64,000 nt of DNA from a bacterium (lineage in GTDB: Bacteria > Chloroflexota > Dormibacteria > Aeolococcales > Bog-877): positions 62,001-126,000 of the forward strand of contig JAKATL010000004.1 in NCBI GenBank assembly GCA_021827985.1, in the 5' to 3' direction. The notes beneath the pieces are model-generated. The model did no database searches. It worked only from the letters and a program-made list of their open reading frames with translations, and was not told the DNA's origin. Within the stretch, counting starts at the first letter, position 1. Each line of letters opens with the position of its first letter. Shown here in pieces: positions 1 through 64,000 of the stretch. The translations under genes and the position numbers were made by a program.

Positions 1-519
1 GACGCCATCGCTTGGATGTTCACCGCCTTCGCCGGTGACGTCGAGAGGTGTTTCCGGCGCCGCCCCCCGGAGGACCGCCGCGATCTGGTCCAGGACGTCT
101 TCGTCACGGCCATCGTCAGGATCCACACCTTCCAGGGTGATCGCGAGGCGGCGCTGCGGGCGTGGTTGCGCAGCATTGCCTTCCACAGATGGCATCACCG
201 GTGGGAAGCGGACCTGGTGCGGCAGCGCTACCAGGGACCGGCGCTGGAGCAGCTTTTGGAGCTGAACCCCAGCCACTCCGCGTTTCGCGACCCCGCCACC
301 GACCCAGCTGCCGAGGTGGCATCGAGGGAGGCGGTGATCACTCTCCTCGGCCAGCTCACGCCACGCCAAGCGGAGGTGGTCAGGGCCCACGTCCTCGAGG
401 GACGCAGCACCCAGGACATCGCCGACTCATGGGGTGTTCCACGCGAGCGGGTTCGCGGGCTCTACAAGCGGGGGATGGCCCGGTTGCGGCGCCCTCGCCA
501 GACACTGCGCCCGGCATGA
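1..519 (+). CDS. RNA polymerase sigma factor, ECF/sigma-70 type (5' partial)
   Basis: The reading frame is open to the first base, so the true start is probably upstream and the N-terminal part of region 2 is missing. What remains has a region-2-like stretch (acidic and aromatic residues around RRDLVQDVFVTAI, then the RAWLRSIAFHRW segment) and, at about residues 115-165, a region-4 helix-turn-helix: TPRQAEVVRAHVLEG followed by STQDIADSWGVPRERV. This is the family pattern for promoter recognition at -10 and -35. It lies upstream of the Tad operon in the same direction with a 154-base gap, so it could direct that operon, but this is inference. A first ATG inside the window is at 16; a start there would cut off most of region 2. 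Confidence 0.8.
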   Translation, partial: DAIAWMFTAFAGDVERCFRRRPPEDRRDLVQDVFVTAIVRIHTFQGDREAALRAWLRSIAFHRWHHRWEADLVRQRYQGPALEQLLELNPSHSAFRDPATDPAAEVASREAVITLLGQLTPRQAEVVRAHVLEGRSTQDIADSWGVPRERVRGLYKRGMARLRRPRQTLRPA

Positions 520-544
520 GTGCGGCTGCCCCGGACCGCCAAGT

Positions 545-558
545 TTACGGATCCGTAA
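545..558. promoter_or_regulatory. 14-bp perfect palindrome upstream of the Tad operon
   Basis: TTACGGATCCGTAA is a perfect inverted repeat in the gap between the sigma factor and the first tad gene, about 115 bases before the GTG start at 674. Its position suggests an operator for the pilus operon. No clear -35/-10 pair is visible beside it, and a 14-bp palindrome can occur by chance, so the call is tentative. Confidence 0.3.
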
Positions 559-673
559 CCCCCACACCTCTTCCCCCAGAGGTCGGCGGGAGCGCAGAAT
601 CGGCTGCCATCGGGGTTGGGCCTGGGGTGACGCCTCGAAGGGCCGGGGGCGGCTTGGTGTGGGGAGCGGAGCG

Positions 674-1393
674 GTGAGGTGGCGAGTCGCAGCCGTGGTG
701 GGTCTTTTGACCTTTGCTGCGGCGCTCGTCGGCCTCCTCGCCCTGCAGATCGAGGTCCAGGGCGGCGAGGTCCGGGTGCTGGTGGCGGCGCAGACGATCG
801 AGCCGGGTCAGGTAATCCAGGCGGACACAGCGTTCTTGGCCCCGGGCGGATCCCTGGTCCGGCTCGGGAAGGCTGGTCTGGCAGACGCCATCCCGGAGGC
901 CAGCTACCGCGAGGTGGCGGGGGCCGTTGCGTTGGTGCGAATCCCCGCCGGGGCCCTGATTCTGCGCCACGACCTGGCGATGGGTGCCTCGGCCGATCTT
1001 CGCCAGCTGACCCTCACTCTGGCCTCCATGCCCAGCGGACTCGGGCCAGGCAGCAGGGTGGACCTTCTCGCGGTCTGGGGCCAGGGGGGTGGGGCGGGTT
1101 CGCCGGGATCCATATGTCCCAGTTCTGCGCCGGCAGGGTGTGTGGTCCCGCTTGCCCAGGGGGTCTCCCTGCTGGCCGCGAACTCTGGGGCGCACACGGT
1201 GACCATCGACGTCCCGCCGTCCGAGGTGAGCCCCTGGCTCCTGCTGGACGCCACCCAGCCCATCTGGGCCGTGCCCGCAGGGTCAGCAGTCTGCCCCGGG
1301 GTGGAGCAGCCCATCTCAAGCCCCTCCCAGGCGCTGCAGGAGATCCGTGGCGGTTTGAGCCTCGCCGCCTGCCCCGGGGGCCGCACCCCTTGA
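674..1393 (+). CDS. SAF-domain pilus assembly protein, CpaB/RcpC-like
   Basis: This is a 239-residue protein with one N-terminal membrane segment (about residues 6-26) and an extracytoplasmic part. An SAF-like region begins near VLVAAQTIEPGQVIQ, where family members carry the conserved RxIxxGxxI pattern. CpaB/RcpC proteins are inner-membrane or periplasmic parts of Tad pilus machines. The GTG at 674 was chosen because the hydrophobic segment follows at once and GGGGAGCGG lies just upstream; a longer open frame back to 434 overlaps the sigma gene and has no protein-like composition. The downstream ATPase gene overlaps its stop by four bases, so it is the first gene of the tad operon. Confidence 0.65.
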   Translation: MRWRVAAVVGLLTFAAALVGLLALQIEVQGGEVRVLVAAQTIEPGQVIQADTAFLAPGGSLVRLGKAGLADAIPEASYREVAGAVALVRIPAGALILRHDLAMGASADLRQLTLTLASMPSGLGPGSRVDLLAVWGQGGGAGSPGSICPSSAPAGCVVPLAQGVSLLAANSGAHTVTIDVPPSEVSPWLLLDATQPIWAVPAGSAVCPGVEQPISSPSQALQEIRGGLSLAACPGGRTP

Positions 1394-2253
1394 GGTTGAG
1401 GCAAGCGGCGGCCAAGGATCATCCCATCGATTGGGATGACCCTTCGTCGGCAACCGAGGGCCGGGTGGTGGGGGTCGTAGGCCCGGGAGGGGGGTCGGGT
1501 GTCACCACGCTGGCGGTCAGCCTCGCCCTGGCGGCGGCGGGCACCGGCCGGTCGGTCGCCCTGGTGGACGCTGATCCCGGGCTCGGGATGGTGGCGGCCC
1601 AGCTGGGTTTGGGGGAGGACCGCTCCCTCTTCCATCTGGTTCACGAAGCCACGCTTCGGCCAGTCGACCATGCCGCGCTCGGGCGGCACCTGCAGTCGTA
1701 TCGCGGCCTCGCAGTCCTGGCCGGCCGCGCCGAGCCAGGGAGGGCGGTGGGTTCACTCTTGTCCGGGTTGGAGTCGGTGATGGGCCTCCTGGCCGAACTC
1801 CACGAGCTGATCCTGGTCGATATCGGACCGCTGCACTCCGAAACCGCGGCCGCGATCGCCTTCCGCTGCCAGGCGCTGGTATGGGTGGTGGACGGGTCGC
1901 CGCTCGGTGCCGACCGCCTGGACCGCTGCCTCTCCTCATCCTTCGGCCGCCCTCTCCGCTCGAAGCCGCAGATGGCGATCATCAATCGCGCCGGCCCGGG
2001 GCTGCCCACCAGGGCCCGGGAATGGCTGGCCCGGGAGTATGGGCTATCGGTACTGGGACTCGTGCCCTTCGACCTGGCCGCCGTTCGGTCCGCCGAGGAG
2101 CGCCTGCTTCCCCCGGTCCTCGGGGGAGCGCTCACCTCCTCCTTGCGCCGAGCGGCAAATCGCATGATGGAGGTCCTCGACGGGCAGGGCGGTGCCCGCC
2201 TCCCGTCGGGCGCGCCGGCGTCCACGCTGAGACCGGAGTCCTCGAGCGCGTGA
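1390..2253 (+). CDS. TadZ/CpaE-like ParA-family ATPase without the signature lysines
   Basis: This 287-residue protein starts at a TTG whose last bases form the stop of the previous gene (TTGA). The nucleotide-binding loop at about residues 30-40 reads GPGGGSGVTTLAVS. It aligns with the deviant Walker A motif of ParA/MinD proteins, but both lysines are replaced (by Gly and Val). ALVDADPGLGMVAAQLGL follows, as in MinD-like proteins, and VDIGPL sits at the Walker B position. TadZ/CpaE proteins localise Tad pilus machines to the cell pole or membrane, and many are atypical at the P-loop, so loss of the lysines fits that branch. A second gene of this type closes the operon at 7211. Confidence 0.75.
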   Translation: MRLRQAAAKDHPIDWDDPSSATEGRVVGVVGPGGGSGVTTLAVSLALAAAGTGRSVALVDADPGLGMVAAQLGLGEDRSLFHLVHEATLRPVDHAALGRHLQSYRGLAVLAGRAEPGRAVGSLLSGLESVMGLLAELHELILVDIGPLHSETAAAIAFRCQALVWVVDGSPLGADRLDRCLSSSFGRPLRSKPQMAIINRAGPGLPTRAREWLAREYGLSVLGLVPFDLAAVRSAEERLLPPVLGGALTSSLRRAANRMMEVLDGQGGARLPSGAPASTLRPESSSA

Positions 2254-3629
2254 CCCTCGCCATTCCTCCGTCCGAGGACAGGGTGGGCAGCGGTCTGGCA
2301 GCTGCGGAGCAGCGCCTCCTGGCCCAGATCCGGTCGGGGATCGCCGGGAGGCTCATGGGCCGCAGGGAGACGCAGCTGGTGGCTTCCGATCGAGACTGGA
2401 TTCAGGAGCTGGTGGAGCGCGAGGTCCAGGCGTACCACGCCGCGGCGCCTAGACTCCAGGACCCGATTTTGGACTCTGATGGCTACGCCGCCCTGCGCCG
2501 CCGGCTGATGGCTGAGGTAGCCCCCCTCGGCCCGCTCCACGAGCTTCTCACTGACCCACTTGTGGAGGAGGTGATCGTCAACGGACCGGGGGAGGTCCTG
2601 GTGGTCCGGGATGGAGTCCAGCTCGACTCCGGGGTGCGGTTCTCCAGTGAGGAGGCGCTCCTCACCACCGTCCAGCACCTGCTGGGTGCGGGGGCTGCGC
2701 ACCTGGACCGCGCCAATCCCATGGTCACCGCCACGCTGGAGGACGGCTCGAGGCTGAACGCCGTGCTTCCACCGGTCGCCGTTCCGATGGCGGTTACGAT
2801 CCGTCGCCACCAGCTGGGCCGCTTCGCCCGGCTCTCAGATCTGGCCCTAGCCGGCGCGCTGCCATGGGAGCTTCTGCCGCTGCTCCAGGCGGCGGTCAGG
2901 GCCCGCCTCAGCATGGTGGTTTCCGGGAGCACCGGGTCGGGGAAGACCACCATGCTGAGGCTCCTGATCGCCGAGGTCCCCGAGTGGGAGCGGGTCATCA
3001 CGATCGAGGACCAGCGCGAACTTCACGTGCGGACCCCCAGCGGCGGTCGCGCCAACACCATCTCGCTCGAGGCTCGGGACCCCAACACCGAAGGCAGCGG
3101 AGAGGTGAGCATCCAGCAGCTGGTCCGCAATGCGCTCCGTCAGCGGCCCGACCGGATATTCGTGGGCGAGTGTCGCGGGGCCGAAGCTCTGGACGTCATC
3201 GATGCCATGGGCACCGGTCACGACGGCAGCGGCACCACCCTTCACGCCAACAGCGCTCGGGACGCCCTTCTGCGACTGGCGGGCCTGGTCCGTCGCCACC
3301 CCGCCCAAGCGCGCGCCGACCCCAGTGCCGTGGCGCGGGAGATCGCCGCCAAGGTGGACCTGGTGATCCATCTCAGTCGCTTCCGCCGTGCCGACGGCTC
3401 CGACTGCCGGGTGGTCCACTCGGTGGGATTCGTCACCGGCCAGGTGGAGGCCGACCTGCCCGTGGTCGACGAGATCTGCCGCTACCGACGCAGCCGGGGC
3501 GAGTGGCAGTGGCTGGTGGGGCGGCTCGACGACCTCGCCCCAAAGATCGGCGACAAGCTGCAGGCGGCCGGGGTGGACCTGGGATCACTTCCCCTCGGGG
3601 TCCCGATGCACACCTCAGCCCTGCCATGA
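2250..3629 (+). CDS. tadA: TadA/CpaF family pilus secretion ATPase
   Basis: This is a 459-residue hexameric-ATPase family protein that powers Flp pilus assembly at the cytoplasmic face. Visible motifs in order are the N-terminal domain with LTDPLVEEVIVNGP (typical of CpaF), Walker A SGSTGSGKTT at about residues 225-234, the Asp-box region ITIEDQRELH, Walker B RIFVGECRGAEALDVIDAM, and the His-box GSGTTLHANSA. The GTG start at 2250 overlaps the upstream stop (GTGA), with GGAG 12 bases upstream. It is followed directly by tadB and tadC. Family assignment is firm. Confidence 0.93.
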   Translation: MTLAIPPSEDRVGSGLAAAEQRLLAQIRSGIAGRLMGRRETQLVASDRDWIQELVEREVQAYHAAAPRLQDPILDSDGYAALRRRLMAEVAPLGPLHELLTDPLVEEVIVNGPGEVLVVRDGVQLDSGVRFSSEEALLTTVQHLLGAGAAHLDRANPMVTATLEDGSRLNAVLPPVAVPMAVTIRRHQLGRFARLSDLALAGALPWELLPLLQAAVRARLSMVVSGSTGSGKTTMLRLLIAEVPEWERVITIEDQRELHVRTPSGGRANTISLEARDPNTEGSGEVSIQQLVRNALRQRPDRIFVGECRGAEALDVIDAMGTGHDGSGTTLHANSARDALLRLAGLVRRHPAQARADPSAVAREIAAKVDLVIHLSRFRRADGSDCRVVHSVGFVTGQVEADLPVVDEICRYRRSRGEWQWLVGRLDDLAPKIGDKLQAAGVDLGSLPLGVPMHTSALP

Positions 3630-4543
3630 ACCTTCTCCTGCTTCTGGCCGCCTCCGCCGGGATCGCCGGCGCCGGCAGTGCCGCGGTACTCCTCGGGGGG
3701 CCAGTTGCCGGATGGTGGGCGTCCCCGCCCGCGCAGCTGCCCTCCCAGAGAGGGACGGCCAGCAGGGCGAGGCGTTTCCGGCTTCCTTCGCGGGCAGCCG
3801 TCATCTTGTCACTTGCTGCTGGCATTGCCGCCGCGGCTCTCATGTGGCTGGTCCTGGGACTGCTCCTTCCCAGCCTGATGGTGGGGGCAATGGCTGGCGC
3901 CGGTGGGCTGAGCCTGGATGCCGTGCGCTGCCTGCACCGGCGCGGACGAGAGCGCGAGGCGCTGGTAGCGCTGGTCGACCTTCTGGTGCAGCTGCTGGCC
4001 GCGGGGCAGAGTGTCCGCCAAGCGCTCGAGGCCCTCTCCAAGAGCGGTCCTGGCCTGCTGCGACCCGAGCTGCAGGCGATCGTCCGGAGGCAGCGGCAGG
4101 TCTCCCTGGAACAGGCCCTCTGGGAGGCACAGCTCCGGATCAGCCAGCCCCTCTTCACCCTGACCGCCACAGCTCTGGCGGTCGGAAGCCGATCTGGGGG
4201 CCGGCTCACTCCCCTGCTGGACGAGCTTTCCCGCTCCGCCCACCAGCTCGAGGCAGTGCAGCGTCAGCTGCGGGCGGAGCAGGCTCAGGGGCGACTCGGG
4301 GCATTGGTGATTGCGGCCATGCCCATCTGCCTCCTGGTGGTCCTGCGGGTGGTCAACCCCGGCTACCTCTCCCCCTACGCCTCGATCTCGGGCCAGCTCC
4401 TGCTCTCGCTCCTTCTCGGCCTGATCGTGGCCGGCTACCTGTGGATGCTGTGGATCCTGCGCCTACCGGAGCCGGAGCTGGGCGTTCTCCCCCCGGTCGC
4501 GACCGCCCGAGGCGAGGACGAGCCAGCGGAGCACCCAGTTTGA
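3626..4543 (+). CDS. tadB: TadB-like pilus inner-membrane platform protein
   Basis: This is a 305-residue type II secretion F-domain protein. It has an N-terminal membrane segment, a pair of hydrophobic helices at about residues 52-90, a cytoplasmic F domain (LVQLLAAGQSVRQALEAL, then a SGGRLTPLLDELS segment) and two C-terminal membrane helices. TadB and TadC form the platform that the TadA ATPase acts on. The ATG overlaps the tadA stop (ATGA). The order tadA-tadB-tadC supports the call, since the TadB and TadC families resemble one another. Confidence 0.85.
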   Translation: MNLLLLLAASAGIAGAGSAAVLLGGPVAGWWASPPAQLPSQRGTASRARRFRLPSRAAVILSLAAGIAAAALMWLVLGLLLPSLMVGAMAGAGGLSLDAVRCLHRRGREREALVALVDLLVQLLAAGQSVRQALEALSKSGPGLLRPELQAIVRRQRQVSLEQALWEAQLRISQPLFTLTATALAVGSRSGGRLTPLLDELSRSAHQLEAVQRQLRAEQAQGRLGALVIAAMPICLLVVLRVVNPGYLSPYASISGQLLLSLLLGLIVAGYLWMLWILRLPEPELGVLPPVATARGEDEPAEHPV

Positions 4544-5439
4544 AGGCCGGGATCTCGCCGGCCTCCCTGCTCGTGACAGACTGGCCCCTACTGGTGGGGG
4601 CGGCGGCCGTCGCCGTGCTGGCTGCGTTGGCCGGCTGGACTTGGCCTCGCAGGCGAACCTGGGGGGAGCGTGTCGCCGCCGCCAGGAGGCGACGGCTGCA
4701 GGCTCCCGGCTCGGCGGACCCACCCCGCGGGTGGCTGGCCATGGCCGGGGGCCGCCTGCCCCGCGACCTGCGGGCCCGGGTGCGACAGTCCTTGGAGCGA
4801 TCGGGCTACGAGCTGGGTGCGGAGGAGCTGCTCGGCCGCCTGATCGCAGCCGAGGCCATCGCGCTGGTTCTGGCGACTCTCCTGGTTCTTACCATGTCAT
4901 TGCCGGTGCAGCTGTTGGCGGTGGTCGCTGTGCCGCCACTGATCGTGGCGGGGGCGTTGCAGCGCTCGGCCCGGCGGCGGCGAGCCTCGATCTTGGGGGA
5001 GCTGCCGCTCTTGGTGGACCTTATGGCCCTGGAGCAGGCGGGGGGTGGAGTGGGCGCCCGGCGGGCCATGGAACTGGTGGTGGCCAGGAGCGCTGGCCCG
5101 GCCGCTGCCATCATCAGGGACTGCCTCACTCGCTCCGCGACCCCTGGGAGTCCACCGCTTGACGGCGAGTTGGAGCGGGCCGCTGCACAATATCGGCTCC
5201 CCGCGGTCGCGGCCCTGGCGGCGGTGATAAGGATCCAGCGTGCCGAGGGGATTGCCACCGGCGCCCCCCTGGGCAACCTGGCTCGTGGGCTCCGAGACCG
5301 GCAGCGCGACCGTGTCACCGAGGAGGGCCGGCGGGCGCTGGTGGCCATGCTCCTGCCGGTCGCGGCCTGCATCCTCCTCCCGTTCATCCTGATCGTCCTC
5401 TTCCCGGCCATCTCCCAGTTTGGGAAGGCGTTCTCGTGA
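4540..5439 (+). CDS. tadC: TadC-like pilus inner-membrane platform protein
   Basis: This is a 299-residue F-domain membrane protein and the second platform component of the Tad machine. Helices are seen near the N-terminus (LLVGAAAVAVLAALAGW), in the middle (LIAAEAIALVLATLLVLTM) and at the C-terminus (ILLPFILIVLFPAISQF), around an F domain with LPLLVDLMALEQAGGGVGAR. The chosen start is a TTG at 4540 inside the preceding stop (TTGA), with CGGAG eight bases upstream; the frame is open much further upstream but only across the tadB gene. Confidence 0.82.
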   Translation: MKAGISPASLLVTDWPLLVGAAAVAVLAALAGWTWPRRRTWGERVAAARRRRLQAPGSADPPRGWLAMAGGRLPRDLRARVRQSLERSGYELGAEELLGRLIAAEAIALVLATLLVLTMSLPVQLLAVVAVPPLIVAGALQRSARRRRASILGELPLLVDLMALEQAGGGVGARRAMELVVARSAGPAAAIIRDCLTRSATPGSPPLDGELERAAAQYRLPAVAALAAVIRIQRAEGIATGAPLGNLARGLRDRQRDRVTEEGRRALVAMLLPVAACILLPFILIVLFPAISQFGKAFS

Positions 5440-6101
5440 GCGCCGGGCGGAGGGGGCGGAGTTCCGGCCAGGCCATGGTAGAGATGGCCATCGGGACGGG
5501 CATCTTCCTGCTGGCGGTCCTTGGGGCAGCCCAGCTGGGCGTCTCCGCCCTGAGCCAGGAGGGGATCCAGAGCGCCGCCCTCAGCGGCGCCCGGGCTGCC
5601 TCCGCGGCCGTGGTCGCCGGGGACCCGCTGCAGCGGCTGCAGGAGGGCCAGTCGGCCGCCCTGGCCTCGCTGGCCACAACCCGACTGGGAATGGACGAAC
5701 TCCTGCCCTGTCCCGGAGGAAGCGCTTTTGGCTGCGGGGTCGGAATGGACTGTGCCCTCTACCTCCACGGCCGTGCGCTTGCCGGGACCGAGGAGCCCTG
5801 TGGGGTCGCCAACTCCGCCAACGGCTATGGGCCGGCACCACGCGATCTGGACGGTTCCCAGAACCCTGCCTGCAGCGACCAGGACTGCTTCGGCGCCGCG
5901 CTCTCCATGCGCCCGTGCGCCCAGCCGGGCCTACCGGGCCGACTCAGGGTCTGTATCGCCTACACATCCTGGCCCCCCCGAGCGGTCGACATCTGGATCA
6001 CGGGGACCGTGCGCACCCTGCTTCCCTGGTTCAGCGGGGCTGGCCTTGACCTGCAGACCGTGAGCGCCAGACTCCGCCTGCAGGTCGAGGGGCTGGCTTG
6101 A
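5436..6101 (+). CDS. TadE-like minor pilin or pseudopilin
   Basis: This is a 221-residue secreted or membrane-anchored protein. The N-terminus has the prepilin-like pattern SSGQAMVEMAIGTGIFLLAV: a glycine before a hydrophobic helix with a glutamate at the +5 position, as in Tad minor pilins. The remaining part contains about nine cysteines, unusual for TadE and suggesting disulfides outside the membrane. The GTG start overlaps the tadC stop by four bases. It is the first of three consecutive proteins with similar N-termini. Confidence 0.7.
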   Translation: MSAGRRGRSSGQAMVEMAIGTGIFLLAVLGAAQLGVSALSQEGIQSAALSGARAASAAVVAGDPLQRLQEGQSAALASLATTRLGMDELLPCPGGSAFGCGVGMDCALYLHGRALAGTEEPCGVANSANGYGPAPRDLDGSQNPACSDQDCFGAALSMRPCAQPGLPGRLRVCIAYTSWPPRAVDIWITGTVRTLLPWFSGAGLDLQTVSARLRLQVEGLA

Positions 6102-6658
6102 GAGCTCCGGGTTCGGGTCGGGGCCAGGCGTTGGTGGAGCTTGCCCTGGTTCTTCCTGTCCTGCTCCTCCTCGGGCTGGCCGCGGCCGCCATAGTGCAGG
6201 TGGCCAGGACCCAGCTTGCCATGTCCACGGCCGCCTCGGCCGCAGCGCTGGTGGCGGCGCGCGCTCCCGACGCGGCTGCCGCCTGCACCCAGTCCCGGCT
6301 GCAGTTGGAGACCTCCATCTCGGACAGCGGCGGACTGATCCCCGCCACGCTCACCGACCACCTCGACGGTCGGTGCGCCGGGCCCCTGCCGCTCCCCGCC
6401 GCGGCCGTTCCGAATTCGTACTTCATCTGGCTGGGGCTGGGTGGTGCCCAGGACACCTTCTGCCGCCGGGGCACGCCAGTCCGCGGCTCCCTGACGGACG
6501 GTGACGTGGTGGTCTCTCTCGCATACCGTCCCAACCTCTCCTGGCTGCCGCTGGTGGGCAGCTGGCTGAGCCCGGTGCTTCAAACGCAGTCGGTCCAGAA
6601 GGTCGACCCCTTTAGAAGCCGCGACCCGAGCCAGGATCCCACCGGTGACAACTGCTGA
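6098..6658 (+). CDS. TadE-like pilus assembly protein
   Basis: This is a 186-residue protein with a short basic N-terminus, then GRGQALVELALVLPVLLLLGL, the classic TadE/TadG motif (Gln-Ala-x-Val-Glu-x-Ala before a membrane helix). The C-terminal part is extracytoplasmic, with few cysteines and no recognisable catalytic residues. The start is a TTG within the preceding stop (TTGA). The gene ends 14 bases inside the next one. TadE proteins are processed pseudopilins needed for pilus formation. Confidence 0.75.
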   Translation: MRAPGSGRGQALVELALVLPVLLLLGLAAAAIVQVARTQLAMSTAASAAALVAARAPDAAAACTQSRLQLETSISDSGGLIPATLTDHLDGRCAGPLPLPAAAVPNSYFIWLGLGGAQDTFCRRGTPVRGSLTDGDVVVSLAYRPNLSWLPLVGSWLSPVLQTQSVQKVDPFRSRDPSQDPTGDNC

Positions 6659-7217
6659 CCGCCGGGCAAGACAGAGGGGTCAAATCCTGCCCCTCTTCGC
6701 CCTCCTCCTGGCGATACTGCTCCTGCCGGTGGCAGCCCTTGCCGTGGACGGAGGGCTGATCCTGAGCCGCCACGCGGAGCTGGTCGGGGAGGCCCAGGCC
6801 GCCGCCGAGGCGGGGTCGCAAGCGGTGGACCAGACCGCTCTCTCCCAAAACGGGACGTTCCAGCTCTGTGTCGCCGCGGACGGAGGTCCGGACTGCGGTA
6901 ATGGGGTGGGCAACGTACTGGACGTAGTCAACGAGGTCATCAGTTCGTCAGCTGGGGCGGGTGTCAACCGGTGCACCCAGGTGACCGCGATCCCAGCCCA
7001 GTTCGCGGGCGCCAGCGGTTGCGACATGACGGTTCTAGCCCCCTGCGGCGCGGACGGACCGCCGCTCGGGGTCGAGGTGACGATCTGGGCGCCCGCGGAG
7101 ATCCCTCTGGCCGGCATTGGCCCGCTGGGCACCCTCCGGCTGCGGGCGGAGGCCACATCCTGGCTCGCCCACGGGATCGGAGCTATGGCGAATCCGCCGG
7201 TGCTACCCCGATGCTGA
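6645..7217 (+). CDS. TadG-like (putative Flp pilus assembly) protein
   Basis: This is a 190-residue protein with RQRGQILPLFALLLAILLLPVAALAVDGG near the N-terminus, the pattern of the Flp-assembly TadG N-domain: Arg-Gly-Gln before a long helix ending in an Asp-Gly. The remainder is a short extracytoplasmic region with paired cysteines; the von Willebrand domain found in large TadG proteins is absent, so it is a short version. The GTG start at 6645 overlaps the previous gene by 14 bases. The next gene starts 7 bases before its stop. Confidence 0.7.
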   Translation: MTTADRRARQRGQILPLFALLLAILLLPVAALAVDGGLILSRHAELVGEAQAAAEAGSQAVDQTALSQNGTFQLCVAADGGPDCGNGVGNVLDVVNEVISSSAGAGVNRCTQVTAIPAQFAGASGCDMTVLAPCGADGPPLGVEVTIWAPAEIPLAGIGPLGTLRLRAEATSWLAHGIGAMANPPVLPRC

Positions 7218-8260
7218 CTCCTTGGCCCCGCCTTCCTCTGGCCGCAACCGAGGCACCGCCGCCACCGGAATACTCCGCGCCGGCCACCCTGCCCTGGAGC
7301 TCCGGGAATGCGAGTGCGATCAGCCCGCCCCTCCACCCCCTGCTGGTGGTCGCTGATCCACCCCCAGTGACCGCGGAGCGGCCCTCTCGCCCTGTGGCGT
7401 CGCTGAGGTCGGCGCTTCGCCTCGTCCGCCCCGGAGGTGGCTCACAGCCCAGCCGCTCGGAGCCGGGGTCACCGCGGACGGGTAGGCTCCCCGAGTTGGT
7501 GGTCGTCCTGGGGGCGCGAGGCGGGGTGGGAGCCTCCAGCCTGGCTCTAGACCTGGCCTGGCGCGGTGCCCGAGCCTACAGAAATCCGGTACTGCTGATC
7601 GACGCGGACGAGGAGCATCCTGCCCTCGACCTCCTGCTCGGAGCCGCAACCGTGGAGGAGGACCTCTGGCCGTCGGCGCGGCTCGACCACATCCTGCTGC
7701 GACTGGCAGACCTGGCCAGCGGTGCCGCCACCCTGGAGCGGATGCTTTGGAGCGGACCCTCGGATGGATTCCACGCCCTCCTCGGCCTGACCCCACACCG
7801 GGAGCCCACCCCGGTCGGGGTGGAGCACCTCGACTACCTCTACCGTTACCACCTCCGCCCCGGCTTCCGGACCGTTCTGGTGGACGGCGGGGCGGCGGGC
7901 CAGGAGCTTTCCACCTCCGCCCGCTTCTACGCCTCCATAGCCGACTGGCTGGTGGTGGTCACCCACGAGGGCGACACCTGCCTTAGGAGCTGCCTCGGGT
8001 TGCTCGAGCAGGTCCTGGCCCTTCCTGGCCGGCGACAGGTCGCGGTGGTGGTGACCGGGACGGGTGGGAGCGGGGGTGACCCGGCCCTGCGCCGGTTCGA
8101 GCGGGCGGCGGCCGTGCGCCTGCGTCGACCCTGGGTCCCGACCACGGCCCAGTTGGCCACTCACCGCCATCGTCCGCTCGCCGAAGTGGATCGGAAGGTC
8201 CTGGCGGCCGTCGACCAGCTGTTGTGCGCCGTCTCGGTTCCTGGTGGCATCCCTGAGTAG
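7211..8260 (+). CDS. Second TadZ/CpaE-like ATPase with proline-rich N-terminus
   Basis: This is a 349-residue ParA/MinD-superfamily protein. About 95 residues of low-complexity, proline- and serine-rich sequence precede the ATPase domain. The P-loop reads VLGARGGVGASSLALDLA, again without the signature lysines (Arg and Ala in their place), and is followed by LLIDADEEHPALDLLLG. It differs clearly from the copy at 1390, so the operon holds two divergent TadZ-like proteins. The N-terminal tail might hold a polar-localisation or receiver-like role, but no receiver domain can be recognised. The ATG at 7211 overlaps the upstream gene by seven bases. Confidence 0.7.
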   Translation: MLTPWPRLPLAATEAPPPPEYSAPATLPWSSGNASAISPPLHPLLVVADPPPVTAERPSRPVASLRSALRLVRPGGGSQPSRSEPGSPRTGRLPELVVVLGARGGVGASSLALDLAWRGARAYRNPVLLIDADEEHPALDLLLGAATVEEDLWPSARLDHILLRLADLASGAATLERMLWSGPSDGFHALLGLTPHREPTPVGVEHLDYLYRYHLRPGFRTVLVDGGAAGQELSTSARFYASIADWLVVVTHEGDTCLRSCLGLLEQVLALPGRRQVAVVVTGTGGSGGDPALRRFERAAAVRLRRPWVPTTAQLATHRHRPLAEVDRKVLAAVDQLLCAVSVPGGIPE

Positions 8261-8693
8261 GGCGGCGGGACTCCTCCGCCGCCTGGACAGCACCTCGTCG
8301 GAACGCCAGAGGGGCGCGGAGCTGGTCACCTTCCGTCTGCGCCAGATGGTCGACGAGCTCGAGTCCGCCACCTCACAGCGGGACGAGCTGGCCCTGGCCC
8401 GGGTGGTCGCACCAACCCTCCTGGCCCGGCTCAGCTCCCACGGAGCGGAGCTGGCCCGTGGGCAGGTGAGATGGAGGCCGGCGCGCCAAGGGCTGCGGTG
8501 GGCCGAGGCCGATCGCGTGTCCGGCAGTACGGGCAGAGCCTGGTTCCGAGTTCGCTTCGAGGATCTGACCACCCACCTCGGACCCCAGGGACTCCTCGCC
8601 GCCCGGGCGGAAACCCGGGAACTCGAGCTGGAGGTCGACACCACGACCTCTCCCTGGCGGCTCTGGCAGGTCCTGGTGGTGGACAGGCGGTAG
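8244..8693 (+). CDS. Hypothetical protein closing the Tad operon
   Basis: This is a 149-residue soluble protein with no signal peptide or membrane helix. An N-terminal charged helical half (RQRGAELVTFRLRQMVDELE) is followed by a beta-rich half (AWFRVRFEDLTTHLG, then ELELEVDTTTSPWRLWQVLVV). The order, an amphipathic helix followed by strands ending in a W-x-W/L-x-V strand, recalls NTF2/Tim44-like folds, but this is only a shape argument. A GTG at 8244 gives a 17-base overlap with the preceding ATPase gene, so it is probably co-transcribed with it. The function is not recognised. Confidence 0.55.
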   Translation: MASLSRAAGLLRRLDSTSSERQRGAELVTFRLRQMVDELESATSQRDELALARVVAPTLLARLSSHGAELARGQVRWRPARQGLRWAEADRVSGSTGRAWFRVRFEDLTTHLGPQGLLAARAETRELELEVDTTTSPWRLWQVLVVDRR

Positions 8694-8719
8694 GGACGCG
8701 GCACCATCTGGGCCAGCGT

Positions 8720-10006
8720 TTAGGCGGTGCTCTCCCGCAGGCGGTGGAGCCTCAGGCTCAGCCCGCACCAGAGCAGGGCTGCACCCACCACCACCGACCC
8801 CGCGGCGATCGCCCCGAAGAGCGAGGCCTCCGCCGCCAGCGCCGAGTAAAGCAGGCTTCCCAGTGGTCCGCCCCCGGAGTAGCCGAGCGCATAAAGGGCC
8901 AGGACCCGGTTGCGCAGGCCGGGAGGCGCCTCCGCCTGCAGGGTGGAGAGCATTGCGCCATTGGCCGCCAGGAAACCGAGGCTGATCCCCGCGAGACAGG
9001 GGACCGCCTGGGGGAGCGAGGTCACCCGCGTGAGGGTGAAGAGGCTTGCCCCGTACAGCGGTGCGGCGACGATGAGGAGGGTGTGGCGCTGAAGACGCCG
9101 GCTGAGAACACCGATCGTCAGCCCTCCGGCCAGGGCACCGAATCCGCCCACGCTGTACATGATCCCCAGGACCTGCCCGCCACCGTGGAGGTGGTAGCGC
9201 GCGAAAACCGGAAGGAAGGGCATGTAGCCCACGCCCAGGACCCCCAGCACCCAACCCGCCGCCAGTACTGAGCGCGCCGTCCGGTCTCGAATCGCCCAGG
9301 CGAGCCCACCAAGCAGCTCGGCCGCCGCCCCGCCGGTTCTGGCCCTCCGTTCGGGTGCGGGCCAGCGGTTGCGCGCCAGGACCAGGAGGTACGGCAGAAC
9401 CAGCGCTGCCATGGCGGCGAAACAGGCAGCAGCCCCAGCCGTCCCCAGCAGCACTCCCGCGATTGCTGGACCCAGGATCCGGGTCAGGCTCCCCACCGTG
9501 GCGGTCACCGCCACTGCACCCAGGAGCTGCGACCGGGGCATCATGTCCGCCACCATGGCCTGGCGAGTGGGGGCGTCAAAGGCGGTGGCCGATCCGAGGA
9601 GGATGGCTCCCAGGACCAGGACCGTCAACGAGGCGTGCCCGGTCCCCGCTGCCACCGCCAGCGCCAGAGAGATGAGGCCCATCGCCGAGCTGGCGGCCGC
9701 CAGTACCGCCGGCCGGGGCCAGCGGTCGCCGGCGGCGCCTGCAGGAAGGGCCAGGGCGATGGCCGGGATCCCATCGGCGGCCCCAACCAGCCCGACTGCG
9801 GTGGGCGACCCCGTGACCCTCAGCGTGAGATAGCCGAGAGCGACCAGCTGCATCCACGTGCCCAGCGACAGCGGCGCGAGCCCCCCCACGTACCGCCGGA
9901 AGAGCTGGACCCCCAGCGCCTCGGGCACCAGGCCGCGCAAGCGCGACGCCCCAGCAGGGGGTCCAGCGACGGGCTCCGGGCTGATAGGTGCGAACTCCTC
10001 TGGCAT
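8720..10006 (-). CDS. MFS transporter (drug/siderophore exporter type)
   Basis: This is a 428-residue major facilitator protein with about 12 hydrophobic segments. The loop between helices 2 and 3 has GAAGDRWPRP, the family's motif A (GxxxDRxGRR-like). Overall it resembles the MFS_3/EntS branch, which exports siderophores or drugs; the substrate cannot be told. The ATG at 10006 was chosen because GAAGG lies seven bases upstream; another ATG seven codons earlier would swallow that ribosome site. It is divergent from the GNAT gene, with only 12 bases between the two start codons. Confidence 0.8.
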   Translation of the reverse strand: MPEEFAPISPEPVAGPPAGASRLRGLVPEALGVQLFRRYVGGLAPLSLGTWMQLVALGYLTLRVTGSPTAVGLVGAADGIPAIALALPAGAAGDRWPRPAVLAAASSAMGLISLALAVAAGTGHASLTVLVLGAILLGSATAFDAPTRQAMVADMMPRSQLLGAVAVTATVGSLTRILGPAIAGVLLGTAGAAACFAAMAALVLPYLLVLARNRWPAPERRARTGGAAAELLGGLAWAIRDRTARSVLAAGWVLGVLGVGYMPFLPVFARYHLHGGGQVLGIMYSVGGFGALAGGLTIGVLSRRLQRHTLLIVAAPLYGASLFTLTRVTSLPQAVPCLAGISLGFLAANGAMLSTLQAEAPPGLRNRVLALYALGYSGGGPLGSLLYSALAAEASLFGAIAAGSVVVGAALLWCGLSLRLHRLRESTA

Positions 10007-10009
10007 ACT
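9981..10009 (+). promoter_or_regulatory. Putative promoter of a near-leaderless GNAT transcript
   Basis: CTGATA (9981-9986) and CATACT (10004-10009) are separated by 17 bases and sit immediately before the GTG at 10019. No Shine-Dalgarno sequence precedes that GTG, so transcription would begin almost at the start codon. The element lies inside the beginning of the divergent MFS gene, so the two genes may influence each other. Confidence 0.4.
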
Positions 10010-10018
10010 CAAACCTTC

Positions 10019-10621
10019 GTGGATCACCGCAACCGTGCCGAACCCGAATGGGCGGAGGACATCTTTCGGGGCACCTTGGTGCGGTTGTCGGCGCCGCGGC
10101 CCGGGGATGGGGAGATCCTATCCAGATGGAGCGAGGACGCGGGTTACCGGCGGCGGATGGACACGGATGCCCCCCGGCCTCTGCCCGCCCAGCACTTCGA
10201 GGAGCAGGACGCTAGCGACGACCGGGATGGGACCCATTTCGAGTTCCGCATCCGGACCCTTGAGGATGACCGGCTGGTGGGCTTCACCGCGGTCTTCTCG
10301 ATCGAGTGGCCCAACGGGAGCGGCTGGATGGCCATGGGCATCGGGGATCCCCAGGACCGCGGCCGAGGATACGGGTGGGATGCGCTCCAACTGACCTTGC
10401 GGTTCTGCTTTGAGGAGCTCCAGCTGCACCGTCTCAGCCTGGACGTGATCGAGCCCAACGAGCCGGCGGTGCGGTTGTACCGCCGGGCCGGCTTTGTCGT
10501 GGAGGGGCGGCAGCGGGAGCGGATCCGGCGTGCGGGGTCCGCCTACGACCTGCTGTACATGGGGCTCCTGGCGCGCGACTGGAGCCGCCCGGGTCCGGGC
10601 CATGAGCCCCTGCCCGGCTGA
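10019..10621 (+). CDS. GNAT family N-acetyltransferase (RimJ/RimL-like)
   Basis: This is a 200-residue acetyl-CoA-dependent acetyltransferase of the RimJ/RimL type. The start has the usual FRGTLVRLSAPRPGD strand, and the acetyl-CoA-binding segment is MGIGDPQDRGRGYGWDAL (a Q/RxxGxG/A variant), followed by HRLSLDVIEPNEPAVRLYRRAGFVVEG, very typical of this branch. The substrate is unknown. The GTG start is supported by the promoter placement and by homology-like length; no ribosome site is seen. The next gene begins four bases after the stop. Confidence 0.85.
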   Translation: MDHRNRAEPEWAEDIFRGTLVRLSAPRPGDGEILSRWSEDAGYRRRMDTDAPRPLPAQHFEEQDASDDRDGTHFEFRIRTLEDDRLVGFTAVFSIEWPNGSGWMAMGIGDPQDRGRGYGWDALQLTLRFCFEELQLHRLSLDVIEPNEPAVRLYRRAGFVVEGRQRERIRRAGSAYDLLYMGLLARDWSRPGPGHEPLPG

Positions 10622-10624
10622 CCC

Positions 10625-11290
10625 ATGCCCAGCGAGCCACACCACGATTGGGATTCGTATTGGCCCCAGCTCGTCCGGCGGCCCGGCGCCCAGAGGGTGG
10701 GGGATGCCGAACGAGAACAGGTGACGGCTGAGCTCGCCGACCACCACGTCGCCGGCCGTCTGACCACCGAGGAGTTGCGCACACGCTGTGAGCTGGCCCT
10801 GGCGGCGAGAACCCGGGCGGACCTGGACCGGCTCACCGCCGACCTGCCCCGGAACCAAGCCGGAACCGAGGTGCTGCCCTGGCTGGCCCGTCCCCCGGGT
10901 CCTTTCCCCGGGACACGGTTCGCAGGCTTCTGGGCCCGGGCGGGCGGGTTCTGGCTGGACAGCGTGGCCTTGGTCGCCGCGAATGCGGCATTGAGCATCC
11001 CCGCCGGCGGCGCCCACCTTGGGCTACTTCTCTGGCTGTCCCCGGTGGCCTACTTCGTGGGCTTCTGGGGCTCAGCTGGCAGGACCCCGGGCATGTGGAT
11101 CGCCGGGGTCCGGGTGGTTCGCGAGGAGGACGGAGGCCGGCTGGGCTTCCGGCGCAGCCTGCTGCGGCTCGTCGGCTACCTGGTGGACATGACCACCGCC
11201 GGTGCCGGATTCGTCTGGGCAGCGGTGGACCGCCGCCGCCAAGGCTGGCACGACAAGATCGCCGGTAGCCTGGTTCTTAGATCGCGCTGA
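10625..11290 (+). CDS. DUF1707 and RDD domain membrane protein
   Basis: This is a 221-residue protein. Residues about 24-75 form a DUF1707 (SHOCT-like) domain with RVGDAEREQVTAELADHHVAG and LTTEELRTRCELALAARTR. Residues about 97-221 form an RDD domain: FAGFWARAGGFWLDSVALV (Arg and Asp in helix 1), GRTPGMWIAGVRVV, and a final helix. RDD proteins are small membrane proteins of mostly unknown role. Its last 219 bases are also read on the other strand by the end of the ECF S-component gene, so two genes converge and overlap. Confidence 0.8.
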   Translation: MPSEPHHDWDSYWPQLVRRPGAQRVGDAEREQVTAELADHHVAGRLTTEELRTRCELALAARTRADLDRLTADLPRNQAGTEVLPWLARPPGPFPGTRFAGFWARAGGFWLDSVALVAANAALSIPAGGAHLGLLLWLSPVAYFVGFWGSAGRTPGMWIAGVRVVREEDGGRLGFRRSLLRLVGYLVDMTTAGAGFVWAAVDRRRQGWHDKIAGSLVLRSR

Positions 11291-12052
11291 GGTCGCCGGA
11301 CCACTGGACGGCACGGGGTCATCCCATTCCACTCGGAAACGGCGTCCGAGCCGCCGAAGCCCGACCAGGAGGGGTATCCCCAGTAGTCCGACCATGAGTG
11401 CGTTGCCCCCGGCCCGGAAGGAGTCATAGGCGAGGGAGGTGATGAGGTAGTAGCGCCCAAAGCGACCGAGGGCCGCCAGCGGAGCCAGCCCCGGATTCCA
11501 GCCCAGCTGCGGTGAGCCGGCGAAGAAGGTCCAGTTCCATACGTCCATCACAACCCCGTAGGCGTAGCCGGCCGCCAGCCCGTAGGCGCCAAGCACAAGG
11601 ACATCGGTCCACCCCGGCCGCCGCCCCCTTCGCCACCCTCCCACCAGCCCAGCTCCCAGCCCCACCCACCCCAGCGCGAACAGCTCATAGGGAAGCCACG
11701 GGCCCAGCCCTCCGGTGACCAGGGCCGAGGTGAGCAGGGAGCCAGCCCCGAGCAGGAAGCCGAACTCCGGCCCAAGGACATAGCCGCCGCAGAGCACCAG
11801 GAGGAAGATGGGGCTGAAGCCCCCGATCCCCGTGACCAGGGCTGCGCGCAGGGCCGCGTCCGCGGCACTGAGGGCGGCGAGCAGGGCCAGGCCCCGGGAG
11901 TCCAGCCTGCGGGCCCCCACCTCGAAGGCGGCGAGAGCACCGAGCGAACCGAGGGCCACCAGCATGGCTGGAGTTGCCGCTGGCAGGGACGCCCCCAGGA
12001 AGGGCCAGAGGAAGAGGCAAAGCCCGGCCAGCGAGACCAGAATCAGGATCAT
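11072..12052 (-). CDS. ECF transporter S component, predicted cobalamin-binding
   Basis: This is a 326-residue integral membrane protein; residues 1 to about 245 hold several hydrophobic helices (for example PIFLLVLCGGYVLGPEFGFL and a YELFALGWVGLGAGLVGGW segment). It overlaps the upstream A-component gene by four bases and is the last gene of a B12-riboswitch operon, which makes it the substrate-binding S component by context, CbrT-like. S proteins are too variable to assign from sequence alone. The C-terminal 80 residues are polar, Pro/Ala/His-rich and run antisense through the RDD gene, so they may be a non-functional read-through tail. Confidence 0.7.
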   Translation of the reverse strand: MILILVSLAGLCLFLWPFLGASLPAATPAMLVALGSLGALAAFEVGARRLDSRGLALLAALSAADAALRAALVTGIGGFSPIFLLVLCGGYVLGPEFGFLLGAGSLLTSALVTGGLGPWLPYELFALGWVGLGAGLVGGWRRGRRPGWTDVLVLGAYGLAAGYAYGVVMDVWNWTFFAGSPQLGWNPGLAPLAALGRFGRYYLITSLAYDSFRAGGNALMVGLLGIPLLVGLRRLGRRFRVEWDDPVPSSGPATSARSKNQATGDLVVPALAAAVHRCPDESGTGGGHVHQVADEPQQAAPEAQPASVLLANHPDPGDPHARGPAS

Positions 12053-13368
12053 CGGGGAGGCCCCGAGACCACCTCACCCTCCGCCAGCTCCAGGACCCGG
12101 TCCGCAGCCGCGGCGGCGAACTCGTGGTCGTTGGTGGCGATCAGGATGGCCGTGCCCCGGCTCGCGAGGTGGTCGAGGGCGGTGAAGAGCGCCCTCCTGG
12201 CCGCCGGATCCGCCCCCCGGGTGGGCTCGTCCAGGAGGACCAGCTCGGGGTCGCCCACCAGGATGGCCGCCAACGCTGCCCGCTGGCGTTCCCCGGCGCT
12301 GAGGTCCCGGGGGTCCAGGTCACTGAGCGTCTGCAGGTTGAAGCGCTCCAGCACCGGGGCGGCCGGCGCCGCGAGGCGCAGCCAGCGCCGGGTCTGCTCC
12401 ACCTCCAGCCGAACGGTCCTCTGGTGGAGTAGCGCCCCTGGCTCCTGGGGCAGGTAGGCGACGCGGCGGGCTTCTACTCGGACCTGGCCCGCCAGCGGGG
12501 GCAGGAGTCTTGCCAGGGTTCGCAGCAGGGTGGTCTTCCCCGACCCGTTGGCCCCGGTCAATCCAACCACCTCACCGCCGCGCAGGGCCAAATCGCCGGC
12601 CCGCAGCAGGCGCCGACCGCGTCCCACCTCCAGGCTGAGTGTCCGTAGCCGCACCGGGCCATCCTTGGCGCCACGGTTGGCGCGCGGTGGCCAGAGCCCC
12701 GCGGGAGCCGATCCTGGTCCGAGAGCAAGTCGCTGGTCGGCTGCCGCGGCCAGCCTCTCGGGGCGCTGCTCGGCCACCACCGTAGCCCGTCCGTCCTCCC
12801 GGAAGTCGCCGAGCCGCTCAAGCAGAAGGGTGACACCCTGGGGATCCAGCTGAGAGGTGGGCTCATCCAGCACCAGTAGCTCCGGCTCCATCGCCAGGCA
12901 GCCGGCCAGGGCGACCCGCTGCCGCTCGCCCCCCGAGAGGTCGGCCAGCTGGCGCTGCCGGAGGTGGGCCACCCCCATCGCCTCCAGCGCGGTGTCCACG
13001 CGGCGGGCCACCGCTTCAGGAGTGATCCCGAGACCGGCTGGGCCGAACGCCACCTCCTGGGTCACCACCGGCATGACCAGCTGCTGCTCCGGTTCCTGGA
13101 ACAGCAGCGCCACCCGCCGTGAGAGATGCCTTGGGCGCGCCTCCCGCAGGGAGCCACCCAGGATGGACGCCTCCCCGCTTACGCGCCCGCCGTAGAAGTG
13201 GGGCACCAGGCCGTTGAGGGCTCGGAGCAGGGTGCTCTTCCCACTCCCGGACATGCCGGTCAGAAGGGTCACACCCGGGCGGATCTCCAGACTGACCGGC
13301 CCTACGGCCCATTCTTCGCTGTCCGGGTAGGCGTAGGCGAAGCTCCGGAACTCGGCCAGGGGGGTCAT
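12049..13368 (-). CDS. ECF transporter A component, double ABC ATPase
   Basis: This 439-residue protein contains two fused ABC ATPase domains. Domain 1: Walker A GMSGSGKST (about 38-46), Q-loop LLFQEPEQQLVM, signature LSGGERQRVAL, Walker B LLVLDEPTSQLD. Domain 2: Walker A GANGSGKTT, signature LSAGERQRAAL, Walker B LVLLDEPTRGAD. The FQEPEQQL sequence is typical of energy-coupling-factor ATPases, which drive vitamin import with a T and an S subunit. The start overlaps the T-component stop by four bases and its end overlaps the S-component start by four. Confidence 0.9.
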   Translation of the reverse strand: MTPLAEFRSFAYAYPDSEEWAVGPVSLEIRPGVTLLTGMSGSGKSTLLRALNGLVPHFYGGRVSGEASILGGSLREARPRHLSRRVALLFQEPEQQLVMPVVTQEVAFGPAGLGITPEAVARRVDTALEAMGVAHLRQRQLADLSGGERQRVALAGCLAMEPELLVLDEPTSQLDPQGVTLLLERLGDFREDGRATVVAEQRPERLAAAADQRLALGPGSAPAGLWPPRANRGAKDGPVRLRTLSLEVGRGRRLLRAGDLALRGGEVVGLTGANGSGKTTLLRTLARLLPPLAGQVRVEARRVAYLPQEPGALLHQRTVRLEVEQTRRWLRLAAPAAPVLERFNLQTLSDLDPRDLSAGERQRAALAAILVGDPELVLLDEPTRGADPAARRALFTALDHLASRGTAILIATNDHEFAAAAADRVLELAEGEVVSGPPR

Positions 13369-14180
13369 CGGAACGCGGCCGGCACCAGGAGCGCGGCCGC
13401 CGCCAGGCTGGGGAGCAGGTCGATGGCGGGCAGCTGGAGGGTGGGGTACGGTTGCCAGACCCCCAGGGCGCCGGTGACCAGGGAGATGGCCGCCAGGACG
13501 ATGGAGGTGGCCGCGGCGGAGAGCGTCACCCGGTCACCGATGGAGGTCGCCGGCGGTGCCATCCGGGTCCTGGGACCGCTGCCCAACCCACGCGCCTCCA
13601 TCGCCTCGGCCAGGAGGACTGAGCCCTCTATGGCGGTCAGCAGGGCCGGCACGGCCACGGCCCGCCAGGAGCGAGGCCCGCGAGGCCTCCATCCTCGCAT
13701 CGCCTGGGCCTCCCGAACTTGGGCGAAGGCGTCGCTCAGGCGCGGGAGGAGGGTGACCGAGGCGCTCAGGGCGGCGCTGGTGCGCCGCAGCTGGGGCGGG
13801 AGGCTGTCCAGCAGCTCCTGTCCCTCGAGCCCCTGGCTGAGCACGGCCGCGGCCAGCAGCGCCGCCATCAACCCCACCGCGATGTCGGCACCGTACACCA
13901 GACCCTCCAGGGTCATGGGGCCGCCCACGGCCGGGAGCAGCGGTGGGAGTGAGATCAGCACCGTGGCGCCTGTGTGGCTCAGGACGAAGTTGAGGAGGAT
14001 CGCCGATCCCCCGGCGACCAGGATCCAGTAGGGTCGGCGCCGGTGTGCCCCGCTCCTCCGCCGCGCCAGGTAGACGGCGGTCACCGCCCCCAGAACCATG
14101 ATCCGATACAGCGGATCCTCCGTTCCCAGGGAGAGGAGCAGCACCGCCGCCACCCAGGCGAGGAGAGACCGGGCGCGCAT
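13365..14180 (-). CDS. ECF transporter T component (CbiQ-like)
   Basis: This is a 271-residue membrane protein with five to six helices. It carries the two ECF-T coupling motifs, each with an Ala-Arg-Gly-like core: REAQAMRGW at about residue 160 and AMEARGLGSG at about 196. These helices contact the ATPases in known ECF transporters. The gene lies six bases after the lipoprotein stop and overlaps the ATPase gene by four bases, in the same riboswitch-controlled transcript. Confidence 0.87.
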   Translation of the reverse strand: MRARSLLAWVAAVLLLSLGTEDPLYRIMVLGAVTAVYLARRRSGAHRRRPYWILVAGGSAILLNFVLSHTGATVLISLPPLLPAVGGPMTLEGLVYGADIAVGLMAALLAAAVLSQGLEGQELLDSLPPQLRRTSAALSASVTLLPRLSDAFAQVREAQAMRGWRPRGPRSWRAVAVPALLTAIEGSVLLAEAMEARGLGSGPRTRMAPPATSIGDRVTLSAAATSIVLAAISLVTGALGVWQPYPTLQLPAIDLLPSLAAAALLVPAAFR

Positions 14181-14186
14181 TTCGCC

Positions 14187-14663
14187 TCAGCCGGCGAGGG
14201 GCGGCCGCGGTGGCGGTGGGGGGGAGCCTGTGCCGAAGTGCCACCCGACCGCCTGCCCGGCCTTGAAGCTGAGATCGGAGATCCCCTTGGTGGCGGCCTT
14301 CCACGGCCCCTTCCCCGTCCAGGTGTAGAGCGCCCAATAGGGCTGGCCTGAGGCGAAGCAGGAGGTGTAGGAGAGGGGCGTCTGATCGATCTGGCAGACA
14401 GCGTCGCCAAAGCTGAAGTGCTGCAGGGCGAACTCGATTCCGCTCCGGCGCATCAGTGCCTCACCGCTGAGGCTACCTTTGGGGAGCTGCACGCAGCTGT
14501 CGACCACCTTGCCGGTCTGCAACTCCACCACCACGTCGGCCTGCCCGGTGCGGCCGCAAGCGGTGTGATTGGGGCCGGTCCGGGCGCTGGCCCCACAACC
14601 TGCCACCAGGATCCCCAGAAACACCGGGACCAGAGTCGCGCTGGCCCAACGAGACGAGACCAT
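14187..14663 (-). CDS. Transcobalamin-like (DUF4430) lipoprotein
   Basis: This is a 158-residue lipoprotein: an N-terminal hydrophobic segment ends in LVAGC with the lipid-attachment cysteine at about residue 23. The mature part has VVVELQTGKVVDSC, an ALMRRSGIEF helix, YTSCFASGQPYWALYTW and a closing GQAVGWHFGTG, the order seen in DUF4430 domains, which are related to the C-terminal domain of transcobalamin and intrinsic factor. Four cysteines could form two disulfides. The ATG at 14663 has GGAGG eight bases upstream. As the first gene behind a cobalamin riboswitch and before the ECF genes, it probably captures B12 or a precursor outside the membrane. Confidence 0.75.
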   Translation of the reverse strand: MVSSRWASATLVPVFLGILVAGCGASARTGPNHTACGRTGQADVVVELQTGKVVDSCVQLPKGSLSGEALMRRSGIEFALQHFSFGDAVCQIDQTPLSYTSCFASGQPYWALYTWTGKGPWKAATKGISDLSFKAGQAVGWHFGTGSPPPPPRPPLAG

Positions 14664-14765
14664 CGCCGCATCCTCCCGACGGCAATGTGGAGACCCCAAC
14701 GCGAGAGCTGGGCCTGCCGTCGAGGGCCGTCCTTCCCGTGGCGCGCGGGGGTACGCATCACCCCC

Positions 14766-14936
14766 GGGGCCGGTCTCCTGGCTCGCGGATCGGCGCCCTT
14801 GGCCCGCCTTCCCGGGAATCACCCGGTGGCCGCTGGACCTGGACTCCCCGCTCACAGTTGCGCGACAGCTCCGGACTTGGGACGGATCCCGCACCGGATT
14901 CCCATTCGCCTCGGGGGCTATTCGGTTGTCCCGGCC
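14766..14936 (-). promoter_or_regulatory. Cobalamin (B12) riboswitch
   Basis: Read on the minus strand, the region contains GCCACCGGGTGATTCCCGGG, then GGGAAGGC (14813-14806), and further on the B12 box AGCCAGGAGACCGGCC (14783-14768), which matches the family consensus closely. Downstream, an 8-bp stem (14722-14715 with 14684-14677) ends directly against the GGGAGGA ribosome site of the lipoprotein gene, a plausible expression platform acting on translation. The 5' limit is approximate; a possible -10 (TATCAT) lies at 14942-14937. Controlled genes are the lipoprotein and the ECF T, A and S components. Confidence 0.88.
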
Positions 14937-14977
14937 ATGATAAGGCGCCGCTGTCGGGGGCCGCCCAGGCGTCTACC

Positions 14978-15376
14978 TCATCCCTCCACCTCAAGGTCGG
15001 CGGCCTGGGCCGCGTGCACCCGGAAGAGCAGCTTGTGCATCTGCCGGGTCAGCTGGAGGCGCTCCTCCTCAAGCCGGTGGCGGCGGCGACCCTGGTGGAT
15101 GAGGTTGAGCGTCCCCCCAGCGGCGATGCAAGCCCCGACGTCACTGGTCACGTTGGTGTAGTTGCCGCCGATCAGCTCCGCCTTGGCGCTCACCACCACC
15201 CCGAGGAGTGGGAGCACCACCAGATATATCCCCAGGCCGATGAGGAAGATCACGTGGGCCTTGCTGGAAAGCACCCGGGGGACATAACCCAGGATGTGGT
15301 CGAATCGCGACTCCGGACTGGCGAGGTTGGCGAGGGAGTTGAACTGGTTGTCAGCGCCGACCTGGTCTTCTGGCAC
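14978..15376 (-). CDS. Small membrane protein of unknown function
   Basis: This is a 132-residue protein with two predicted membrane segments, the first near FLIGLGIYLVVLPLLGVVV and a weaker one near VTSDVGACIAAGGTLNLI. It ends in a charged, probably cytoplasmic helix (RRRHRLEEERLQLTRQMHKLL). The GTG start has GGAGGAG about nine bases upstream. No family is recognised; a distant similarity to small permease-like proteins could not be supported. It stands alone between the riboswitch operon and the phosphofructokinase, in the same direction as both. Confidence 0.6.
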   Translation of the reverse strand: MPEDQVGADNQFNSLANLASPESRFDHILGYVPRVLSSKAHVIFLIGLGIYLVVLPLLGVVVSAKAELIGGNYTNVTSDVGACIAAGGTLNLIHQGRRRHRLEEERLQLTRQMHKLLFRVHAAQAADLEVEG

Positions 15377-15475
15377 GGAGATCTCCTCCGCGGCGTGGCC
15401 CTCCGGTGGAGGGCGTGGTCAACCGCCGCTCAGGTCCGCAATCCTAATTCGGCGCGCCCCGGACGGGGGCGGCGG

Positions 15476-16510
15476 TCAGTAGAAGACCTTGGCCAGCTCG
15501 TAGAGGTCCTCGGGCACCCGGCGCTGGCTCTCGACCACGGCGGCGATCTCCGCCACAGCCACCCCGTCCCCCCGCTTCACGGGAATCTTGCCGAAGGCGC
15601 CCTGGGCCGCCAGGTCGTAGGCCGCGGCGCCGACCCTCGTCGCCCAGATCCGGTCGTACGCGGTAGGGGCGCCGCCCCTCTGGGTGTACCCGAGGACCGT
15701 CACCCGGGTCTCGAATCCGGTGGCTCCCTCCAGCGCCTCCGCCAGCTGGGCTCCGATCCCGCGGCGGCTGAGGAGGGCGTGACCGAACTGGTCGCGGGCC
15801 TCGGGAGCCACCTCGAAATCCGCCAGCCCGGACACTGTGGCTCCCTCGGCCACCACCACGATGGAGAAGTCACGCCCTCGGGTCCTTCGGCCGCGCAGGT
15901 GATGGGCGATCTGGTCCAGCTCCACCGGGAACTCGGGGATGATGATCATGTCTGCCCCACCCGCCAGCCCACCCATCACCGCCACCCAACCCGTGTCGCG
16001 GCCCATGACCTCGACCACCATCACCCGATGATGCGCGGCGGCGGTGGTGTGCAGTCGGTCGAGCGCCTCGGTGACGATCGCCACCGCGCTGTCGAACCCG
16101 ATGCAGTACTCGGTCACCTGGAGGTCGTTGTCCATGGTCTTGGGCACGCCGACCACCGGGAGCCCCTGGGCGGCAAGCGCCCCCGCCACCGACAGGGTGT
16201 CGTCGCCCCCCATGGCCACCAGCCCATCCAGCTCAAGCTCACCGATCCGGGAGGCGACCTGGCCGAGGCTGCCCTGGCTCTTCAGGGGATTGACCCGTGA
16301 GGTGCCCAGCATGGTGCCCCCGACGGCCAGTATCCCCGAGACCTCGTGGGGGTCGATGAGGCGCGTCTGGTGCGGTTCCACCAGCCCCGCCCAGCCGTTG
16401 CGCACCCCGACCACCTCGCCATGGTCCGCCTGGGCCCGGCGCACCACGGCGCGGATCGCCGCATTGAGCCCCGGAGCATCGCCCCCACCGGTCAGGAGTC
16501 CCAGCCGCAT
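15476..16510 (-). CDS. pfkA: 6-phosphofructokinase, probably pyrophosphate-dependent
   Basis: This is a 344-residue group A phosphofructokinase. It has LTGGGDAPGLNAAIR at the N-terminus, GGDD at 101-104, PKTMDND at 123-129 (catalytic Asp127 and Asp129), and VMGRDTGW and GYTQRGGAP later. In E. coli numbering, position 104 is Asp and 124 is Lys; established work on the family links Asp104 plus Lys124 with pyrophosphate as phosphoryl donor and Gly104 plus Gly124 with ATP. The enzyme would then phosphorylate fructose 6-phosphate reversibly. The ATG at 16510 is chosen because the family's N-terminal strand begins there, with a GAGG-containing site upstream. Confidence 0.9.
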   Translation of the reverse strand: MRLGLLTGGGDAPGLNAAIRAVVRRAQADHGEVVGVRNGWAGLVEPHQTRLIDPHEVSGILAVGGTMLGTSRVNPLKSQGSLGQVASRIGELELDGLVAMGGDDTLSVAGALAAQGLPVVGVPKTMDNDLQVTEYCIGFDSAVAIVTEALDRLHTTAAAHHRVMVVEVMGRDTGWVAVMGGLAGGADMIIIPEFPVELDQIAHHLRGRRTRGRDFSIVVVAEGATVSGLADFEVAPEARDQFGHALLSRRGIGAQLAEALEGATGFETRVTVLGYTQRGGAPTAYDRIWATRVGAAAYDLAAQGAFGKIPVKRGDGVAVAEIAAVVESQRRVPEDLYELAKVFY

Positions 16511-16685
16511 AACCTCACTCCCCACACGTCCTACGTCCCTTGGGCCAGGATACCGCCGGCCCACCCAACCACCCTCGGTCTAGGTGATTACCCGCAGGTG
16601 AGGCGGCGGGAATCGCCCTGGGATACGCCAGCTCCCTAGGCCAACATGGATTCCAGCCATCCGAGCAAGGAAGTTGGGAGCAGTG

Positions 16686-17351
16686 ATGAAGTCAAGAGTT
16701 GAACGGCGGGAGGTGGCGGAACCCGGGATGTGGGTCCTGGGAACCCTCATGGTGGCGGCGCTGGCAGCGGCCGCGGTCCTGATCGGCGGGTTCGCGACCG
16801 GCTTCGGCGGCCACCTCAAGGTCACGCAGACGGCGGTTCCGGTCAGCAGCGTCTCGGGCACCACATCCGCCACCTTGAACCTCACGATCGTCACCGGGGA
16901 GATGATGGGGCAGGGTGCCGAGGGCCCCGCCTATGTGCCCTCCGACTTCACCGTTCCGGCTCACTCCACGGTCAAGGTGACGGTCACCGACTTCGACAAT
17001 GCCACCCCGCTCACCGGGACGCTGACCAAGTACGCCAAGGTGACCGGGACCGTGGGTGGTGTGATGACCGTCCAGGGGATCAACCCGGTGGCCCCCAACA
17101 CCACCGTGGGGGCGCCGCGGACGATGAGCTACCTGGCTCCTGACCTGGTGGCCCACACCCTCACCATCCCGCGCCTCGGCATCAACGTGCCCATGGCCGG
17201 TCAGTCGAGGATCACCTTCTACATCAAGACCGGCAACCCTGGCATTTACCAGTGGCAGTGCATGGACCCCTGTGGCTCCGGGGACTCCGGAATGGGCGCC
17301 CCGATGGGGGAGGACGGTTACATGGCCGGAACCATGACGGTGGCCGGCTGA
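16686..17351 (+). CDS. Membrane-anchored CuA/cupredoxin-like protein
   Basis: This is a 221-residue protein with an N-terminal membrane helix (about 15-38) and an extracytoplasmic cupredoxin-like domain. The C-terminal half follows the cytochrome c oxidase subunit II pattern: VAHTLTIP (His157), a strand NPGIYQWQC, then C192-x3-C196 and Met203. The CuA motif C-x3-C-x3-H-x2-M is complete except that the second His is Asp200. It could be a mononuclear copper protein or electron carrier rather than a true oxidase subunit; no oxidase genes are nearby. The ATG at 16686 follows GGGAG at a five-base distance; further starts lie at 16683 and 16674. Confidence 0.65.
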   Translation: MKSRVERREVAEPGMWVLGTLMVAALAAAAVLIGGFATGFGGHLKVTQTAVPVSSVSGTTSATLNLTIVTGEMMGQGAEGPAYVPSDFTVPAHSTVKVTVTDFDNATPLTGTLTKYAKVTGTVGGVMTVQGINPVAPNTTVGAPRTMSYLAPDLVAHTLTIPRLGINVPMAGQSRITFYIKTGNPGIYQWQCMDPCGSGDSGMGAPMGEDGYMAGTMTVAG

Positions 17352-17354
17352 CGA

Positions 17355-17370
17355 CGTCCCGGGGGGGACG
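17355..17370 (+). terminator. Short hairpin after the CuA-like gene
   Basis: CGTCCC (17355-17360) and GGGACG (17365-17370) form a 6-bp stem with a four-base loop, beginning three bases after the stop codon. It is followed by GGTTAATAAG but no T tract, so it is only a possible terminator. Confidence 0.35.
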
Positions 17371-17414
17371 GGTTAATAAGCCCCGAGGGGGGGTGAAATC
17401 GCCCTTCGCGACCG

Positions 17415-17451
17415 GACCGGGAGCAGGCCCCGTAAGGGGCCTCTCCCGGTC
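17415..17451 (+). promoter_or_regulatory. Strong 15-bp hairpin just upstream of an OsmC-family gene
   Basis: GACCGGGAG (17415-17423) pairs with CTCCCGGTC (17443-17451) and GGCCCC (17426-17431) with GGGGCC (17436-17441), leaving a GTAA loop and small bulges. It ends 26 bases before the start codon at 17478. No T tract follows, so it may be a GC-rich terminator for the upstream gene or a leader structure of the downstream gene. Confidence 0.45.
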
Positions 17452-17477
17452 ACTTGCTTCTGCGGAGGCGCCTGGGG

Positions 17478-17906
17478 ATGACCACGGACGCGCCGCACAG
17501 CTATCAGGTGTGGGCCAGCATCTCCCCAGGGGGCACAGCTCACGTGAAACTGGAGGCGGGAGGCCTCGACTTCGACGGGTCCGCGCTCGGCAATCCCACA
17601 CTGCCCGGGCCGGCGGACCTGCTGGCCGCGGCGCTAGCGGCGTGCCTTTCCAAGAACCTGGAGCGCTTCTCCAAAATCCTTGGCTTTCATTACCAGCTCG
17701 GACGGGTCACCGTCAGGCTGGAACGGCAGGATGCACCCGCTCGGATCATCCGCGCGGCCTACCTGGTGGAGGTGACGACGGATGAGCCGGAGGAGCGGCT
17801 CCAGCTGCTGCACCGCAACCTCCGGAAGTACGGCACCATCACCAACACCCTGGCCGCCGCGTGTGAGCTTTCCGGCGAGCTGCGGCGGGCCTCGCCGGGG
17901 GACTAG
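17478..17906 (+). CDS. OsmC family protein
   Basis: This is a 142-residue OsmC/Ohr-family protein. It shows GPADLLAAALAACLSKNLERF, with the first conserved cysteine at the start of the long central helix, and TNTLAAACELSGEL, with the second cysteine near the C-terminus. In this family the cysteine pair reduces organic hydroperoxides. The branch looks like the general OsmC-like (YhfA) group rather than Ohr. The ATG at 17478 was chosen; an upstream in-frame start at 17454 lies within the hairpin-spaced leader. A second OsmC family gene is at 30776. Confidence 0.85.
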   Translation: MTTDAPHSYQVWASISPGGTAHVKLEAGGLDFDGSALGNPTLPGPADLLAAALAACLSKNLERFSKILGFHYQLGRVTVRLERQDAPARIIRAAYLVEVTTDEPEERLQLLHRNLRKYGTITNTLAAACELSGELRRASPGD

Positions 17907-17993
17907 GAGGATGGCCCTGGAACCTCTCGGGGGCACGGTCCGATGGGGCCTGCGCATTCGTAACCGGGCCAACCGGGCCGGCGTTTTCGTGAC

Positions 17994-18566
17994 GTGGTGC
18001 GCTGGCCGGTGGCAGCCCTTCTGGTGCTCCTCAGCGGCTGTGCCGCGGCTCCTTTGCCACTGCCCTCCGTGGGCAGCAGGTTGGTGGCCGAGGTGCACAC
18101 CCCCGGCCTTTCCTACTCCTATCCTCCGGGGTGGTCCAACGTGAGCTGGGGCAGCTTCTCGAGCAACTTCTCGTACATGGTGGCCGCACTCAGCAACCAG
18201 CGGCTTCACTCACCCTGCTTCCACGACGCCAATGTCTTCAGCTGCGGCCAGCCGCTGGGGCGCCTCCAGCGGGCGGCGATCCTCGTCGAATGGTGGGAGA
18301 ACGGCTACCCAGGTTGGCAGCTCGCCGACCAGCCCGGGGCGGCAATCTCCGTGGACGGGCTTCCGGCCAAGATGGAGCGGGGACCGAGTGCTTCCCCCAA
18401 CTGCCGCGGTCTTGGAGCGAGCCTTGGCATCTCGGTGGTGGTAGCTCGTCCCCAGGCCCCCGGCAACTACTTCCAGTTCATCGCCTGCCTGCGCGGCCCT
18501 CAGCTGAGCCGCGAGACTTCCCTGGCGCTGGAGATGCTTGACTCCGCCCGGCTCAGCTCCGGCTGA
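17994..18566 (+). CDS. Putative lipoprotein of unknown function
   Basis: This is a 190-residue protein with an N-terminal hydrophobic segment ending in LLSGC, a lipobox with the cysteine at about residue 16. The mature part contains SYSYPPGWSNVSW, six further cysteines and a FQFIACLRGP segment. This resembles small extracytoplasmic proteins with PsbP-like or 'PpGW' strands, but no family is certain. GTG codons at 17994 and 17997 are both possible starts. The gene stands alone between the OsmC and GNAT genes. Confidence 0.6.
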   Translation: MVRWPVAALLVLLSGCAAAPLPLPSVGSRLVAEVHTPGLSYSYPPGWSNVSWGSFSSNFSYMVAALSNQRLHSPCFHDANVFSCGQPLGRLQRAAILVEWWENGYPGWQLADQPGAAISVDGLPAKMERGPSASPNCRGLGASLGISVVVARPQAPGNYFQFIACLRGPQLSRETSLALEMLDSARLSSG

Positions 18567-18751
18567 CCGGCGCCGCCGGCCGTCGGCGAACGCCGTCCGG
18601 CGCTCCGCACCGGTGCCGGTTTCCGAGCCATCCTGGCCGGCCCTTGACGCGGACGGCGCTGGGTGCTTGAGTACGCTCACCGCTCCAGCCCTGCCGCGAG
18701 CTGTGCCCGGCATCCCCTCTGGGTGCGGCTCGGCCCCGGAGGTTGTCGCCG

Positions 18752-19318
18752 ATGGCCTATCAGATCCGTCCCCTGGACTCCTCGACCTGGGAGGCGTTTG
18801 CGGAGCTGGTGGAGCGCAACAACGGCATCTTCGGTGGCTGCTGGTGCATCGGGTATCACCCGGAGTGCGGCCAGCGCAGCATCAGCTACCGGGCGGCTAA
18901 GGAACTACGGGTCCGGAGCGGCACGGCGCACGCCGCCTTGGTCTTCGACGAGGACGGCCTGGCCCAGGGATGGTGCCAGTTCGGCGGACCTGAGGAGCTC
19001 TCCAACATCAAACACGCGCGCGAGTACTTCAGGGATGCGCCGCCGCGTCCGGACTGGCGGATCACCTGTTTCTACGTCGACCGGCAGCACCGGCGCCAGG
19101 GCATCGCCCGGGCGGCACTGGAAGGAGCCCTCGAGGAGATCGCGCGTAGCGGGGGCGGCCTGGTGGAGGCGATTCCTGAGATCACCGCCGGCCGTGAGGC
19201 CCAAGGGCGCTTCCTCTTCAGCGCCAGCGTCGAGCTCTTCGAGGAGTACGGCTTCACCCGAGCCCGCCAGGTGGGGAAGCATGCCTGGATCGTGAGCCGC
19301 TCCCTCGACCCATCCTGA
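18752..19318 (+). CDS. GNAT family N-acetyltransferase
   Basis: This is a 188-residue acetyltransferase. The acetyl-CoA site is visible as ITCFYVDRQHRRQGIARAAL (V-x-x-x-x-R-x-x-G-I-A). Before it lies GGCWCIGYHPECGQ, a cysteine-rich loop found in a group of uncharacterised GNAT proteins. The C-terminus has the usual ELFEEYGFTRARQVGKHAW. The ATG at 18752 has GGAGG nine bases upstream. The substrate is unknown. No operon partner is visible; 185 bases upstream hold no gene. Confidence 0.8.
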   Translation: MAYQIRPLDSSTWEAFAELVERNNGIFGGCWCIGYHPECGQRSISYRAAKELRVRSGTAHAALVFDEDGLAQGWCQFGGPEELSNIKHAREYFRDAPPRPDWRITCFYVDRQHRRQGIARAALEGALEEIARSGGGLVEAIPEITAGREAQGRFLFSASVELFEEYGFTRARQVGKHAWIVSRSLDPS

Positions 19319-19476
19319 GCGGCGGCGGTTACCCCGGGAGCACCCCTCGGGGCGGAGCGCTCGTAGAGGCGCGCCACGGCTCGTTCGGCCGCAGCTCGCA
19401 CCCGCGGCGCCGGATCGTCCAGCATTTTGAGCAACGGTTGCTTGTCCGACTCCTTCGTCCTCCTCCTGATCAGCAT
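19072..19476 (-). pseudogene. Short HEAT-repeat fragment
   Basis: The first 45 codons of this 134-codon frame read like a single HEAT repeat (PLLKMLDDPAPRVRAAAERAVARLY), a pattern common in phycobilisome-lyase-like HEAT proteins. The rest runs antisense through the end of the GNAT gene and does not look like protein. It may be the broken end of a lost gene next to the island boundary, or a small gene with a meaningless tail. Confidence 0.3.
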
Positions 19477-19737
19477 GGGGGCGTGCCTGACGTCCCGCGA
19501 GTGATGTGCTACCTGGCGGTGGTAGCGGCCACGCCGTATCTTGGCCCTGCCTTAGGGAGGGGACTTCGGAGCGATCGCCGCGGCGGTCCGCCCCAGGCTA
19601 CCTGCGGTTCTCTGCCCGGGGCGTGCGGGCCGCCGCTGCGCGGTGAGGCCGGCAGCCCTCAAGCCAGGGGCTTGGCACACACTTTGGCCATGCCGAATCG
19701 CGGGGAGGCAGATGGCCAAGCGGCATCGCCGGGGCGC

Positions 19738-19794
19738 TGGCTGGGGCGGGAGGGGTCGAACCTCCGATCTCCTGATCTGGAGTCAGGCGGCTTA
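19738..19794 (-). repeat. Displaced 3' half of tRNA-Gln, likely att site
   Basis: This matches 27402-27458 at 54 of 57 positions, from the CCA end through the T arm and the anticodon stem. It lacks the D arm and 5' acceptor strand: no sequence upstream on the minus strand pairs with CGCCCCA. Two of the three differences fall in the anticodon loop, where a four-base block is the reverse complement of that in the intact gene (CTGG against CCAG on the plus strand). It is best read as the displaced attachment site of an integrated element. Confidence 0.65.
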
Positions 19795-19985
19795 TGAAAT
19801 CTTGAGTGCACGACTTTATAGCAGCGGCTGATCTCAAGATAGCGCTACATGACAGCTCTTGTCCCCGGTCCTTTCAGGGTCAGACTCTGTTGAGGTTCGT
19901 GGCGGCACGCGAGTCCACCGGTGCCCACCTCGGAGACGAAGGCGAGGCCGCTCATCCGACGCTGGGCGCGCTCCCTTCTGCTATC

Positions 19986-19997
19986 GTTACATGTAAC
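19986..19997. promoter_or_regulatory. Palindrome upstream of the mazEF-type pair
   Basis: GTTACATGTAAC is a perfect 12-bp inverted repeat ending three bases before the GGAGG ribosome site of the antitoxin gene. Antitoxins of this kind repress their own operons from such sites, so it is a candidate operator. CTATCG just before it could serve as part of a -10 region. Confidence 0.45.
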
Positions 19998-20011
19998 ATT
20001 GGAGGCTGTTG

Positions 20012-20224
20012 ATGGCGAGGACAGGGTCCGCTCAGAGGGTGCGCGAGCATCGAGCGCGACTGGCGGAGCAGGGGCTCCGCCCGGTTCAGATCTGGGTCCC
20101 AGATGTCCGCGCGCCCGGGTTCGCCGAGGAGGCCCACCGCCAGTCGCGAGCTGTCGCCGAGAGTCGGTCCGCGGCTGAGGACCAAGCGTTTGTCGATGCC
20201 GTCTCCGCCTGGCCCGATGAGTGA
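20012..20224 (+). CDS. MazE-like antitoxin (DUF3018 type)
   Basis: This is a 70-residue protein. RVREHRARLAEQGLRPVQIWVPD is the characteristic opening of the DUF3018/'antitoxin MazE' family, and the acidic end (EDQAFVDAVSAWPDE) would bind the toxin. The ATG at 20012 has GGAGG six bases upstream; a TTG one codon earlier is also possible. The toxin gene starts inside its stop codon (GTGA), so the two are translated together. Confidence 0.85.
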   Translation: MARTGSAQRVREHRARLAEQGLRPVQIWVPDVRAPGFAEEAHRQSRAVAESRSAAEDQAFVDAVSAWPDE

Positions 20225-20553
20225 GACGAGGTGAGATCTGGACCGTTGCCGGGGGCACGGGTTACGCAGGCAAGCCTCGGCCGGCGGTCATCGTCCAGGA
20301 CGACCGCTTCGACACCGACTCGGTGACCGTCTGCCCGTTCACCACCGATTCGACCGATGCCCCGCTATTTCGCCTCGCGGTCCAGCCGACTGCGTCCAAC
20401 GGCCTTCAGGCAACTGCCCGGCTGATGGTAGACAAGCTGACAACCGTCTCCCGCTTGAAAGTCGGAAGGCAGATCGGCGTCCTCGCCGACCTTGACCTCA
20501 CCCGTCTCAACCGGGCTATCGTGGTGTTTCTGGGCCTAGCTTCAGCTCCCTGA
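20221..20553 (+). CDS. MazF/PemK-type endoribonuclease toxin
   Basis: This is a 110-residue protein with VRRGEIWTVAG at the N-terminus, KPRPAVIVQDDRF, VTVCPFTTD and a C-terminal MVDKLTTVSRLKVGRQIG segment. This is the CcdB/PemK fold order of MazF toxins, which cut single-stranded RNA in the cytoplasm. The Arg in KPRPAVIVQ and the Thr in PFTT correspond to family active-site positions. The GTG start overlaps the antitoxin stop by four bases. It may stabilise the island in which it sits. Confidence 0.88.
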   Translation: MRRGEIWTVAGGTGYAGKPRPAVIVQDDRFDTDSVTVCPFTTDSTDAPLFRLAVQPTASNGLQATARLMVDKLTTVSRLKVGRQIGVLADLDLTRLNRAIVVFLGLASAP

Positions 20554-21040
20554 CTGCCGCGGCGGGCCCAGCGCTTGAGGCCGTGAGCCACCGCGTCCCC
20601 GGCGCGAGTTGGGCAGGACAACAGCAGTGCACCCGGTCCCTGTTCAGTACCGAAGCCTTGCCGGTGGCGTAGCGCGCGGACACCGCGCCGGCTAGGACGA
20701 CCAGGTGCGCCCTGGCCTCCGGGGCTGCGCCTGCGCAGCATGGGGCGGCACTTCGACCTTGGTGCTGCTCAACAAGGGCACCCAGCCGCGATTCGGCGGC
20801 CAAGACGTCCCCCCGCCCGCCTCGAGGGCAGCTCCTCTTGTGGGTGCGGGTGAGTCCCGGAATCCACTCGAGGTGTGCCGGCCCGCATTGAGGTCCCAGC
20901 CATCGGCCTGCCCACGTTGAGATCCGAGCAGGTGCCGAGGCGAGCACGAACTCGGAGCGCCGTGGGAATCCCAGCTTGGCGCCGCGCCGGACGGATCGAC
21001 TACGAGTGTCATTCCGCGAGGTATGGTCCCCACCAGGCAC
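20554..21040. other. Non-coding stretch within the island
   Basis: About 490 bases between the toxin gene and the merA promoter region. Frames are open on the minus strand, but their translations are Arg/Ala/Pro-rich shadows without any recognisable domain. No tRNA, strong hairpin or repeat was found. It may be the worn remains of a lost gene. Confidence 0.5.
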
Positions 21041-21046
21041 ATATGC

Positions 21047-21067
21047 TATCTTCCGAATGTGAGGATA
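21047..21067. promoter_or_regulatory. Imperfect palindrome in the merA promoter region
   Basis: TATCTTC (21047-21053) and GAGGATA (21061-21067) form 7-base arms with one mismatch around a seven-base centre, 20 bases before the merA start. TATGCT (21042-21047) could be a -10 box overlapping it. The centre contains CGAATGTG, which also occurs in the promoter of the convergent MerF-like operon. It is a candidate operator for the CmtR-like or BlaI-like repressor. Confidence 0.45.
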
Positions 21068-21086
21068 CCGTTACCGGAGAGTGCTG

Positions 21087-22481
21087 ATGCGTTATGACCT
21101 GGCGGTAGTGGGTTCCGGGGGCGCCGGCTTCGCGGCTGCGATCGCGGCCCGCAGCCGGGGGCTCAAGGTGCTGATGATCGAACAGGGCACCGTGGGGGGA
21201 ACGTGTGTAAACGTTGGCTGCATCCCCTCCAAGGCCCTGCTGGCTGCGGCCGAGGCGCGCCACGTGGCGCTGGTGGGTCACCGTTTTCCCGGGATCTCGT
21301 CGGAGGCCGGCCCAGTGGACATGGAGGCGCTCATCGCTGGCAAGGCGGAGATTGTGGACTCGCTCCGCCAGGAGAAGTACCTAGATCTTGCCCTGAGCTA
21401 CGGCTGGGAGATAAGGAGGGGGCATGCCCGGTTTGTGGACGGACCGGCCCTCGACGTCGGCGGCGAGCGGATCGAGGCCGAACACTACCTGGTCGCCACC
21501 GGTGCGTCGCCGTGGATCCCACCGGTGCCGGGACTGGACGGCGGCCCCTACCTGACCTCCACCTCGGCGCTCGAACTGGACCGTCTACCTCAGTCGCTGA
21601 TAGTGACGGGTGGCAACTACGTGGGACTCGAGTTGGGCCAGCTCTTCGCCAGGCTGGGCAGCCAGGTCACCTTGGTGGAGGCCCTGCCTCGGCTGGCCCC
21701 GGCAGAGGAGCCGGAGATCTCGGCCGGGATAGCTGAGATCCTCGCCGCAGAAGGCATCGAGGTGGTGACCAACGCCCCGCTCTCGTCCGTGAGCTGGGAG
21801 GAAGGTCAGCCCCGAGTCCGAGTGGGAGGCGGGGCCGAGCGGGAGATCGGGGCGGACCAGCTCCTGATGGCGACGGGCCGCCGTCCCAACACCGCCAACT
21901 TAGGGCTCGAGGAGATCGGAGTCGAGGTCGGATCCCGAGGAGAAGTTCTGGTGGATGCTCACCTCAGAACCACCGTCCCTCGAGTGTGGGCCGCGGGCGA
22001 CGTCACCGGGGCGCCGCAGTTCGTCTACGTCGCCGGGGCGCACGGCACCGCGGTGGTGGAAAACGCGTTCTTTTCAGGGTCCAGAGAGATGGACTACCGG
22101 CACCTTCCCCGTGTTACTTTCACCTCACCTGCCATCGCGGCCGTGGGCATGACCGACCAGGAGGCGGTGGACTCGGGCATCCAATGCACTTGCTCCGTCC
22201 TTCCCCTGGCCTACGTACCCCGGGCGATCGTCAATCGGGACACCCACGGGCTGGTCAAGATCGTCGCCGACGCCACGTCCAGAAGGGTTCTCGGTGTGCA
22301 CATCCTGGCCGAGGGTGCGGGCGACATGGTGCTGGCCGCCACCTATGCCCTGGACGCGGGAATGACCGTGGACCAGCTGGCTACGACGTGGTGTCCGTAT
22401 CTCACCATGGCGGAGGGGATCAAGCTGGCAGCGCAGGCATTCGACCGGGATGTCAGCAAGCTGTCATGCTGCGCAGCATGA
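21087..22481 (+). CDS. merA: Mercuric reductase
   Basis: This 464-residue FAD-dependent disulfide oxidoreductase reduces Hg(II) to volatile Hg(0) with NADPH in the cytoplasm. It has VGSGGAGFAAAIAA for FAD, the redox pair in GGTCVNVGCIPSK (Cys40 and Cys45), an NADPH motif around TGGNYVGLELGQ, the dimer-interface segment TFTSPAIAAVGMTD, YVPRAIVNRDTHGLVK, and the C-terminal vicinal cysteines Cys461-Cys462 in KLSCCAA. The last pair and the VNRDT segment separate MerA from dihydrolipoamide dehydrogenase. The N-terminal MerP-like domain of some MerA proteins is absent. The ATG at 21087 has GGAGA six bases upstream; an in-frame GTG lies two codons earlier. Confidence 0.95.
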   Translation: MRYDLAVVGSGGAGFAAAIAARSRGLKVLMIEQGTVGGTCVNVGCIPSKALLAAAEARHVALVGHRFPGISSEAGPVDMEALIAGKAEIVDSLRQEKYLDLALSYGWEIRRGHARFVDGPALDVGGERIEAEHYLVATGASPWIPPVPGLDGGPYLTSTSALELDRLPQSLIVTGGNYVGLELGQLFARLGSQVTLVEALPRLAPAEEPEISAGIAEILAAEGIEVVTNAPLSSVSWEEGQPRVRVGGGAEREIGADQLLMATGRRPNTANLGLEEIGVEVGSRGEVLVDAHLRTTVPRVWAAGDVTGAPQFVYVAGAHGTAVVENAFFSGSREMDYRHLPRVTFTSPAIAAVGMTDQEAVDSGIQCTCSVLPLAYVPRAIVNRDTHGLVKIVADATSRRVLGVHILAEGAGDMVLAATYALDAGMTVDQLATTWCPYLTMAEGIKLAAQAFDRDVSKLSCCAA

Positions 22482-22487
22482 CAGCTT
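22458..22487. promoter_or_regulatory. 30-bp perfect palindrome over the merA end and regulator start
   Basis: The sequence reads identically on both strands from 22458 to 22487 (each half is AAGCTGTCATGCTGC). It encodes the last residues of MerA, including the vicinal cysteines, and contains both candidate ATG starts of the regulator. In RNA it would form a 13- to 15-bp hairpin hiding the regulator start unless a ribosome is finishing merA; as DNA it could be a repressor operator. Confidence 0.6.
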
Positions 22488-22849
22488 CGTACGCGCCCTC
22501 CCTCCCGCTGCTGGAGGCATCGCCCGAGCAGACTGCGGCGGAGCTGCTGGCCCGCTTCTACCGGGCGCTGGGCGACCCCACCCGGCTGCGGTTGCTCGAG
22601 TTCTGCGCGCAGCAGGAGCGCACCGGTGCGGAGTGTGTGGCGCAGACCACCATCTCCCAGGGCAGGGTATCGGCGCATCTCGCCTGCCTCGTGTCGTGCG
22701 GCCTCCTGGGGATGCGGCGGCAGGGCCGATTTGCCTACTACCGTGTCGTCGATCCCAGGGTGATGGAGCTCGTGGGTCTGGCCCGGGTGATGGTAGCCGA
22801 CCATGCGGCCTCGATCGCTGCTTGCGCGACCGTGCGGCAGGGGATGTGA
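22478..22849 (+). CDS. ArsR-family metalloregulator, CmtR-like
   Basis: This is a 123-residue winged-helix repressor. ARFYRALGDPTRLRLLEFC begins the ArsR fold and TTISQGRVSAHLACLVSCGLL is the recognition helix. Cys70 and Cys74 in HLACLVSCGLL, with Cys116 near the C-terminus, match the metal site of mycobacterial CmtR, which senses Cd and Pb, and the site differs from that of classical ArsR; Cys43 and Cys53 are additional. Context argues for Hg(II) sensing. ATG 22478 overlaps the merA stop (ATGA); ATG 22466 is an alternative. Both lie in the 30-bp palindrome, so translation is probably coupled to merA. Confidence 0.87.
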   Translation: MTASYAPSLPLLEASPEQTAAELLARFYRALGDPTRLRLLEFCAQQERTGAECVAQTTISQGRVSAHLACLVSCGLLGMRRQGRFAYYRVVDPRVMELVGLARVMVADHAASIAACATVRQGM

Positions 22850-22898
22850 CCCATTTGAACCTGCCGGGTGGTTTGGGCTTCTCTGGCAATCCGGCGAC

Positions 22899-23579
22899 TT
22901 AGCAGCAAGGCACCGAGGAGGCGGCGGTGGTTCGCGCCGCCTCGCCGAGGCTGTGGGCCTCAGCCAGCAGTTCAGGCATGGTGCTCACTGGAACACTTCC
23001 CCGGTAGCGCACCTGCCCATTGGGGTTGAGGAGGAGGTAGGTGTCGGGGGTGCCGGACGGGTCATATGTTTCGCTCAAGGTCCGCGACCCGACTCCCCAG
23101 ATCCAACCTGGGTGGCTGAGAGCCGAGGGCGCCGCCGCATCGGCGAACTCTCTGAGCTGGTCCACCCCCGTTTGGCCCTGGGGAAAGTCGCCGTACAGGC
23201 CCACCGAGATCACGATCAGCCCGTCGCCCGTGAGTTGCTGGATGTTCTCCTGGACCGCCGGGATGCTGGCCGCACAGCTGGCACAGCCTCCGGCGACGAA
23301 CCAGATCATGGCCGGCTGGCCTCCCCGCACCTGGCTCACGGTACTGGTGGTTCCGGCCAGGGTGAGGAAGGTCCCGTTGACAACGGCCCCAGGGTGGGTC
23401 CTGGTGCTGCGCGCGGTGGACTCGGCCAGGGGGTGGACAGGCATCCTACCCTGGGTTAGGTGAAGTCCCATCACCAAGACACCGAACGCCAGTAGGGCTG
23501 TTGCCAGGATCCACCCCCGGCGGCCATGCCTGGCGGGCCCAGGTTGGTCCTGCGGACCAGGCTGCGTCTGCCCGTTCAC
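22899..23579 (-). CDS. Membrane-anchored thioredoxin-like protein with C-terminal Cys-Cys
   Basis: This is a 226-residue protein with an N-terminal anchor helix (WILATALLAFGVLVMGL) and an extracytoplasmic TlpA/ResA-like thioredoxin fold. The active-site pair is in WFVAGGCASCAAS (Cys99-x-x-Cys102), and TYLLLNPNGQVRYRG near the C-terminus is the usual strand before the last helix. The protein ends in SSVPCC, a vicinal cysteine pair like that of MerA, suggesting that it binds or hands over Hg(II). It is the last gene of the convergent island operon; the GTG start overlaps the upstream stop (GTGA), and its end lies 50 bases from the regulator stop. Confidence 0.75.
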   Translation of the reverse strand: MNGQTQPGPQDQPGPARHGRRGWILATALLAFGVLVMGLHLTQGRMPVHPLAESTARSTRTHPGAVVNGTFLTLAGTTSTVSQVRGGQPAMIWFVAGGCASCAASIPAVQENIQQLTGDGLIVISVGLYGDFPQGQTGVDQLREFADAAAPSALSHPGWIWGVGSRTLSETYDPSGTPDTYLLLNPNGQVRYRGSVPVSTMPELLAEAHSLGEAARTTAASSVPCC

Positions 23580-24223
23580 GCGAGGGTCTTGGCGGCGCTG
23601 AGCAACTGGGGCATGGTGGAGGCGGGAGAGCTGTTGACGAACGTGATCCGTCCCTCGGAGTTGATCAAGTAGTAGATGTCAAGGTCCGCGTGAGGGTTGT
23701 AGGCCTGAGTCAACTCCTCTGAGGCGGTGCCGAAGGTCCAGTCCGTGCTGGCCGCCTCCCTGCCTGCCAGCACGGTCGCGAACTGGCTCATGGACGGACC
23801 GGTCTCGCCGAGGTCACGGTAGTTCTCCACCTCCACCACCCTGACGCCGTCCGCTTCCAGCTTCGGCAACGTCTGGGCCATCGCCTGGGTTCCCGCCTGG
23901 CAGCTGCTGCACCAGGTGGTCACGAACCACAGCAAGGTCGGGGTGCCCCGGAGCGAGGCGACGGTGGTGGTCGCGCCCCCGGTGGTGGTCAGCGTCCCGT
24001 TCGGAGCAGGCTGACCGAGGGCAGCCACGGGTACCACTGCTCCGTGGGCGTCCCGCGGACTCCCACTGAAGTGGAGGCCGAGAACGACGCCCCCCAGCAC
24101 GACCACTGCCGCTGCGGCCGCGATCCAGCCTCCACGAATCCTGCGGCGGCGAGAGATCTCAGCCCGCAGCTGCCGGCGTTCGCGCCTGGTGCTGCTAGGT
24201 GGGCTGACGCGCCGCCGGCTCAC
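23576..24223 (-). CDS. Membrane-anchored thioredoxin-like (TlpA-type) protein
   Basis: This is a 215-residue protein: a basic N-terminus, an anchor helix at about 32-51, then a thioredoxin fold with LLWFVTTWCSSCQAG (Cys105-x-x-Cys108) and YYLINSEGRITFVNS. It is related to its downstream neighbour over the whole domain (both have a DGV/GLIVI-type strand and a STMPxLL ending), so the two arose by duplication. A role in outside-facing thiol redox or mercury handling is inferred from the operon; no MerP-like protein is present. The GTG at 24223 overlaps the upstream stop by four bases. Confidence 0.75.
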   Translation of the reverse strand: MSRRRVSPPSSTRRERRQLRAEISRRRRIRGGWIAAAAAVVVLGGVVLGLHFSGSPRDAHGAVVPVAALGQPAPNGTLTTTGGATTTVASLRGTPTLLWFVTTWCSSCQAGTQAMAQTLPKLEADGVRVVEVENYRDLGETGPSMSQFATVLAGREAASTDWTFGTASEELTQAYNPHADLDIYYLINSEGRITFVNSSPASTMPQLLSAAKTLA

Positions 24224-24858
24224 GCCCCCCCTCCCCTGCCGTCGGAGCCGGTCGCCACCCGGCCGGGAGGGAGGGATGGCAGTGCGCCTGCCGACGTTGA
24301 AAGCTGGCATTGGTCGCAGCCTGCCCGGTCCAGGCATGCGGCACGGGATACCTTGCGCAGGCTCCATCCGGACGTGCCGGCAATCAGGAGCAGGCTCGCG
24401 AGGAGGAGAGGCGTTTGCTCGGTCGCGAAGAAGTGCTGAACGCTCCCGGTGGTGGAGTACAGGCTGGCGCCGGAGAGCCCTACGAACGCGAGGAAACTCG
24501 GCACCAAAGGCGTGCAGCAGAGAAAGCTGGGCAGCAGGCTCACGACGGCGGCTACCCCGCCCGCCCGGGCAGGCCGCCCCACCGCGACTGCTCTCACGGC
24601 GTGCAACTGGATCATGAGGAGGAACCCGAGGCCGAAGCCCAGGAGCACGCTCCAAGCCCCCAACAGGGGGGTAAGGTAGCGCCAGTTGTCCAGCCCAACG
24701 CGCTGGGTGTACGAGAAGGGAAGAAGCAGGCTGTAGAGAACAGTCGCCGACATTCCGAGCAGCAAATAGGCGGCCACGCGCGGCCTGGAGTTCAACACCT
24801 GTCTCGCCGTCCGGACCAGCGCCGTCGTCCCATCTGCGAGGCGCTGCCAACCGCTCAT
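24220..24858 (-). CDS. Polytopic membrane protein with vicinal cysteines, possible Hg transporter
   Basis: This is a 212-residue protein with about four membrane helices: near 29-48, 61-88, 101-128 and 149-167. The third reads LLPSFLCCTPLVPSFLAF, placing Cys114-Cys115 inside the membrane just before a proline, as in the first helix of MerT and MerF. The cytoplasmic end has Cys175, Cys181 and Cys184. The family is not recognised. Its place after the MerF-like gene suggests a mercury-uptake or accessory role. The ATG at 24858 overlaps the upstream stop (ATGA). Confidence 0.6.
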   Translation of the reverse strand: MSGWQRLADGTTALVRTARQVLNSRPRVAAYLLLGMSATVLYSLLLPFSYTQRVGLDNWRYLTPLLGAWSVLLGFGLGFLLMIQLHAVRAVAVGRPARAGGVAAVVSLLPSFLCCTPLVPSFLAFVGLSGASLYSTTGSVQHFFATEQTPLLLASLLLIAGTSGWSLRKVSRAACLDRAGCDQCQLSTSAGALPSLPPGRVATGSDGRGGGA

Positions 24859-25265
24859 TTGGACCAATCGCCACCGCCAGGTGGGCAGCATCGTGCAACT
24901 TCCCGTGCCGTGCGCCTCCTTCGCCACAGAAGGAATGCGCCGGCCCCTAGGATCAAGGTCACGGCTCCGCCGCCGACTCCTAGGAAGGCGGTGCCGGCTG
25001 CAGCTGCCAGCGCGATCACGAGAGGGGCGCCGCAACAGACGAGTGGGAGTGCCAGGACCAGGTACGCGCCCCAGGAGCCTCGACTCTCTGAAGCGTGGCG
25101 CAACTCCCGGGCGCTGCCTGCGGCGGGCACCGTTGCCCCTCGGACGGCGTCGCCCGCGACCGAACTCAGGGGCACGCCCCGCCCCGAGCTGAGGTGATCA
25201 CTCTGCTGGTGTGGGAGGGCGGGGAGAGTATCGAGAGGGCAGTCGCCTACTCCGTCGGCTTGCAC
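24855..25265 (-). CDS. MerF-like mercury transport protein
   Basis: This is a 136-residue protein. The C-terminal 70 residues match the MerF plan: helix 1 with a buried Cys77-Cys78 (LALPLVCCGAPLV), a short loop, helix 2, a run of four arginines, and a cytoplasmic Cys126-Cys127 (REVARCCPPGG). MerF moves Hg(II) from the outside to MerA through these two pairs. The 65-residue N-terminal extension is unusual for MerF and depends on the GTG start at 25265, which coincides with the predicted transcription start. It may be shorter in fact, but no better start with a ribosome site was seen. Confidence 0.7.
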   Translation of the reverse strand: MQADGVGDCPLDTLPALPHQQSDHLSSGRGVPLSSVAGDAVRGATVPAAGSARELRHASESRGSWGAYLVLALPLVCCGAPLVIALAAAAGTAFLGVGGGAVTLILGAGAFLLWRRRRTAREVARCCPPGGGDWSK

Positions 25266-25271
25266 GCGCGT

Positions 25272-25300
25272 ATGCTACTACACATTCGTATATAGGTCAA
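25272..25300 (-). promoter_or_regulatory. Promoter with BlaI-like operator before the MerF-like gene
   Basis: On the minus strand TTGACC (25300-25295) and TAGCAT (25277-25272) are separated by 17 bases, and the GTG start follows six bases later, which predicts a leaderless mRNA. The plus strand across the -10 reads GCTACTACA (25274-25282), a nine-mer that also lies upstream of the blaI-type gene (26712-26720). The TTGAC also contains the stop of the M56 gene. Confidence 0.6.
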
Positions 25301-26310
25301 CTCAGGGTCTGGGGGCGGTGCTTGAGACCTCCCGTGGATCGCCATCCGGTCCAAGTGGCGGGGAGGCCGATCGCCGCCAGACAGAGAACGAGCCCCACCG
25401 GGGTGGGCTGTCCCGCAATGAAAATGCACAGGGATGATGCCAGTAGGGCCGCAAGGGCGGCGACCAGAGTGGCTGTGCCGACTGTGGCAGGCAGATGCCA
25501 GCCGGGATCGGAGGTGAGCCGCCGAATTCGGTATCGGATGTGCTCCGGATCAGACACAGCAGACCCCATGGCAGGAGCAGAGCGACTCTCTCCCATGGCC
25601 AGCAGGGCCCGGAGGAGCGCACCTCTGCCGACGAAGCGGAGCGCCTGCCTGTCGGCTACCGCCTCCAGTTCGCGGCGAAACCCCGAAGTGAGCCATCGCA
25701 CGGGCGGAAGTCGACCATAGGCGCCCTCCACCGCTGCCGCCAGGACGAGAAAGCGAGCGTGGCCCAGCCGAGTGTGGGCCGCCTCGTGCTCCAGCACAGC
25801 CTGCGCCTGTTCTGGCGATAGGCCCACCAGGGCACCCCGACTCACGACCGCTTGAGGGGCCAGGAAGCCAACGGAAAAGGCCACCTTCACATCGGTCGGA
25901 AAGACCAGGACCTGCTGACCGGACTCGGTCATCACCTGTTTCGCACAGAACCGGGCCAGGCTGCGGAGATGGCCGGCGCGCAGACGTCGGTACTCCACGA
26001 TCATCGGGATCAGGAGCGGTGCCAGGAGCAGGCTCGCAAGAACTCCTCCGAGGACCGTCCAATCGCGTGAATTCAGGCCCAGCCAACAGACTCCCGCGTA
26101 ATGAGCATGGCCCCCTGCGGCCGCGGCCGAGATCACAACAACCAGGCACCCGGTTGCGGCCGTGGGAAGCAATGCCCAAGCGAAAAGACCGAGGAGGTCG
26201 GCAGCGGCCAGCACCCCCGGTGACGCGGTCTCCAGCAGCCGCGATCTCGTGGCCATCGGCAGGAGGCTGAAAGTGACCAGGATCAGGGCGGCCGCAATGA
26301 GTAGGGTCAC
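25297..26310 (-). CDS. M56 family membrane metallopeptidase (BlaR1/CopY-partner type)
   Basis: This is a 337-residue protein with membrane helices at the N-terminus, around 40-62 and 88-104, and two more near the C-terminus. The zinc site is VLEHEAAHTRLGH (His175, Glu176, His179), with the third ligand in RRELEAVADRQAL. M56 peptidases activate BlaI-type systems by removing the repressor. The beta-lactam-binding sensor domain of BlaR1 is missing, so the signal is probably something other than a beta-lactam; cysteines at 55, 75 and 122 could sense a thiophilic metal. The ATG overlaps the repressor stop by four bases. Confidence 0.85.
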   Translation of the reverse strand: MTLLIAAALILVTFSLLPMATRSRLLETASPGVLAAADLLGLFAWALLPTAATGCLVVVISAAAAGGHAHYAGVCWLGLNSRDWTVLGGVLASLLLAPLLIPMIVEYRRLRAGHLRSLARFCAKQVMTESGQQVLVFPTDVKVAFSVGFLAPQAVVSRGALVGLSPEQAQAVLEHEAAHTRLGHARFLVLAAAVEGAYGRLPPVRWLTSGFRRELEAVADRQALRFVGRGALLRALLAMGESRSAPAMGSAVSDPEHIRYRIRRLTSDPGWHLPATVGTATLVAALAALLASSLCIFIAGQPTPVGLVLCLAAIGLPATWTGWRSTGGLKHRPQTLS

Positions 26311-26687
26311 TTGGGCCCGAGCTGCTCCAGCGCCGAGCGCAGATCGTCGATCAGGCTGGGATCTTCAATCCTCTCCACGAAGTGCGCCAGGACCGCGCCC
26401 CGATCGGTGACCGACGCAACCAGCCGCTCGATCGCTTGGGCGGCCAATTCCTCCGGAGTGCCCGCGGCCCTGTAGCGGTAAGTGCCATCGATGAGCTCCC
26501 GCTCCACCAACCCCTTGGCCATGAGCCGCGAGAGGATGGTCATGACCGTGGTGTAGGCGCGCTCCGGAGGCGACAGCATCGGGGCCAACTCGCGCCCCGA
26601 AACCGGAGTCGTGACTTGCCAGAGACGGTCTAGGACCTCGCTCTCAAGCCTCCCCACCCTCTGACCGGCGATGAGCCGTCTTGCCAT
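26307..26687 (-). CDS. BlaI/MecI/CopY-family repressor
   Basis: This is a 126-residue winged-helix repressor. It has RLESEVLDRLW at the start, YTTVMTILSRLMAKGLVERE as recognition helix and wing, and a C-terminal dimerisation helix with DRGAVLAHFVERI. BlaI-type repressors leave DNA when cut by a partner M56 peptidase, CopY-type ones when metal binds; no CxCxxxxCxC metal motif is present, so the peptidase route is more likely. The ATG at 26687 follows GAGGAGGG. An operator-like sequence lies 25 bases upstream, consistent with self-repression. Confidence 0.88.
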   Translation of the reverse strand: MARRLIAGQRVGRLESEVLDRLWQVTTPVSGRELAPMLSPPERAYTTVMTILSRLMAKGLVERELIDGTYRYRAAGTPEELAAQAIERLVASVTDRGAVLAHFVERIEDPSLIDDLRSALEQLGPK

Positions 26688-26711
26688 TCGCCCTCCTCAC
26701 GTGCGCGATAG

Positions 26712-26729
26712 GCTACTACATTTTGGTAG
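26712..26729. promoter_or_regulatory. BlaI-type operator candidate
   Basis: GCTACTACA (26712-26720) followed by TTTTGGTAG gives an imperfect inverted repeat with CTAC and GTAG ends, resembling the TACA/TGTA boxes known for BlaI and CopY repressors. It sits 25 bases upstream of the repressor start and repeats the nine-mer found in the MerF-like promoter. Confidence 0.5.
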
Positions 26730-27099
26730 AGGAGCTTTTGCGCTGCCTTGGGGCTCGGATCTAAGGGCGCTGACGCCGTCAGCCATGAACCAGTGGATGG
26801 GCTGGAAGGGAGACGGCGGTAGGGGGTCAGGGAGGTGCTGCGGCCCTGGTGAGCACCGTCTCCGCCCATCCCGCCCCCGAGGCCGCTTGAGGCCCCACGG
26901 TCCAGGTTCTGGAGCGGCTGGACCCCCATGGTGTCCAAGGCGGCCACGATGCCGCGCGAGGCCAAGGAGGACATCGGCGCTAACCCAGGCCTCCTCCAAG
27001 AGCACCCTGCCGCCATCATCTGCCATGGCGACATCGAGCAGGTTACCGCCGAGGTCGATCGTCGGTCCAAGGTGGTGGGGAGGCAACGCCGCCGCCCCG

Positions 27100-27300
27100 T
27101 TACTACTTGCGACGGCCGCTCTCCATGAGCGGCGTGACGAGTGGCAGGATGGCGATCGCCACTTCTCCCCCGGTTCTCTTGCCCAGCTCTCAGCGGACGG
27201 CCATTATCTCCTCACCAACCACCTCACCGCCGGGCTGGTGGCCCGATGAGCAGCCCCCAGTCCCTCTCCAAGATTTACACCACACGAGGGGACTTGACTC
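27100..27300 (+). pseudogene. Relic of an IS256-like transposase and its right end
   Basis: The frame ending at 27249 reads ALHERRDEWQDGDRHFSPGS, which resembles the C-terminal 'DEW...RRYFSE' region of Mutator/IS256 transposases, and then runs into a short unrelated tail. About 25 bases further on, ATTTACACCAC...GGGGACTTGACT (27273-27296) resembles the terminal repeats of that IS family. The DDE catalytic residues are not present. The identification rests on short similarity only. The rest of 26730-27100 shows no gene. Confidence 0.35.
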
Positions 27301-27401
27301 CAGCCGGCTATCCCACCCCGTGGCCACCCCTCCGCCTATTCCCGTGAATGACTGCGGTAAGTGGTGCTTTCCAGGTCCTTAAGATCCGCATGTGAAGTAA
27401 A

Positions 27402-27476
27402 TGGCTGGGGCGGGAGGGGTCGAACCTCCGATCTCCTGATCCAGAGTCAGGCGCCTTACCACTTGGCCACGCCCCA
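27402..27476 (-). tRNA. tRNA-Gln (anticodon CTG)
   Basis: A full cloverleaf is read on the minus strand: acceptor TGGGGCG pairing with CGCCCCA, anticodon stem CCTGA/TCAGG with loop CTCTGGA (anticodon CTG, reading CAG), T arm with GGTTCGA, and an encoded CCA. Its 3' part is repeated at 19738-19794, which marks it as the likely integration site of the neighbouring island. It lies 42 bases downstream of the gltX stop. Confidence 0.92.
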
Positions 27477-27518
27477 ATGACGGCCGGCGCCGCCCAACTC
27501 AGATACTACCTGCCCGCC

Positions 27519-29009
27519 TCAGAGACCAGCCGGCCCGCGCAGCTCCCCGAGGGAGTGCCGCAGCCGCCGCTCCACCGCCTCAGGCCCGAGGAAGCGGGCG
27601 CAGGCGTCCAGCGGCGGCGAGACCTCCTGCCCGGTCAGGGCTATCCGCACCACCCGCATCCGCCGGCGGACCTCCGCCTTGGCTCCTTCCGGTGAGCTCG
27701 CCGCTGCCGAGCTGGCCAGGGCACGGAGCGCGTCCATCAAGCCATCCGGGCCGCCCTGGAACACCGGCACGGCGCCCTGGAGGAAGTCATGAGCTGCCCT
27801 TGCCGAGAGTGACCCCTGGAGTACGGTGGCGCTCGGCTCGGGGTCGGCCCAGGCGAAGGCCATCAGGCTCGGCACCTCGTCCAGCCTCCGTATCCGCTCC
27901 TGCACCATCTCCGCGATGGGCTCCAGCTGCTCCGCCCGCGCCTGAGGCAGGAACGGCCTCAGTCTCCGGCCCAGCTCGCCGGGGCTCAGCCGCCGGATCC
28001 AGACACCGTTCAGATAGTCGAGCCGCTGCCCGTCGAAGACGGCTGGGCTGGACTGGAGCCGCTGGAAGGTCATCCTGGAGCGGAGCTCGGAGAGGCTGAA
28101 CACCTCCTCCTCGGTCCCCGGCGACCAGCCCAGGAAGGCCAGGAAGTTGACCAATGCCTCGGGGAGGTAGCCCATCTCCCGGTACTCGGAGACCGCCGCC
28201 GCCCCGTGGCGCTTGGCCAGCTTCTGGCGATCAGGGCCAAGCACCAGGGGCACGTGGGCCAGCTCAGGCGGACTCCACCCCAGCGCTCGGTAGAGCACCA
28301 GGTGCTTGGGGGTGGAGGGGAGCCACTCCACAGCCCGCACCACGTGAGTCACCCCCATCAGGTGGTCGTCGACCACGTGGGCGAGGTGGTAAGTGGGGTA
28401 TCCGTCGGATTTCAGGAGTATCTGGTCATCGATCTCGGCATTGTCGAAGCGCTGGGGGCCCAGGACCAGGTCTTCCCACACCGATTCCCCCTCCGGCATC
28501 CGCAACCGCACAACCTCAGGCCGCCCCTGAGCCCGCAGCTCAGCAACCTCGTCCGGGCTCAGGTGCAGGCAGCGGCGGTCATACCGGGTGGGAAGCCCGC
28601 TCGCCCGCTGCGCGGCCCTCAGCTCCTCGAGCCGTTCCCGGCTGCAGAAACAGGGGTACGCAGCTCCCCCGACCAGCAGCTGGTCAGCGGCCCTCCGGTA
28701 AAGGGGCAGCCGTTCGGACTCCACGTAGGGGGCGCACGGCCCCCCCACGTCGGGTCCCTCGTCCCATAGAAGGCCCAACCAGCGCAGATCGGCCTGGTAC
28801 TCCAGGACCGACTCGGGGCGGTAGCGCTCCCGGTCGGTGTCCTCAATGCGTAGCAGGAAGCGCCCTTCTGGACCGGCCAGGCAGTAGTTGAAGAGCGCCG
28901 TTCGCACGTTACCGATGTGCAGCGCTCCGGTGGGGCTAGGCGCGAAGCGCAGGCGCCGGTCGCCGGGAAGTGCGGTGGGCGTTGGCAGGGACGCCGGTCC
29001 CTCGCTCAA
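27519..29009 (-). CDS. gltX: Glutamyl-tRNA synthetase
   Basis: This 496-residue class I synthetase charges tRNA-Glu (and possibly tRNA-Gln) with glutamate. It has RFAPSPTGALHIGN (HIGH motif at 31-34), RIEDTDRER, CFCSRERLEEL, YHLAHVVDDHLMGVTHVVRAVEW, and KLAKRHGA as the KMSKS variant. The TTG at 29009 was chosen because it overlaps the stop of the small upstream gene (TTGA), as in many gene pairs here; the frame continues upstream without homology. It lies between tRNA-Gln and tRNA-Glu genes. Whether it is non-discriminating cannot be told without the GatCAB and glnS content of the genome. Confidence 0.95.
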   Translation of the reverse strand: MSEGPASLPTPTALPGDRRLRFAPSPTGALHIGNVRTALFNYCLAGPEGRFLLRIEDTDRERYRPESVLEYQADLRWLGLLWDEGPDVGGPCAPYVESERLPLYRRAADQLLVGGAAYPCFCSRERLEELRAAQRASGLPTRYDRRCLHLSPDEVAELRAQGRPEVVRLRMPEGESVWEDLVLGPQRFDNAEIDDQILLKSDGYPTYHLAHVVDDHLMGVTHVVRAVEWLPSTPKHLVLYRALGWSPPELAHVPLVLGPDRQKLAKRHGAAAVSEYREMGYLPEALVNFLAFLGWSPGTEEEVFSLSELRSRMTFQRLQSSPAVFDGQRLDYLNGVWIRRLSPGELGRRLRPFLPQARAEQLEPIAEMVQERIRRLDEVPSLMAFAWADPEPSATVLQGSLSARAAHDFLQGAVPVFQGGPDGLMDALRALASSAAASSPEGAKAEVRRRMRVVRIALTGQEVSPPLDACARFLGPEAVERRLRHSLGELRGPAGL

Positions 29010-29272
29010 TGGTGCAGGACGACCAGATAGATGCCCATCGCCAGGCAACTGGCGAGGAGCAGAGTACCCGCCACCAGCCACCCTTCCATCCTGGAGGTTT
29101 GGAATGTGACATCGGCACGCGCATCACTGCTCACCGCCACCCCCTCCGTACCCAGGTTGGAGTACCTGGCCCGCAGAGCCGCGGGACCGCTCTCCGCGGC
29201 GTTGGGGGCGTCGGTCTCCGGAGTCGATCTGCTGGGGTCGGGCCGGCGGCGCCCGCTCTTGGTCTCGGCCAC
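29006..29272 (-). CDS. Small membrane protein upstream of gltX
   Basis: This is an 88-residue protein with a polar N-terminal half and one membrane helix at the very C-terminus (GWLVAGTLLLASCLAMGIYLVVL), i.e. a tail-anchored layout. No family is recognised. The GTG start at 29272 lies 30 bases from the tRNA-Glu gene on the other strand. Its stop overlaps the gltX TTG, so translation of gltX probably depends on it. Confidence 0.5.
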   Translation of the reverse strand: MAETKSGRRRPDPSRSTPETDAPNAAESGPAALRARYSNLGTEGVAVSSDARADVTFQTSRMEGWLVAGTLLLASCLAMGIYLVVLHH

Positions 29273-29301
29273 CCTGCGAGTATAGGCAACAGTCCATTCC
29301 G

Positions 29302-29373
29302 GCCCGCATCGTCTAGCGGTTAGGACATCACCCTTTCAAGGTGGTAACCGGGGTTCGACTCCCCGTGCGGGTA
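29302..29373 (+). tRNA. tRNA-Glu (anticodon TTC)
   Basis: Acceptor GCCCGCA pairs with TGCGGGT (one G-T pair), the D arm holds TAGCGGTTAGGA, the anticodon stem is CACCC/GGTGG-like with loop CTTTCAA (anticodon TTC), and the T arm GGGGTTCGACTCCCC is perfect. The discriminator is A and CCA is not encoded. It is divergent from the gltX transcript. Confidence 0.93.
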
Positions 29374-29743
29374 GGGGACGCCTTTCCTGGGCACGGTCAA
29401 AGTTGCCAGGAAGGTGGTCGGGTTTCGGGGCCCCTCAAGGGCGCGGGGCCAGCCGGTCCGGTCCGGCGCCGGCGCTCACCGCGGTGGGGGGCGGAAGTCA
29501 GCGAATCGAGATGGCCCGCGGCAGGGAGAAGTAGCGGGGGTGCTGGTCCTAGCCGGTGGGGTCAGCGGGCCCGCGCTCGTGCCCACCTGGCTGGGTCAAG
29601 CGAGCAACGCCGTGAGGAATACCAGGGCAAGGTGGCCACGGGCCGCCAGCGCCTCTCGGCCTGACCCGTGATCCCTGATCCGACCGGACGGATCACGCCG
29701 TGACGGTTGGCTTCCCGGCCAGCTCGGTGCGAGACTGCTTCCC
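29374..29743. other. Intergenic stretch without a recognised gene
   Basis: 370 bases between tRNA-Glu and the P-loop kinase. Open frames occur on both strands, but their translations are Arg/Ala/Gly-rich without domains. No repeat or hairpin of note was seen, and the -10-like GAGACT (29731-29736) seven bases before the kinase ATG is weak. Confidence 0.4.
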
Positions 29744-30376
29744 ATGAACGAAGTCGAGTTGCCCCGTGCAACCATGAGGTCCTTTCGTGGACTTGGTCTC
29801 CAGATCGCGCGCCTTCCCAGGCGTCACCCCCTTCTGGTGGCCATCGACGGGCCAGGGGGAGCGGGTAAGAGCACCTTTGCCGAGAGGCTGTCGATTGCGC
29901 TCGGAGGGGCTCCGGTCGTGCCTACGGACGACTTCGCCTCGGCCGATGCCCCACTGGAGTGGGGGCCGAGGCTTCTGAGCCAGGTGATCGAGCCCCTTTC
30001 CCAGAGCCGTCCAGCCCGCTACCAGCGCTACGACTGGGCGAGACGCGAGCTTGCTGAATGGGTGGAGGTGCCCACCGCTCCAGCCGTGCTTATCGAGGGT
30101 GTCAGCTCCGGGCGCCTTGAGTGGGCTGAGCACCTCGCGTTTCTCGTTTGGATCCACACTGATCGAGCGGAACGGTTGCGCCGAGGACTCCAGCGGGACG
30201 GTGCCGGAGCCGCCCAACTCTGGCAGCGGTGGATGGCCGCCGAGGACACCTACGTCGCTGAGAACGACCCCGTGGCGCGCGCGGACCTTGTTGTGGACGG
30301 GGCTCCCACGCTTCTCCACGACCCGCAAATCAGCTTCGTCGCGATTCCCCGCAGTGAGGCTATTGCCTCGCCGTGA
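29744..30376 (+). CDS. P-loop kinase, uridine kinase-like
   Basis: This is a 210-residue nucleoside/phosphoribulokinase-type P-loop protein. It has LLVAIDGPGGAGKSTFAERL (Walker A), VPTDDFASADAPLEWGPRL where uridine kinases place their base-binding Asp, PAVLIEGVSSGRLEW, and a DPVARADLVVDG end. Many actinobacteria carry such 'uridine kinase family' proteins without known substrate. It lacks the long C-terminal domain of true Udk. The ATG at 29744 has no clear ribosome site; ATG 29774 is an alternative. Confidence 0.7.
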   Translation: MNEVELPRATMRSFRGLGLQIARLPRRHPLLVAIDGPGGAGKSTFAERLSIALGGAPVVPTDDFASADAPLEWGPRLLSQVIEPLSQSRPARYQRYDWARRELAEWVEVPTAPAVLIEGVSSGRLEWAEHLAFLVWIHTDRAERLRRGLQRDGAGAAQLWQRWMAAEDTYVAENDPVARADLVVDGAPTLLHDPQISFVAIPRSEAIASP

Positions 30377-30775
30377 CCTCCCCGCGGAGATGCGCGTCTC
30401 GGTGGCCGGGAGCGTGGTGATCGACTCGGATTGGATAGTCGGTTCCGGAGCTGACACCTCGGGTGAATCGTCCGTCCGTGCGACGTGGTGGCCGGGCCTT
30501 TGCCGGAGGCGACCCGCGTCACTGCGGGAGTGCCAGGTGAGTCTCCGCCGGGCTGCTCCGGGGGTGAGCCCCCGCGATCTCCCTGAACTTGTGGACGGAC
30601 GTCTACCCACACCGTGCAGGGGCCGGGCACCGCGCCCGTGCCCCGCTCCTGAAGTCAGCTCACGAGCCGTCCGGAACCGTGGAACGCCCCTCCTGCACCG
30701 ATGGCCCTCGAGCTGCCCGCGGGCCGAGGGGGAGAGGTTCCCCATTCACGGTGCCGGCACTGATAGGTTGCTGCC
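30377..30775. other. Intergenic stretch without a recognised gene
   Basis: About 400 bases downstream of the P-loop kinase. Frames exist, but none has protein-like composition, and no RNA fold was recognised apart from a small GGGG/CCCC hairpin near 30565. A -10-like TAGGTT (30764-30769) six bases before the OsmC ATG suggests a leaderless promoter at its end. Confidence 0.4.
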
Positions 30776-31258
30776 ATGCGGATCCATGACTACCGGGCCA
30801 CGGTCACCTGGACCGGCAATACTGGCCTGGGAACGGCTTCGTACAGCTCGTACAGCCGGGACCATGAGGTGCGAGCTGCGGACCGGCCGCCGATCCTGGG
30901 GTCCTCCGACCCCGCCTTTCGCGGTGACACTGCGCGGTACTCGCCGGAGGAGCTACTGGTCTCCGCGATCAGCGCCTGCCACATGCTCTGGTACCTCCAC
31001 CTGAGCGCCAGCTCGGGCCTCACCGTCACCGCGTACACCGATGAGGCCGTCGGCGAGATGTCCGAGCACTCGGACGGTAGCGGGGAGTTCCAGCTGGTGA
31101 CGCTGCGCCCCCGGGTCGAGCTGGCGGCCCCGGGCGATCTCAACCTGGCCCAGGAGCTGCACCGCCGGGCGCACCGCCTCTGTTTCATCGCCCGTTCCCT
31201 CAACTTCGAGGTGATCTGTCAGCCGGAGATCACCATCCAAGCCAGCGTGGGAGGGTGA
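30776..31258 (+). CDS. OsmC family peroxiredoxin-like protein
   Basis: This is a 160-residue protein of the OsmC superfamily. It has RYSPEELLVSAISACHMLWYLHL (first conserved Cys at the start of the long helix) and HRRAHRLCFIARSLNFEV (second Cys), the catalytic pair that reduces peroxides. The opening HDYRATVTWTGNTGLGTASY is typical of the YhfA-like branch often annotated as an OsmC peroxiredoxin. The start codon follows a -10-like element with no ribosome site, so the mRNA may be leaderless. It differs in branch from the copy at 17478. Confidence 0.87.
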   Translation: MRIHDYRATVTWTGNTGLGTASYSSYSRDHEVRAADRPPILGSSDPAFRGDTARYSPEELLVSAISACHMLWYLHLSASSGLTVTAYTDEAVGEMSEHSDGSGEFQLVTLRPRVELAAPGDLNLAQELHRRAHRLCFIARSLNFEVICQPEITIQASVGG

Positions 31259-31358
31259 CTTCGGGCGCCCCGGCCGCGTGGGGCGCAGCCGGCGGCGGCT
31301 CGACAGCGGGCCGGCGGGGAGTCGCCCTCAAGCGGAGGTCGCCAGCCTCTCGTATCTC

Positions 31359-31697
31359 CTAGTTCCGCGAGCTGAGCAGGGCGGCGGCGCCGAGCACCGC
31401 TCCCGGCAGAGCCCTGAGCCGTCCCTTTCCCACCCGGAGATGGACGAGGTAGAGGGCGATGTTGCCCGCTCCACATGCTCGGGCCAGCCGCCTCGTGAGG
31501 GCAGTGCGCGGGGCGGTGTTGGCGGCGCCGCTCAGGGCCAACCACATCGCCAGTCCGGCGATCGACCCCAGGGCGCGCCCCGGGGACTGTCGGAACAGAG
31601 AGTTCCGGCGGGACCACACGAAATGGGCGATGTCCACCGCGCCCAGCCACCCGACGAGGGCGAGCCGCGCCCCGTGCCCAGAGGTGTGCGATCTCAT
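31359..31697 (-). CDS. Small hydrophobic membrane protein after the PucR gene
   Basis: This is a 112-residue protein with three or four short hydrophobic segments (LALVGWLGAVDIAHFVW, ALGSIAGLAMWLALSGAA, ACGAGNIALYLVHL, ALPGAVLGAAALL) and arginine-rich loops. The ATG at 31697 overlaps the stop of the PucR regulator (ATGA), which is the main argument that it is real. No family is recognised. Confidence 0.5.
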   Translation of the reverse strand: MRSHTSGHGARLALVGWLGAVDIAHFVWSRRNSLFRQSPGRALGSIAGLAMWLALSGAANTAPRTALTRRLARACGAGNIALYLVHLRVGKGRLRALPGAVLGAAALLSSRN

Positions 31698-32956
31698 GGC
31701 GCAGCAACCATGGGCTCGCGACCTCCTCGTCCGCCGGCGTGGGTGCCGTAGGGCGCCTCCCCACCCGGCTCCGCCATGCCCTGCAGGATCCGGTAGCCAC
31801 GCAGGGCCAGCTCCAGGCGAAGGCGGTCGTCGGGATCCTTCCAATCCCCGACCAGCTCGCGGATTCGCTCAAGCCGGTAGAGGAGGGTGTGGCGGTGGAC
31901 GTGGAGTTCCCGGGCCGCCTCACTCAGTCCGCTTGCGGAGAGGACCACCTCCAACGTCTGGCGCAGAGGGGGGCGCCGGTGGGACTCTCGGTCCAGAAGC
32001 GGGCCGAGGCTGGCGACCACGAAGCCCTCCAGTCCGGCGAGGTCATGGACCCACCCCAGATACGGGTGGAGCCGGCGCCAGTCGTGGACCGCCTCCTCGG
32101 GCTGGAGAATGGCGCCCACGGCGAGGGCATCGCGGGCGGCCCGCACCGCCTGGGGAACCTCCGCGAGGCTCTGGGCCACCGGGCCCCGGGCGATCCTCCA
32201 GGGCAGCTGCTCGGCTCCGGTGGCAGTGCGCAGCGACCGCCGCAGGGTGGCGATCCGGACGGAGGTCGGGACCAGCGCCACAAGCGTGGACTGGTAGAGA
32301 GCGACATGGGCCCCCAGCGGCATCCACGAGGTCGCCACCGAGGCTTCCGCGCTGGTGTCCTCGGCCCCCACCACGACCACCTGGTACGGGAAGTTGAGCA
32401 CGGTGCCGCCGGCCGCGGCGCGAGCCAGCGCCTCCTGGTCGGCCGTCCCCTGGATCACCTCGGCGAAGAATTGGTCGTACTGGCGGTCCTGTTCCCTCCG
32501 GGTGCGCTCGCGCGTCTCCAGGTAGCTGGTGCTCACCGCGGCGCTGATGCTGTCCAGGTAGTCGAAGAGCGGTCCCACCGCCGTGAGAACCGACTGGGCA
32601 TCGATCTCTGGGTGATTGCGCACCAGCTCGATCACGTGCTGCCAGATGACCAGGGCCGCCACTCGGTAGGCCCGCAGGATGGCGTCCAACGGCACCCCGG
32701 TGGTGGCCAGCCGCCCGCCCATGCGCGAGAGCTGCTGCAGCTCGGGGCCTGAGGGCGGCCGGGACTCGGCCCACAGGGAGAGGAGCGTGGCCACCCCCTC
32801 TCGACAGGCCGCCAGCACCTCGCTGGAGAAGGCGGATCCACCGGCCACCCCCTCGGCGAGGGGGATCGTCCGGGCCATCTCGATCGCCATCCGCCGGGCC
32901 ACCCGCTCCATCCGCTGGCGGAGGGAGTCGATGATCACCGGGCTGACTGAGGGCAT
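31694..32956 (-). CDS. PucR family transcriptional regulator
   Basis: This is a 420-residue regulator. The C-terminal end carries the PucR/CdaR helix-turn-helix (LHVHRHTLLYRLERIRELVG at about 360-380), the middle a CdaR GGDEF-like region, and the N-terminal 170 residues a helical sensor part of the RsbT co-antagonist-like type (LDAILRAYRVAALVIWQHV). Such regulators often control purine, amino-acid or diacid catabolism; the target here is unknown. ATG 32956 starts the conserved part; GTG 33007 is an alternative giving 17 more residues. The gene is divergent from the alcohol dehydrogenase-like gene. Confidence 0.8.
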   Translation of the reverse strand: MPSVSPVIIDSLRQRMERVARRMAIEMARTIPLAEGVAGGSAFSSEVLAACREGVATLLSLWAESRPPSGPELQQLSRMGGRLATTGVPLDAILRAYRVAALVIWQHVIELVRNHPEIDAQSVLTAVGPLFDYLDSISAAVSTSYLETRERTRREQDRQYDQFFAEVIQGTADQEALARAAAGGTVLNFPYQVVVVGAEDTSAEASVATSWMPLGAHVALYQSTLVALVPTSVRIATLRRSLRTATGAEQLPWRIARGPVAQSLAEVPQAVRAARDALAVGAILQPEEAVHDWRRLHPYLGWVHDLAGLEGFVVASLGPLLDRESHRRPPLRQTLEVVLSASGLSEAARELHVHRHTLLYRLERIRELVGDWKDPDDRLRLELALRGYRILQGMAEPGGEAPYGTHAGGRGGREPMVAAP

Positions 32957-33137
32957 GCCCTCGTAGGTGCGGCGCGGTCGGCGGGGGCGGAGCAGGGCTA
33001 CGGCCACAGCCCGTCCAGCATATGCCGATCTTCGGGGGATGCCGCGCGGGCCGCCGCCCGCATACTGGCCGGCCCTGCCGGCGCCGGTCCTCGCCAGGTT
33101 AGACTCGGGAGGAGATGTGGGGCTCTGAAGCTCGAGG

Positions 33138-34181
33138 ATGCTAGCCGCCTACGCGACCAGAGTCGGCGGCGACGAGCCGCTGGCCAACCTCGAGGTGGGG
33201 GAGCGGCCGCGGCCGGAGCCGACCACTGGGTGGGCGCTGCTGCGCACCCAGGCAGTCTCGCTCAACCACCACGACCTTTGGACGCTTAGGGGAGTGGGCG
33301 CGCCGCCCGAGAGCCTGCCGCGGATTCTGGGCTGCGACGTGGCCGGGAAGGTGGAGGCTTACGGGCCGGACACCCCGGAGGCGCTGCCTCTGGGCTCCTC
33401 CGCCGTGGCCCATGCGGTGATCACCTGTGGATCGTGCGACGCCTGTCTCGGCCCCGACGAGACCTCCTGCCGCCACTTCGCCATGCTCAGCGAAGGCCCC
33501 TACGAAGGCACGCTGGCGGAGTACTGCCTCGTCCCGGCGACCAACCTCTTCCCCGTTTCGGCCGGCCTCTCGGCACCGGAGGCCGCCTGCCTTCCCACCG
33601 CCTACCTCACCGCCTTTCGCATGCTGTTCACCAAGGCGCGCTTGCAACCTGGTGCCACGGTTCTGATTCAGGGTGCCGGCGGTGGGCTGGCCACGGCCGC
33701 CCAGGCTTTGGCGCTGGCAGCCGGCCTCAGGGTCCTGGTCAGCAGCCGCTCGGAGGAGAAACGGCGGGCCGCGCTGGCCCGGGGGGCGCATCACGCCCTG
33801 GCCCCTGGCCGGGAGGCGGTCTCGGCGGTCATGGAGCTGACCGGGGGCGAGGGGGTGGACGCGGTGATCGAGTCCGTGGGGGAGCCGACCTGGGCCACCA
33901 GCCTGCGCTCTCTGCGCCGGGGCGGCGCAGTGGTAGTCGCCGGGGCCACCGGAGGGGCCGACCCGCCGGCCGACCTGCGTCGGGTCTTCTGGCGCCAGCT
34001 GCAGATTCTGGGCTCGACCATGGGGACCCGGGCCGAGTTCCGAGCCCTCCTGCGGTTCACCGAGGCGGCCGGACTCCACCCGCTGATCGACGAGGTCGTG
34101 CCACTGGCCAGGGCCGCTTCCGCCTTCGCCAGGCTGGAGTCCGGAGCGGCTGTCGGGAAGGTGGTCATCGTCGCCAGTTGA
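33138..34181 (+). CDS. Zinc-type alcohol dehydrogenase-like (MDR) oxidoreductase
   Basis: This is a 347-residue medium-chain dehydrogenase/reductase. It has SLNHHDLWTLRGVG, GCDVAGKVEAYG, a structural-zinc-like cluster CGSCDACLGPDETSC, the NADP-binding VLIQGAGGGLATAAQALALAAG and SRSEEKRRAALARGA. The order and the SLNHHDLW segment fit the YhdH/'zinc-binding alcohol dehydrogenase' groups that act on alcohols, quinones or crotonyl substrates. The catalytic-zinc position usually held by Cys is Asn-His here, so catalytic zinc may be absent. It begins after a short RBS-like purine stretch and is divergent from the PucR gene. Confidence 0.82.
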   Translation: MLAAYATRVGGDEPLANLEVGERPRPEPTTGWALLRTQAVSLNHHDLWTLRGVGAPPESLPRILGCDVAGKVEAYGPDTPEALPLGSSAVAHAVITCGSCDACLGPDETSCRHFAMLSEGPYEGTLAEYCLVPATNLFPVSAGLSAPEAACLPTAYLTAFRMLFTKARLQPGATVLIQGAGGGLATAAQALALAAGLRVLVSSRSEEKRRAALARGAHHALAPGREAVSAVMELTGGEGVDAVIESVGEPTWATSLRSLRRGGAVVVAGATGGADPPADLRRVFWRQLQILGSTMGTRAEFRALLRFTEAAGLHPLIDEVVPLARAASAFARLESGAAVGKVVIVAS

Positions 34182-34307
34182 CCCTGATCCGGTCCGGGGA
34201 GTGCGCCCGCTCCACCTGGTAGAGTCCAGGGCGGCGATGGGGCCCGCCTGCGCCGGCAACCGCCGGATGATGGCTTCTACCTCTTTCCCGACTGGCAGGA
34301 GGTGGTT

Positions 34308-36032
34308 GTGGGGGCAGTCCCCGAAGCGTCGCCCGGATCTTCGCTCACCGGGTGGAGCCAGGCCCGAGATCGGGCTATGCAGGTCCTGGACCGGTTGGCT
34401 GAGATGGCCGCGAGGCGAGGTGACAGCGCCGGGGAGGAGGGGCTCCGCGCGGCCCGGGAGCGGCTGGGTGCCGGGCGGCTGAACCTGGCCGTACTGGGCG
34501 AGTTCAAGCGCGGCAAGAGCACGCTGATAAACCGTCTGCTGGGCGAGCCGGTGCTGCCGGTGGGAGTGGTACCCATGACCTCCCTCCCGATCCTGGTCGA
34601 GCATGGGCCACGGCCGGAGGTCGAGATCGAGCTGACCTCCGGTGAGCGGCTCCGGCTAGGGCCGGGGGATCTTGCGGACTACGCCACCGAGGTGGGGAAT
34701 CCGGAGAATCGCCGCCAGGTGACGCGGGTGGTCGTACGCCACCCGGCCCCGATCCTGGCGGAGGGGGTGGTCCTGGTCGACACCCCCGGGATCGGGTCGG
34801 CGCATGATCACAACACGGAGGTGGCGCACCGGGCGCTGGCCGAGGCCGACGCTGCCGTCTTCGTCCTCTCGGTCGACAGCCCAGCCAGCCGGGCTGAGTT
34901 GGACTTCCTCCGCTCGGTGCGGGAGCGGGTCGGGCGCCTCATCTATGTCTTGAACAAAGCGGACCTGCTCAGTGCTCCCGAGCTCACCGAGGCTGCCCAG
35001 TTCGTGCGTCGGATGCTTAGCTCCCCCGCTGACGGCCCGCCGGCCCAGCTCTTCCCGCTCTCGGCCCGGGAGGGGGATGCCGGCTTCGCAGGCTTCCGCG
35101 CCCAGCTGGAGTCTGCCCTCACCGGTGGGCGGGCATCGCTGCTCCTGGAGCGGATGCGGGGCCTCAGCCGGGAGGCGCTGGCGCAGGAGCGCCGGATGGT
35201 GGCGCTTCAGCGGTCGGCCATGCGTCTTTCCAGCCAGGAGGCTCGCGAGCGTGAGAGAGGGCTGGAGCTCCTGCTCGGCGAGGTGCGCCGGACCGCGACC
35301 GACGTGGAGCAGCTTCTGCGCGCCGACGTGGCCCGGCTGGTGCCGGAGGTGGCCCAGCCGGCCATCGAGGAGTTTCGGGCGGCGGCGCTGGGGACGCTGT
35401 CCACACGGGTAGTCGGTCTGGTGTCGTCAGGTATCTCACCCCGCCAGATGGAGGAGCAGGTCGGCGCACAGCTCGTCGGCCTGGTCCGCGACTGGATGGA
35501 GCGCATCGAGGGGGAGGTGGCCCGGGCGCTGGAACCGGTCGCTGATCGCCACTCCCAGAGGGCGAATCAGATGCTGGCCACCTCCTCCGCCCAGATAGCC
35601 GCACTCTTCGAGGTCGACCTCCCCCCGGTTTCCCTTAGGGAGGGGATAGGGGCGGCCAGCTCGCGCTTGGTGCTGCTCGAGCATCAGCAGCTGGCCCTGG
35701 AGGCAGCCGCTTCCAGCCTGCGCCGGCTTGCGCCCGGCCGTCTGGGCCGGCGACTCGTGGCACGGGAGGCGATCTCTCGGATGGAGGAGGCGGTCGACCG
35801 CCACTGCGGCCGGCTGCGCTACGACATCTCCACGCGGCTGGACCGCAAGGAGTCGGAGTGGCGCCAGCAGCTCCGTGAGGCGCTGGAGCGTCTGGAGGAA
35901 ACCGTCCGGCGGGCGTTCGAGCTGGCGGAGACGGCGCGCTCCGCGGGGGCCGAAGCCTGGTCCCGGACGGTGGCCGACCTCGACCAGAGGGATGGTGAAG
36001 TCGAGCTCTTGGAGCGGAAGTTGGCGTCCTGA
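34308..36032 (+). CDS. Bacterial dynamin-like GTPase
   Basis: This is a 574-residue protein with a dynamin-type GTPase domain: G1 GEFKRGKST, G2 around VPMTSLPI, G3 DTPGIGS, G4 NKADLL. The rest is long helical sequence rich in Arg/Glu (about 270-570), fitting the neck and trunk helices of bacterial dynamin-like proteins that remodel or protect membranes. A marked membrane-insertion helix is not obvious. The GTG at 34308 was chosen because AGGAGG lies five bases upstream; the GTG two codons earlier would overlap that site. It stands alone; the next gene has its own promoter. Confidence 0.85.
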   Translation: MGAVPEASPGSSLTGWSQARDRAMQVLDRLAEMAARRGDSAGEEGLRAARERLGAGRLNLAVLGEFKRGKSTLINRLLGEPVLPVGVVPMTSLPILVEHGPRPEVEIELTSGERLRLGPGDLADYATEVGNPENRRQVTRVVVRHPAPILAEGVVLVDTPGIGSAHDHNTEVAHRALAEADAAVFVLSVDSPASRAELDFLRSVRERVGRLIYVLNKADLLSAPELTEAAQFVRRMLSSPADGPPAQLFPLSAREGDAGFAGFRAQLESALTGGRASLLLERMRGLSREALAQERRMVALQRSAMRLSSQEARERERGLELLLGEVRRTATDVEQLLRADVARLVPEVAQPAIEEFRAAALGTLSTRVVGLVSSGISPRQMEEQVGAQLVGLVRDWMERIEGEVARALEPVADRHSQRANQMLATSSAQIAALFEVDLPPVSLREGIGAASSRLVLLEHQQLALEAAASSLRRLAPGRLGRRLVAREAISRMEEAVDRHCGRLRYDISTRLDRKESEWRQQLREALERLEETVRRAFELAETARSAGAEAWSRTVADLDQRDGEVELLERKLAS

Positions 36033-36041
36033 GTTCTCAGC

Positions 36042-36089
36042 TTGACGTCCGCGGCTCCCAGGGCTAATATACATAACGACACCTTTATG
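36042..36089 (+). promoter_or_regulatory. Sigma-70-type promoter and ArsR-type operator
   Basis: TTGACG (36042-36047) and TAATAT (36065-36070) are separated by exactly 17 bases, the clearest housekeeping promoter in the window. Just after the -10, CATAA (36072-36076) and TTATG (36085-36089) form an inverted repeat across the expected transcription start, where an ArsR-family repressor would bind. It serves the regulator and probably the inositol lipid genes behind it. Confidence 0.75.
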
Positions 36090-36103
36090 AAAGAAGCCTT
36101 TAA

Positions 36104-36547
36104 GTGAACAGAGTCGCTGGGGACAGGTCCCGACCCACCCGCCAGATCCTCCCCCTGGCTCTGACCCCCGTGGTGGAGGGGGACCTCGCCACCTACTTCG
36201 AGGGGCTGGCCAACCCCACGCGGCTGCACATAGTTGAGCGGCTGGCGCAGGTGAAGGAGGCCAGGGTTTCGGACGTGGCGATGCTTCTCGGGATCAGCCA
36301 GCCACGGATGTCCTGGCACTTGCGCCTTTTGCGCCGCGCCGGCCTGGTCCTGACCCGCCGGGAGGGCCGCGAGGTCTTCTGCCGGCTCGATCGCACGTCG
36401 ATCGCGGAGAACCTCTCCGCGTTCACGGCCCTGCTGGCCGGTGATGGTCAGCCGGGGCCGGCCGAATCAAGGCTCGGCCCGGCCGAGACCGTCAATCCGC
36501 CGTCCCCACGTCATGGCGTGGAGCGGTCGCTTCCGGAGGTGATCTGA
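36104..36547 (+). CDS. ArsR-family transcriptional regulator
   Basis: This is a 147-residue winged-helix protein. It has [47 protein letters not shown] and the wing [11 protein letters not shown], all typical of ArsR regulators. Only one cysteine (in EVFCRL) is present and no metal-site motif, so it probably senses a non-metal signal. The last 40 residues are a Pro/Gly-rich tail. The GTG start has weak AAGAAG upstream. It lies in front of ino1 with one base between stop and start, so it probably controls that gene and itself. Confidence 0.85.
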
Positions 36548-36548
36548 G

Positions 36549-37727
36549 GTGAGCAAAAAAGTCCGCGTAGCCATCATCGGAGTGGGGAACTGCGCCTCCT
36601 CCCTCGTCCAGGGTGTGGAGTTCTATCGCCACACCGAGCCCTCCCAGTTCGTTCCCGGGCTGATGCACGTGGACCTGGGCGGGTATCACGTGGGGGACAT
36701 CGAGTTCTCCGCCGCCTTTGACATCGACAAGGAGAAGGTGGGATACGACCTGGGCGAGGCAATCTGGAGGGGACAGAACAACACCGTGGCCTTCGCCAAG
36801 GTCGGGCCGCTCGGGGTGCCGGTGCATCGCGGGATGACCCACGACGGACTCGGCAAGTACCTCTCCGAGGTGATCGAGAAGGCCCCTGGGTCCACCGCCG
36901 ACATCGTCAAGATCCTCAAGGACACCGGCACCGACGTGGTGGTCAACTACCTGCCGGTGGGGTCCGAGATGGCCACCAAGTGGTACACCGAGCAGATCCT
37001 GGAGGCCGGCTGCGCCATGGTCAACTGCATGCCGGTGTTCATCGCCCGGGAGCAGTACTGGCGGCAGCGCTTCGAGGAGCGCGGGCTGCCGATCATCGGC
37101 GACGACATCAAGTCCCAGGTGGGCTCCACCATCATCCACAGGGTTCTGACCCGGCTCTTCCAGGAGCGCGGGGTCAAGCTGGAGCACACCTATCAGCTCA
37201 ACTTCGGGGGGAACACCGACTTCCTCAACATGCTGGAGCGCGAGCGGCTGGTGAGCAAGAAGATCTCCAAGACCAACTCCGTCCTCTCCCAGATGGAGCA
37301 CGAGATCGGACGGGAGGACGTGCACATCGGCCCCAGCGACTACGTGCCGTGGCTGAAGGACCGCAAGTGGGCGCACATCCGGATGGAGGGCAAGGCCTTT
37401 GGGGAGGTGCCGCTCACGGTGGACCTGAAGCTTGAGGTGCACGACTCCCCCAACTCGGCCGGGATCGTCATCGACGCCGTCCGCTGCTGCAAGCTGGGCT
37501 TGGAGCGGGGGCTGTCCGGGGCGCTCGAGGGTCCCGCCTCGTACTTCATGAAGTCGCCGCCCTTCCAGGTCTCTGATGAGCGGGCTCACGAGCTGACCGA
37601 GCTCTTCATCGCCGGCCGGGTCGGGGCCAAGTGCATCAGCGACCCCGAGGCGGACCACGCTCCGCGGCCGAGCCAGGACGGGACGGCGGACACCCAGCCG
37701 CTGGCCGCCCACCCGGCCGAAGGTTAG
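36549..37727 (+). CDS. ino1: myo-Inositol-1-phosphate synthase
   Basis: This 392-residue NAD-dependent enzyme makes 1L-myo-inositol 1-phosphate from glucose 6-phosphate. It has [17 protein letters not shown] (NAD fold), [29 protein letters not shown] (with the catalytic Lys and the SQVGST strand), [12 protein letters not shown], and [10 protein letters not shown]. These are the diagnostic motifs of the actinobacterial/archaeal form. The GTG start follows GGAGGTGAT, the strongest ribosome site in the region. It supplies the headgroup for the lipid genes directly downstream. Confidence 0.96.
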
Positions 37728-37762
37728 GGGCCAGGGGGCGGGCCGGGGCCCGGAGGAAGCGG

Positions 37763-38719
37763 ATGGCGACCGTGGCGGCGGGGGAGAGCAGGGCCGGACG
37801 GCCCCTCACATCCCCGCGGCTGGCCGCCTCTGAGTGGATCCGCCGGGGGGAGCCCCTCGGCCTGCTTCTGGCGGCGGCGACATCCCTCACCGCGGCCATG
37901 CCCACCGCCGTCCGCTACGGGTTGGCGGACATCGGTGGGGAGGGGGCGTACTGGCTGCTGCGCCCGCGCTCCCGGCTGGCGGAGGAGAACTACCGGATCT
38001 TCGCCAGCAGCCCGGCGCAGGCCCGCCGCCTGACCCGCCGCGCCTTCCGCAACTACGCCCGGACCGTCATGGACTTCCTGGTGCTGGAGTCACTTGTCCG
38101 GTTTACCGGGGAGGCGAAGGAGATGGTCGAGTCCGGGCCTCTTCGCCGGGTGCTGGGGGACCACCGGACCGCGATCGTGGTCACTCCCCACTTCGGGAAC
38201 TGGGACCTCGGAGCGGCCATGACCGCCACGGCCGGCCGCCCGGTCTTCACGGTGGCCGATCGGTTCGGCCCGCCCGCCGTCGATCGGCGCGTGAGGGCCA
38301 TGCGGGGGCGGGTGGGAGTCACGGTTATTCCCACCGGGCCGAGCAGCGGCCGGGAGGCGCTGCGCGTCCTGCGCCGGGGGGACGTCCTCTGCCTGGCCGC
38401 GGACATCGATCACAGCGCAAGCGGGGTGGCGGTTTCCTTTTTCGGGAGGAGGGTCACCTTCCCGGCGGGTCCTGCCACTCTGGCGCTGCACACCGAGTCC
38501 CCGATCATCCCGGGGTTCGTCAGGCGCTGGCCCCGGGGTAAGCATGAGGCGAGGTTGCTCGACCCCCTTCCCTGGCCGCCGCCCGGGAGCTTTGGAGAGC
38601 GTGTCCAGGCCTTGACCCAGCAGATCGCCTCGGCGTTCGAGGGGATCATCGGCCAGGAGCCAGCGCAGTGGTTCGCCTTCCACCGCCTGCCGGTCCCTGT
38701 TCCGGGTGAGGCGAGATGA
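37763..38719 (+). CDS. LpxL-like acyltransferase, probable phosphatidylinositol mannoside acyltransferase
   Basis: This is a 318-residue membrane-associated acyltransferase. It has VVTPHFGNWDLGAAM with the catalytic H-x4-D (His142, Asp147), PVFTVADRFGPPAVDRRV, DVLCLAADIDHSASGVAVSFFGR and FPAGPATLALHTESPIIPGF. These blocks match the LpxL/PatA family, whose actinobacterial members acylate mannose or inositol of PIM lipids. The position between ino1 and a PimA-like gene supports that role. The ATG at 37763 has GGAGG six bases upstream. Confidence 0.82.
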   Translation: MATVAAGESRAGRPLTSPRLAASEWIRRGEPLGLLLAAATSLTAAMPTAVRYGLADIGGEGAYWLLRPRSRLAEENYRIFASSPAQARRLTRRAFRNYARTVMDFLVLESLVRFTGEAKEMVESGPLRRVLGDHRTAIVVTPHFGNWDLGAAMTATAGRPVFTVADRFGPPAVDRRVRAMRGRVGVTVIPTGPSSGREALRVLRRGDVLCLAADIDHSASGVAVSFFGRRVTFPAGPATLALHTESPIIPGFVRRWPRGKHEARLLDPLPWPPPGSFGERVQALTQQIASAFEGIIGQEPAQWFAFHRLPVPVPGEAR

Positions 38720-39780
38720 AGGTGCGGGTGATCCCCAGCCCGCGCGCCGCGCTGGGGCGCGTCCGCCAGGTGGCCCTGCCCTCCAGCCTGCCGCGACCCG
38801 ACCCGGACGAGCCCTGGCTGCCCTACCTCGGGCTGCGGAGTGCGGAGGTGGTGATGCGGGCCGTGGACCGGCGGGTCGCCTACTGGTTCGCCGGGCCCCT
38901 GGCAGCGGCCCTCACCCTCTGCTGGCCCTCACACTGGCGGGGGCTGAGGACCAATCTGGAGGTGGTGCGCCCCGGCCTGGGCCGACGAGGGATGCGCCGT
39001 CTCCTTCGCGCCAATGTGCGCAACTTCCTGAAGGCCTGGATCGACGTGCTGCAGATGAGCCACCGGCCCCTGGAGGCCTGGACCCCCTGGCTGCGGACCG
39101 AGGACGCCCACCTTCTGGAGGAGGCGCGCCGCCTGGGCCGGGGAGTGATCATCGTCAGCCTGCACCTGGGCTCCTGGGAAGCGGCCATCGCTGCGCTCCG
39201 GGAGAACTTCGAGGGGGTCGGGCTGGCGCTGCTGGCCGAGCAGGTTCGGCCCATCCGCTGCTTCAACTGGCTGGTTCGCAACCGCGCCCGGGTCGGCTGC
39301 CAGGTGGTCCCCCTCAACGTCGACGCGGTGCGCCGGGGGGACCAGGCCGCGGTCCATCGTTCCGGGGCCGCAGCGGTGCGGCAGATCTACCGGATCCTGG
39401 GCGCCGGAGGCGTGGTGGTGATCGCCGTCGACCGTGACCTCCTGGGGACCGGGGCGGAGATGGCCTTCCTGGGGCACCGCGCCTCGATCCCCCTGGGGGC
39501 GGTGGAGATCGCCGCCCGGACCGGGGCGGCGGTGCTACCCGTCTCCCTCACCCGCGATGCTCAGGACAACTATCACTGCCGTGGCTTCGCCCCCTTCACG
39601 GTCACCCTGGGCAAGGAGCCCGGCGCTGACCTGGAGGCGGCGGCCCGGCGCATCTTGCGCACCCTGGAGCCGGAGCTCCGGGCCCACCCCGATCAGTGGC
39701 ATGTGATGAACCCGATCTTCGGCCCCCCGATGGCGGCCGAGGAGCCGGAGCCACCGGGGCTACGCGAGGTGGCCTCGTGA
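38716..39780 (+). CDS. Second LpxL-like acyltransferase of the inositol lipid cluster
   Basis: This is a 354-residue protein with VSLHLGSWEAAIAAL (catalytic H-x4-E, His150 and Glu155), VDRDLLGTGAEMAFLGH and PLGAVEIAARTGAAVLPVSL. It is the same family as the gene before it but clearly diverged, with longer N- and C-terminal parts. Two acyltransferases would allow two acyl chains to be placed on the mannosylated lipid. The ATG overlaps the upstream stop (ATGA). Mycobacteria have one known PatA beside pimA, so the second copy is a difference. Confidence 0.8.
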   Translation: MKVRVIPSPRAALGRVRQVALPSSLPRPDPDEPWLPYLGLRSAEVVMRAVDRRVAYWFAGPLAAALTLCWPSHWRGLRTNLEVVRPGLGRRGMRRLLRANVRNFLKAWIDVLQMSHRPLEAWTPWLRTEDAHLLEEARRLGRGVIIVSLHLGSWEAAIAALRENFEGVGLALLAEQVRPIRCFNWLVRNRARVGCQVVPLNVDAVRRGDQAAVHRSGAAAVRQIYRILGAGGVVVIAVDRDLLGTGAEMAFLGHRASIPLGAVEIAARTGAAVLPVSLTRDAQDNYHCRGFAPFTVTLGKEPGADLEAAARRILRTLEPELRAHPDQWHVMNPIFGPPMAAEEPEPPGLREVAS

Positions 39781-40949
39781 TCCGGGTGGGGATGGTCTCC
39801 CCCTACGACTACCAGCGGCCCGGCGGGGTCGGAGAGCATGTCCGCCACCTCGCCGAGGAGCTGCGGCGGCGCGGGCACCTGGTCAAGGTCCTGGCTCCGG
39901 CCGCCGGTGGCGAACGGCTGGATGTGGAGGGGCTGATCCCGCTCGGGCGTCCCATCCCCTTCCCGGCCAACGGCTCGGTGGCGAGGATCTCTCTCTCCTT
40001 CCATCTCACGCGCCGGATCCGTTCGGTCCTGGCCGAGGAGGCCTTCGACGTCCTCCACATCCACGAGCCCCTCATGCCGGCACTGCCGATCACCGTCCTC
40101 CGGCTGAACCAGTCCAGCGCCGCGGTGGGCACCTTCCACGCCTATGCCCGCCAGAACCTCGGTTATTACTACGGCCGCCCGCTCCTGCGCCGGCAGTTCG
40201 GGCATCTGGACGCCTGCATCGCGGTGTCGGAGCCGGCCCGGCGCTTTGTGGCCCGCTACTTCCCTGGCGACTACACGGTGATCCCCAACGGGATCGACCC
40301 TCAGCGCTTCCATCCCGAGGTGCCCCCCAAGGCCGGCCTCCAGGACCCGCGGCGCACGACCATCCTCTTCCTGGGCCGCCTCGAGGAGCGCAAGGGGCTC
40401 TCCACCCTGCTCGACGCCTATCAGCTGCTCCGCCAGGTGCGCACCGACTGCCAACTGGTGGTCATCGGGGACGGCCCACTGCGCCGGGGGTACGAGCGGC
40501 GGGTCGAGGAGGAGGGGATCCCGGACGTCCGGTTCCTGGGGTTCGTTCCCGAAGAGGAGAAGCCCGCCCACCTCACCGCCTCCGACATCTACTGCGCCCC
40601 CAACACCGGCAAGGAGTCCTTCGGGGTGATCCTCCTGGAGGCGATGGCCAGCGGCCGCCCGGTGGTGGCGACGGCGATAGACGGGTTCCGCCAGGTACTC
40701 ACCGACGGCCAGGAAGGGCTGCTGGTCCCCAAGGGGGACGAGGGGCAGATGGCCCGTGCCCTTGCCCACCTGCTCGATCATCCGGAACTCCGCATGGAGA
40801 TGGGGCGTCGGGGCCGGGCGACCGCTGAGCGTTACGCCTGGCCGCTGGTGGCGGACCGGGTTCTTCAGGTTTACCGTAGGGCGCTGCGTCAGCGCCCCTC
40901 CCAAGAGGTGCAACCAAGTGTTCAGCAGACTGCTCCAGGCCTCCGTTAG
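39777..40949 (+). CDS. pimA: GT4 glycosyltransferase, PimA-like phosphatidylinositol mannosyltransferase
   Basis: This is a 390-residue GT-B enzyme. It has VSPYDYQRPGGVGEHVRHLAEEL (GDP-sugar-side loop), DVLHIHEPLMPALP, VGTFHAY, a VIPNGIDPQRF linker, LFLGRLEERKG, and the GT4 donor motif ESFGVILLEAMASGRP. The opening and HEPLMPALP are characteristic of PimA, which transfers mannose from GDP-mannose to phosphatidylinositol at the inner leaflet. The GTG overlaps the acyltransferase stop (GTGA), and the phosphotransferase gene starts 32 bases before its end. Confidence 0.87.
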   Translation: MIRVGMVSPYDYQRPGGVGEHVRHLAEELRRRGHLVKVLAPAAGGERLDVEGLIPLGRPIPFPANGSVARISLSFHLTRRIRSVLAEEAFDVLHIHEPLMPALPITVLRLNQSSAAVGTFHAYARQNLGYYYGRPLLRRQFGHLDACIAVSEPARRFVARYFPGDYTVIPNGIDPQRFHPEVPPKAGLQDPRRTTILFLGRLEERKGLSTLLDAYQLLRQVRTDCQLVVIGDGPLRRGYERRVEEEGIPDVRFLGFVPEEEKPAHLTASDIYCAPNTGKESFGVILLEAMASGRPVVATAIDGFRQVLTDGQEGLLVPKGDEGQMARALAHLLDHPELRMEMGRRGRATAERYAWPLVADRVLQVYRRALRQRPSQEVQPSVQQTAPGLR

Positions 40950-41595
40950 GGCGGCCGCCCAGCGGCTTGCCGCCGCCAGCCGGCTGGCGGGGCTGAGCCC
41001 CAACGCCATCACCCTGATCGGGCTGGCCATCGCCGGCGGCGCGGCGGCGCTGGCGGCCCTCGACCTCCAGCTGTGGGCGGGGATCGTTCTGCTCCTGGCA
41101 GGGGCCTTCGACATCCTCGACGGAGCCGTGGCCCGGGAGTCCGGCCGGGTCCACCCCTTCGGCGCCTTCCTGGACAGCACCGCCGACCGGTACGGGGAGG
41201 GGGTGCTCTACGCCGGCCTCGCCTACCTCTTCCTCGCCCACCTCCATCAGGAGGTCCCGGTTTTCCTGATCGTGGCGGCGCTCTTCGGCTCCCTGCTGGT
41301 CAGCTACGTGCGGGCCCGGGCGCAGTCACTCGGGTACACCTGCGACGTCGGCTGGTTCGCCCGTCCGGAGCGGGTCGTGATCACCGCTCTGGGCCTGATC
41401 CTGGGCCTCATGGTGCCGGTCCTCTGGATACTGGCGGTGGCCACCAACCTGACCGCCCTGCAGCGCATCCACGCCGTCTACCGTCAGTACCGTAAATCCC
41501 AGGATGAGGCGGCCCCGGCGGCCCCCGCGGAGGGGATACCCGAGCCCTCGCCAGGCCGCCCGCGGCGCCGGGGTGCCGCTCCCAGCTCCCCCTGA
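40918..41595 (+). CDS. CDP-alcohol phosphatidyltransferase, probable phosphatidylinositol phosphate synthase
   Basis: This is a 225-residue membrane enzyme with about six helices and a complete CDP-alcohol motif: DILDGAVAR, then GAFLDSTADR (D-x2-DG-x2-AR-x8-G-x3-D-x3-D). It would join CDP-diacylglycerol with inositol 1-phosphate. The ino1 and pimA context supports inositol phosphate as acceptor, as in mycobacterial PgsA1. A YVRARAQSLG segment is also typical of that branch. The GTG at 40918 has GAGGTG seven bases upstream. The charged Pro/Ala C-terminal tail is dispensable-looking. Confidence 0.85.
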   Translation: MFSRLLQASVRAAAQRLAAASRLAGLSPNAITLIGLAIAGGAAALAALDLQLWAGIVLLLAGAFDILDGAVARESGRVHPFGAFLDSTADRYGEGVLYAGLAYLFLAHLHQEVPVFLIVAALFGSLLVSYVRARAQSLGYTCDVGWFARPERVVITALGLILGLMVPVLWILAVATNLTALQRIHAVYRQYRKSQDEAAPAAPAEGIPEPSPGRPRRRGAAPSSP

Positions 41596-41639
41596 CGCAG
41601 CGGGCCTCTCGAACTTAGGTTCGCCAACCAACCGGGGGT

Positions 41640-41655
41640 TTTCACCTAGGTGAAA
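41640..41655. promoter_or_regulatory. 16-bp palindrome upstream of the glycerol operon
   Basis: TTTCACCTAGGTGAAA is a perfect inverted repeat about 125 bases before glpF. A TTGACT (41677-41682) follows, but a matching -10 at proper spacing is not clear. It is probably the operator of the glp/dha operon; no regulator gene lies in the operon itself. Confidence 0.45.
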
Positions 41656-41782
41656 GCAGGTGCAATCCCCACATGGTTGACTATTCACTGGTACTAGGTC
41701 TACCCTCTGCCTGCCGACCCGCGGGGGCTGCTTGCCTGGCGCGAGGAGCGGTGGAGCGCTGATCAGAGGAGGGACAGGTGGC

Positions 41783-42724
41783 ATGGCGACGGATATCAAG
41801 CCGCTGCACGGTGAGGGGAGGTCCTTCGCCGGGCTGAGCGGTCTAACGGGCGAGCTGATGGCGGAGTTCTTCGGGACCTTGGTTCTCATCGCCTTCGGAG
41901 ATGGGGTGGTGGCGGTCGCGGTGGCCGGCTTGCCAGGTTCGGGCAGGACCGGAGGCCCGACCACGATCTTCGTCGGGGTAGGGGGCTGGCTCTTGATCAC
42001 CTGGGGATGGGCGCTGGCCGTGGCTCTGGCCGTCTATGTCGCCGGGGGGATCACCGGGGCCCACATCAACCCGGCGGTTACCTTGGGATTGGCGGTGCGC
42101 AGGCGCTTTCCCTGGAACAAGGTGCTGCCCTACTGGGCGGTCCAGGTCGCCGGGGCTTTCTTCGGAGCCGCCATCGTCTACATGGTCTACGGGCCGGCCA
42201 TCCAGGCCTTCGATCTGGCGGCCAAGGTGGTCCCGCAGCAGGGGACTGCGTTGGCCACCTACTCCATCTTCTCCACCTTCCCGGCGCCTTACTTCCATGG
42301 GAGTTCGCTGGGGCCGCTGGTGGACCAGATCGTGGGCACCGCGTTTCTGCTCATCTTCGTGCTGGCGCTCACCGATGGACGCAACCTCTCCCCGGCGAGC
42401 AATTTGACGCCTTTCATGGTCGGCATGGCGGTGGCGGCGATCGGCATGTCCTACGGTCCCAACGCTGGATACGCGATCAATCCCGCTCGTGACTTCGGAC
42501 CTCGGTTCGCCGCCTGGCTCTTCGGCTGGGGCAAGACGGCTCTCCCCGGAACCTACAGCTCGGGGGCGTTCCACTTCGCCAACTACTTCTGGATTCCGAT
42601 CGTCGGCCCACTCATCGGGGCGGTGATTGGAGTCTTGCTCTATGACTTCTTCATCGGTGACGTCCTCGCTTCCCGGCTGAAGAAGAGCGAGGCGCCAGAG
42701 GCCGAGCGCGCGGCCGGCAACTGA
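41783..42724 (+). CDS. glpF: Glycerol facilitator (aquaglyceroporin)
   Basis: This is a 313-residue MIP channel with six helices and two NPA boxes: [11 protein letters not shown] and [11 protein letters not shown]. The Asp after the second NPAR box marks glycerol-conducting members. The N-terminus [19 protein letters not shown] is typical. It admits glycerol, which the kinase and dehydrogenase genes behind it process. The ATG at 41783 has AGGAGGG about nine bases upstream. [18 protein letters not shown] loop is longer than in E. coli GlpF. It is the first gene of an eight-gene operon. Confidence 0.93.
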
Positions 42725-42744
42725 GCCGAGGAGGGGATGAGTTC

Positions 42745-43746
42745 ATGAAGAAGCTGATCAACCGTCCCGAGGACGTGGTCCGGGAGGAGCTGGAGGGCAT
42801 CGCCGCCGCTCACTCCGACCGGGTCAAGGTTTCTCTCGACCCCTACTACGTGATGCGCAAGGACGCTCCGGTCCAGGGCAAGGTGGCGGTGGTCTCCGGC
42901 GGGGGCTCGGGCCACGAGCCGATGCACGGGGGCTTCGTGGGGCGCGGCATGCTGGACGCGGCCTGCCCCGGGGAGGTGTTCACCTCTCCCACCCCTGACC
43001 AGATCCTGGCCGCCACCAAGGCGGTCAGCGGGGGCGCCGGGGTGCTGCACATCGTCAAGAACTACACCGGGGACATCCTCAACTTCGAGATGGCGGCGGA
43101 CCTGGCCAAGGAGGATGGCATCCAGGTGGAGGCGGTGGTGACCAACGACGACGTGGCGGTCCAGGACAGCCTCTACACCGCGGGCCGCCGCGGCGTGGGC
43201 GTCACGGTCCTGGCCGAGAAGATCTGCGGCGCGGCCGCCGAGGCCGGGCGCCCGCTCGGCGAGGTGGCCGAGCTCTGCCGCAAGGTCAACGCCAACGGCC
43301 GCTCGATGGGCATGGCGCTCACCTCCTGCACGGTGCCGGCGGCGGGCAAGCCCACCTTCGAGCTGGGCGAGGACGAGATGGAGATCGGGATCGGGATCCA
43401 CGGAGAGCCCGGTCGGGAGCGGCGCAAGCTGGCCACCGCCGACGAGATCGTCGAGGTGCTGGCCAGCACCATCGTCGACGATCTTCCCTTCAAGTCCAAC
43501 GACCGGGTCCTGGCGTTCGTAAACGGCATGGGTGGCACCCCCCTGATCGAGCTATACGTGGTCTACCGGGCCCTGGACCGCTTCCTGAAGGGCCGGGGGA
43601 TCGCCATTGAGCGGAATCTGGTGGGCTCGTACATCACCTCGCTGGAGATGGCCGGCACCTCGATCACCCTGCTCCGGCTCGACGACGAGCTGGTGCGGCT
43701 TTGGGACGCGCCGGTCAACACCCCCGGGCTGCGCTGGGGGGTCTGA
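42745..43746 (+). CDS. dhaK: Dihydroxyacetone kinase, DHA-binding subunit
   Basis: This is a 333-residue subunit. It has [21 protein letters not shown] and the covalent substrate histidine in GIGIHGEPG (about residue 219), with the family's [18 protein letters not shown] and [13 protein letters not shown]. DhaK holds dihydroxyacetone on this histidine while DhaL transfers phosphate from bound ADP that DhaM recharges. Length is close to the usual 330-356. The operon also encodes DhaL and DhaM, so this is the PTS-type system rather than the ATP-using one. Confidence 0.96.
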
Positions 43747-43798
43747 AGGATGGGGACGGCGGCGGCCCGAGCGGACAGCCCTGGGGGAGGGCGCTGAG

Positions 43799-44437
43799 AT
43801 GGGGGTGGGTTACCCCGAGTGCGTCTCCTTCGTGCAGGGCTTCGCGAAGGCCGTCGCCGCCAACCGGGAGTTCCTGACTCAGCTGGACGCGGAGATCGGG
43901 GACGCCGACCACGGGATCAACATGGACCGGGGGATGCGCGCTGTAATCCCCAAGGTGGAGGCGCTCACCGACCAGGACATCTCCGGGCTCTTCCGGACCG
44001 TGGCCATGGCCCTCATCTCCACCGTGGGGGGGGCCAGCGGACCGCTGTACGGCACCGTCTTCCTGCAGCTGTCCTCCAGCCTCAAGGGCAAGTCGGAGAT
44101 CGAGCTCTCCGACTGGGCGGAGGCGGTTCTGGCGGCGGTGACGGCGGTCCGGGCCCGGGGCAAGGCGGAGCCAGGGGACAAGACCATGGTGGACGCGCTG
44201 CTCCCGGCGGCGGAGGCGCTCCGAGCGGCGGCCGATGAGGGGGTGACCCTTGCCGAGGGGCTCGCCCGGGCCACTGCCGCGGCCCACCAAGGGATGGAGG
44301 CCACGATCCCGCTCCTGGCCCGGCGAGGCAGGGCCAGCTATCTGGGAGAGCGGAGTCAGGGGCACCAGGATCCGGGGGCGACCTCTTCCTGGCTCCTGAT
44401 GCAGACGGCGGAGGCTGCTTTCGCGAAGGGCAACTAG
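43799..44437 (+). CDS. dhaL: Dihydroxyacetone kinase, ADP-binding subunit
   Basis: This is a 212-residue all-helical subunit. The metal- and nucleotide-binding Asp residues are in LDAEIGDADHGINMDRG, with GGASGPLYGTVFLQ and PGDKTMVDALLPA further on and RASYLGERSQGHQDPGA at the end. These are the diagnostic DhaL motifs. It carries bound ADP/ATP and passes phosphate to dihydroxyacetone on DhaK. The ATG at 43799 has GGGAGG eight bases upstream. Confidence 0.95.
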   Translation: MGVGYPECVSFVQGFAKAVAANREFLTQLDAEIGDADHGINMDRGMRAVIPKVEALTDQDISGLFRTVAMALISTVGGASGPLYGTVFLQLSSSLKGKSEIELSDWAEAVLAAVTAVRARGKAEPGDKTMVDALLPAAEALRAAADEGVTLAEGLARATAAAHQGMEATIPLLARRGRASYLGERSQGHQDPGATSSWLLMQTAEAAFAKGN

Positions 44438-44491
44438 ACGGGCGGAGTGCCGCGGGGGGCGCGGCGGCGGAAAACTAGCGGAGGTGGCGTG

Positions 44492-45988
44492 ATGGCCAAA
44501 TACGTGGGGGCCCTGGATCAGGGTACCACCAGCACCCGGTTCATGATCTTCGATCATTCCGGGAACGTGATCGCGGTGGACCAGAAGGAGCACGAGCAGA
44601 TCTACCCCAAGCCGGGGTGGGTCGAGCACGATGCCATGGAGATCTGGACCCGCAGCAAGGAGGTGATCTCAGGGGCGCTGGCCAAGGCAGGCATCCAAGC
44701 GTCTGACCTGGCCGCTGTGGGGGTCACCAATCAGCGGGAGACCACCGTGGTCTGGGACAAGACCACGGGCCGGCCGGTGCACAACGCCATCGTCTGGCAG
44801 GACACCCGGACCGACACCATCTGCAACGACCTGTCCAAGGACGGCGGTCAGGACCGCTTCCGCGAGAAGGTGGGGCTGCCGCTGGCCACCTACTTCTCCG
44901 GCCCCAAGATCCGCTGGATCCTGGACAACGTCCCCGGGGTGCGGGAGCGGGCCGAGCGGGGCGAGGTGGTTTTCGGCAACATCGACAGCTGGTGCATCTG
45001 GAACCTCACCGGCGGGGTGAACGGCGGCCTGCACCTCACCGATGTCACCAACGCCAGCCGCACCATGCTGATGAACCTCAAGACCTTGGACTGGGATGAC
45101 GAGATCCTCGGGATCCTGGGGGTCCCCCGGGCCATGCTGCCCCAGATCCGTCCCTCCAGCGAGGTCTACGGCACCTGCAAGGAGCCCCTTCCGGGGGTGC
45201 CGGTGGCCGGCGACCTGGGCGACCAGCAGGCGGCCATCTTTGGGCAGACCTGCTACGCCGTGGGCGAGGCCAAGAACACCTACGGCACCGGGAACTTCCT
45301 CCTGCTCAACACCGGCACCAGCCCGATCCAGTCCAGGAGCGGCCTTCTGACCACCCTTGGCTACAGGATCGGCGACCAGCCGGCGGTGTACTGCCTCGAG
45401 GGCTCCATCGCGATCACCGGTGCCCTGGTGCAGTGGCTGAGGGACAACCTGGGGATGATCAGCCAGTCCTCGGACATCGAGAAGCTGGCCGCCACGGTGG
45501 AGGACAACGGCGGGGTCTACTTCGTGCCCGCCTTCTCCGGCCTCTTCGCTCCCTACTGGCGCAGCGACGCCCGGGGCGTGATCGCCGGCCTCACCCGCTA
45601 CGTCAACAAGGGGCACATCGCCAGGGCCGTCCTGGAGGCGACCGCCTGGCAGACTCGCGAGGTGGTGGACGCCATGAACCAGGACTCGGGGGTCGCCCTG
45701 ACCTCCCTCCGGGTGGACGGCGGCATGGTCCACGACGAGCTCCTCATGCAGTTCCAGGCCGATGTCCTGGGAGTCCCGGTGATCCGGCCCAAGGTGGCCG
45801 AGACCACCTCGCTCGGCGCCGCCTACGCCGCCGGGCTGGCGGTGGGCTTCTGGACCCAGCTGGACGAGCTGCGGGCCAACTGGGGAGTGGACCGGACCTG
45901 GGAGCCCCGGATGGACTCCGAGCTCCGCGAGAAGGAGTACCGGCTCTGGAAGAAGGCCGTAACCCGCACCTTCGACTGGGTGGAGTGA
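44492..45988 (+). CDS. glpK: Glycerol kinase
   Basis: This is a 498-residue FGGY-family kinase making sn-glycerol 3-phosphate from glycerol and ATP. It has [70 protein letters not shown] and [16 protein letters not shown]. All are standard GlpK motifs, and the length is normal. The ATG at 44492 follows GGAGGTG. A PTS-regulated histidine as in Firmicutes GlpK is not recognised at the expected loop, so control by the DhaM phosphotransfer domains is not supported. Confidence 0.96.
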
Positions 45989-46010
45989 GGCCTCCGGCGG
46001 GAGCCTAGGG

Positions 46011-47567
46011 ATGAACGCGTTGGACACCGACGTCCTGGTGATTGGGGGAGGCTCCACCGGGGCGGGGGTGGCGTGGGACTCCGCTCTGCGGGGTCTCCAC
46101 GTCACCCTGGTGGACCGGCAGGACTTCGCCACCGGAACCAGCGGCCGCTTCCACGGCCTGCTGCACTCCGGGGGGCGGTACGCGGTGAAGGACCCGGGCT
46201 CGGCCCGCGAGTGCGCGGCCGAGAACCGGATCCTTCGACAGGTCGCCGCTGACTGCCTTGAGGACACCGGGGGGCTGTTCGTCAGCACTCCGGAGGATGA
46301 TCTGGAGTACGCCGACCGCTTCCTCGCCGCGGCTAGAGCCGCGGGGATGGAGATCGAGGAGGTGCCGGTGGGGGTGGCCCTCCGGGATGAGCCCCGCCTG
46401 AACCCCAAGATCCGGCGGGCCTTCCGGGTCCAGGACGGCTCCATCGACTCCTGGAAGATGATCTCTGCCCTGCTCCGGGGAGCCCAGGCCCACGGGGCCA
46501 AGGTGCTCCCGTATCACAAGGTGGTCAAGGTGATTCGCCAGGGCGACCGGGTCGAGGGGGCGGTGATGGAGGACCAGCGCACCGGGGAGGAGGTGCGGGT
46601 CAACGCCGGGTGCGTCGTCAACGCCGCCGGCGCCTGGAGCGGCCAGGTGGCCCAGCTGGCCGGCTGCGAGGTCGGAGTGCGGCCGGGCAAGGGGGTGATG
46701 GTGGCGATCAACCACCGGCTGGCGCGGGCCGTCCTCAACCGCTGCCACCTGCCCTCGGACGGGGACATCATCGTCCCCGTCCGCACCGTGAGCGTGATCG
46801 GGACCACCGATCACCCGGTGGCCGACCCGGACGACACCGAATGCAGCCCGGAGGAGGTCCATCAGATGATCGAGGCCGGCGAGCTCCTGGTGCCGGGGTT
46901 CAAGGAGAGCCGGGCACTCAGGGTCTGGTCGGGCTCCCGGCCCCTCCTCCCCAAGACGGAAGGCGCTGCAGGGGCAGGCGACCGGGAGGTCAGCCGCTCC
47001 CACACCGTGCTGGACCACGGGGCCCGGGACGGGCTGGAGGGGCTGGTGACCATCGCCGGGGGCAAGTTCACAACCCTGCGCCTCATGGCCGAGGACACAG
47101 TGGACGTGGTGGTGCGCAAGCTGGGGCGCGGGGCGGAGTGCCGCACCCGCACGGAGGTCCTTCCCGGGAGCGAGTCGCACCACTTCTACTGGATCGGGAA
47201 CCGCCAGCAAGAGGCCGAGTCCGATCCGCCGGACGACCCGCTCATCTGCGAGTGCGAGCTCGTATCCCAGCACGATCTGGACACGGTGGTGGCCCGGCGT
47301 CCCAACTGGCGGCTGGATGACATCCGCCGGGCCCTGCGGGTCGGGATGGGCCCCTGCCAGGGCGGCTTCTGCGCCTTCCGGGTGGCGGGCATGCTGCACC
47401 AGGAGGGCCGCTACGGCCGGGCGGAGGCCAACTCGGCGCTCCGGGAGTTTGTCCAGGAGCGCTGGAAGGGGGTCAAGGTCATCTCCTGGGGGGCCCAGGC
47501 CCGACAGACGCGGCTGGACCGCTGGATCTTCGAAGGGGTGTACGACCTGGAGCACCTGCCAGAGTGA
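46011..47567 (+). CDS. glpA: Glycerol-3-phosphate dehydrogenase, catalytic FAD subunit (GlpA type)
   Basis: This is a 518-residue flavoprotein oxidising glycerol 3-phosphate to dihydroxyacetone phosphate. It has VIGGGSTGAGVAWDSALRG (FAD), GTSGRFHGLLHSGGRYAV, VNAAGAWSGQVA and AGGKFTTLRLMAEDT. The C-terminal domain is BFD-like, with CECELVSQHD and GMGPCQGGFC, four cysteines for a [2Fe-2S] cluster, which identifies the anaerobic GlpA form rather than GlpD. glpB and glpC follow, completing the membrane-linked complex that passes electrons to quinone. Confidence 0.95.
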   Translation: MNALDTDVLVIGGGSTGAGVAWDSALRGLHVTLVDRQDFATGTSGRFHGLLHSGGRYAVKDPGSARECAAENRILRQVAADCLEDTGGLFVSTPEDDLEYADRFLAAARAAGMEIEEVPVGVALRDEPRLNPKIRRAFRVQDGSIDSWKMISALLRGAQAHGAKVLPYHKVVKVIRQGDRVEGAVMEDQRTGEEVRVNAGCVVNAAGAWSGQVAQLAGCEVGVRPGKGVMVAINHRLARAVLNRCHLPSDGDIIVPVRTVSVIGTTDHPVADPDDTECSPEEVHQMIEAGELLVPGFKESRALRVWSGSRPLLPKTEGAAGAGDREVSRSHTVLDHGARDGLEGLVTIAGGKFTTLRLMAEDTVDVVVRKLGRGAECRTRTEVLPGSESHHFYWIGNRQQEAESDPPDDPLICECELVSQHDLDTVVARRPNWRLDDIRRALRVGMGPCQGGFCAFRVAGMLHQEGRYGRAEANSALREFVQERWKGVKVISWGAQARQTRLDRWIFEGVYDLEHLPE

Positions 47568-47601
47568 TGGCGGGGCGGCGCGTTCCCTGGAGGAGGGGGT
47601 G

Positions 47602-48855
47602 ATGGGGACGGACGCGGTGGTGTTGGGGGCCGGGACAGCCGGGATGGTCGCGGCGCTGCGACTGGCCGCCGCTGGGGCCTCGGTCCTGGTCCTGGCAGAG
47701 GGCGAGGGCGGGCTGCCTCTGGCTCCTGCACAGATCGACGTGCTCGGCTATCGGCCGCAGCTGATCCTGGATCCGCTGGGCGAACTGGGGGGCTTCCTGG
47801 AGTCCCGGCCCGACCATCCCTATCGCCTCATCGAGGCGGAGGAGGTGGGAGCCAGCCTGGAGTGGTTCCTGGAGCTGTCGGCGCCCCTGGGCTACACCGG
47901 GAGCCCGCACCTCAATCGGCTGCAACCCACCGCTCTCGGGGCCCTGCGTCCCACCTGTCTGGTGCCCGAGACCATGGCGGCCGGGGACCTCAGTGGCGGT
48001 GGGTCGGTCCTGGTGGTCGGGCTCCGGGGATTCCGGGACTTCCACGCACCGCTCCTGGCGGAGAACCTGTCCCTCGCGCATCCTCCCTCGGGAGCCGAGG
48101 TCCGCGCCCGGTCGGTGGAGGTGAGTCTCCTCGGGGATCCCCGGGACCTTCGGCCCCAGCTGCTGGCGCGGCGCCTCGAGGAGAGGCCGGTGCTGGCGGA
48201 GCTGGGGCGGGAGATCCGCTCCCGCCTGGAGCAGGAGGAGCTGGTGGGGATGCCCGCCGTCCTGGGGCTCGAGCGCTCCCACGAGGCCTGGCAGCGGCTC
48301 CAGGAGCTGGTCGGCAGGCCGGTCTTCGAGATCCCCACCCCACCCCCCTCCCAGCCCGGTCAGCGGCTGCAGCAGCACCTCTTCCGGGCGCTGCGCCGGC
48401 TGGGCGGCGAGGTTCGCTTGGGGGTCCGGGCCACCGGTTACCGGAGAGCTGGCGACCGGCTGATGGCGGTCAGGGTGGTGACGGCGGCGCGGGAGGTGGA
48501 GATACCGGCCGACCACTTCGTCTTGGCCACCGGGGGAATAGGCACCGGGGGGATCACGGCCGGTGCCGACGGAGAGCTGCGCGAGGAGGTGTTCGGTGCC
48601 CGGGTCTCCAGGGGAGGGGCGCCGGACCAGCCGCTGGTCGAGTACATGGCGACCCAGCCGCTGGACCGGCTCGGCGTCGAGGTCGACCAGGAGCAGCGGC
48701 CCCTGGGAGCGGGCGGGGAGCCGCTCTTCCAGAATCTCTGGGCCGCGGGGGCGGCGCTGGCCGGAGCGGAACCCTGGCGCGAGAAATCCGGGGAGGGGAT
48801 CAGCCTGGCGACCGGATACCGCGCCGCTCGGCTGGCCGGGGGGGCACGGGCATGA
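47602..48855 (+). CDS. glpB: Anaerobic glycerol-3-phosphate dehydrogenase subunit B
   Basis: This is a 417-residue FAD/FMN-binding protein with VVLGAGTAGMVAALRLAAAG at the N-terminus, GLRGFRDFHAPLLAENL and a C-terminal NLWAAGAALAGAEPWREKSG with GISLATGYRAA. This is the GlpB pattern. It links the catalytic GlpA subunit to the iron-sulfur subunit. ATG 47602 was chosen, with GTG 47599 as alternative; GGAGGAGGG lies just upstream. The next gene overlaps the stop by four bases. Confidence 0.9.
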   Translation: MGTDAVVLGAGTAGMVAALRLAAAGASVLVLAEGEGGLPLAPAQIDVLGYRPQLILDPLGELGGFLESRPDHPYRLIEAEEVGASLEWFLELSAPLGYTGSPHLNRLQPTALGALRPTCLVPETMAAGDLSGGGSVLVVGLRGFRDFHAPLLAENLSLAHPPSGAEVRARSVEVSLLGDPRDLRPQLLARRLEERPVLAELGREIRSRLEQEELVGMPAVLGLERSHEAWQRLQELVGRPVFEIPTPPPSQPGQRLQQHLFRALRRLGGEVRLGVRATGYRRAGDRLMAVRVVTAAREVEIPADHFVLATGGIGTGGITAGADGELREEVFGARVSRGGAPDQPLVEYMATQPLDRLGVEVDQEQRPLGAGGEPLFQNLWAAGAALAGAEPWREKSGEGISLATGYRAARLAGGARA

Positions 48856-50084
48856 CCGAGTTGGCCTGGGGCGCGGAGGCGTGGTCGGAGGTCCGGGCAT
48901 CGCTGGACAGGTGCATCAAATGCACGGTGTGCGAGACCGCCTGTCCGGTGGCCGCGGTCACCGAGCTCTTCCCCGGCCCCAAGACCGTCGGCCCCCAGGC
49001 CGAGCGCTTCCGCACCGGCGGCCAGTCGCCGGACCTCTCCGTGGACTACTGCTCCGGTTGCGGCATCTGCAGCCGGGTGTGCCCTCAGGATGTCCGGATC
49101 GCCGAGCTCAACTCCAGGGCCCGCTCCGAGCTGAAGCGAGAACGCGGGGCGCCGCTGCGTGACCAGCTGGTGGCCCGCCCCGGGCTGCTGGGACGGGCCG
49201 GGCGTCCGGTGGCCCCGCTCTTCAACTGGGCCATGGCCAACTCCCTCATCCGCTGGGCGGGTGAGCGCACCATCGGAATTCACCGCAAGGCGCCGGTCCC
49301 TCGCTCCACCACCCGCACCTTCTCTTACTGGGTCGGGCACCACGTGGGCACCAGGTCAGCCCGCCGGGTGGTCTACTTCCATGGCTGCAGCACCCAGTGG
49401 TACGAGCCCCACGTCGGCCAGAAGGTGACTGCCATCCTCGAGCACAACGGCTACCAGGTGGTCATCCCCAAGCAGGACTGCTGCGGGCTTCCGCTGCAGT
49501 CGAATGGGCTCTTCCCTGCCGCCCGCAAGGCGGTGACCAGGCTGGCACGGCAGCTGGTCCCGGACGGCACCAGTGACCTTCCGGTGATCGCCTCATCCAC
49601 CAGCTGCGGCCTGATGCTCAAGCGGGAGGCTCGCGAGATCCTGGGTGCCGACTCCCCGGAGCTCCGCTCGGTGAGCCAGCGCACCTACGACATCTTCGAG
49701 TTCCTTTTGGAACTCCACCAGCGGGGGGAGCTACGAACTGACTTCAAGCCGGTGCCGCTCACCGTGGCGTATCACGCTCCTTGCCAGCAGCAGAACCAGT
49801 TGATCGGGAAGCCGGCGCTGGAGATCCTCCGGCTCATCCCCGGGCTGCGGCTGGTGGAGCTTGATCGGTCCTGTTGTGGGATCGCCGGGACCTACGGGGT
49901 CAAGCGGGAGAAGTACGAGATCGCCATGCGGGTGGGGGAGCCTCTCTTCGCCGACATCCAGGCCGAGGGACCGGACCTGGTGGCCTGTGACAGCGAGACC
50001 TGCCGCTGGCAGATCTCGGCGGCCACAGGAGCCACCTCAGTCCATCCCCTCGAGATTCTCCACCGGGCCTATGGCGGAAGCTGA
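48852..50084 (+). CDS. glpC: Anaerobic glycerol-3-phosphate dehydrogenase iron-sulfur subunit
   Basis: This is a 410-residue protein with two [4Fe-4S] motifs near the N-terminus, CIKCTVCETACP and CSGCGICSRVCP, and two CCG domains with QDCCGLPLQ and RSCCGIAGTYG. It carries electrons from GlpAB to the quinone pool at the membrane. It has the length and order of E. coli GlpC. The ATG overlaps the glpB stop (ATGA), and its own end overlaps the dhaM start by 14 bases. Confidence 0.95.
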   Translation: MTELAWGAEAWSEVRASLDRCIKCTVCETACPVAAVTELFPGPKTVGPQAERFRTGGQSPDLSVDYCSGCGICSRVCPQDVRIAELNSRARSELKRERGAPLRDQLVARPGLLGRAGRPVAPLFNWAMANSLIRWAGERTIGIHRKAPVPRSTTRTFSYWVGHHVGTRSARRVVYFHGCSTQWYEPHVGQKVTAILEHNGYQVVIPKQDCCGLPLQSNGLFPAARKAVTRLARQLVPDGTSDLPVIASSTSCGLMLKREAREILGADSPELRSVSQRTYDIFEFLLELHQRGELRTDFKPVPLTVAYHAPCQQQNQLIGKPALEILRLIPGLRLVELDRSCCGIAGTYGVKREKYEIAMRVGEPLFADIQAEGPDLVACDSETCRWQISAATGATSVHPLEILHRAYGGS

Positions 50085-52566
50085 GTCGCCCACGGATCGC
50101 GTCCGCCTGGTTCTGGTCTCCCACAGCTCCCAGCTGGCGGCCAGCGCCGCCGCTCTGGCCTCGGCCATGGCACCCGAGGTGTTGGTGGTGCCGGCCGGCG
50201 GGGTGGGGGAGGACCCCACTGTGCTGGGGACGGATGCCAAGCGGGTGGCGGATTCCATCCAACGCGCCTGGTCCCCGGCGGGGGTGGTCGTCCTGATGGA
50301 CCTGGGCAGCGCCGTCCTCTCGGCCGAGCTGGCGTTGGACCTGCTCCCCGATGGGAGGCGCCAGGGAGTCCGCCTGAGTTCGGCCCCGCTGGTCGAGGGC
50401 GCGGTGGCGGCGGCGGTGGCCGCCCAGGGAGGTGGGGATCTCGCGCAGGTGGTGCAGGAGGCGGAGTCGGGGTTGGCCGGGAAGCATTCCCAGCTGGGTG
50501 AGGTCTCCCCCGGTCCCCAGCCCGCGGCTCCCGCGGAGGAGAGCACAGGATGGAAAGAGCTCTCGGTGCTGGTGAAGCTTCCCATGGGGCTCCATGCCCG
50601 GCCGGCGGCCCGGGTGGTCCAGCAGCTGGCGGGGCTGGACGCGGAGGTCCGGGCCACCAACTCGACCACCGGTGAGGGACCGGTCAGCGCCCGCAGCCTC
50701 AACGCCCTCGCCACCCTGCAGGTCGGGATGTCCCAGCTCCTGCTCTTTGAAGCCCGTGGGGTGGACGCCGATGTGGCGCTCAGCCGGATCGGCGAGCTGG
50801 CGGGCCGCGGCTTCGACGACTTTGAGGAGCCCCCCCCTGCGACACCGGCGGTGGCGCCCGAAGCACTCTCCGCCGCCGGGACTCTGGTGGGGCTGCCGGC
50901 GTCTCCCGGGGCCGCGGTGGGCGAGGTGGTCCACCTCGAACAGGCCGAGCTGGAGGTGCACGACCGGGTGCCGGCGCCTCCCGAGCGGGAGCTCAACCTC
51001 CTCGAGGGGGCCCTGGGGGCCGTCCGGGAGGAGCTGAGAGAGCTGCGCGATCTGACGGCTCGACGATCCGGCAAATATGCCGCCGCCATTCTGGACGCCG
51101 ACCTGCTCTTTCTGGATGACCCGGAGCTCGCCGGGCGCGCACGCGAGGCGATCTCAGCCGGCGGAGTGACCGCGGAGGCCGCCTGGGAAGCAGCCGCCAG
51201 GGCCGCCCACGCCAGCTGGGAGAGGGTCGCCGACCCCCGGCTGCGGCTCCGGGCCGCCGACCTGGACGGGGTGGCCAGGAGGGTGCTGGCCCACCTCCTG
51301 GGGACCTCAGAGGTGAGGCCGACCGGGACCGGAGTGCTGGTCGCCGAGGAGCTGACCCCCGCGGACACCGCCCAGCTGGACCCGGCGGCCGTCCTCGGGA
51401 TCGCCACCGCGGCCGGGGGGCCGACCTCTCACAGTGCCATCCTGGCGCGGTCGCTGGGCATTCCCGCGGTGGTCGGGGTGGGGCCAGGGCTTCTTGAGCT
51501 TCCCGCCGGCCGCACGGTGCTCCTGGACGGCGACCGGGGCGTAGTCCGCCTTGACCCGACTGAGGAGGAGCAGGCCACCGTGCGGAGGGAGACTGCCCGG
51601 CAGGCCGACGCCGCCCGCGCCGCCTCCGAGGCTGCCAGCCGAGCTGCTCTGACCCGGGATGGAGTCACGGTGGAGGTGGCGGCCAACATCGGGTCGGTGG
51701 CGGACGCCCGGGCCGCGGTCCTGGCCGGCGCCGACGGGGTGGGGCTCCTGCGAACCGAGTTCCTGTTCCAGGACCAACCGGTCCTCCCCGACGAGGAGGC
51801 GCAGTTTCAACAGTACAGTGAGATCGCCGAGGCCCTGCTGGGCCGCCCGCTCACCATCCGCACGCTGGACGTCGGTGCGGACAAGCCGCTGGCCGCGCTG
51901 CCCCGGGACCCCGAGCCCAACCCGGCCCTCGGGGTGCGCGGCCTGCGCCTAGGTCTCGCCCGGCCAGACCTCCTGAAAACCCAGCTGGCGGCGGTGGCCC
52001 GGGTGGCGGCTGAGCACCGGGTCCGCGTCATGTTCCCCATGGTGGCGACGGTGGGCGAAGTGAGGGGCGCGCTGGAGCTCCTGGCCGGACTGCCCACCTC
52101 CGAGCGGAGGGACAAAGTACCACCGCTCGAGGTGGGGATCATGGTCGAGGTCCCGGCGGCCGCGCTGGGGGCGGACCGGCTGGCGGAGCTGGTGGACTTC
52201 ATGTCCATCGGCACCAACGACCTCTCCCAGTACACCATGGCGGCCGACCGGGGAAACGGCGGCCTGCGGGGACTGGCCGACCCCCTGCACCCGGCGGTCC
52301 TCCGCCTCATCCAGCTGACCGCCGCGGCCGCCACCGGCCGGCGGTGGACAGGGGTCTGTGGTGAGCTGGCGGGGAATCCCCTGGCCACCGAGCTGCTCAT
52401 CGGGCTGGGGGTGAGGGAGCTGTCCGCCGCGCCGCGGCTGGTGCCGGGTGTGAAGGAGGCGGTCCGGGCCACTACCCTAGCCAAGGCCGGCCGGCTGGCC
52501 GAGCGGGCACTTCAGCTGCCGGACGCCGACGCGGTGCGGGAGCTGCTCGCCGAGCCCTGCCGCTGA
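50071..52566 (+). CDS. dhaM: Multiphosphoryl transfer protein DhaM (EIIA-HPr-EI)
   Basis: This is an 831-residue fusion. Domain 1 (1 to about 140) is the mannose-type EIIA-Dha domain with the phospho-histidine in LVLVSHSSQLA (His18). Domain 2 (about 163-255) is HPr with MGLHARPA (His175) and a regulatory-like SARSLNALATL segment. Domain 3 (about 275-831) is enzyme I with GGPTSHSAILARSLGIP (His454), LLRTEFLF, and VCGELAGNP, where the family's active cysteine sits. Phosphate thus flows from phosphoenolpyruvate to DhaL without other PTS proteins. E. coli DhaM has a truncated EI; this one looks complete. The ATG overlaps glpC. Confidence 0.93.
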   Translation: MAEAESPTDRVRLVLVSHSSQLAASAAALASAMAPEVLVVPAGGVGEDPTVLGTDAKRVADSIQRAWSPAGVVVLMDLGSAVLSAELALDLLPDGRRQGVRLSSAPLVEGAVAAAVAAQGGGDLAQVVQEAESGLAGKHSQLGEVSPGPQPAAPAEESTGWKELSVLVKLPMGLHARPAARVVQQLAGLDAEVRATNSTTGEGPVSARSLNALATLQVGMSQLLLFEARGVDADVALSRIGELAGRGFDDFEEPPPATPAVAPEALSAAGTLVGLPASPGAAVGEVVHLEQAELEVHDRVPAPPERELNLLEGALGAVREELRELRDLTARRSGKYAAAILDADLLFLDDPELAGRAREAISAGGVTAEAAWEAAARAAHASWERVADPRLRLRAADLDGVARRVLAHLLGTSEVRPTGTGVLVAEELTPADTAQLDPAAVLGIATAAGGPTSHSAILARSLGIPAVVGVGPGLLELPAGRTVLLDGDRGVVRLDPTEEEQATVRRETARQADAARAASEAASRAALTRDGVTVEVAANIGSVADARAAVLAGADGVGLLRTEFLFQDQPVLPDEEAQFQQYSEIAEALLGRPLTIRTLDVGADKPLAALPRDPEPNPALGVRGLRLGLARPDLLKTQLAAVARVAAEHRVRVMFPMVATVGEVRGALELLAGLPTSERRDKVPPLEVGIMVEVPAAALGADRLAELVDFMSIGTNDLSQYTMAADRGNGGLRGLADPLHPAVLRLIQLTAAAATGRRWTGVCGELAGNPLATELLIGLGVRELSAAPRLVPGVKEAVRATTLAKAGRLAERALQLPDADAVRELLAEPCR

Positions 52567-52651
52567 CCATCGCGCATCTCCCTGCTACGATCTGCGGCGA
52601 GGTGGAGCCGCAAGCGACAGCCACGCGGCGCCGCGTGCGCCCGGGCCGCTG

Positions 52652-53269
52652 ATGGGTGCCCGTGGGACCGCACCCAGCCCCTCCGGCACCGGGGCGGCAG
52701 CGCCGGCCCGGGGCGGCCCCTGGCAGACCGGAGCCGTGGCGGGAGCCACCGGGCTGCGCCTCGCCGCCGCTCCTGCGGTCATGGCGCTATGCCTGGCCGC
52801 CGACTACCTGGTGGCCCTGCTGGTCTTCGCGGTTGCCGCCGCCACCGACTACTTGGATGGGTACCTGGCCCGTCGCTGGCGGGTCACCACCGCCACCGGC
52901 AGCTTCCTCGACACCACCGCCGACAAGCTGCTGGTGACCGCCGCCCTGGTGGCGCTGGTGGCGGTGGATCGGGCTTCCCCCTGGGCGGCCGCCGCCATCG
53001 TGGGTCGGGAGGTCCTGATCCTCGGCCTGAGAGCGGCCGCGGCGTCCCACGGGGTGGTGGTGGTCGCTTCGCAACTGGGTCGGATCAAGGCCACCATGCA
53101 GTTCGTCGCGGTGGCCGCGTCCCTGTACGCCCTTGGCCCCGCCCTCGGCCCCCTGCCCCTCTACCAATGGCTGATGTGGCTGGCGGTGGCCCTCACCCTT
53201 CTCTCCGCTGCCGACTACCTCCGCCGCTTCTCCGGGGTGGCCACCGGTCACACTGGGGGGCCTCGATGA
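52652..53269 (+). CDS. pgsA: CDP-diacylglycerol-glycerol-3-phosphate 3-phosphatidyltransferase
   Basis: This is a 205-residue membrane enzyme with the CDP-alcohol motif DYLDGYLARRW...GSFLDTTADK (Asp residues complete) and about five helices. TADKLLVTAALVALV and IVGREVLILGLR are typical of PgsA, which makes phosphatidylglycerol phosphate. It belongs to another branch than the enzyme at 40918. The first 30 residues are low-complexity Gly/Ala/Pro, so the true start may be downstream of ATG 52652. The next gene overlaps by four bases. Confidence 0.88.
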   Translation: MGARGTAPSPSGTGAAAPARGGPWQTGAVAGATGLRLAAAPAVMALCLAADYLVALLVFAVAAATDYLDGYLARRWRVTTATGSFLDTTADKLLVTAALVALVAVDRASPWAAAAIVGREVLILGLRAAAASHGVVVVASQLGRIKATMQFVAVAASLYALGPALGPLPLYQWLMWLAVALTLLSAADYLRRFSGVATGHTGGPR

Positions 53270-54249
53270 GCTCCGGCACGGTGGCGGTGGTTGGGGCCAC
53301 CGGCTTCCTCGGTTCGGCACTGCTGGCCGACCTCGTGGCCGCGGGGGCCGTGCCCCGCGGGACCTTCCGGTCGCCCGGGGGAGAGGCCACGGTCGCTCGA
53401 CTGGGCGGGATGCCGGTGCCCGCCGACCTGCTCGATCCCGCGAGCCTGCGCCGCGCTCTGGACGGGTGTGCTCTTGCCTACCACCTGGGCGGGCTGAACA
53501 GCCTGTGTCCCCGAGACCCGGGCCGACTCTTCGACGTCAACCTGCGCGGATCCGCCAACCTGATTCAGGCGGCTGCAGCCGTGGGCGTGCGTCGGGTGGT
53601 CTACACCTCCTCCGCCGCCACCATTGGGGAGCCCGCCGGGGTGGTGGCCACCGAGGAGTCGGAGCACCGTGGGTGGTTCCTCTCCACCTACGAGCGTTCC
53701 AAGTACCTCGCCGAGCGCCGGGTCATGGAGCTGGGGCGGGAGCTCGGGGTGGAGGTGGTCTGCCTCAATCCCTCCTCGGTCCAGGGCCCCGGCCGCACTG
53801 GCGGGACCGCCCGCTTCCTCATCCGCTACGCCCAGGGAAGGCTGCGCTGGATGGTCCGAACCCGGGTGAGCCTCTTGGCGGTCAGCGACTGCGTCGCCGC
53901 CCACCGGCTGGCGGCTGACCGGGGTCGCCCGGGTCGGCGCTACCTGCTCAACTCGTTCACGATGCAGATCGAGGACCTGCTGGAGCTGGCGGGCCGCATC
54001 ACTGGGGTGCAGCACCGGCTCCGCTTCCTGCCACCGCGGCTGGCCGTCGGGGGGGCGGTGGCGGTGGGGCGTCTGGTCGCCATGACCGGCCGCCGGCCAC
54101 CGGTGTGCGGTGAGATGGTGCGGACCCTTCTGCACGGCCATGCCTATGACGGCACCGAGGCGGCTCGGGAACTCGGCCTCACCTACACCTCAGCCGACGA
54201 CCTTCTTCGCCAGACATTCGCCTGGTACCGCTCCCAGAAGCTGCTCTGA
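53266..54249 (+). CDS. NAD-dependent epimerase/dehydratase (extended SDR)
   Basis: This is a 327-residue extended short-chain dehydrogenase: VAVVGATGFLGSALLADL (NAD site), YTSSAATIG, and the catalytic YERSK (Tyr-x3-Lys). The LNPSSVQGPGR and LLNSFTMQIEDLLELAG segments recall HpnA/dihydroflavonol-reductase-like proteins acting on lipid or terpenoid substrates. The substrate is unknown. The position between pgsA and plsC hints at lipid metabolism. The ATG overlaps the pgsA stop. Confidence 0.82.
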   Translation: MSSGTVAVVGATGFLGSALLADLVAAGAVPRGTFRSPGGEATVARLGGMPVPADLLDPASLRRALDGCALAYHLGGLNSLCPRDPGRLFDVNLRGSANLIQAAAAVGVRRVVYTSSAATIGEPAGVVATEESEHRGWFLSTYERSKYLAERRVMELGRELGVEVVCLNPSSVQGPGRTGGTARFLIRYAQGRLRWMVRTRVSLLAVSDCVAAHRLAADRGRPGRRYLLNSFTMQIEDLLELAGRITGVQHRLRFLPPRLAVGGAVAVGRLVAMTGRRPPVCGEMVRTLLHGHAYDGTEAARELGLTYTSADDLLRQTFAWYRSQKLL

Positions 54250-54287
54250 GCCGGGGCGGTTCCGCGGCTCCCGGCCTATACTCAAAG

Positions 54288-55124
54288 TTGGCCGGCCTGG
54301 TCGGGGCCCGGACGGCGAGGCAGCGGCCCTGCGGGGAGATGCGGATTTTGGAGCAAGGGGAGCGGCCCAGGCCCTGGCGCCGAGCGTACCGCCGCGACCG
54401 CGACCTACCGTGGGCGCGCAGTCCCGCCGCTCGAGCGGTCCGGGGAGCCCTGCTCAACTTCGTGATCGGGCCGGTGGTTCACCACTATGGCCATCCCCGC
54501 GTACGGGGGCTGGAGAACCTGCGCGGGCTGAGGCCCCCCTTCCTCCTAGCCGCCAACCATTCCAGCCACCTGGACACCCCAGCTATCCTGCTGGCCCTAC
54601 CGCCTCGGCTGAGGCGCCGAACCCTGGTGGCGGCGGCCGCCGACTACTTCTTCGACGAGCCCTGGAAGGGGGCGTTGGTGGCGCTGGCGGTGGGTGCCAT
54701 CGCGGTCGAGCGGGAGCGGCCGCCGCGCCAGTCGGTCAAGCTGGTCCGCCGGCTTCTCCAGGAGGGCTGGAACCTGGTGGTGTTCCCGGAGGGGGGCCGA
54801 AGCCACGACGGCCGGCTGCATCGGGGCAAGCGGGGGATCGCCCACCTGGCGGCGGCGGCCGGAGTCCCGGTGGTCCCGGTGGGGATCGTCGGCACCTTCG
54901 CCGCCCTGCCCGCGGGCTACCACTGGCCGCGCCGCAGCCAGCTCGAGGTCCGCTTCGGCAAGCCGATGTTTCGCAACGCCCAGGAGCGGCCCCTGCCCGG
55001 CCCCGCAGGGTTGCGCTCAGCCACCGAGGGGATCATGGCCTCGATCCAGGCGCTGACCGGCCAGGAGCTGGCCGCCGAGGAGGCGGTTCCGCTCGATGCC
55101 AGGGGCGCTCGCCGGGCCAGCTAG
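54288..55124 (+). CDS. plsC: 1-Acyl-glycerol-3-phosphate acyltransferase (PlsC family)
   Basis: This is a 278-residue acyltransferase with ANHSSHLDTPAILLAL (catalytic H-x4-D), VFPEGGRSHDGRL and VPVVPVGIVGTFAALP, the ordered blocks of the PlsC family, which makes phosphatidic acid. The start is uncertain: TTG 54288 lies five bases after a TATACT -10 box (54277-54282) and would be leaderless; ATG 54339 has GGGGAG directly against it, too close for good use. The first 17 residues are not conserved-looking. Confidence 0.85.
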   Translation: MAGLVGARTARQRPCGEMRILEQGERPRPWRRAYRRDRDLPWARSPAARAVRGALLNFVIGPVVHHYGHPRVRGLENLRGLRPPFLLAANHSSHLDTPAILLALPPRLRRRTLVAAAADYFFDEPWKGALVALAVGAIAVERERPPRQSVKLVRRLLQEGWNLVVFPEGGRSHDGRLHRGKRGIAHLAAAAGVPVVPVGIVGTFAALPAGYHWPRRSQLEVRFGKPMFRNAQERPLPGPAGLRSATEGIMASIQALTGQELAAEEAVPLDARGARRAS

Positions 55125-55146
55125 CACTCCCCGCTAACCTATCCCC

Positions 55147-55671
55147 GTGGACGTGGAGCGCGATCCCGAGGCTGGTGACGCGCCCGTGGTGGGGGTGGTG
55201 ATGGGGTCCCGCTCCGATTGGGAGACCATGCGCCACGCCTCGGAGACCTTGGAGCGTCTCGGAGTTCCCCATGAGGTGCGGGTCGTGTCCGCCCACCGGA
55301 CCCCCGAACTGCTCAGCCGGTACGCCGCCGAGGCGCAGGGGAGGGGGCTCCGGGTGCTGATCGCCGGCGCTGGGGGAGCCGCCCACCTACCGGGGATGCT
55401 GGCCGCCGGCACGCACCTGCCGGTCCTGGGGGTGCCAGTGGAGACGAAGTCGCTGGGTGGGCTGGATTCCCTCCTGGCCATCGTCCAGATGCCCGCCGGG
55501 ATCCCCGTGGGAACGCTGGCGGTGGGAAGGGCCGGCGCGGTCAACGCGGCGCTGCTGGCGGCCGCCGTCCTGGCCCTCGCGGACGCCGGGGTTCGGGCAA
55601 GGCTCCTGGAGTACCGGCGCCACCAGACTGAGGAGGTGCTCGCCACCGGTGATCCCCGGCAGGCGGGCTAG
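55147..55671 (+). CDS. purE: N5-carboxyaminoimidazole ribonucleotide mutase
   Basis: This is a 174-residue class I PurE. It has [15 protein letters not shown] (phosphate-binding loop), [10 protein letters not shown] with the catalytic His, [51 protein letters not shown]. It rearranges N5-CAIR to CAIR in purine synthesis and is followed by its partner purK after three bases. The GTG start lies six bases after TAACCT, with no ribosome site, again suggesting a leaderless mRNA. Confidence 0.96.
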
Positions 55672-55674
55672 CGG

Positions 55675-56787
55675 GTGGTCCGGGTGGGCTGCCTGGGGGG
55701 TGGCCAGCTGGGGCGGATGCTGGCCCTGGCCGGTAAGCCGCTGGGACTGAGTTTCACCTTCCTGGAGCCGCAGCCCGACTCCTCGGCGGGCCAGGTGGGC
55801 GCACAGCTTCTCGGACCCTACGACGACCCCGCACGGCTGCGCGAGCTGGCGGAGAGCAGCGACCTCGTGACCTTCGAGTTCGAGTCAGTGCCGGAACGGT
55901 CAGCCGCGGAGCTGGCCCGCCGGTGCCCGATCTTCCCTCCTCCGATGGCCCTGGCGGTGGCCCAAGACCGGCTGCGAGAGAAGGAGATCTTCGCCCGGCT
56001 GGGGATCCCCAGCGCCCCTTACCACCCGGTCTCTGGCCCCGCAGATCTGCTGCCGGCGCTGGAAGCGGTGCCGCCACCGGCCCGGCTCAAGACGAGGACC
56101 TTGGGCTACGACGGCCACGGCCAGGTCGAGGTGGATGGCCTGGCGTCGCTGCGCTCCGCCCTGGAGGCCGTCCAGTCCGTCCCCTCCATCCTCGAGCAGG
56201 AGCAGCGCTTCAGCCGCGAGCTCTCCATCGTGGGGGTCCGCTCGAGCACGGGCCAGCTGGCCTTCTATCCCCTCACGGAGAACCACCACGAGGGATCCGT
56301 GCTGCGACTCTCCATCGCTCCGGCGCCGCGGGTCGGGCCCGCCCTGCAGCGGCGCGCGGAGGAGATGTGCGCCGCGGTCATGGAGGAGCTGGAGTACGTC
56401 GGGGTGATCGCCATCGAGCTCTTTGACCAGGAGGCGGAGTTGGTGGCCAACGAGATCGCGCCGCGGGTGCACAACTCGGGACACTGGACCATCGAGGGGG
56501 CCGTCACCTCTCAATTCGAGAACCACCTCCGGGCGGGCCTGGGGTGGCCGCTGGGGGAGACCTCCGCCCGCGGCCGCTCGGTGATGCTCAACATCCTCGG
56601 CGAGCTGCCCCCCACCCCGAGCGTCCTGGATGTGCCGGGAAGTCACCTCCATCTGTACGGCAAGGAGCCCCGGGCGGGCCGGAAGCTGGGCCACGTCACC
56701 GTCAGCCCGGCTCCGGATTGGGGAGGGGTGCTGGCCCTCGGGCGCCTCCCGGGCATCCGGGTTCCGCCGACGGCCAGCGCCGGATGA
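55675..56787 (+). CDS. purK: N5-carboxyaminoimidazole ribonucleotide synthase
   Basis: This is a 370-residue ATP-grasp enzyme that carboxylates AIR with bicarbonate and ATP. It has VGCLGGGQLGRMLALAG, VTFEFESVP, LKTRTLGYDGHGQ, FYPLTENHHEGSVLRLSIAP, and NEIAPRVHNSGHWTIEGA. All are diagnostic PurK blocks. The GTG start lies three bases after the purE stop. holB begins inside its stop codon (ATGA), linking purine synthesis and replication genes in one transcript. Confidence 0.95.
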   Translation: MVRVGCLGGGQLGRMLALAGKPLGLSFTFLEPQPDSSAGQVGAQLLGPYDDPARLRELAESSDLVTFEFESVPERSAAELARRCPIFPPPMALAVAQDRLREKEIFARLGIPSAPYHPVSGPADLLPALEAVPPPARLKTRTLGYDGHGQVEVDGLASLRSALEAVQSVPSILEQEQRFSRELSIVGVRSSTGQLAFYPLTENHHEGSVLRLSIAPAPRVGPALQRRAEEMCAAVMEELEYVGVIAIELFDQEAELVANEIAPRVHNSGHWTIEGAVTSQFENHLRAGLGWPLGETSARGRSVMLNILGELPPTPSVLDVPGSHLHLYGKEPRAGRKLGHVTVSPAPDWGGVLALGRLPGIRVPPTASAG

Positions 56788-57863
56788 CCCCGGTGCCGGC
56801 CGCGGCCCGCACCGCCGACCGGGGACCCACCGACCATCCTCCCACCCGCCTCGCCGAGGTGGTCGGCCACCTCATGCAGCGCCAGCAACTTGAGCGCCAG
56901 ATCCTCCAGGGCGCTCTCGCCCACGCCTACTGGATATCCGGCCCTGCGCGAGTCGGGAAGACCACGCTGGCTCTGGCCCTGGCCTCCGAGCTGCTCCAGG
57001 CGGAGAGCTGGCCAGGAGGGCTGGGGGCCCACCCCGACTTCTGGCTGGACGATCAGCAGGAGAGCTTGGGGGTGGATCGGGTGAGGGGCCCGGAGGGAGA
57101 GCTGGGGCCCTCTCTGCAGCATTTCCTCAGCCTGTTGGCCTACGCCTCCGGCCCCAAGGTGGCGGTGCTGGCCAACGCCGACCGGCTCACCCTCCCGGCG
57201 GCCAACAGCTTGCTCCGCCTCCTGGAGGAGCCGCCCTCCGAGTCTATCCTCATCCTGACCACCTCCCGGCCGGACTCGGAGCACCTTCCCGGAACCCTGC
57301 GAAGCCGCTGTCAGCAACTTGGGCTGGGCCCGGTTGCAGCGCCCCTCATCGCCACCTGGCTGGCCGCCGGGGGCCGACCGGAGCTGGAGTGCGAGACCGC
57401 CGCCGCGATCTCCGAAGGGCGCCCCGGGCTGGCCCGGGAGCTGGCCTCAGACCCCGAGCTGGCCTCTCGGACTCAGGGATTGCTGGATTCGTTCCTGGGC
57501 TGCTCGAACCTCGGGCCGGCTGGTTGGCTCGAGCTCAGCCGCGAGCTGGCCGAGCGTGGTCGGGAACGGGAGCTGGCCTGGGCGGCGCTGCGCACCTGGG
57601 CGGCCTTCCTCAGGACCTGCTGCGCCCTGGCGGCCGGGGCCGAGCCTCCCCCCGGGCCCCCGGCGTTCCGGGCCGGAGGCGAGGGGTGGGCGCGAGCGCT
57701 GGGGCTCCCCGAGTGCCTGAGGCGCTACGATCTGGCGGTGGAGGGCCTGTCGCGCCTCGCCGAGGGGGCCACCGCCAGACTGGTCTTGGACCGTCTCCTG
57801 CTGCTGACCTTCGGAGCCTTCGCCTCCCAACCCGCGGCCCCCGCCGGCCGGGTGCGTCTTTGA
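56784..57863 (+). CDS. holB: DNA polymerase III delta-prime subunit
   Basis: This is a 359-residue clamp-loader AAA+ protein: ISGPARVGKTTLALALAS (P-loop), ALAHAYW before it as usual in HolB, LPAANSLLRLLEEPPSESILILTTS (sensor region), and LRSRCQQLGLGPV. The zinc-binding cysteines of DnaX/HolB are not obvious in the Walker A-B interval. It clamps the sliding ring onto DNA together with DnaX and HolA. ricT follows after ten bases, a gene order also known in Bacillus. Confidence 0.88.
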   Translation: MTPVPAAARTADRGPTDHPPTRLAEVVGHLMQRQQLERQILQGALAHAYWISGPARVGKTTLALALASELLQAESWPGGLGAHPDFWLDDQQESLGVDRVRGPEGELGPSLQHFLSLLAYASGPKVAVLANADRLTLPAANSLLRLLEEPPSESILILTTSRPDSEHLPGTLRSRCQQLGLGPVAAPLIATWLAAGGRPELECETAAAISEGRPGLARELASDPELASRTQGLLDSFLGCSNLGPAGWLELSRELAERGRERELAWAALRTWAAFLRTCCALAAGAEPPPGPPAFRAGGEGWARALGLPECLRRYDLAVEGLSRLAEGATARLVLDRLLLLTFGAFASQPAAPAGRVRL

Positions 57864-57873
57864 GGAGATCCTG

Positions 57874-58737
57874 ATGCCACTTGCGGTGGGGGTCAAGTTC
57901 CGCCGCCACGGCCCGCTCAACTACTACGCGCCTCCCCCAGACGAGGAGCTGGCGCCGGGCTGCCGGGTGCTGGCCGAGACCGCCCGGGGCCCGGAGATCG
58001 GTGAGGTCGTGATGGGGGCCACCCAGCTGGCCCCGGAGCTGCTTCCCAAAAGGCTGGAGCCGGTGATCCGCCGAGCCACGGAGGAGGACCTGCAACAGCG
58101 GCAGGCCATGGACGAGAGGCTGCCGGCCGCCATGGCCGCCGCCCGAGAGCTGGTGGCCCGCCGCGACCTGCCCGTCAAGGTGGCTCGGGGGGAGATCAAC
58201 TTCGAGGGCAGCCGCATCCTCTTCGATCTCACCGCGGAGCGCCAGACCGCCTACCAGGACCTGGCCCGGGAGCTGGCCGCCGAGCTTCGCTGCCGCGTGG
58301 AGATCCGCCAGATCGGAGCCCGGGACGAGGCGCGAATCCAGGACGGCTATGGCCCATGCGGGCGCCGCCTCTGCTGCTCCTCCTGGCTCAAGGAGTTCGT
58401 GCCGGTCACCATCAAGATGGCCAAGGAGCAGGGGCTCCCCCTCAACCCCACTCGCCTCAACGGCATGTGCGGCAAGCTCAAGTGCTGCCTCCAGTACGAG
58501 AACGAACAGTACGTCGAGGTCAAGCGCCGGCTGCCCCGCCCCGGCCAGGAGATCCGGCTGGAGCAGGGCTCGGGGGTGGTGGCCGAGGTCGACGTGGTTC
58601 GCGAACAGGTGCTGGTCACCATGACCGAGAGTGGAACGGTAATGGCCGTGCCCGCCGCCGAAATGGAGGTCGAGCCGTCCCCGGGCGGCCGGCGCAGGGG
58701 GCGCCGCAGCGGGCCGCCCAGGGAGCCGGAGGGCTGA
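57874..58737 (+). CDS. ricT: PSP1 domain protein (RicT/YaaT-like)
   Basis: This is a 287-residue PSP1-domain protein with the conserved cysteine sets GPCGRRLCCSSWL and GMCGKLKCCLQYE, and PLNPTRLNG between them. In Bacillus the homologue RicT is part of the Fe-S-containing Y-complex that affects RNase Y and development. The cysteines seen here are those that bind the cluster there. The two Bacillus partners RicA and RicF are not in the window. The C-terminal 45 residues are a basic tail. Confidence 0.9.
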   Translation: MPLAVGVKFRRHGPLNYYAPPPDEELAPGCRVLAETARGPEIGEVVMGATQLAPELLPKRLEPVIRRATEEDLQQRQAMDERLPAAMAAARELVARRDLPVKVARGEINFEGSRILFDLTAERQTAYQDLARELAAELRCRVEIRQIGARDEARIQDGYGPCGRRLCCSSWLKEFVPVTIKMAKEQGLPLNPTRLNGMCGKLKCCLQYENEQYVEVKRRLPRPGQEIRLEQGSGVVAEVDVVREQVLVTMTESGTVMAVPAAEMEVEPSPGGRRRGRRSGPPREPEG

Positions 58738-58750
58738 GCCTAAGCGGGCC

Positions 58751-59353
58751 TCATCGTCTGCGCAGATACCTCCAGGCGACCCAGGCGCTGGCGGCCAGGG
58801 TGGCCAGCCCCAGCGCCCCCGCCAGCCAGCGGTCCCTCGGCGACGCCCCCGCCTGCACCGGAGGCAGGATCTCGAGCTGAGGTGGGGGGCCAGCCACTGC
58901 GGCCGGGGCCTCCGGGGCTGGTTCCTGGCGCAGCCGCGTCTCCAGGGCCCGGCGGAACCGGGCCACTCCCTGGGTGACGACCTGCTCCTGGGCCTCTGCG
59001 CCAGCCTCGTCGATCCGTCCCCGCCCGTCCACCAGGACGGTGAGGCGGAGGTCCGATCCTCCGTCCGGCGCCTCCCGGACACGGGCACGGACCTCGACGT
59101 GCGCCCTCCCCTCGCCGCGCACCTCGCGACCGCTCAGCGTCCAGGTAACCCGCTTCCCGGGCTCCTCGATGTGCTGGCGGCCGTACCCTCGGTAGGTCAC
59201 GGCGTGTCCGGCCAGCGTCGCCCTCACAGTTCCCCGGCCGGCCTCCGCCCGACGCAGACCGGGCAGGAGTTCAGCAACCCCCCCCTCCAGCACCAGAAGG
59301 CTCCACACCCTCTCCGGGGCGGCCGCGAGCCGGAACTCTTCGATGTAGGTCAT
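58751..59353 (-). CDS. SRPBCC (CoxG-like) protein with C-terminal membrane anchor
   Basis: This is a 200-residue protein. Residues 1-145 form a START/SRPBCC fold: EEFRLAAAPERVWSLL at the start and a long final helix (EAQEQVVTQGVARFRRALETRL). The C-terminus has a Pro-rich linker and one membrane helix (WLAGALGLATLAASAWVAW) with a basic end. This layout matches the CoxG family, some of which recruit carbon monoxide dehydrogenase to the membrane; no cox genes are here. The ATG overlaps the RDD gene stop (ATGA). Confidence 0.78.
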   Translation of the reverse strand: MTYIEEFRLAAAPERVWSLLVLEGGVAELLPGLRRAEAGRGTVRATLAGHAVTYRGYGRQHIEEPGKRVTWTLSGREVRGEGRAHVEVRARVREAPDGGSDLRLTVLVDGRGRIDEAGAEAQEQVVTQGVARFRRALETRLRQEPAPEAPAAVAGPPPQLEILPPVQAGASPRDRWLAGALGLATLAASAWVAWRYLRRR

Positions 59354-60066
59354 GACCGGCCCTCCTCATCTCCACTTTCGCCGCTGGCGCCCTCCGGAGG
59401 TGGCGCGGCGGGCTCCCAGCCGGGGAGATGTCGGCCGCGAGGCGCGGGGGGTGAGCTGGGGGGACGCCGGAGGGCGGGCGGTGCCACCAACTGGGAGAGC
59501 GGGGTGCCCGCCAGCTCCCGCCGCACCACCATGGTGCCCGCCATCAGGTCCTCCAGGGCTCGGCGGTCCGGACGGGAGATGATCAGGATCGGGCTGCCCA
59601 CGTACTGGAAGAAGAGCAGGGGAAGGCTGATCGGGGTCACCAGCAGGGGCAGCCAGAAGGGGACTGAGCGGAGCACCGCGGCCCGAACGCTCAGCGGGGA
59701 CCCGTCCAGTCTCGTGATCCGGAGGCCGAGGGCGAGCTTGCCCGGCGTGGCTCCCCAGATGAGGTAGCTGGCGATGAGGTAGGCGGCGGTGAGCACCTCA
59801 ATCGCGATGTAGAAGTGGAACACCGCGGCGTTGACGTTCGGGTACTTGGCCAGAGAGGCGCTCAGCCCCGCCTTGGGGTGGCTCTGGTAGTAGGCGGACC
59901 AGCGGTTGACCTGGGCGGCGGTGATGAGCTCGTAGGCCACCACCTCAGGGATGAGGAGGGCAAAGAAGTCGATCATCCCGGCAAGGAAGCGGGTCCCACG
60001 GGGAAGTGGGGGGTGGCCCCAGCTCGAGTTGGCCCGGTCGGCGCCGTCCGGGGTCTGCCGCAACAC
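59350..60066 (-). CDS. RDD family membrane protein
   Basis: This is a 238-residue protein with an RDD domain: GTRFLAGMIDFFALLIPEV (the Arg-Asp pattern of helix 1), IASYLIWGATPGKLALGLRIT and a third helix near FWLPLLVTPISLPLLFFQ. A Pro-rich tail of about 50 residues ends the protein. The GTG at 60066 was chosen for its GGGAG site; a TTG at 60111 would lengthen the N-terminus by 15 residues. It is co-transcribed with the SRPBCC gene. Confidence 0.78.
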   Translation of the reverse strand: MLRQTPDGADRANSSWGHPPLPRGTRFLAGMIDFFALLIPEVVAYELITAAQVNRWSAYYQSHPKAGLSASLAKYPNVNAAVFHFYIAIEVLTAAYLIASYLIWGATPGKLALGLRITRLDGSPLSVRAAVLRSVPFWLPLLVTPISLPLLFFQYVGSPILIISRPDRRALEDLMAGTMVVRRELAGTPLSQLVAPPALRRPPSSPPAPRGRHLPGWEPAAPPPEGASGESGDEEGRS

Positions 60067-60256
60067 TGGCTCCCTCTCGGCCCGCCTCGGATCCCGGTCG
60101 CAGGGCCTCAAGGCGTCGCGAACTTGATTCTAAGCACCTTGGCCCAATCCCGCCTCGGAAGGCAAGAGTCACAGATTGGAACAGGGCGCCTGCAGAAGCG
60201 GTAACGATTGGGGCACCGTGGTTCGGGAGGGGGCGCCCCCCGGTACAGTTCCGGTC

Positions 60257-60481
60257 ATGCAGAAGCCCAACCGGGGCTCGATGAAAGTGCTCATCTTGGC
60301 CCGTCTGCAGGGCTGGGCGGAGCACCTTCGGAGCGGCTCCCCGGGGCAGGGGATGGTTGAGTACGCGCTCATCCTGATGCTGGTCGCCATGGTTCTCATC
60401 GTCATCGTCGGAGTGCTGGGAGGGCATGTGACGGACATGTACTCCAACATCTCCAATGGAGTAGCGCAGGCCAGCAGCTGA
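60257..60481 (+). CDS. flp: Flp/Fap-type pilin subunit
   Basis: This is a 74-residue prepilin: a 30-residue basic leader, the processing site GSPG before QGMVEYALILMLVAMV, with Glu at mature position +5, then one hydrophobic helix and a short tail. This is the major Flp pilin pattern, so it is the probable subunit of the pilus built by the tad operon at 0.7-8.7 kb. A -10-like TACAGT (60244-60249) lies seven bases before the ATG and no ribosome site is seen, so the mRNA may be leaderless. A second ATG at 60281 is possible. Confidence 0.88.
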   Translation: MQKPNRGSMKVLILARLQGWAEHLRSGSPGQGMVEYALILMLVAMVLIVIVGVLGGHVTDMYSNISNGVAQASS

Positions 60482-60576
60482 CCCGACCGGGGGGCCCTCC
60501 GGGGCCTCTGCTATCCTCGACTTCGGAGCCGTCGGCCGCTTCCGGCCGGAACCGATTGTGAGGAGTACCCGGGCAC

Positions 60577-60876
60577 ATGACCTACGTGATCGGCGAGACC
60601 TGCATCGACGTCAAGGACAAGTCCTGCGTAGAGGTGTGTCCGGTGGACTGCATCATCGGCGGCGATGAGGACCGCATGCTCTTCATCGACCCGGCCGAGT
60701 GCATCGACTGTGGGGCCTGCGTCGACCCCTGCCCGGTGGACGCCATCTACGCCGAGGAGGACCTCCCTCCGGAGTGGGGGGAGTACACCGAGATCAATCG
60801 GGAGTACTTCCAGGACCGGGAGGCGGCCCGGGCCAAGGTGGCGGCCAAGGAGGTCACCCAGCCGCAGATCGACTGA
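60577..60876 (+). CDS. fdxA: 7Fe ferredoxin
   Basis: This is a 99-residue ferredoxin with the seven-iron pattern: Cys9, Cys17, then EVCPVDC, and a second cluster in CIDCGACVDPCPVDAIY. The length and the acidic C-terminal part with PPEW and EINREYF are those of actinobacterial FdxA. It would carry electrons at low potential in the cytoplasm. GAGGAG lies about ten bases before the ATG. Confidence 0.93.
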   Translation: MTYVIGETCIDVKDKSCVEVCPVDCIIGGDEDRMLFIDPAECIDCGACVDPCPVDAIYAEEDLPPEWGEYTEINREYFQDREAARAKVAAKEVTQPQID

Positions 60877-60877
60877 G

Positions 60878-60893
60878 CTCCCCCCAAGGGGAG
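60878..60893 (+). terminator. Hairpin after the ferredoxin gene
   Basis: CTCCCC (60878-60883) and GGGGAG (60888-60893) form a 6-bp stem with a CCAA loop, one base after the stop codon, followed by GTTAGGC without a T tract. It is a possible intrinsic terminator. Confidence 0.4.
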
Positions 60894-61010
60894 GTTAGGC
60901 GCATTCACCTGACTTGCTCCCCGGAATCTTGGTGTCCCTAGCACGATGCCCAGCCCTGCTCCCGGCGCTATCGTCGGGTGAGCAGGCGGCTTTGGGCATG
61001 GAGGAGCCAG

Positions 61011-62468
<1,458 letters not shown>

Positions 62469-62531
62469 TCCCGGCCGGGGCCGGGCGGCCCCGACGCAAG
62501 GGGGCGCTGGCTGGAAGCCCCCAAGACGCGG

Positions 62532-62561
62532 CCGCCGCCCCGGGAGGGCCCGGGGCGGCGG
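62532..62561. terminator. 13-bp perfect hairpin between convergent genes
   Basis: CCGCCGCCCCGGG (62532-62544) pairs with CCCGGGGCGGCGG (62549-62561) around an AGGG loop. It lies between the ends of glnA and the EamA transporter, so it can serve both as a GC-rich terminator. No T tract follows on either strand. Confidence 0.65.
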
Positions 62562-62724
62562 GGTCCGCCGGTGTAGGGAGCCGACGGAAGGAGGGAGAGA
62601 GCGCCGCCTTGGCGGTCGCCATGGGAGGCGGCCGCCGACGTGTCGTCACCGTACCGCCGCGGAAGAGGGAACCGGGTGGCAATTCACAGCTCCGCTACCG
62701 TCGTGACCGAATCGTCAGACTCCG

Positions 62725-63654
62725 CTAGCCGCCACCGGCGGCCGCGGGCGGTGCCCCGGGGCTGGGATGTCGTTCCACCGCCACCAGGAACACTCCCATG
62801 AGGACCATCGCTCCGCCGAGCAGCGTGGCCGCGCCGGGGCGCTCGCCCCGGAGCAGCACCGCCAGGGCGGTCCCTACCAGCGGCTGGATGAACAGAAGGG
62901 GGGCCATCGCCCCCGGCATCACCCGCTGCAGGCCGTAGAACCAAGCCCAGTACCCCACCACGGTGGTGATCAGCCCGAGGTAGAGCCCACCACCGATGAC
63001 CGCCCAGGTGGGGGCCGGCCATCCGGCGCTGCCCAACTGGATGAGTCCGGCCGGCCACCAGGCGACCAGGCTTCCGACCACCACAGCGGCGGTGATCAGG
63101 AAGGGTGGGTAGCGGTCGGCGACCGTCTTGCCGACGATGGTGAAGCCGGCCTCCATCACCAGGGAGATGATGATCAAAAGGTTGCCCACGGCCTGCTGCC
63201 CGCCGAAGGCGGAGGGCGGGCGCAGCCCCCCCACCACCACGAGGTAGACTCCGAAACCGCCTGCCATAAGCCCACCGGCCTGCACCGCGCGCACCCTCTC
63301 CTTGAGCAGGAGGACGCTGAGGAGGACCGTGACCAGGGCTTCGGCGGCGATGAGCAGGGCCATGTCGGTGGCGTTGGAGAGGCTGAGCCCCCAGTACTCG
63401 AACGCCTTGTTGCCGATGAAGCCGAGAAGGCACATGGCGGCCAGCCGGGTCCGGTCGCTCCGGCCGCGGGGCAGCCGCCGGCGGTTGGCCCAGAGATAGG
63501 GGGTGAGCGCCACGCCGGCGATCGTGAAGCGGAGCATGTTGAGGCTGGCCACCGGCCAGTTGGCGAGGGCATCCTTGCCGGCCACGTAGGAGCCCGCCCA
63601 GAGGCAGTTGCTGGCCGCCAGGATCAGCACCGCCCGCCCGCGCTGGGAGGTCAC
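62725..63654 (-). CDS. EamA family (DMT) transporter
   Basis: This is a 309-residue protein with ten hydrophobic helices arranged as two EamA repeats: ILAASNCLWAGSYVAGKDAL and MLRFTIAGVALTPYL in the first, ISLVMEAGFTIVGKTVADR and APLLFIQPLVGTALAVLLRGERP in the second. Family members export amino acids or other metabolites; the substrate is unknown. The GTG at 63654 is used; no clear ribosome site is seen. It lies 23 bases after the dxs stop, in the same direction. Confidence 0.87.
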   Translation of the reverse strand: MTSQRGRAVLILAASNCLWAGSYVAGKDALANWPVASLNMLRFTIAGVALTPYLWANRRRLPRGRSDRTRLAAMCLLGFIGNKAFEYWGLSLSNATDMALLIAAEALVTVLLSVLLLKERVRAVQAGGLMAGGFGVYLVVVGGLRPPSAFGGQQAVGNLLIIISLVMEAGFTIVGKTVADRYPPFLITAAVVVGSLVAWWPAGLIQLGSAGWPAPTWAVIGGGLYLGLITTVVGYWAWFYGLQRVMPGAMAPLLFIQPLVGTALAVLLRGERPGAATLLGGAMVLMGVFLVAVERHPSPGAPPAAAGGG

Positions 63655-63677
63655 TGGGGCGGCTGGGTGGGCCGGCC

Positions 63678-64000
63678 TCAGCCGACCAGGTCGGCCCGGG
63701 CCCCCGTCTCCCCCTCCTCCAGCGCCAGGAGTGCGGCGCCCGCCACCCCCTCGGCGGTGAGGCCGTATTCCGAGAGCAGCTCCACCTGGGAGCCGTGGGG
63801 CAGGAACTGGTCGGGAAGCCCGACCTGGCGGAGTGGCCGGACTACAGCGGCTGCTGCCAGCTGCTCCAGGACTGCTGCCCCCAGCCCTCCGCGGACGCTG
63901 TTGTCCTCCACCGTGACCACCGCCCGGCGGGCCCGGGCCCAGCCGGGCAGACGGGGGTCGAGCGGTTTGACGAAGCGGGCGTTGACCAGGGTGGCCCGCA
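63678..64000 (-). CDS. dxs: 1-Deoxy-D-xylulose-5-phosphate synthase (C-terminal part)
   Basis: Only the last 107 codons lie in the window; the gene runs out of the right edge. ATLVNARFVKPLDPRLPGW, then VVTVEDNSVRGGLGAAVLEQL, GLPDQFLPHGSQVELLSEYGL and TAEGVAGAALLAL form the transketolase C-domain end of DXS, the first enzyme of the methylerythritol phosphate route to isoprenoids. Catalytic thiamine-binding parts are outside the window. Confidence 0.92.
   Translation of the reverse strand, partial: RATLVNARFVKPLDPRLPGWARARRAVVTVEDNSVRGGLGAAVLEQLAAAAVVRPLRQVGLPDQFLPHGSQVELLSEYGLTAEGVAGAALLALEEGETGARADLVG

Follow-up and report, generated by a model that had tools for sequence, protein, structure and literature searches.

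The window, i.e., the whole 64,000-nt stretch of uncultured Dormibacterota DNA analysed here, probably carries a dedicated B12 import operon in which a toroid-free, lipid-anchored counterpart of the transcobalamin beta half would bind cobalamin and hand it over to a CbrT-like S component. Transcobalamin is the B12 carrier of human blood, and the defining trait of ECF transporters is that the S component itself binds the vitamin. The features of the operon are as follows.

14751..14928, (-) strand: cobalamin (B12) riboswitch aptamer (RF00174, whole model 1-189)
14672..14726, (-) strand: candidate expression platform hairpin (consensus fold of 10 leaders)
14187..14663, (-) strand: lipoprotein, 158 aa, with signal peptide and lipobox, beta-grasp transcobalamin-beta-like domain and Pro-rich tail
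14223..14564, (-) strand: beta-grasp domain, lipoprotein residues 34-147 (model and profile match)
13365..14180, (-) strand: EcfT, CbiQ-type transmembrane coupling subunit, 271 aa (PF02361)
12049..13368, (-) strand: EcfA-A' fused double ATPase, 439 aa, one ORF (PF00005 twice)
11072..12052, (-) strand: ECF S component (conserved core 11288-12052)

The order is thus riboswitch, lipoprotein, EcfT, fused EcfA-A' and S component, with a 6-nt gap between lipoprotein and EcfT genes and overlaps of 4 nt each at the T/A-A' and A-A'/S junctions. An operon spanning 11072-14936 had been proposed in the first-pass annotation. All of its elements, i.e., riboswitch, lipoprotein, T, double A and S, were recovered; the qualification concerns the end of the S ORF, whose C-terminal ~71 codons (11072-11287) lie antisense to an RDD-family gene at 10625-11290 (+). 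This C-terminal extension is conserved within the genus.

The covariance-model search gives the B12 riboswitch, which had been claimed to precede the operon, full support: the RF00174 match scores 92 bits across model positions 1-189 (gathering score 31.5, E 1.6e-21), and it is the only cobalamin riboswitch in the 2.83-Mb genome. No terminator was found in the leader. When 10 leaders are folded to a consensus, 96% of the cells of the platform hairpin are paired, with one compensatory pair, compared to 27-63% when the hairpin is slid. This is no more than suggestive of translational control, in which the candidate hairpin would mask the Shine-Dalgarno site (GGGAGG) upstream of the lipoprotein gene; the hairpin does not appear when the window leader is folded by itself to minimum energy.

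EcfT matches PF02361 (CbiQ) with 39.3 bits (cut-off 25) and carries the AMEARG coupling motif, and EcfA-A' exceeds the cut-off of TIGR01166 (cbiO) and shows two each of the P-loop (Walker A), signature motif and Walker B. The window S protein stays under the PF12822 cut-off (E 0.0013), a family found in 12/13 S-family members (best 9.4e-9). The best PDB match of the S-family profile is 6FNP_A (CbrT, a B12 S component; E 1.2e-4), followed by FolT (0.012), which suggests a distant relationship to CbrT that does not imply orthology. The ECF T, double-A and S genes named in the first-pass annotation are therefore borne out, and EcfT, two ATPase domains and S stand together in one operon as a dedicated ECF module.

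With regard to B12 supply, the search for a FecCD-type permease (PF01032) of the BtuCDF route returned nothing in the genome, while 13/14 control genomes give a match. Likewise, neither CobU nor corrin methylases were found in the genome, where only CysG- and RsmI-type methylases are present, and no other recognised B12 route came to light. It encodes two PduO-type adenosyltransferases and one B12-binding mutase subunit. Judged by its gene content, the host appears to use B12 but to be unable to make it, although the assembly is 93% complete and genes scored as absent could be missing from it. These observations bear on the idea that cobalt, or a corrinoid precursor like cobinamide, is taken up through the operon instead of cobalamin. 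The CbiQ/CbiO-type names would fit such a substrate, cobalt transporters are also under riboswitch control, and CobU is encoded near a relative of the operon (genome G108). However, the S component is not CbiM-like but closest to CbrT, and since corrin methylases and CobU are absent, neither cobalt nor cobinamide could be converted to cobalamin by standard routes. We thus regard cobalt or cobinamide import as very improbable, and cobalamin as the probable substrate.

The lipoprotein carries the lipobox VAG-C23, with Cys23 as the predicted lipidation site. Its domain has conserved Cys, Trp and Gly positions, and Cys36/57/90/102 are common to actinobacterial SCO2322-like proteins. The profile of the lipoprotein family matches SCO2322-like proteins with E 1e-9 and true DUF4430 (transcobalamin-like) proteins with E 9.5e-6, where 0/200 shuffles were equally good. 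The lipoprotein itself lies under every curated family threshold and has no Pfam match: neither it nor the 22 family members match the DUF4430 HMM (PF14478, cut-off 23.8 bits) up to E 1, and it scores 12.5 bits against NCBIfam SCO2322_fam (NF040672, cut-off 85), which is matched by 18/22 family members (best E 8e-7). PDB sequence searches with the lipoprotein, the 22-member profile or a DUF4430 protein gave nothing useful. As an hhalign comparison of the actinobacterial SCO2322-like profile with two DUF4430 sequences showed no signal, it is the Dormibacterota profile that carries the link to DUF4430.

A model of the mature domain, built from 7 close sequences (pLDDT 70.5, pTM 0.65), shows a beta-grasp core (strands 8-15 and 20-26, helix 34-41, strands 75-82 and 105-113). 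Its top PDB matches in Foldseek are transcobalamin and haptocorrin, each individually weak (E 0.01-0.03) and with other beta-grasp proteins ranking near them. Confidence is lowest (pLDDT <50) at residues 58-64, the expected place of the ligand-contacting beta-hairpin insert after the helix. In an earlier model that included the signal peptide (pLDDT 62), transcobalamin was one of many beta-grasp matches. Taken with the DUF4430 profile match, the structure comparison upholds the proposed transcobalamin-related domain, at modest fold E-values.

Four families (f1-f4) are distinguished within the class, the window belonging to f1. Lipoprotein homologues occur in 76/110 genomes of the class, and the gene order riboswitch-lipoprotein-T-AA'-S is conserved. 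A same-strand riboswitch precedes 16/16 f1, 11/19 f2, 12/13 f3 and 23/32 f4 copies (chance ~0.0009 each), and in f1 the lipoprotein gene directly follows it in 16/16 copies. In genomes G022 and G023, a DUF4430 protein occupies the slot of the lipoprotein, and for two relatives a true DUF4430 gene and a DUF6580 membrane protein follow a sub-threshold cobalamin riboswitch. In further genomes, relatives of the lipoprotein have CobU or BtuR in their neighbourhood. A search of viral contigs gave no relatives, nor did a DUF4430 search of plasmids give any match. One could still argue, given the missing Pfam match and the weak fold E-values, that the lipoprotein, small and secreted, is unrelated and came to stand behind the riboswitch by accident, its beta-grasp similarity being due to chance. 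The conservation with the operon across the class, the shuffled-profile control, the DUF4430 protein in the same slot and the Streptomyces fusion of beta domain and toroid all speak against this, such that we consider it very improbable.

The families differ in the second transcobalamin half. A toroid gene is located between riboswitch and beta gene in f2 and f3 (E<1e-27) as well as in Streptomyces, where the locus comprises a riboswitch, a toroid protein that bears a beta domain at its N-terminus, an SCO2322-like beta protein, T, A and S. For f1 and f4, toroid searches return only background cyclase matches (<=39 bits); the best in the window genome (37 bits) falls within an ORF of 913 aa interpreted as a squalene cyclase. 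We rejected the cyclase-like matches of f1 as a hidden toroid partner, given that they are weak, partial and within long ORFs. That is, f1 and f4 lack the toroid and have a lipid-anchored beta half, which is also reflected in the lipobox-like motif counts (8/8 f1 and 23/25 f4 vs. 1/16 in f2 and f3). The f2, f3 and Streptomyces systems look like a transcobalamin split into two membrane-anchored halves. A tree of T, AA' and S rejects neither one loss of the toroid (f1+f4) nor two, and the tree of S alone favours f1+f4 with 91% SH-aLRT.

Isolated human transcobalamin beta domain binds cobalamin, with lower affinity than whole transcobalamin; alpha and beta domains supplied separately come together on cobalamin, and both halves contribute to binding (PMC5599065). 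Known S components, CbrT among them, need no helper to bind B12 at nanomolar affinity (PMC5997447). The lipoprotein might thus be a docking or lid subunit of S that does not itself hold B12, its beta-grasp likeness being a leftover after toroid loss: the genome has no toroid half, which in transcobalamin forms a main ligand-binding wall, both halves normally take part in binding, and S suffices alone elsewhere. On the other hand, a lone beta domain can bind, and the lipoprotein is under purifying selection (dN/dS 0.11-0.21 for the window copy vs. four genus relatives) with its Cys, Trp and Gly positions kept. Furthermore, f4 genomes hold extra beta copies away from the transporter, one adjoining BtuR, which are hard to square with a pure S accessory. 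Overall, a non-binding subunit seems unlikely.

Under our preferred reading of direct cobalamin capture, the riboswitch would leave the lipoprotein gene translatable when cobalamin is scarce. The beta-grasp domain, the putative equivalent of the transcobalamin beta half, would be held next to the transporter by a lipid anchor on the outside of the cytoplasmic membrane, where it would bind cobalamin and pass it to the CbrT-like S component. The ATP-driven EcfT-A-A' module would then toggle S and release cobalamin inside. In the presumed ancestral form (f2, f3, Streptomyces), a second membrane-anchored alpha/alpha toroid protein would provide the other half of the clamp; in the window lineage, the toroid gene would have been lost, leaving the beta half to work alone or perhaps jointly with S. 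The wider picture, i.e., a naturally split transcobalamin whose two anchored halves close round B12 over a CbrT-like S, and from which a toroid-free form that hands B12 to S is derived, is more tentative, and we would put it at a little short of an even chance.

If true, the system would represent an ECF importer equipped with a substrate-binding protein of its own, and a surviving relative of the lineage that gave rise to the animal B12 carriers. An extra capture protein conserved across the class and Streptomyces suggests that some ECF systems may add a binding step, much as BtuCD has BtuF. In its two-part anchored form, the system resembles the separated transcobalamin halves that come together on B12 in vitro, which is relevant to the origin of the animal carriers, and the toroid-free lipoprotein is a small, expressible protein for asking whether half a transcobalamin suffices. 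The operon also suggests a way for a widespread uncultured phylum to live on scavenged B12.

The idea of a transcobalamin-like B12 scavenger is not new: Burroughs et al. (2007) predicted this role for bacterial transcobalamin-like proteins beside CbiO/CbiQ (PMC1796856). Riboswitch control is not mentioned in that paper, nor are Dormibacterota or Streptomyces members in the parts consulted. As far as we found in the literature, there is no earlier description of the lipoprotein variant without toroid, of the split system shared by two phyla or of its riboswitch coupling. The transcobalamin-like SLBB clade (DUF4430, PF14478) resembles the window system in its secreted beta-grasp domain, its CbiO/CbiQ operon, a host without B12 biosynthesis and a toroid partner (in the relatives of the window); the partner, fused or adjacent, is common yet not universal in the clade. 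The window protein differs by its score below the Pfam threshold and a genome without toroid, the toroid of its relatives being a separate protein. The SCO2321/SCO2322 families (NF053823, NF040672) share the four cysteines and the profile match, and Streptomyces sp. SAT1 shows the Dormibacterota order riboswitch-toroid-beta-T-AA'-S apart from the toroid missing in the window; the window protein is far under the family cut-off and has a lipid anchor instead of their C-terminal helix anchor. ECF-CbrT (6FNP) is likewise an ECF-type B12 importer, but its ECF module serves several S components and it has no known capture protein, in contrast to the dedicated four-gene operon with its lipoprotein. 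The human transcobalamin beta domain (PDB 5NP4, 5NO0) has the fold predicted here and can bind cobalamin alone (PMC5599065), at ~15-19% identity to the window protein, which is lipid-anchored and lacks an alpha domain. Finally, BtuG/BtuH of Bacteroidetes are also lipid-anchored extracellular B12 capture proteins, but different ones that serve an outer-membrane route (PMC8941943), a distinction drawn from their description.

The operon lies on the minus strand, in the part of contig C18 that forms the window (genome of 2.83 Mb, 93% complete), in the order riboswitch, 158-aa lipoprotein, EcfT (PF02361), EcfA-A' and S component. Its delimited features are:

14751-14928, minus strand: complete cobalamin riboswitch, 92 bits against a gathering score of 31.5
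14187-14663, minus strand: 158-aa lipoprotein ORF
11072-12052, minus strand: S component ORF
11072-11287, minus strand: extension of the S ORF, about 71 codons beyond the conserved core, antisense to an RDD-family gene

The first-pass annotation had placed a B12 riboswitch ahead of the lipoprotein, which this covariance-type score confirms; it is the only cobalamin riboswitch found in the 2.83 Mb covered. The lipoprotein ORF follows at 87 nt and shows a lipobox (VAG-C23) as well as a Shine-Dalgarno site. EcfA-A' is a fusion with two complete ATPase motif sets, and both EcfT/EcfA-A' and EcfA-A'/S overlap by 4 nt. The S extension across the antisense strand of the RDD-family gene is open in every genus member checked. 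Elsewhere in the window, a fluoride riboswitch match (34224-34286, plus strand) narrowly exceeds its cut-off, with 36 bits against 34; the 576-aa ORF directly behind it (34302-36032) resembles a dynamin-type GTPase, not a known fluoride exporter.

In the stretch from the aptamer to the start codon, a conserved hairpin of 12 pairs can form that takes the Shine-Dalgarno site into its pairing; 96% of cells are paired, against 27-63% in slid controls, and one pair is compensatory. No intrinsic terminator was found in the leader. For the window leader alone, the minimum-energy fold differs from this hairpin. Translational control of the operon is likely but only suggested.

Lipoprotein relatives occur in 76 of 110 class genomes. 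The four families of the class are labelled f1 (to which the window belongs), f2 (from the same order), f3 and f4. An upstream same-strand riboswitch is present for 16/16 copies of f1 (at 88-103 nt), 23/32 of f4 (62-185 nt), 11/19 of f2 (1257-2404 nt) and 12/13 of f3 (1189-1323 nt), given a chance expectation of about 0.0009 per copy. Most loci of sufficient length show EcfT, EcfA-A' and S downstream. Within the genus, purifying selection acts on the lipoprotein gene: comparing the window copy with four relatives gives dN/dS values of 0.11-0.21. At loci L056 (genome G081) and L065 (G073), two tandem copies flank the riboswitch, the upstream one outside its control.

With regard to the lipoprotein's identity, no Pfam family threshold was reached, and SCO2322_fam matches 18/22 family members, with the window protein far under the cut-off. 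A profile-profile comparison with two true DUF4430 (transcobalamin-like) proteins of the same class yields E 9.5e-6 over 66 columns, which none of 200 column shuffles approached (best 0.014). The AlphaFold model of the mature domain (seven close sequences; pLDDT 70.5, pTM 0.65) has transcobalamin (7qbe twice, 4zrp) and haptocorrin (4kki) as its first four PDB matches (probability 0.96-0.98, E only 0.01-0.03), followed by staphylococcal beta-grasp proteins. The transcobalamin-like fold proposed earlier is likely, not proven, with the greatest uncertainty at the ligand-contacting insert. These two DUF4430 proteins come from genomes without the lipoprotein; their genes follow a cobalamin riboswitch that scores below threshold and neighbour the gene of a DUF6580 membrane protein. 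This gene context at L088 (G023) and L089 (G022) hints at DUF6580 being a B12 S-type transporter.

In f2 and f3, the longer gap between riboswitch and beta gene holds a toroid gene. Its secreted alpha/alpha-toroid product has relatives among the squalene cyclases and in NCBIfam SCO2321_fam, and carries a Pro/Thr-rich stalk as well as a membrane helix at the C-terminus. A toroid profile search gave strong matches (E<1e-27) in these two families only; f1 and f4 show only background (<=39 bits, mostly within long cyclase-like ORFs). The beta protein has a C-terminal helix anchor in 15/16 f2/f3 cases (simple hydropathy rule), and in f1/f4 a lipobox-like motif in 31/33 without such a helix, i.e., toroid absence goes with the lipid anchor. 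Loss of the toroid in f1/f4, once or twice, is the simpler reading since Streptomyces has it too. The operon of Streptomyces sp. SAT1, found via the toroid search, comprises riboswitch (41.8 bits), toroid protein, SCO2322-like protein, T, A and S, ordered as in the toroid-bearing Dormibacterota loci. Against the Dormibacterota profile, the beta proteins of Streptomyces reach E 1e-9, and four cysteines are shared. The SAT1 toroid protein carries an N-terminal beta domain, so both halves also occur fused, as in transcobalamin but in reversed order. In Embleya sp. NBC_00896 (L093), an SCO2322-like beta protein (8977-9732, minus strand) has a toroid gene on the opposite strand, and no ECF genes were found within the stretch.

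The S family's best PDB match is CbrT, a proven B12 S component (PMC5997447). Neither FecCD permease nor CobU was found in the 93%-complete window genome; its methylases are of CysG and RsmI type only, and it encodes two PduO-type adenosyltransferases and one B12-binding mutase subunit. By this pattern, the bacterium is a cobalamin user and non-producer without another recognised import route. In other class genomes, lipoprotein genes lie near CobU or BtuR. Locus L050 (G108, 3885-7663) encodes riboswitch, lipoprotein, S and then CobU, with no T or AA' found nearby; its S, a long branch in the tree, is possibly a solitary component or user of a shared ECF module. L066 (G102, 2712-3834) holds an orphan lipoprotein paralogue whose gene converges with one for a BtuR/CobO adenosyltransferase.

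Beside the observed components, conservation, control element and auxotrophy pattern, we propose that the lipoprotein would bind B12 and hand it over to S, with ATP-driven release inside. Such binding by a lone beta domain is plausible: the beta domain of human transcobalamin, on its own, has been crystallised with cobalamin and keeps it until extensively washed; with separately made alpha it joins only when cobalamin is present (PMC5599065). The f2/f3 operons are a natural encoding of that experiment. Within the open-access literature, we found no paper on SCO2322-2325, SCO2321 in one unrelated paper only, and none linking DUF4430 to a cobalamin riboswitch. Burroughs et al. 2007 already proposed bacterial transcobalamin-like domains, often toroid-fused and encoded with CbiO and CbiQ, as B12 scavengers (PMC1796856). 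The general idea is therefore known and the novelty lies in the variant form: a diverged, toroid-free, lipid-anchored transcobalamin-like member, embedded in a split-transcobalamin/ECF system that spans two phyla.
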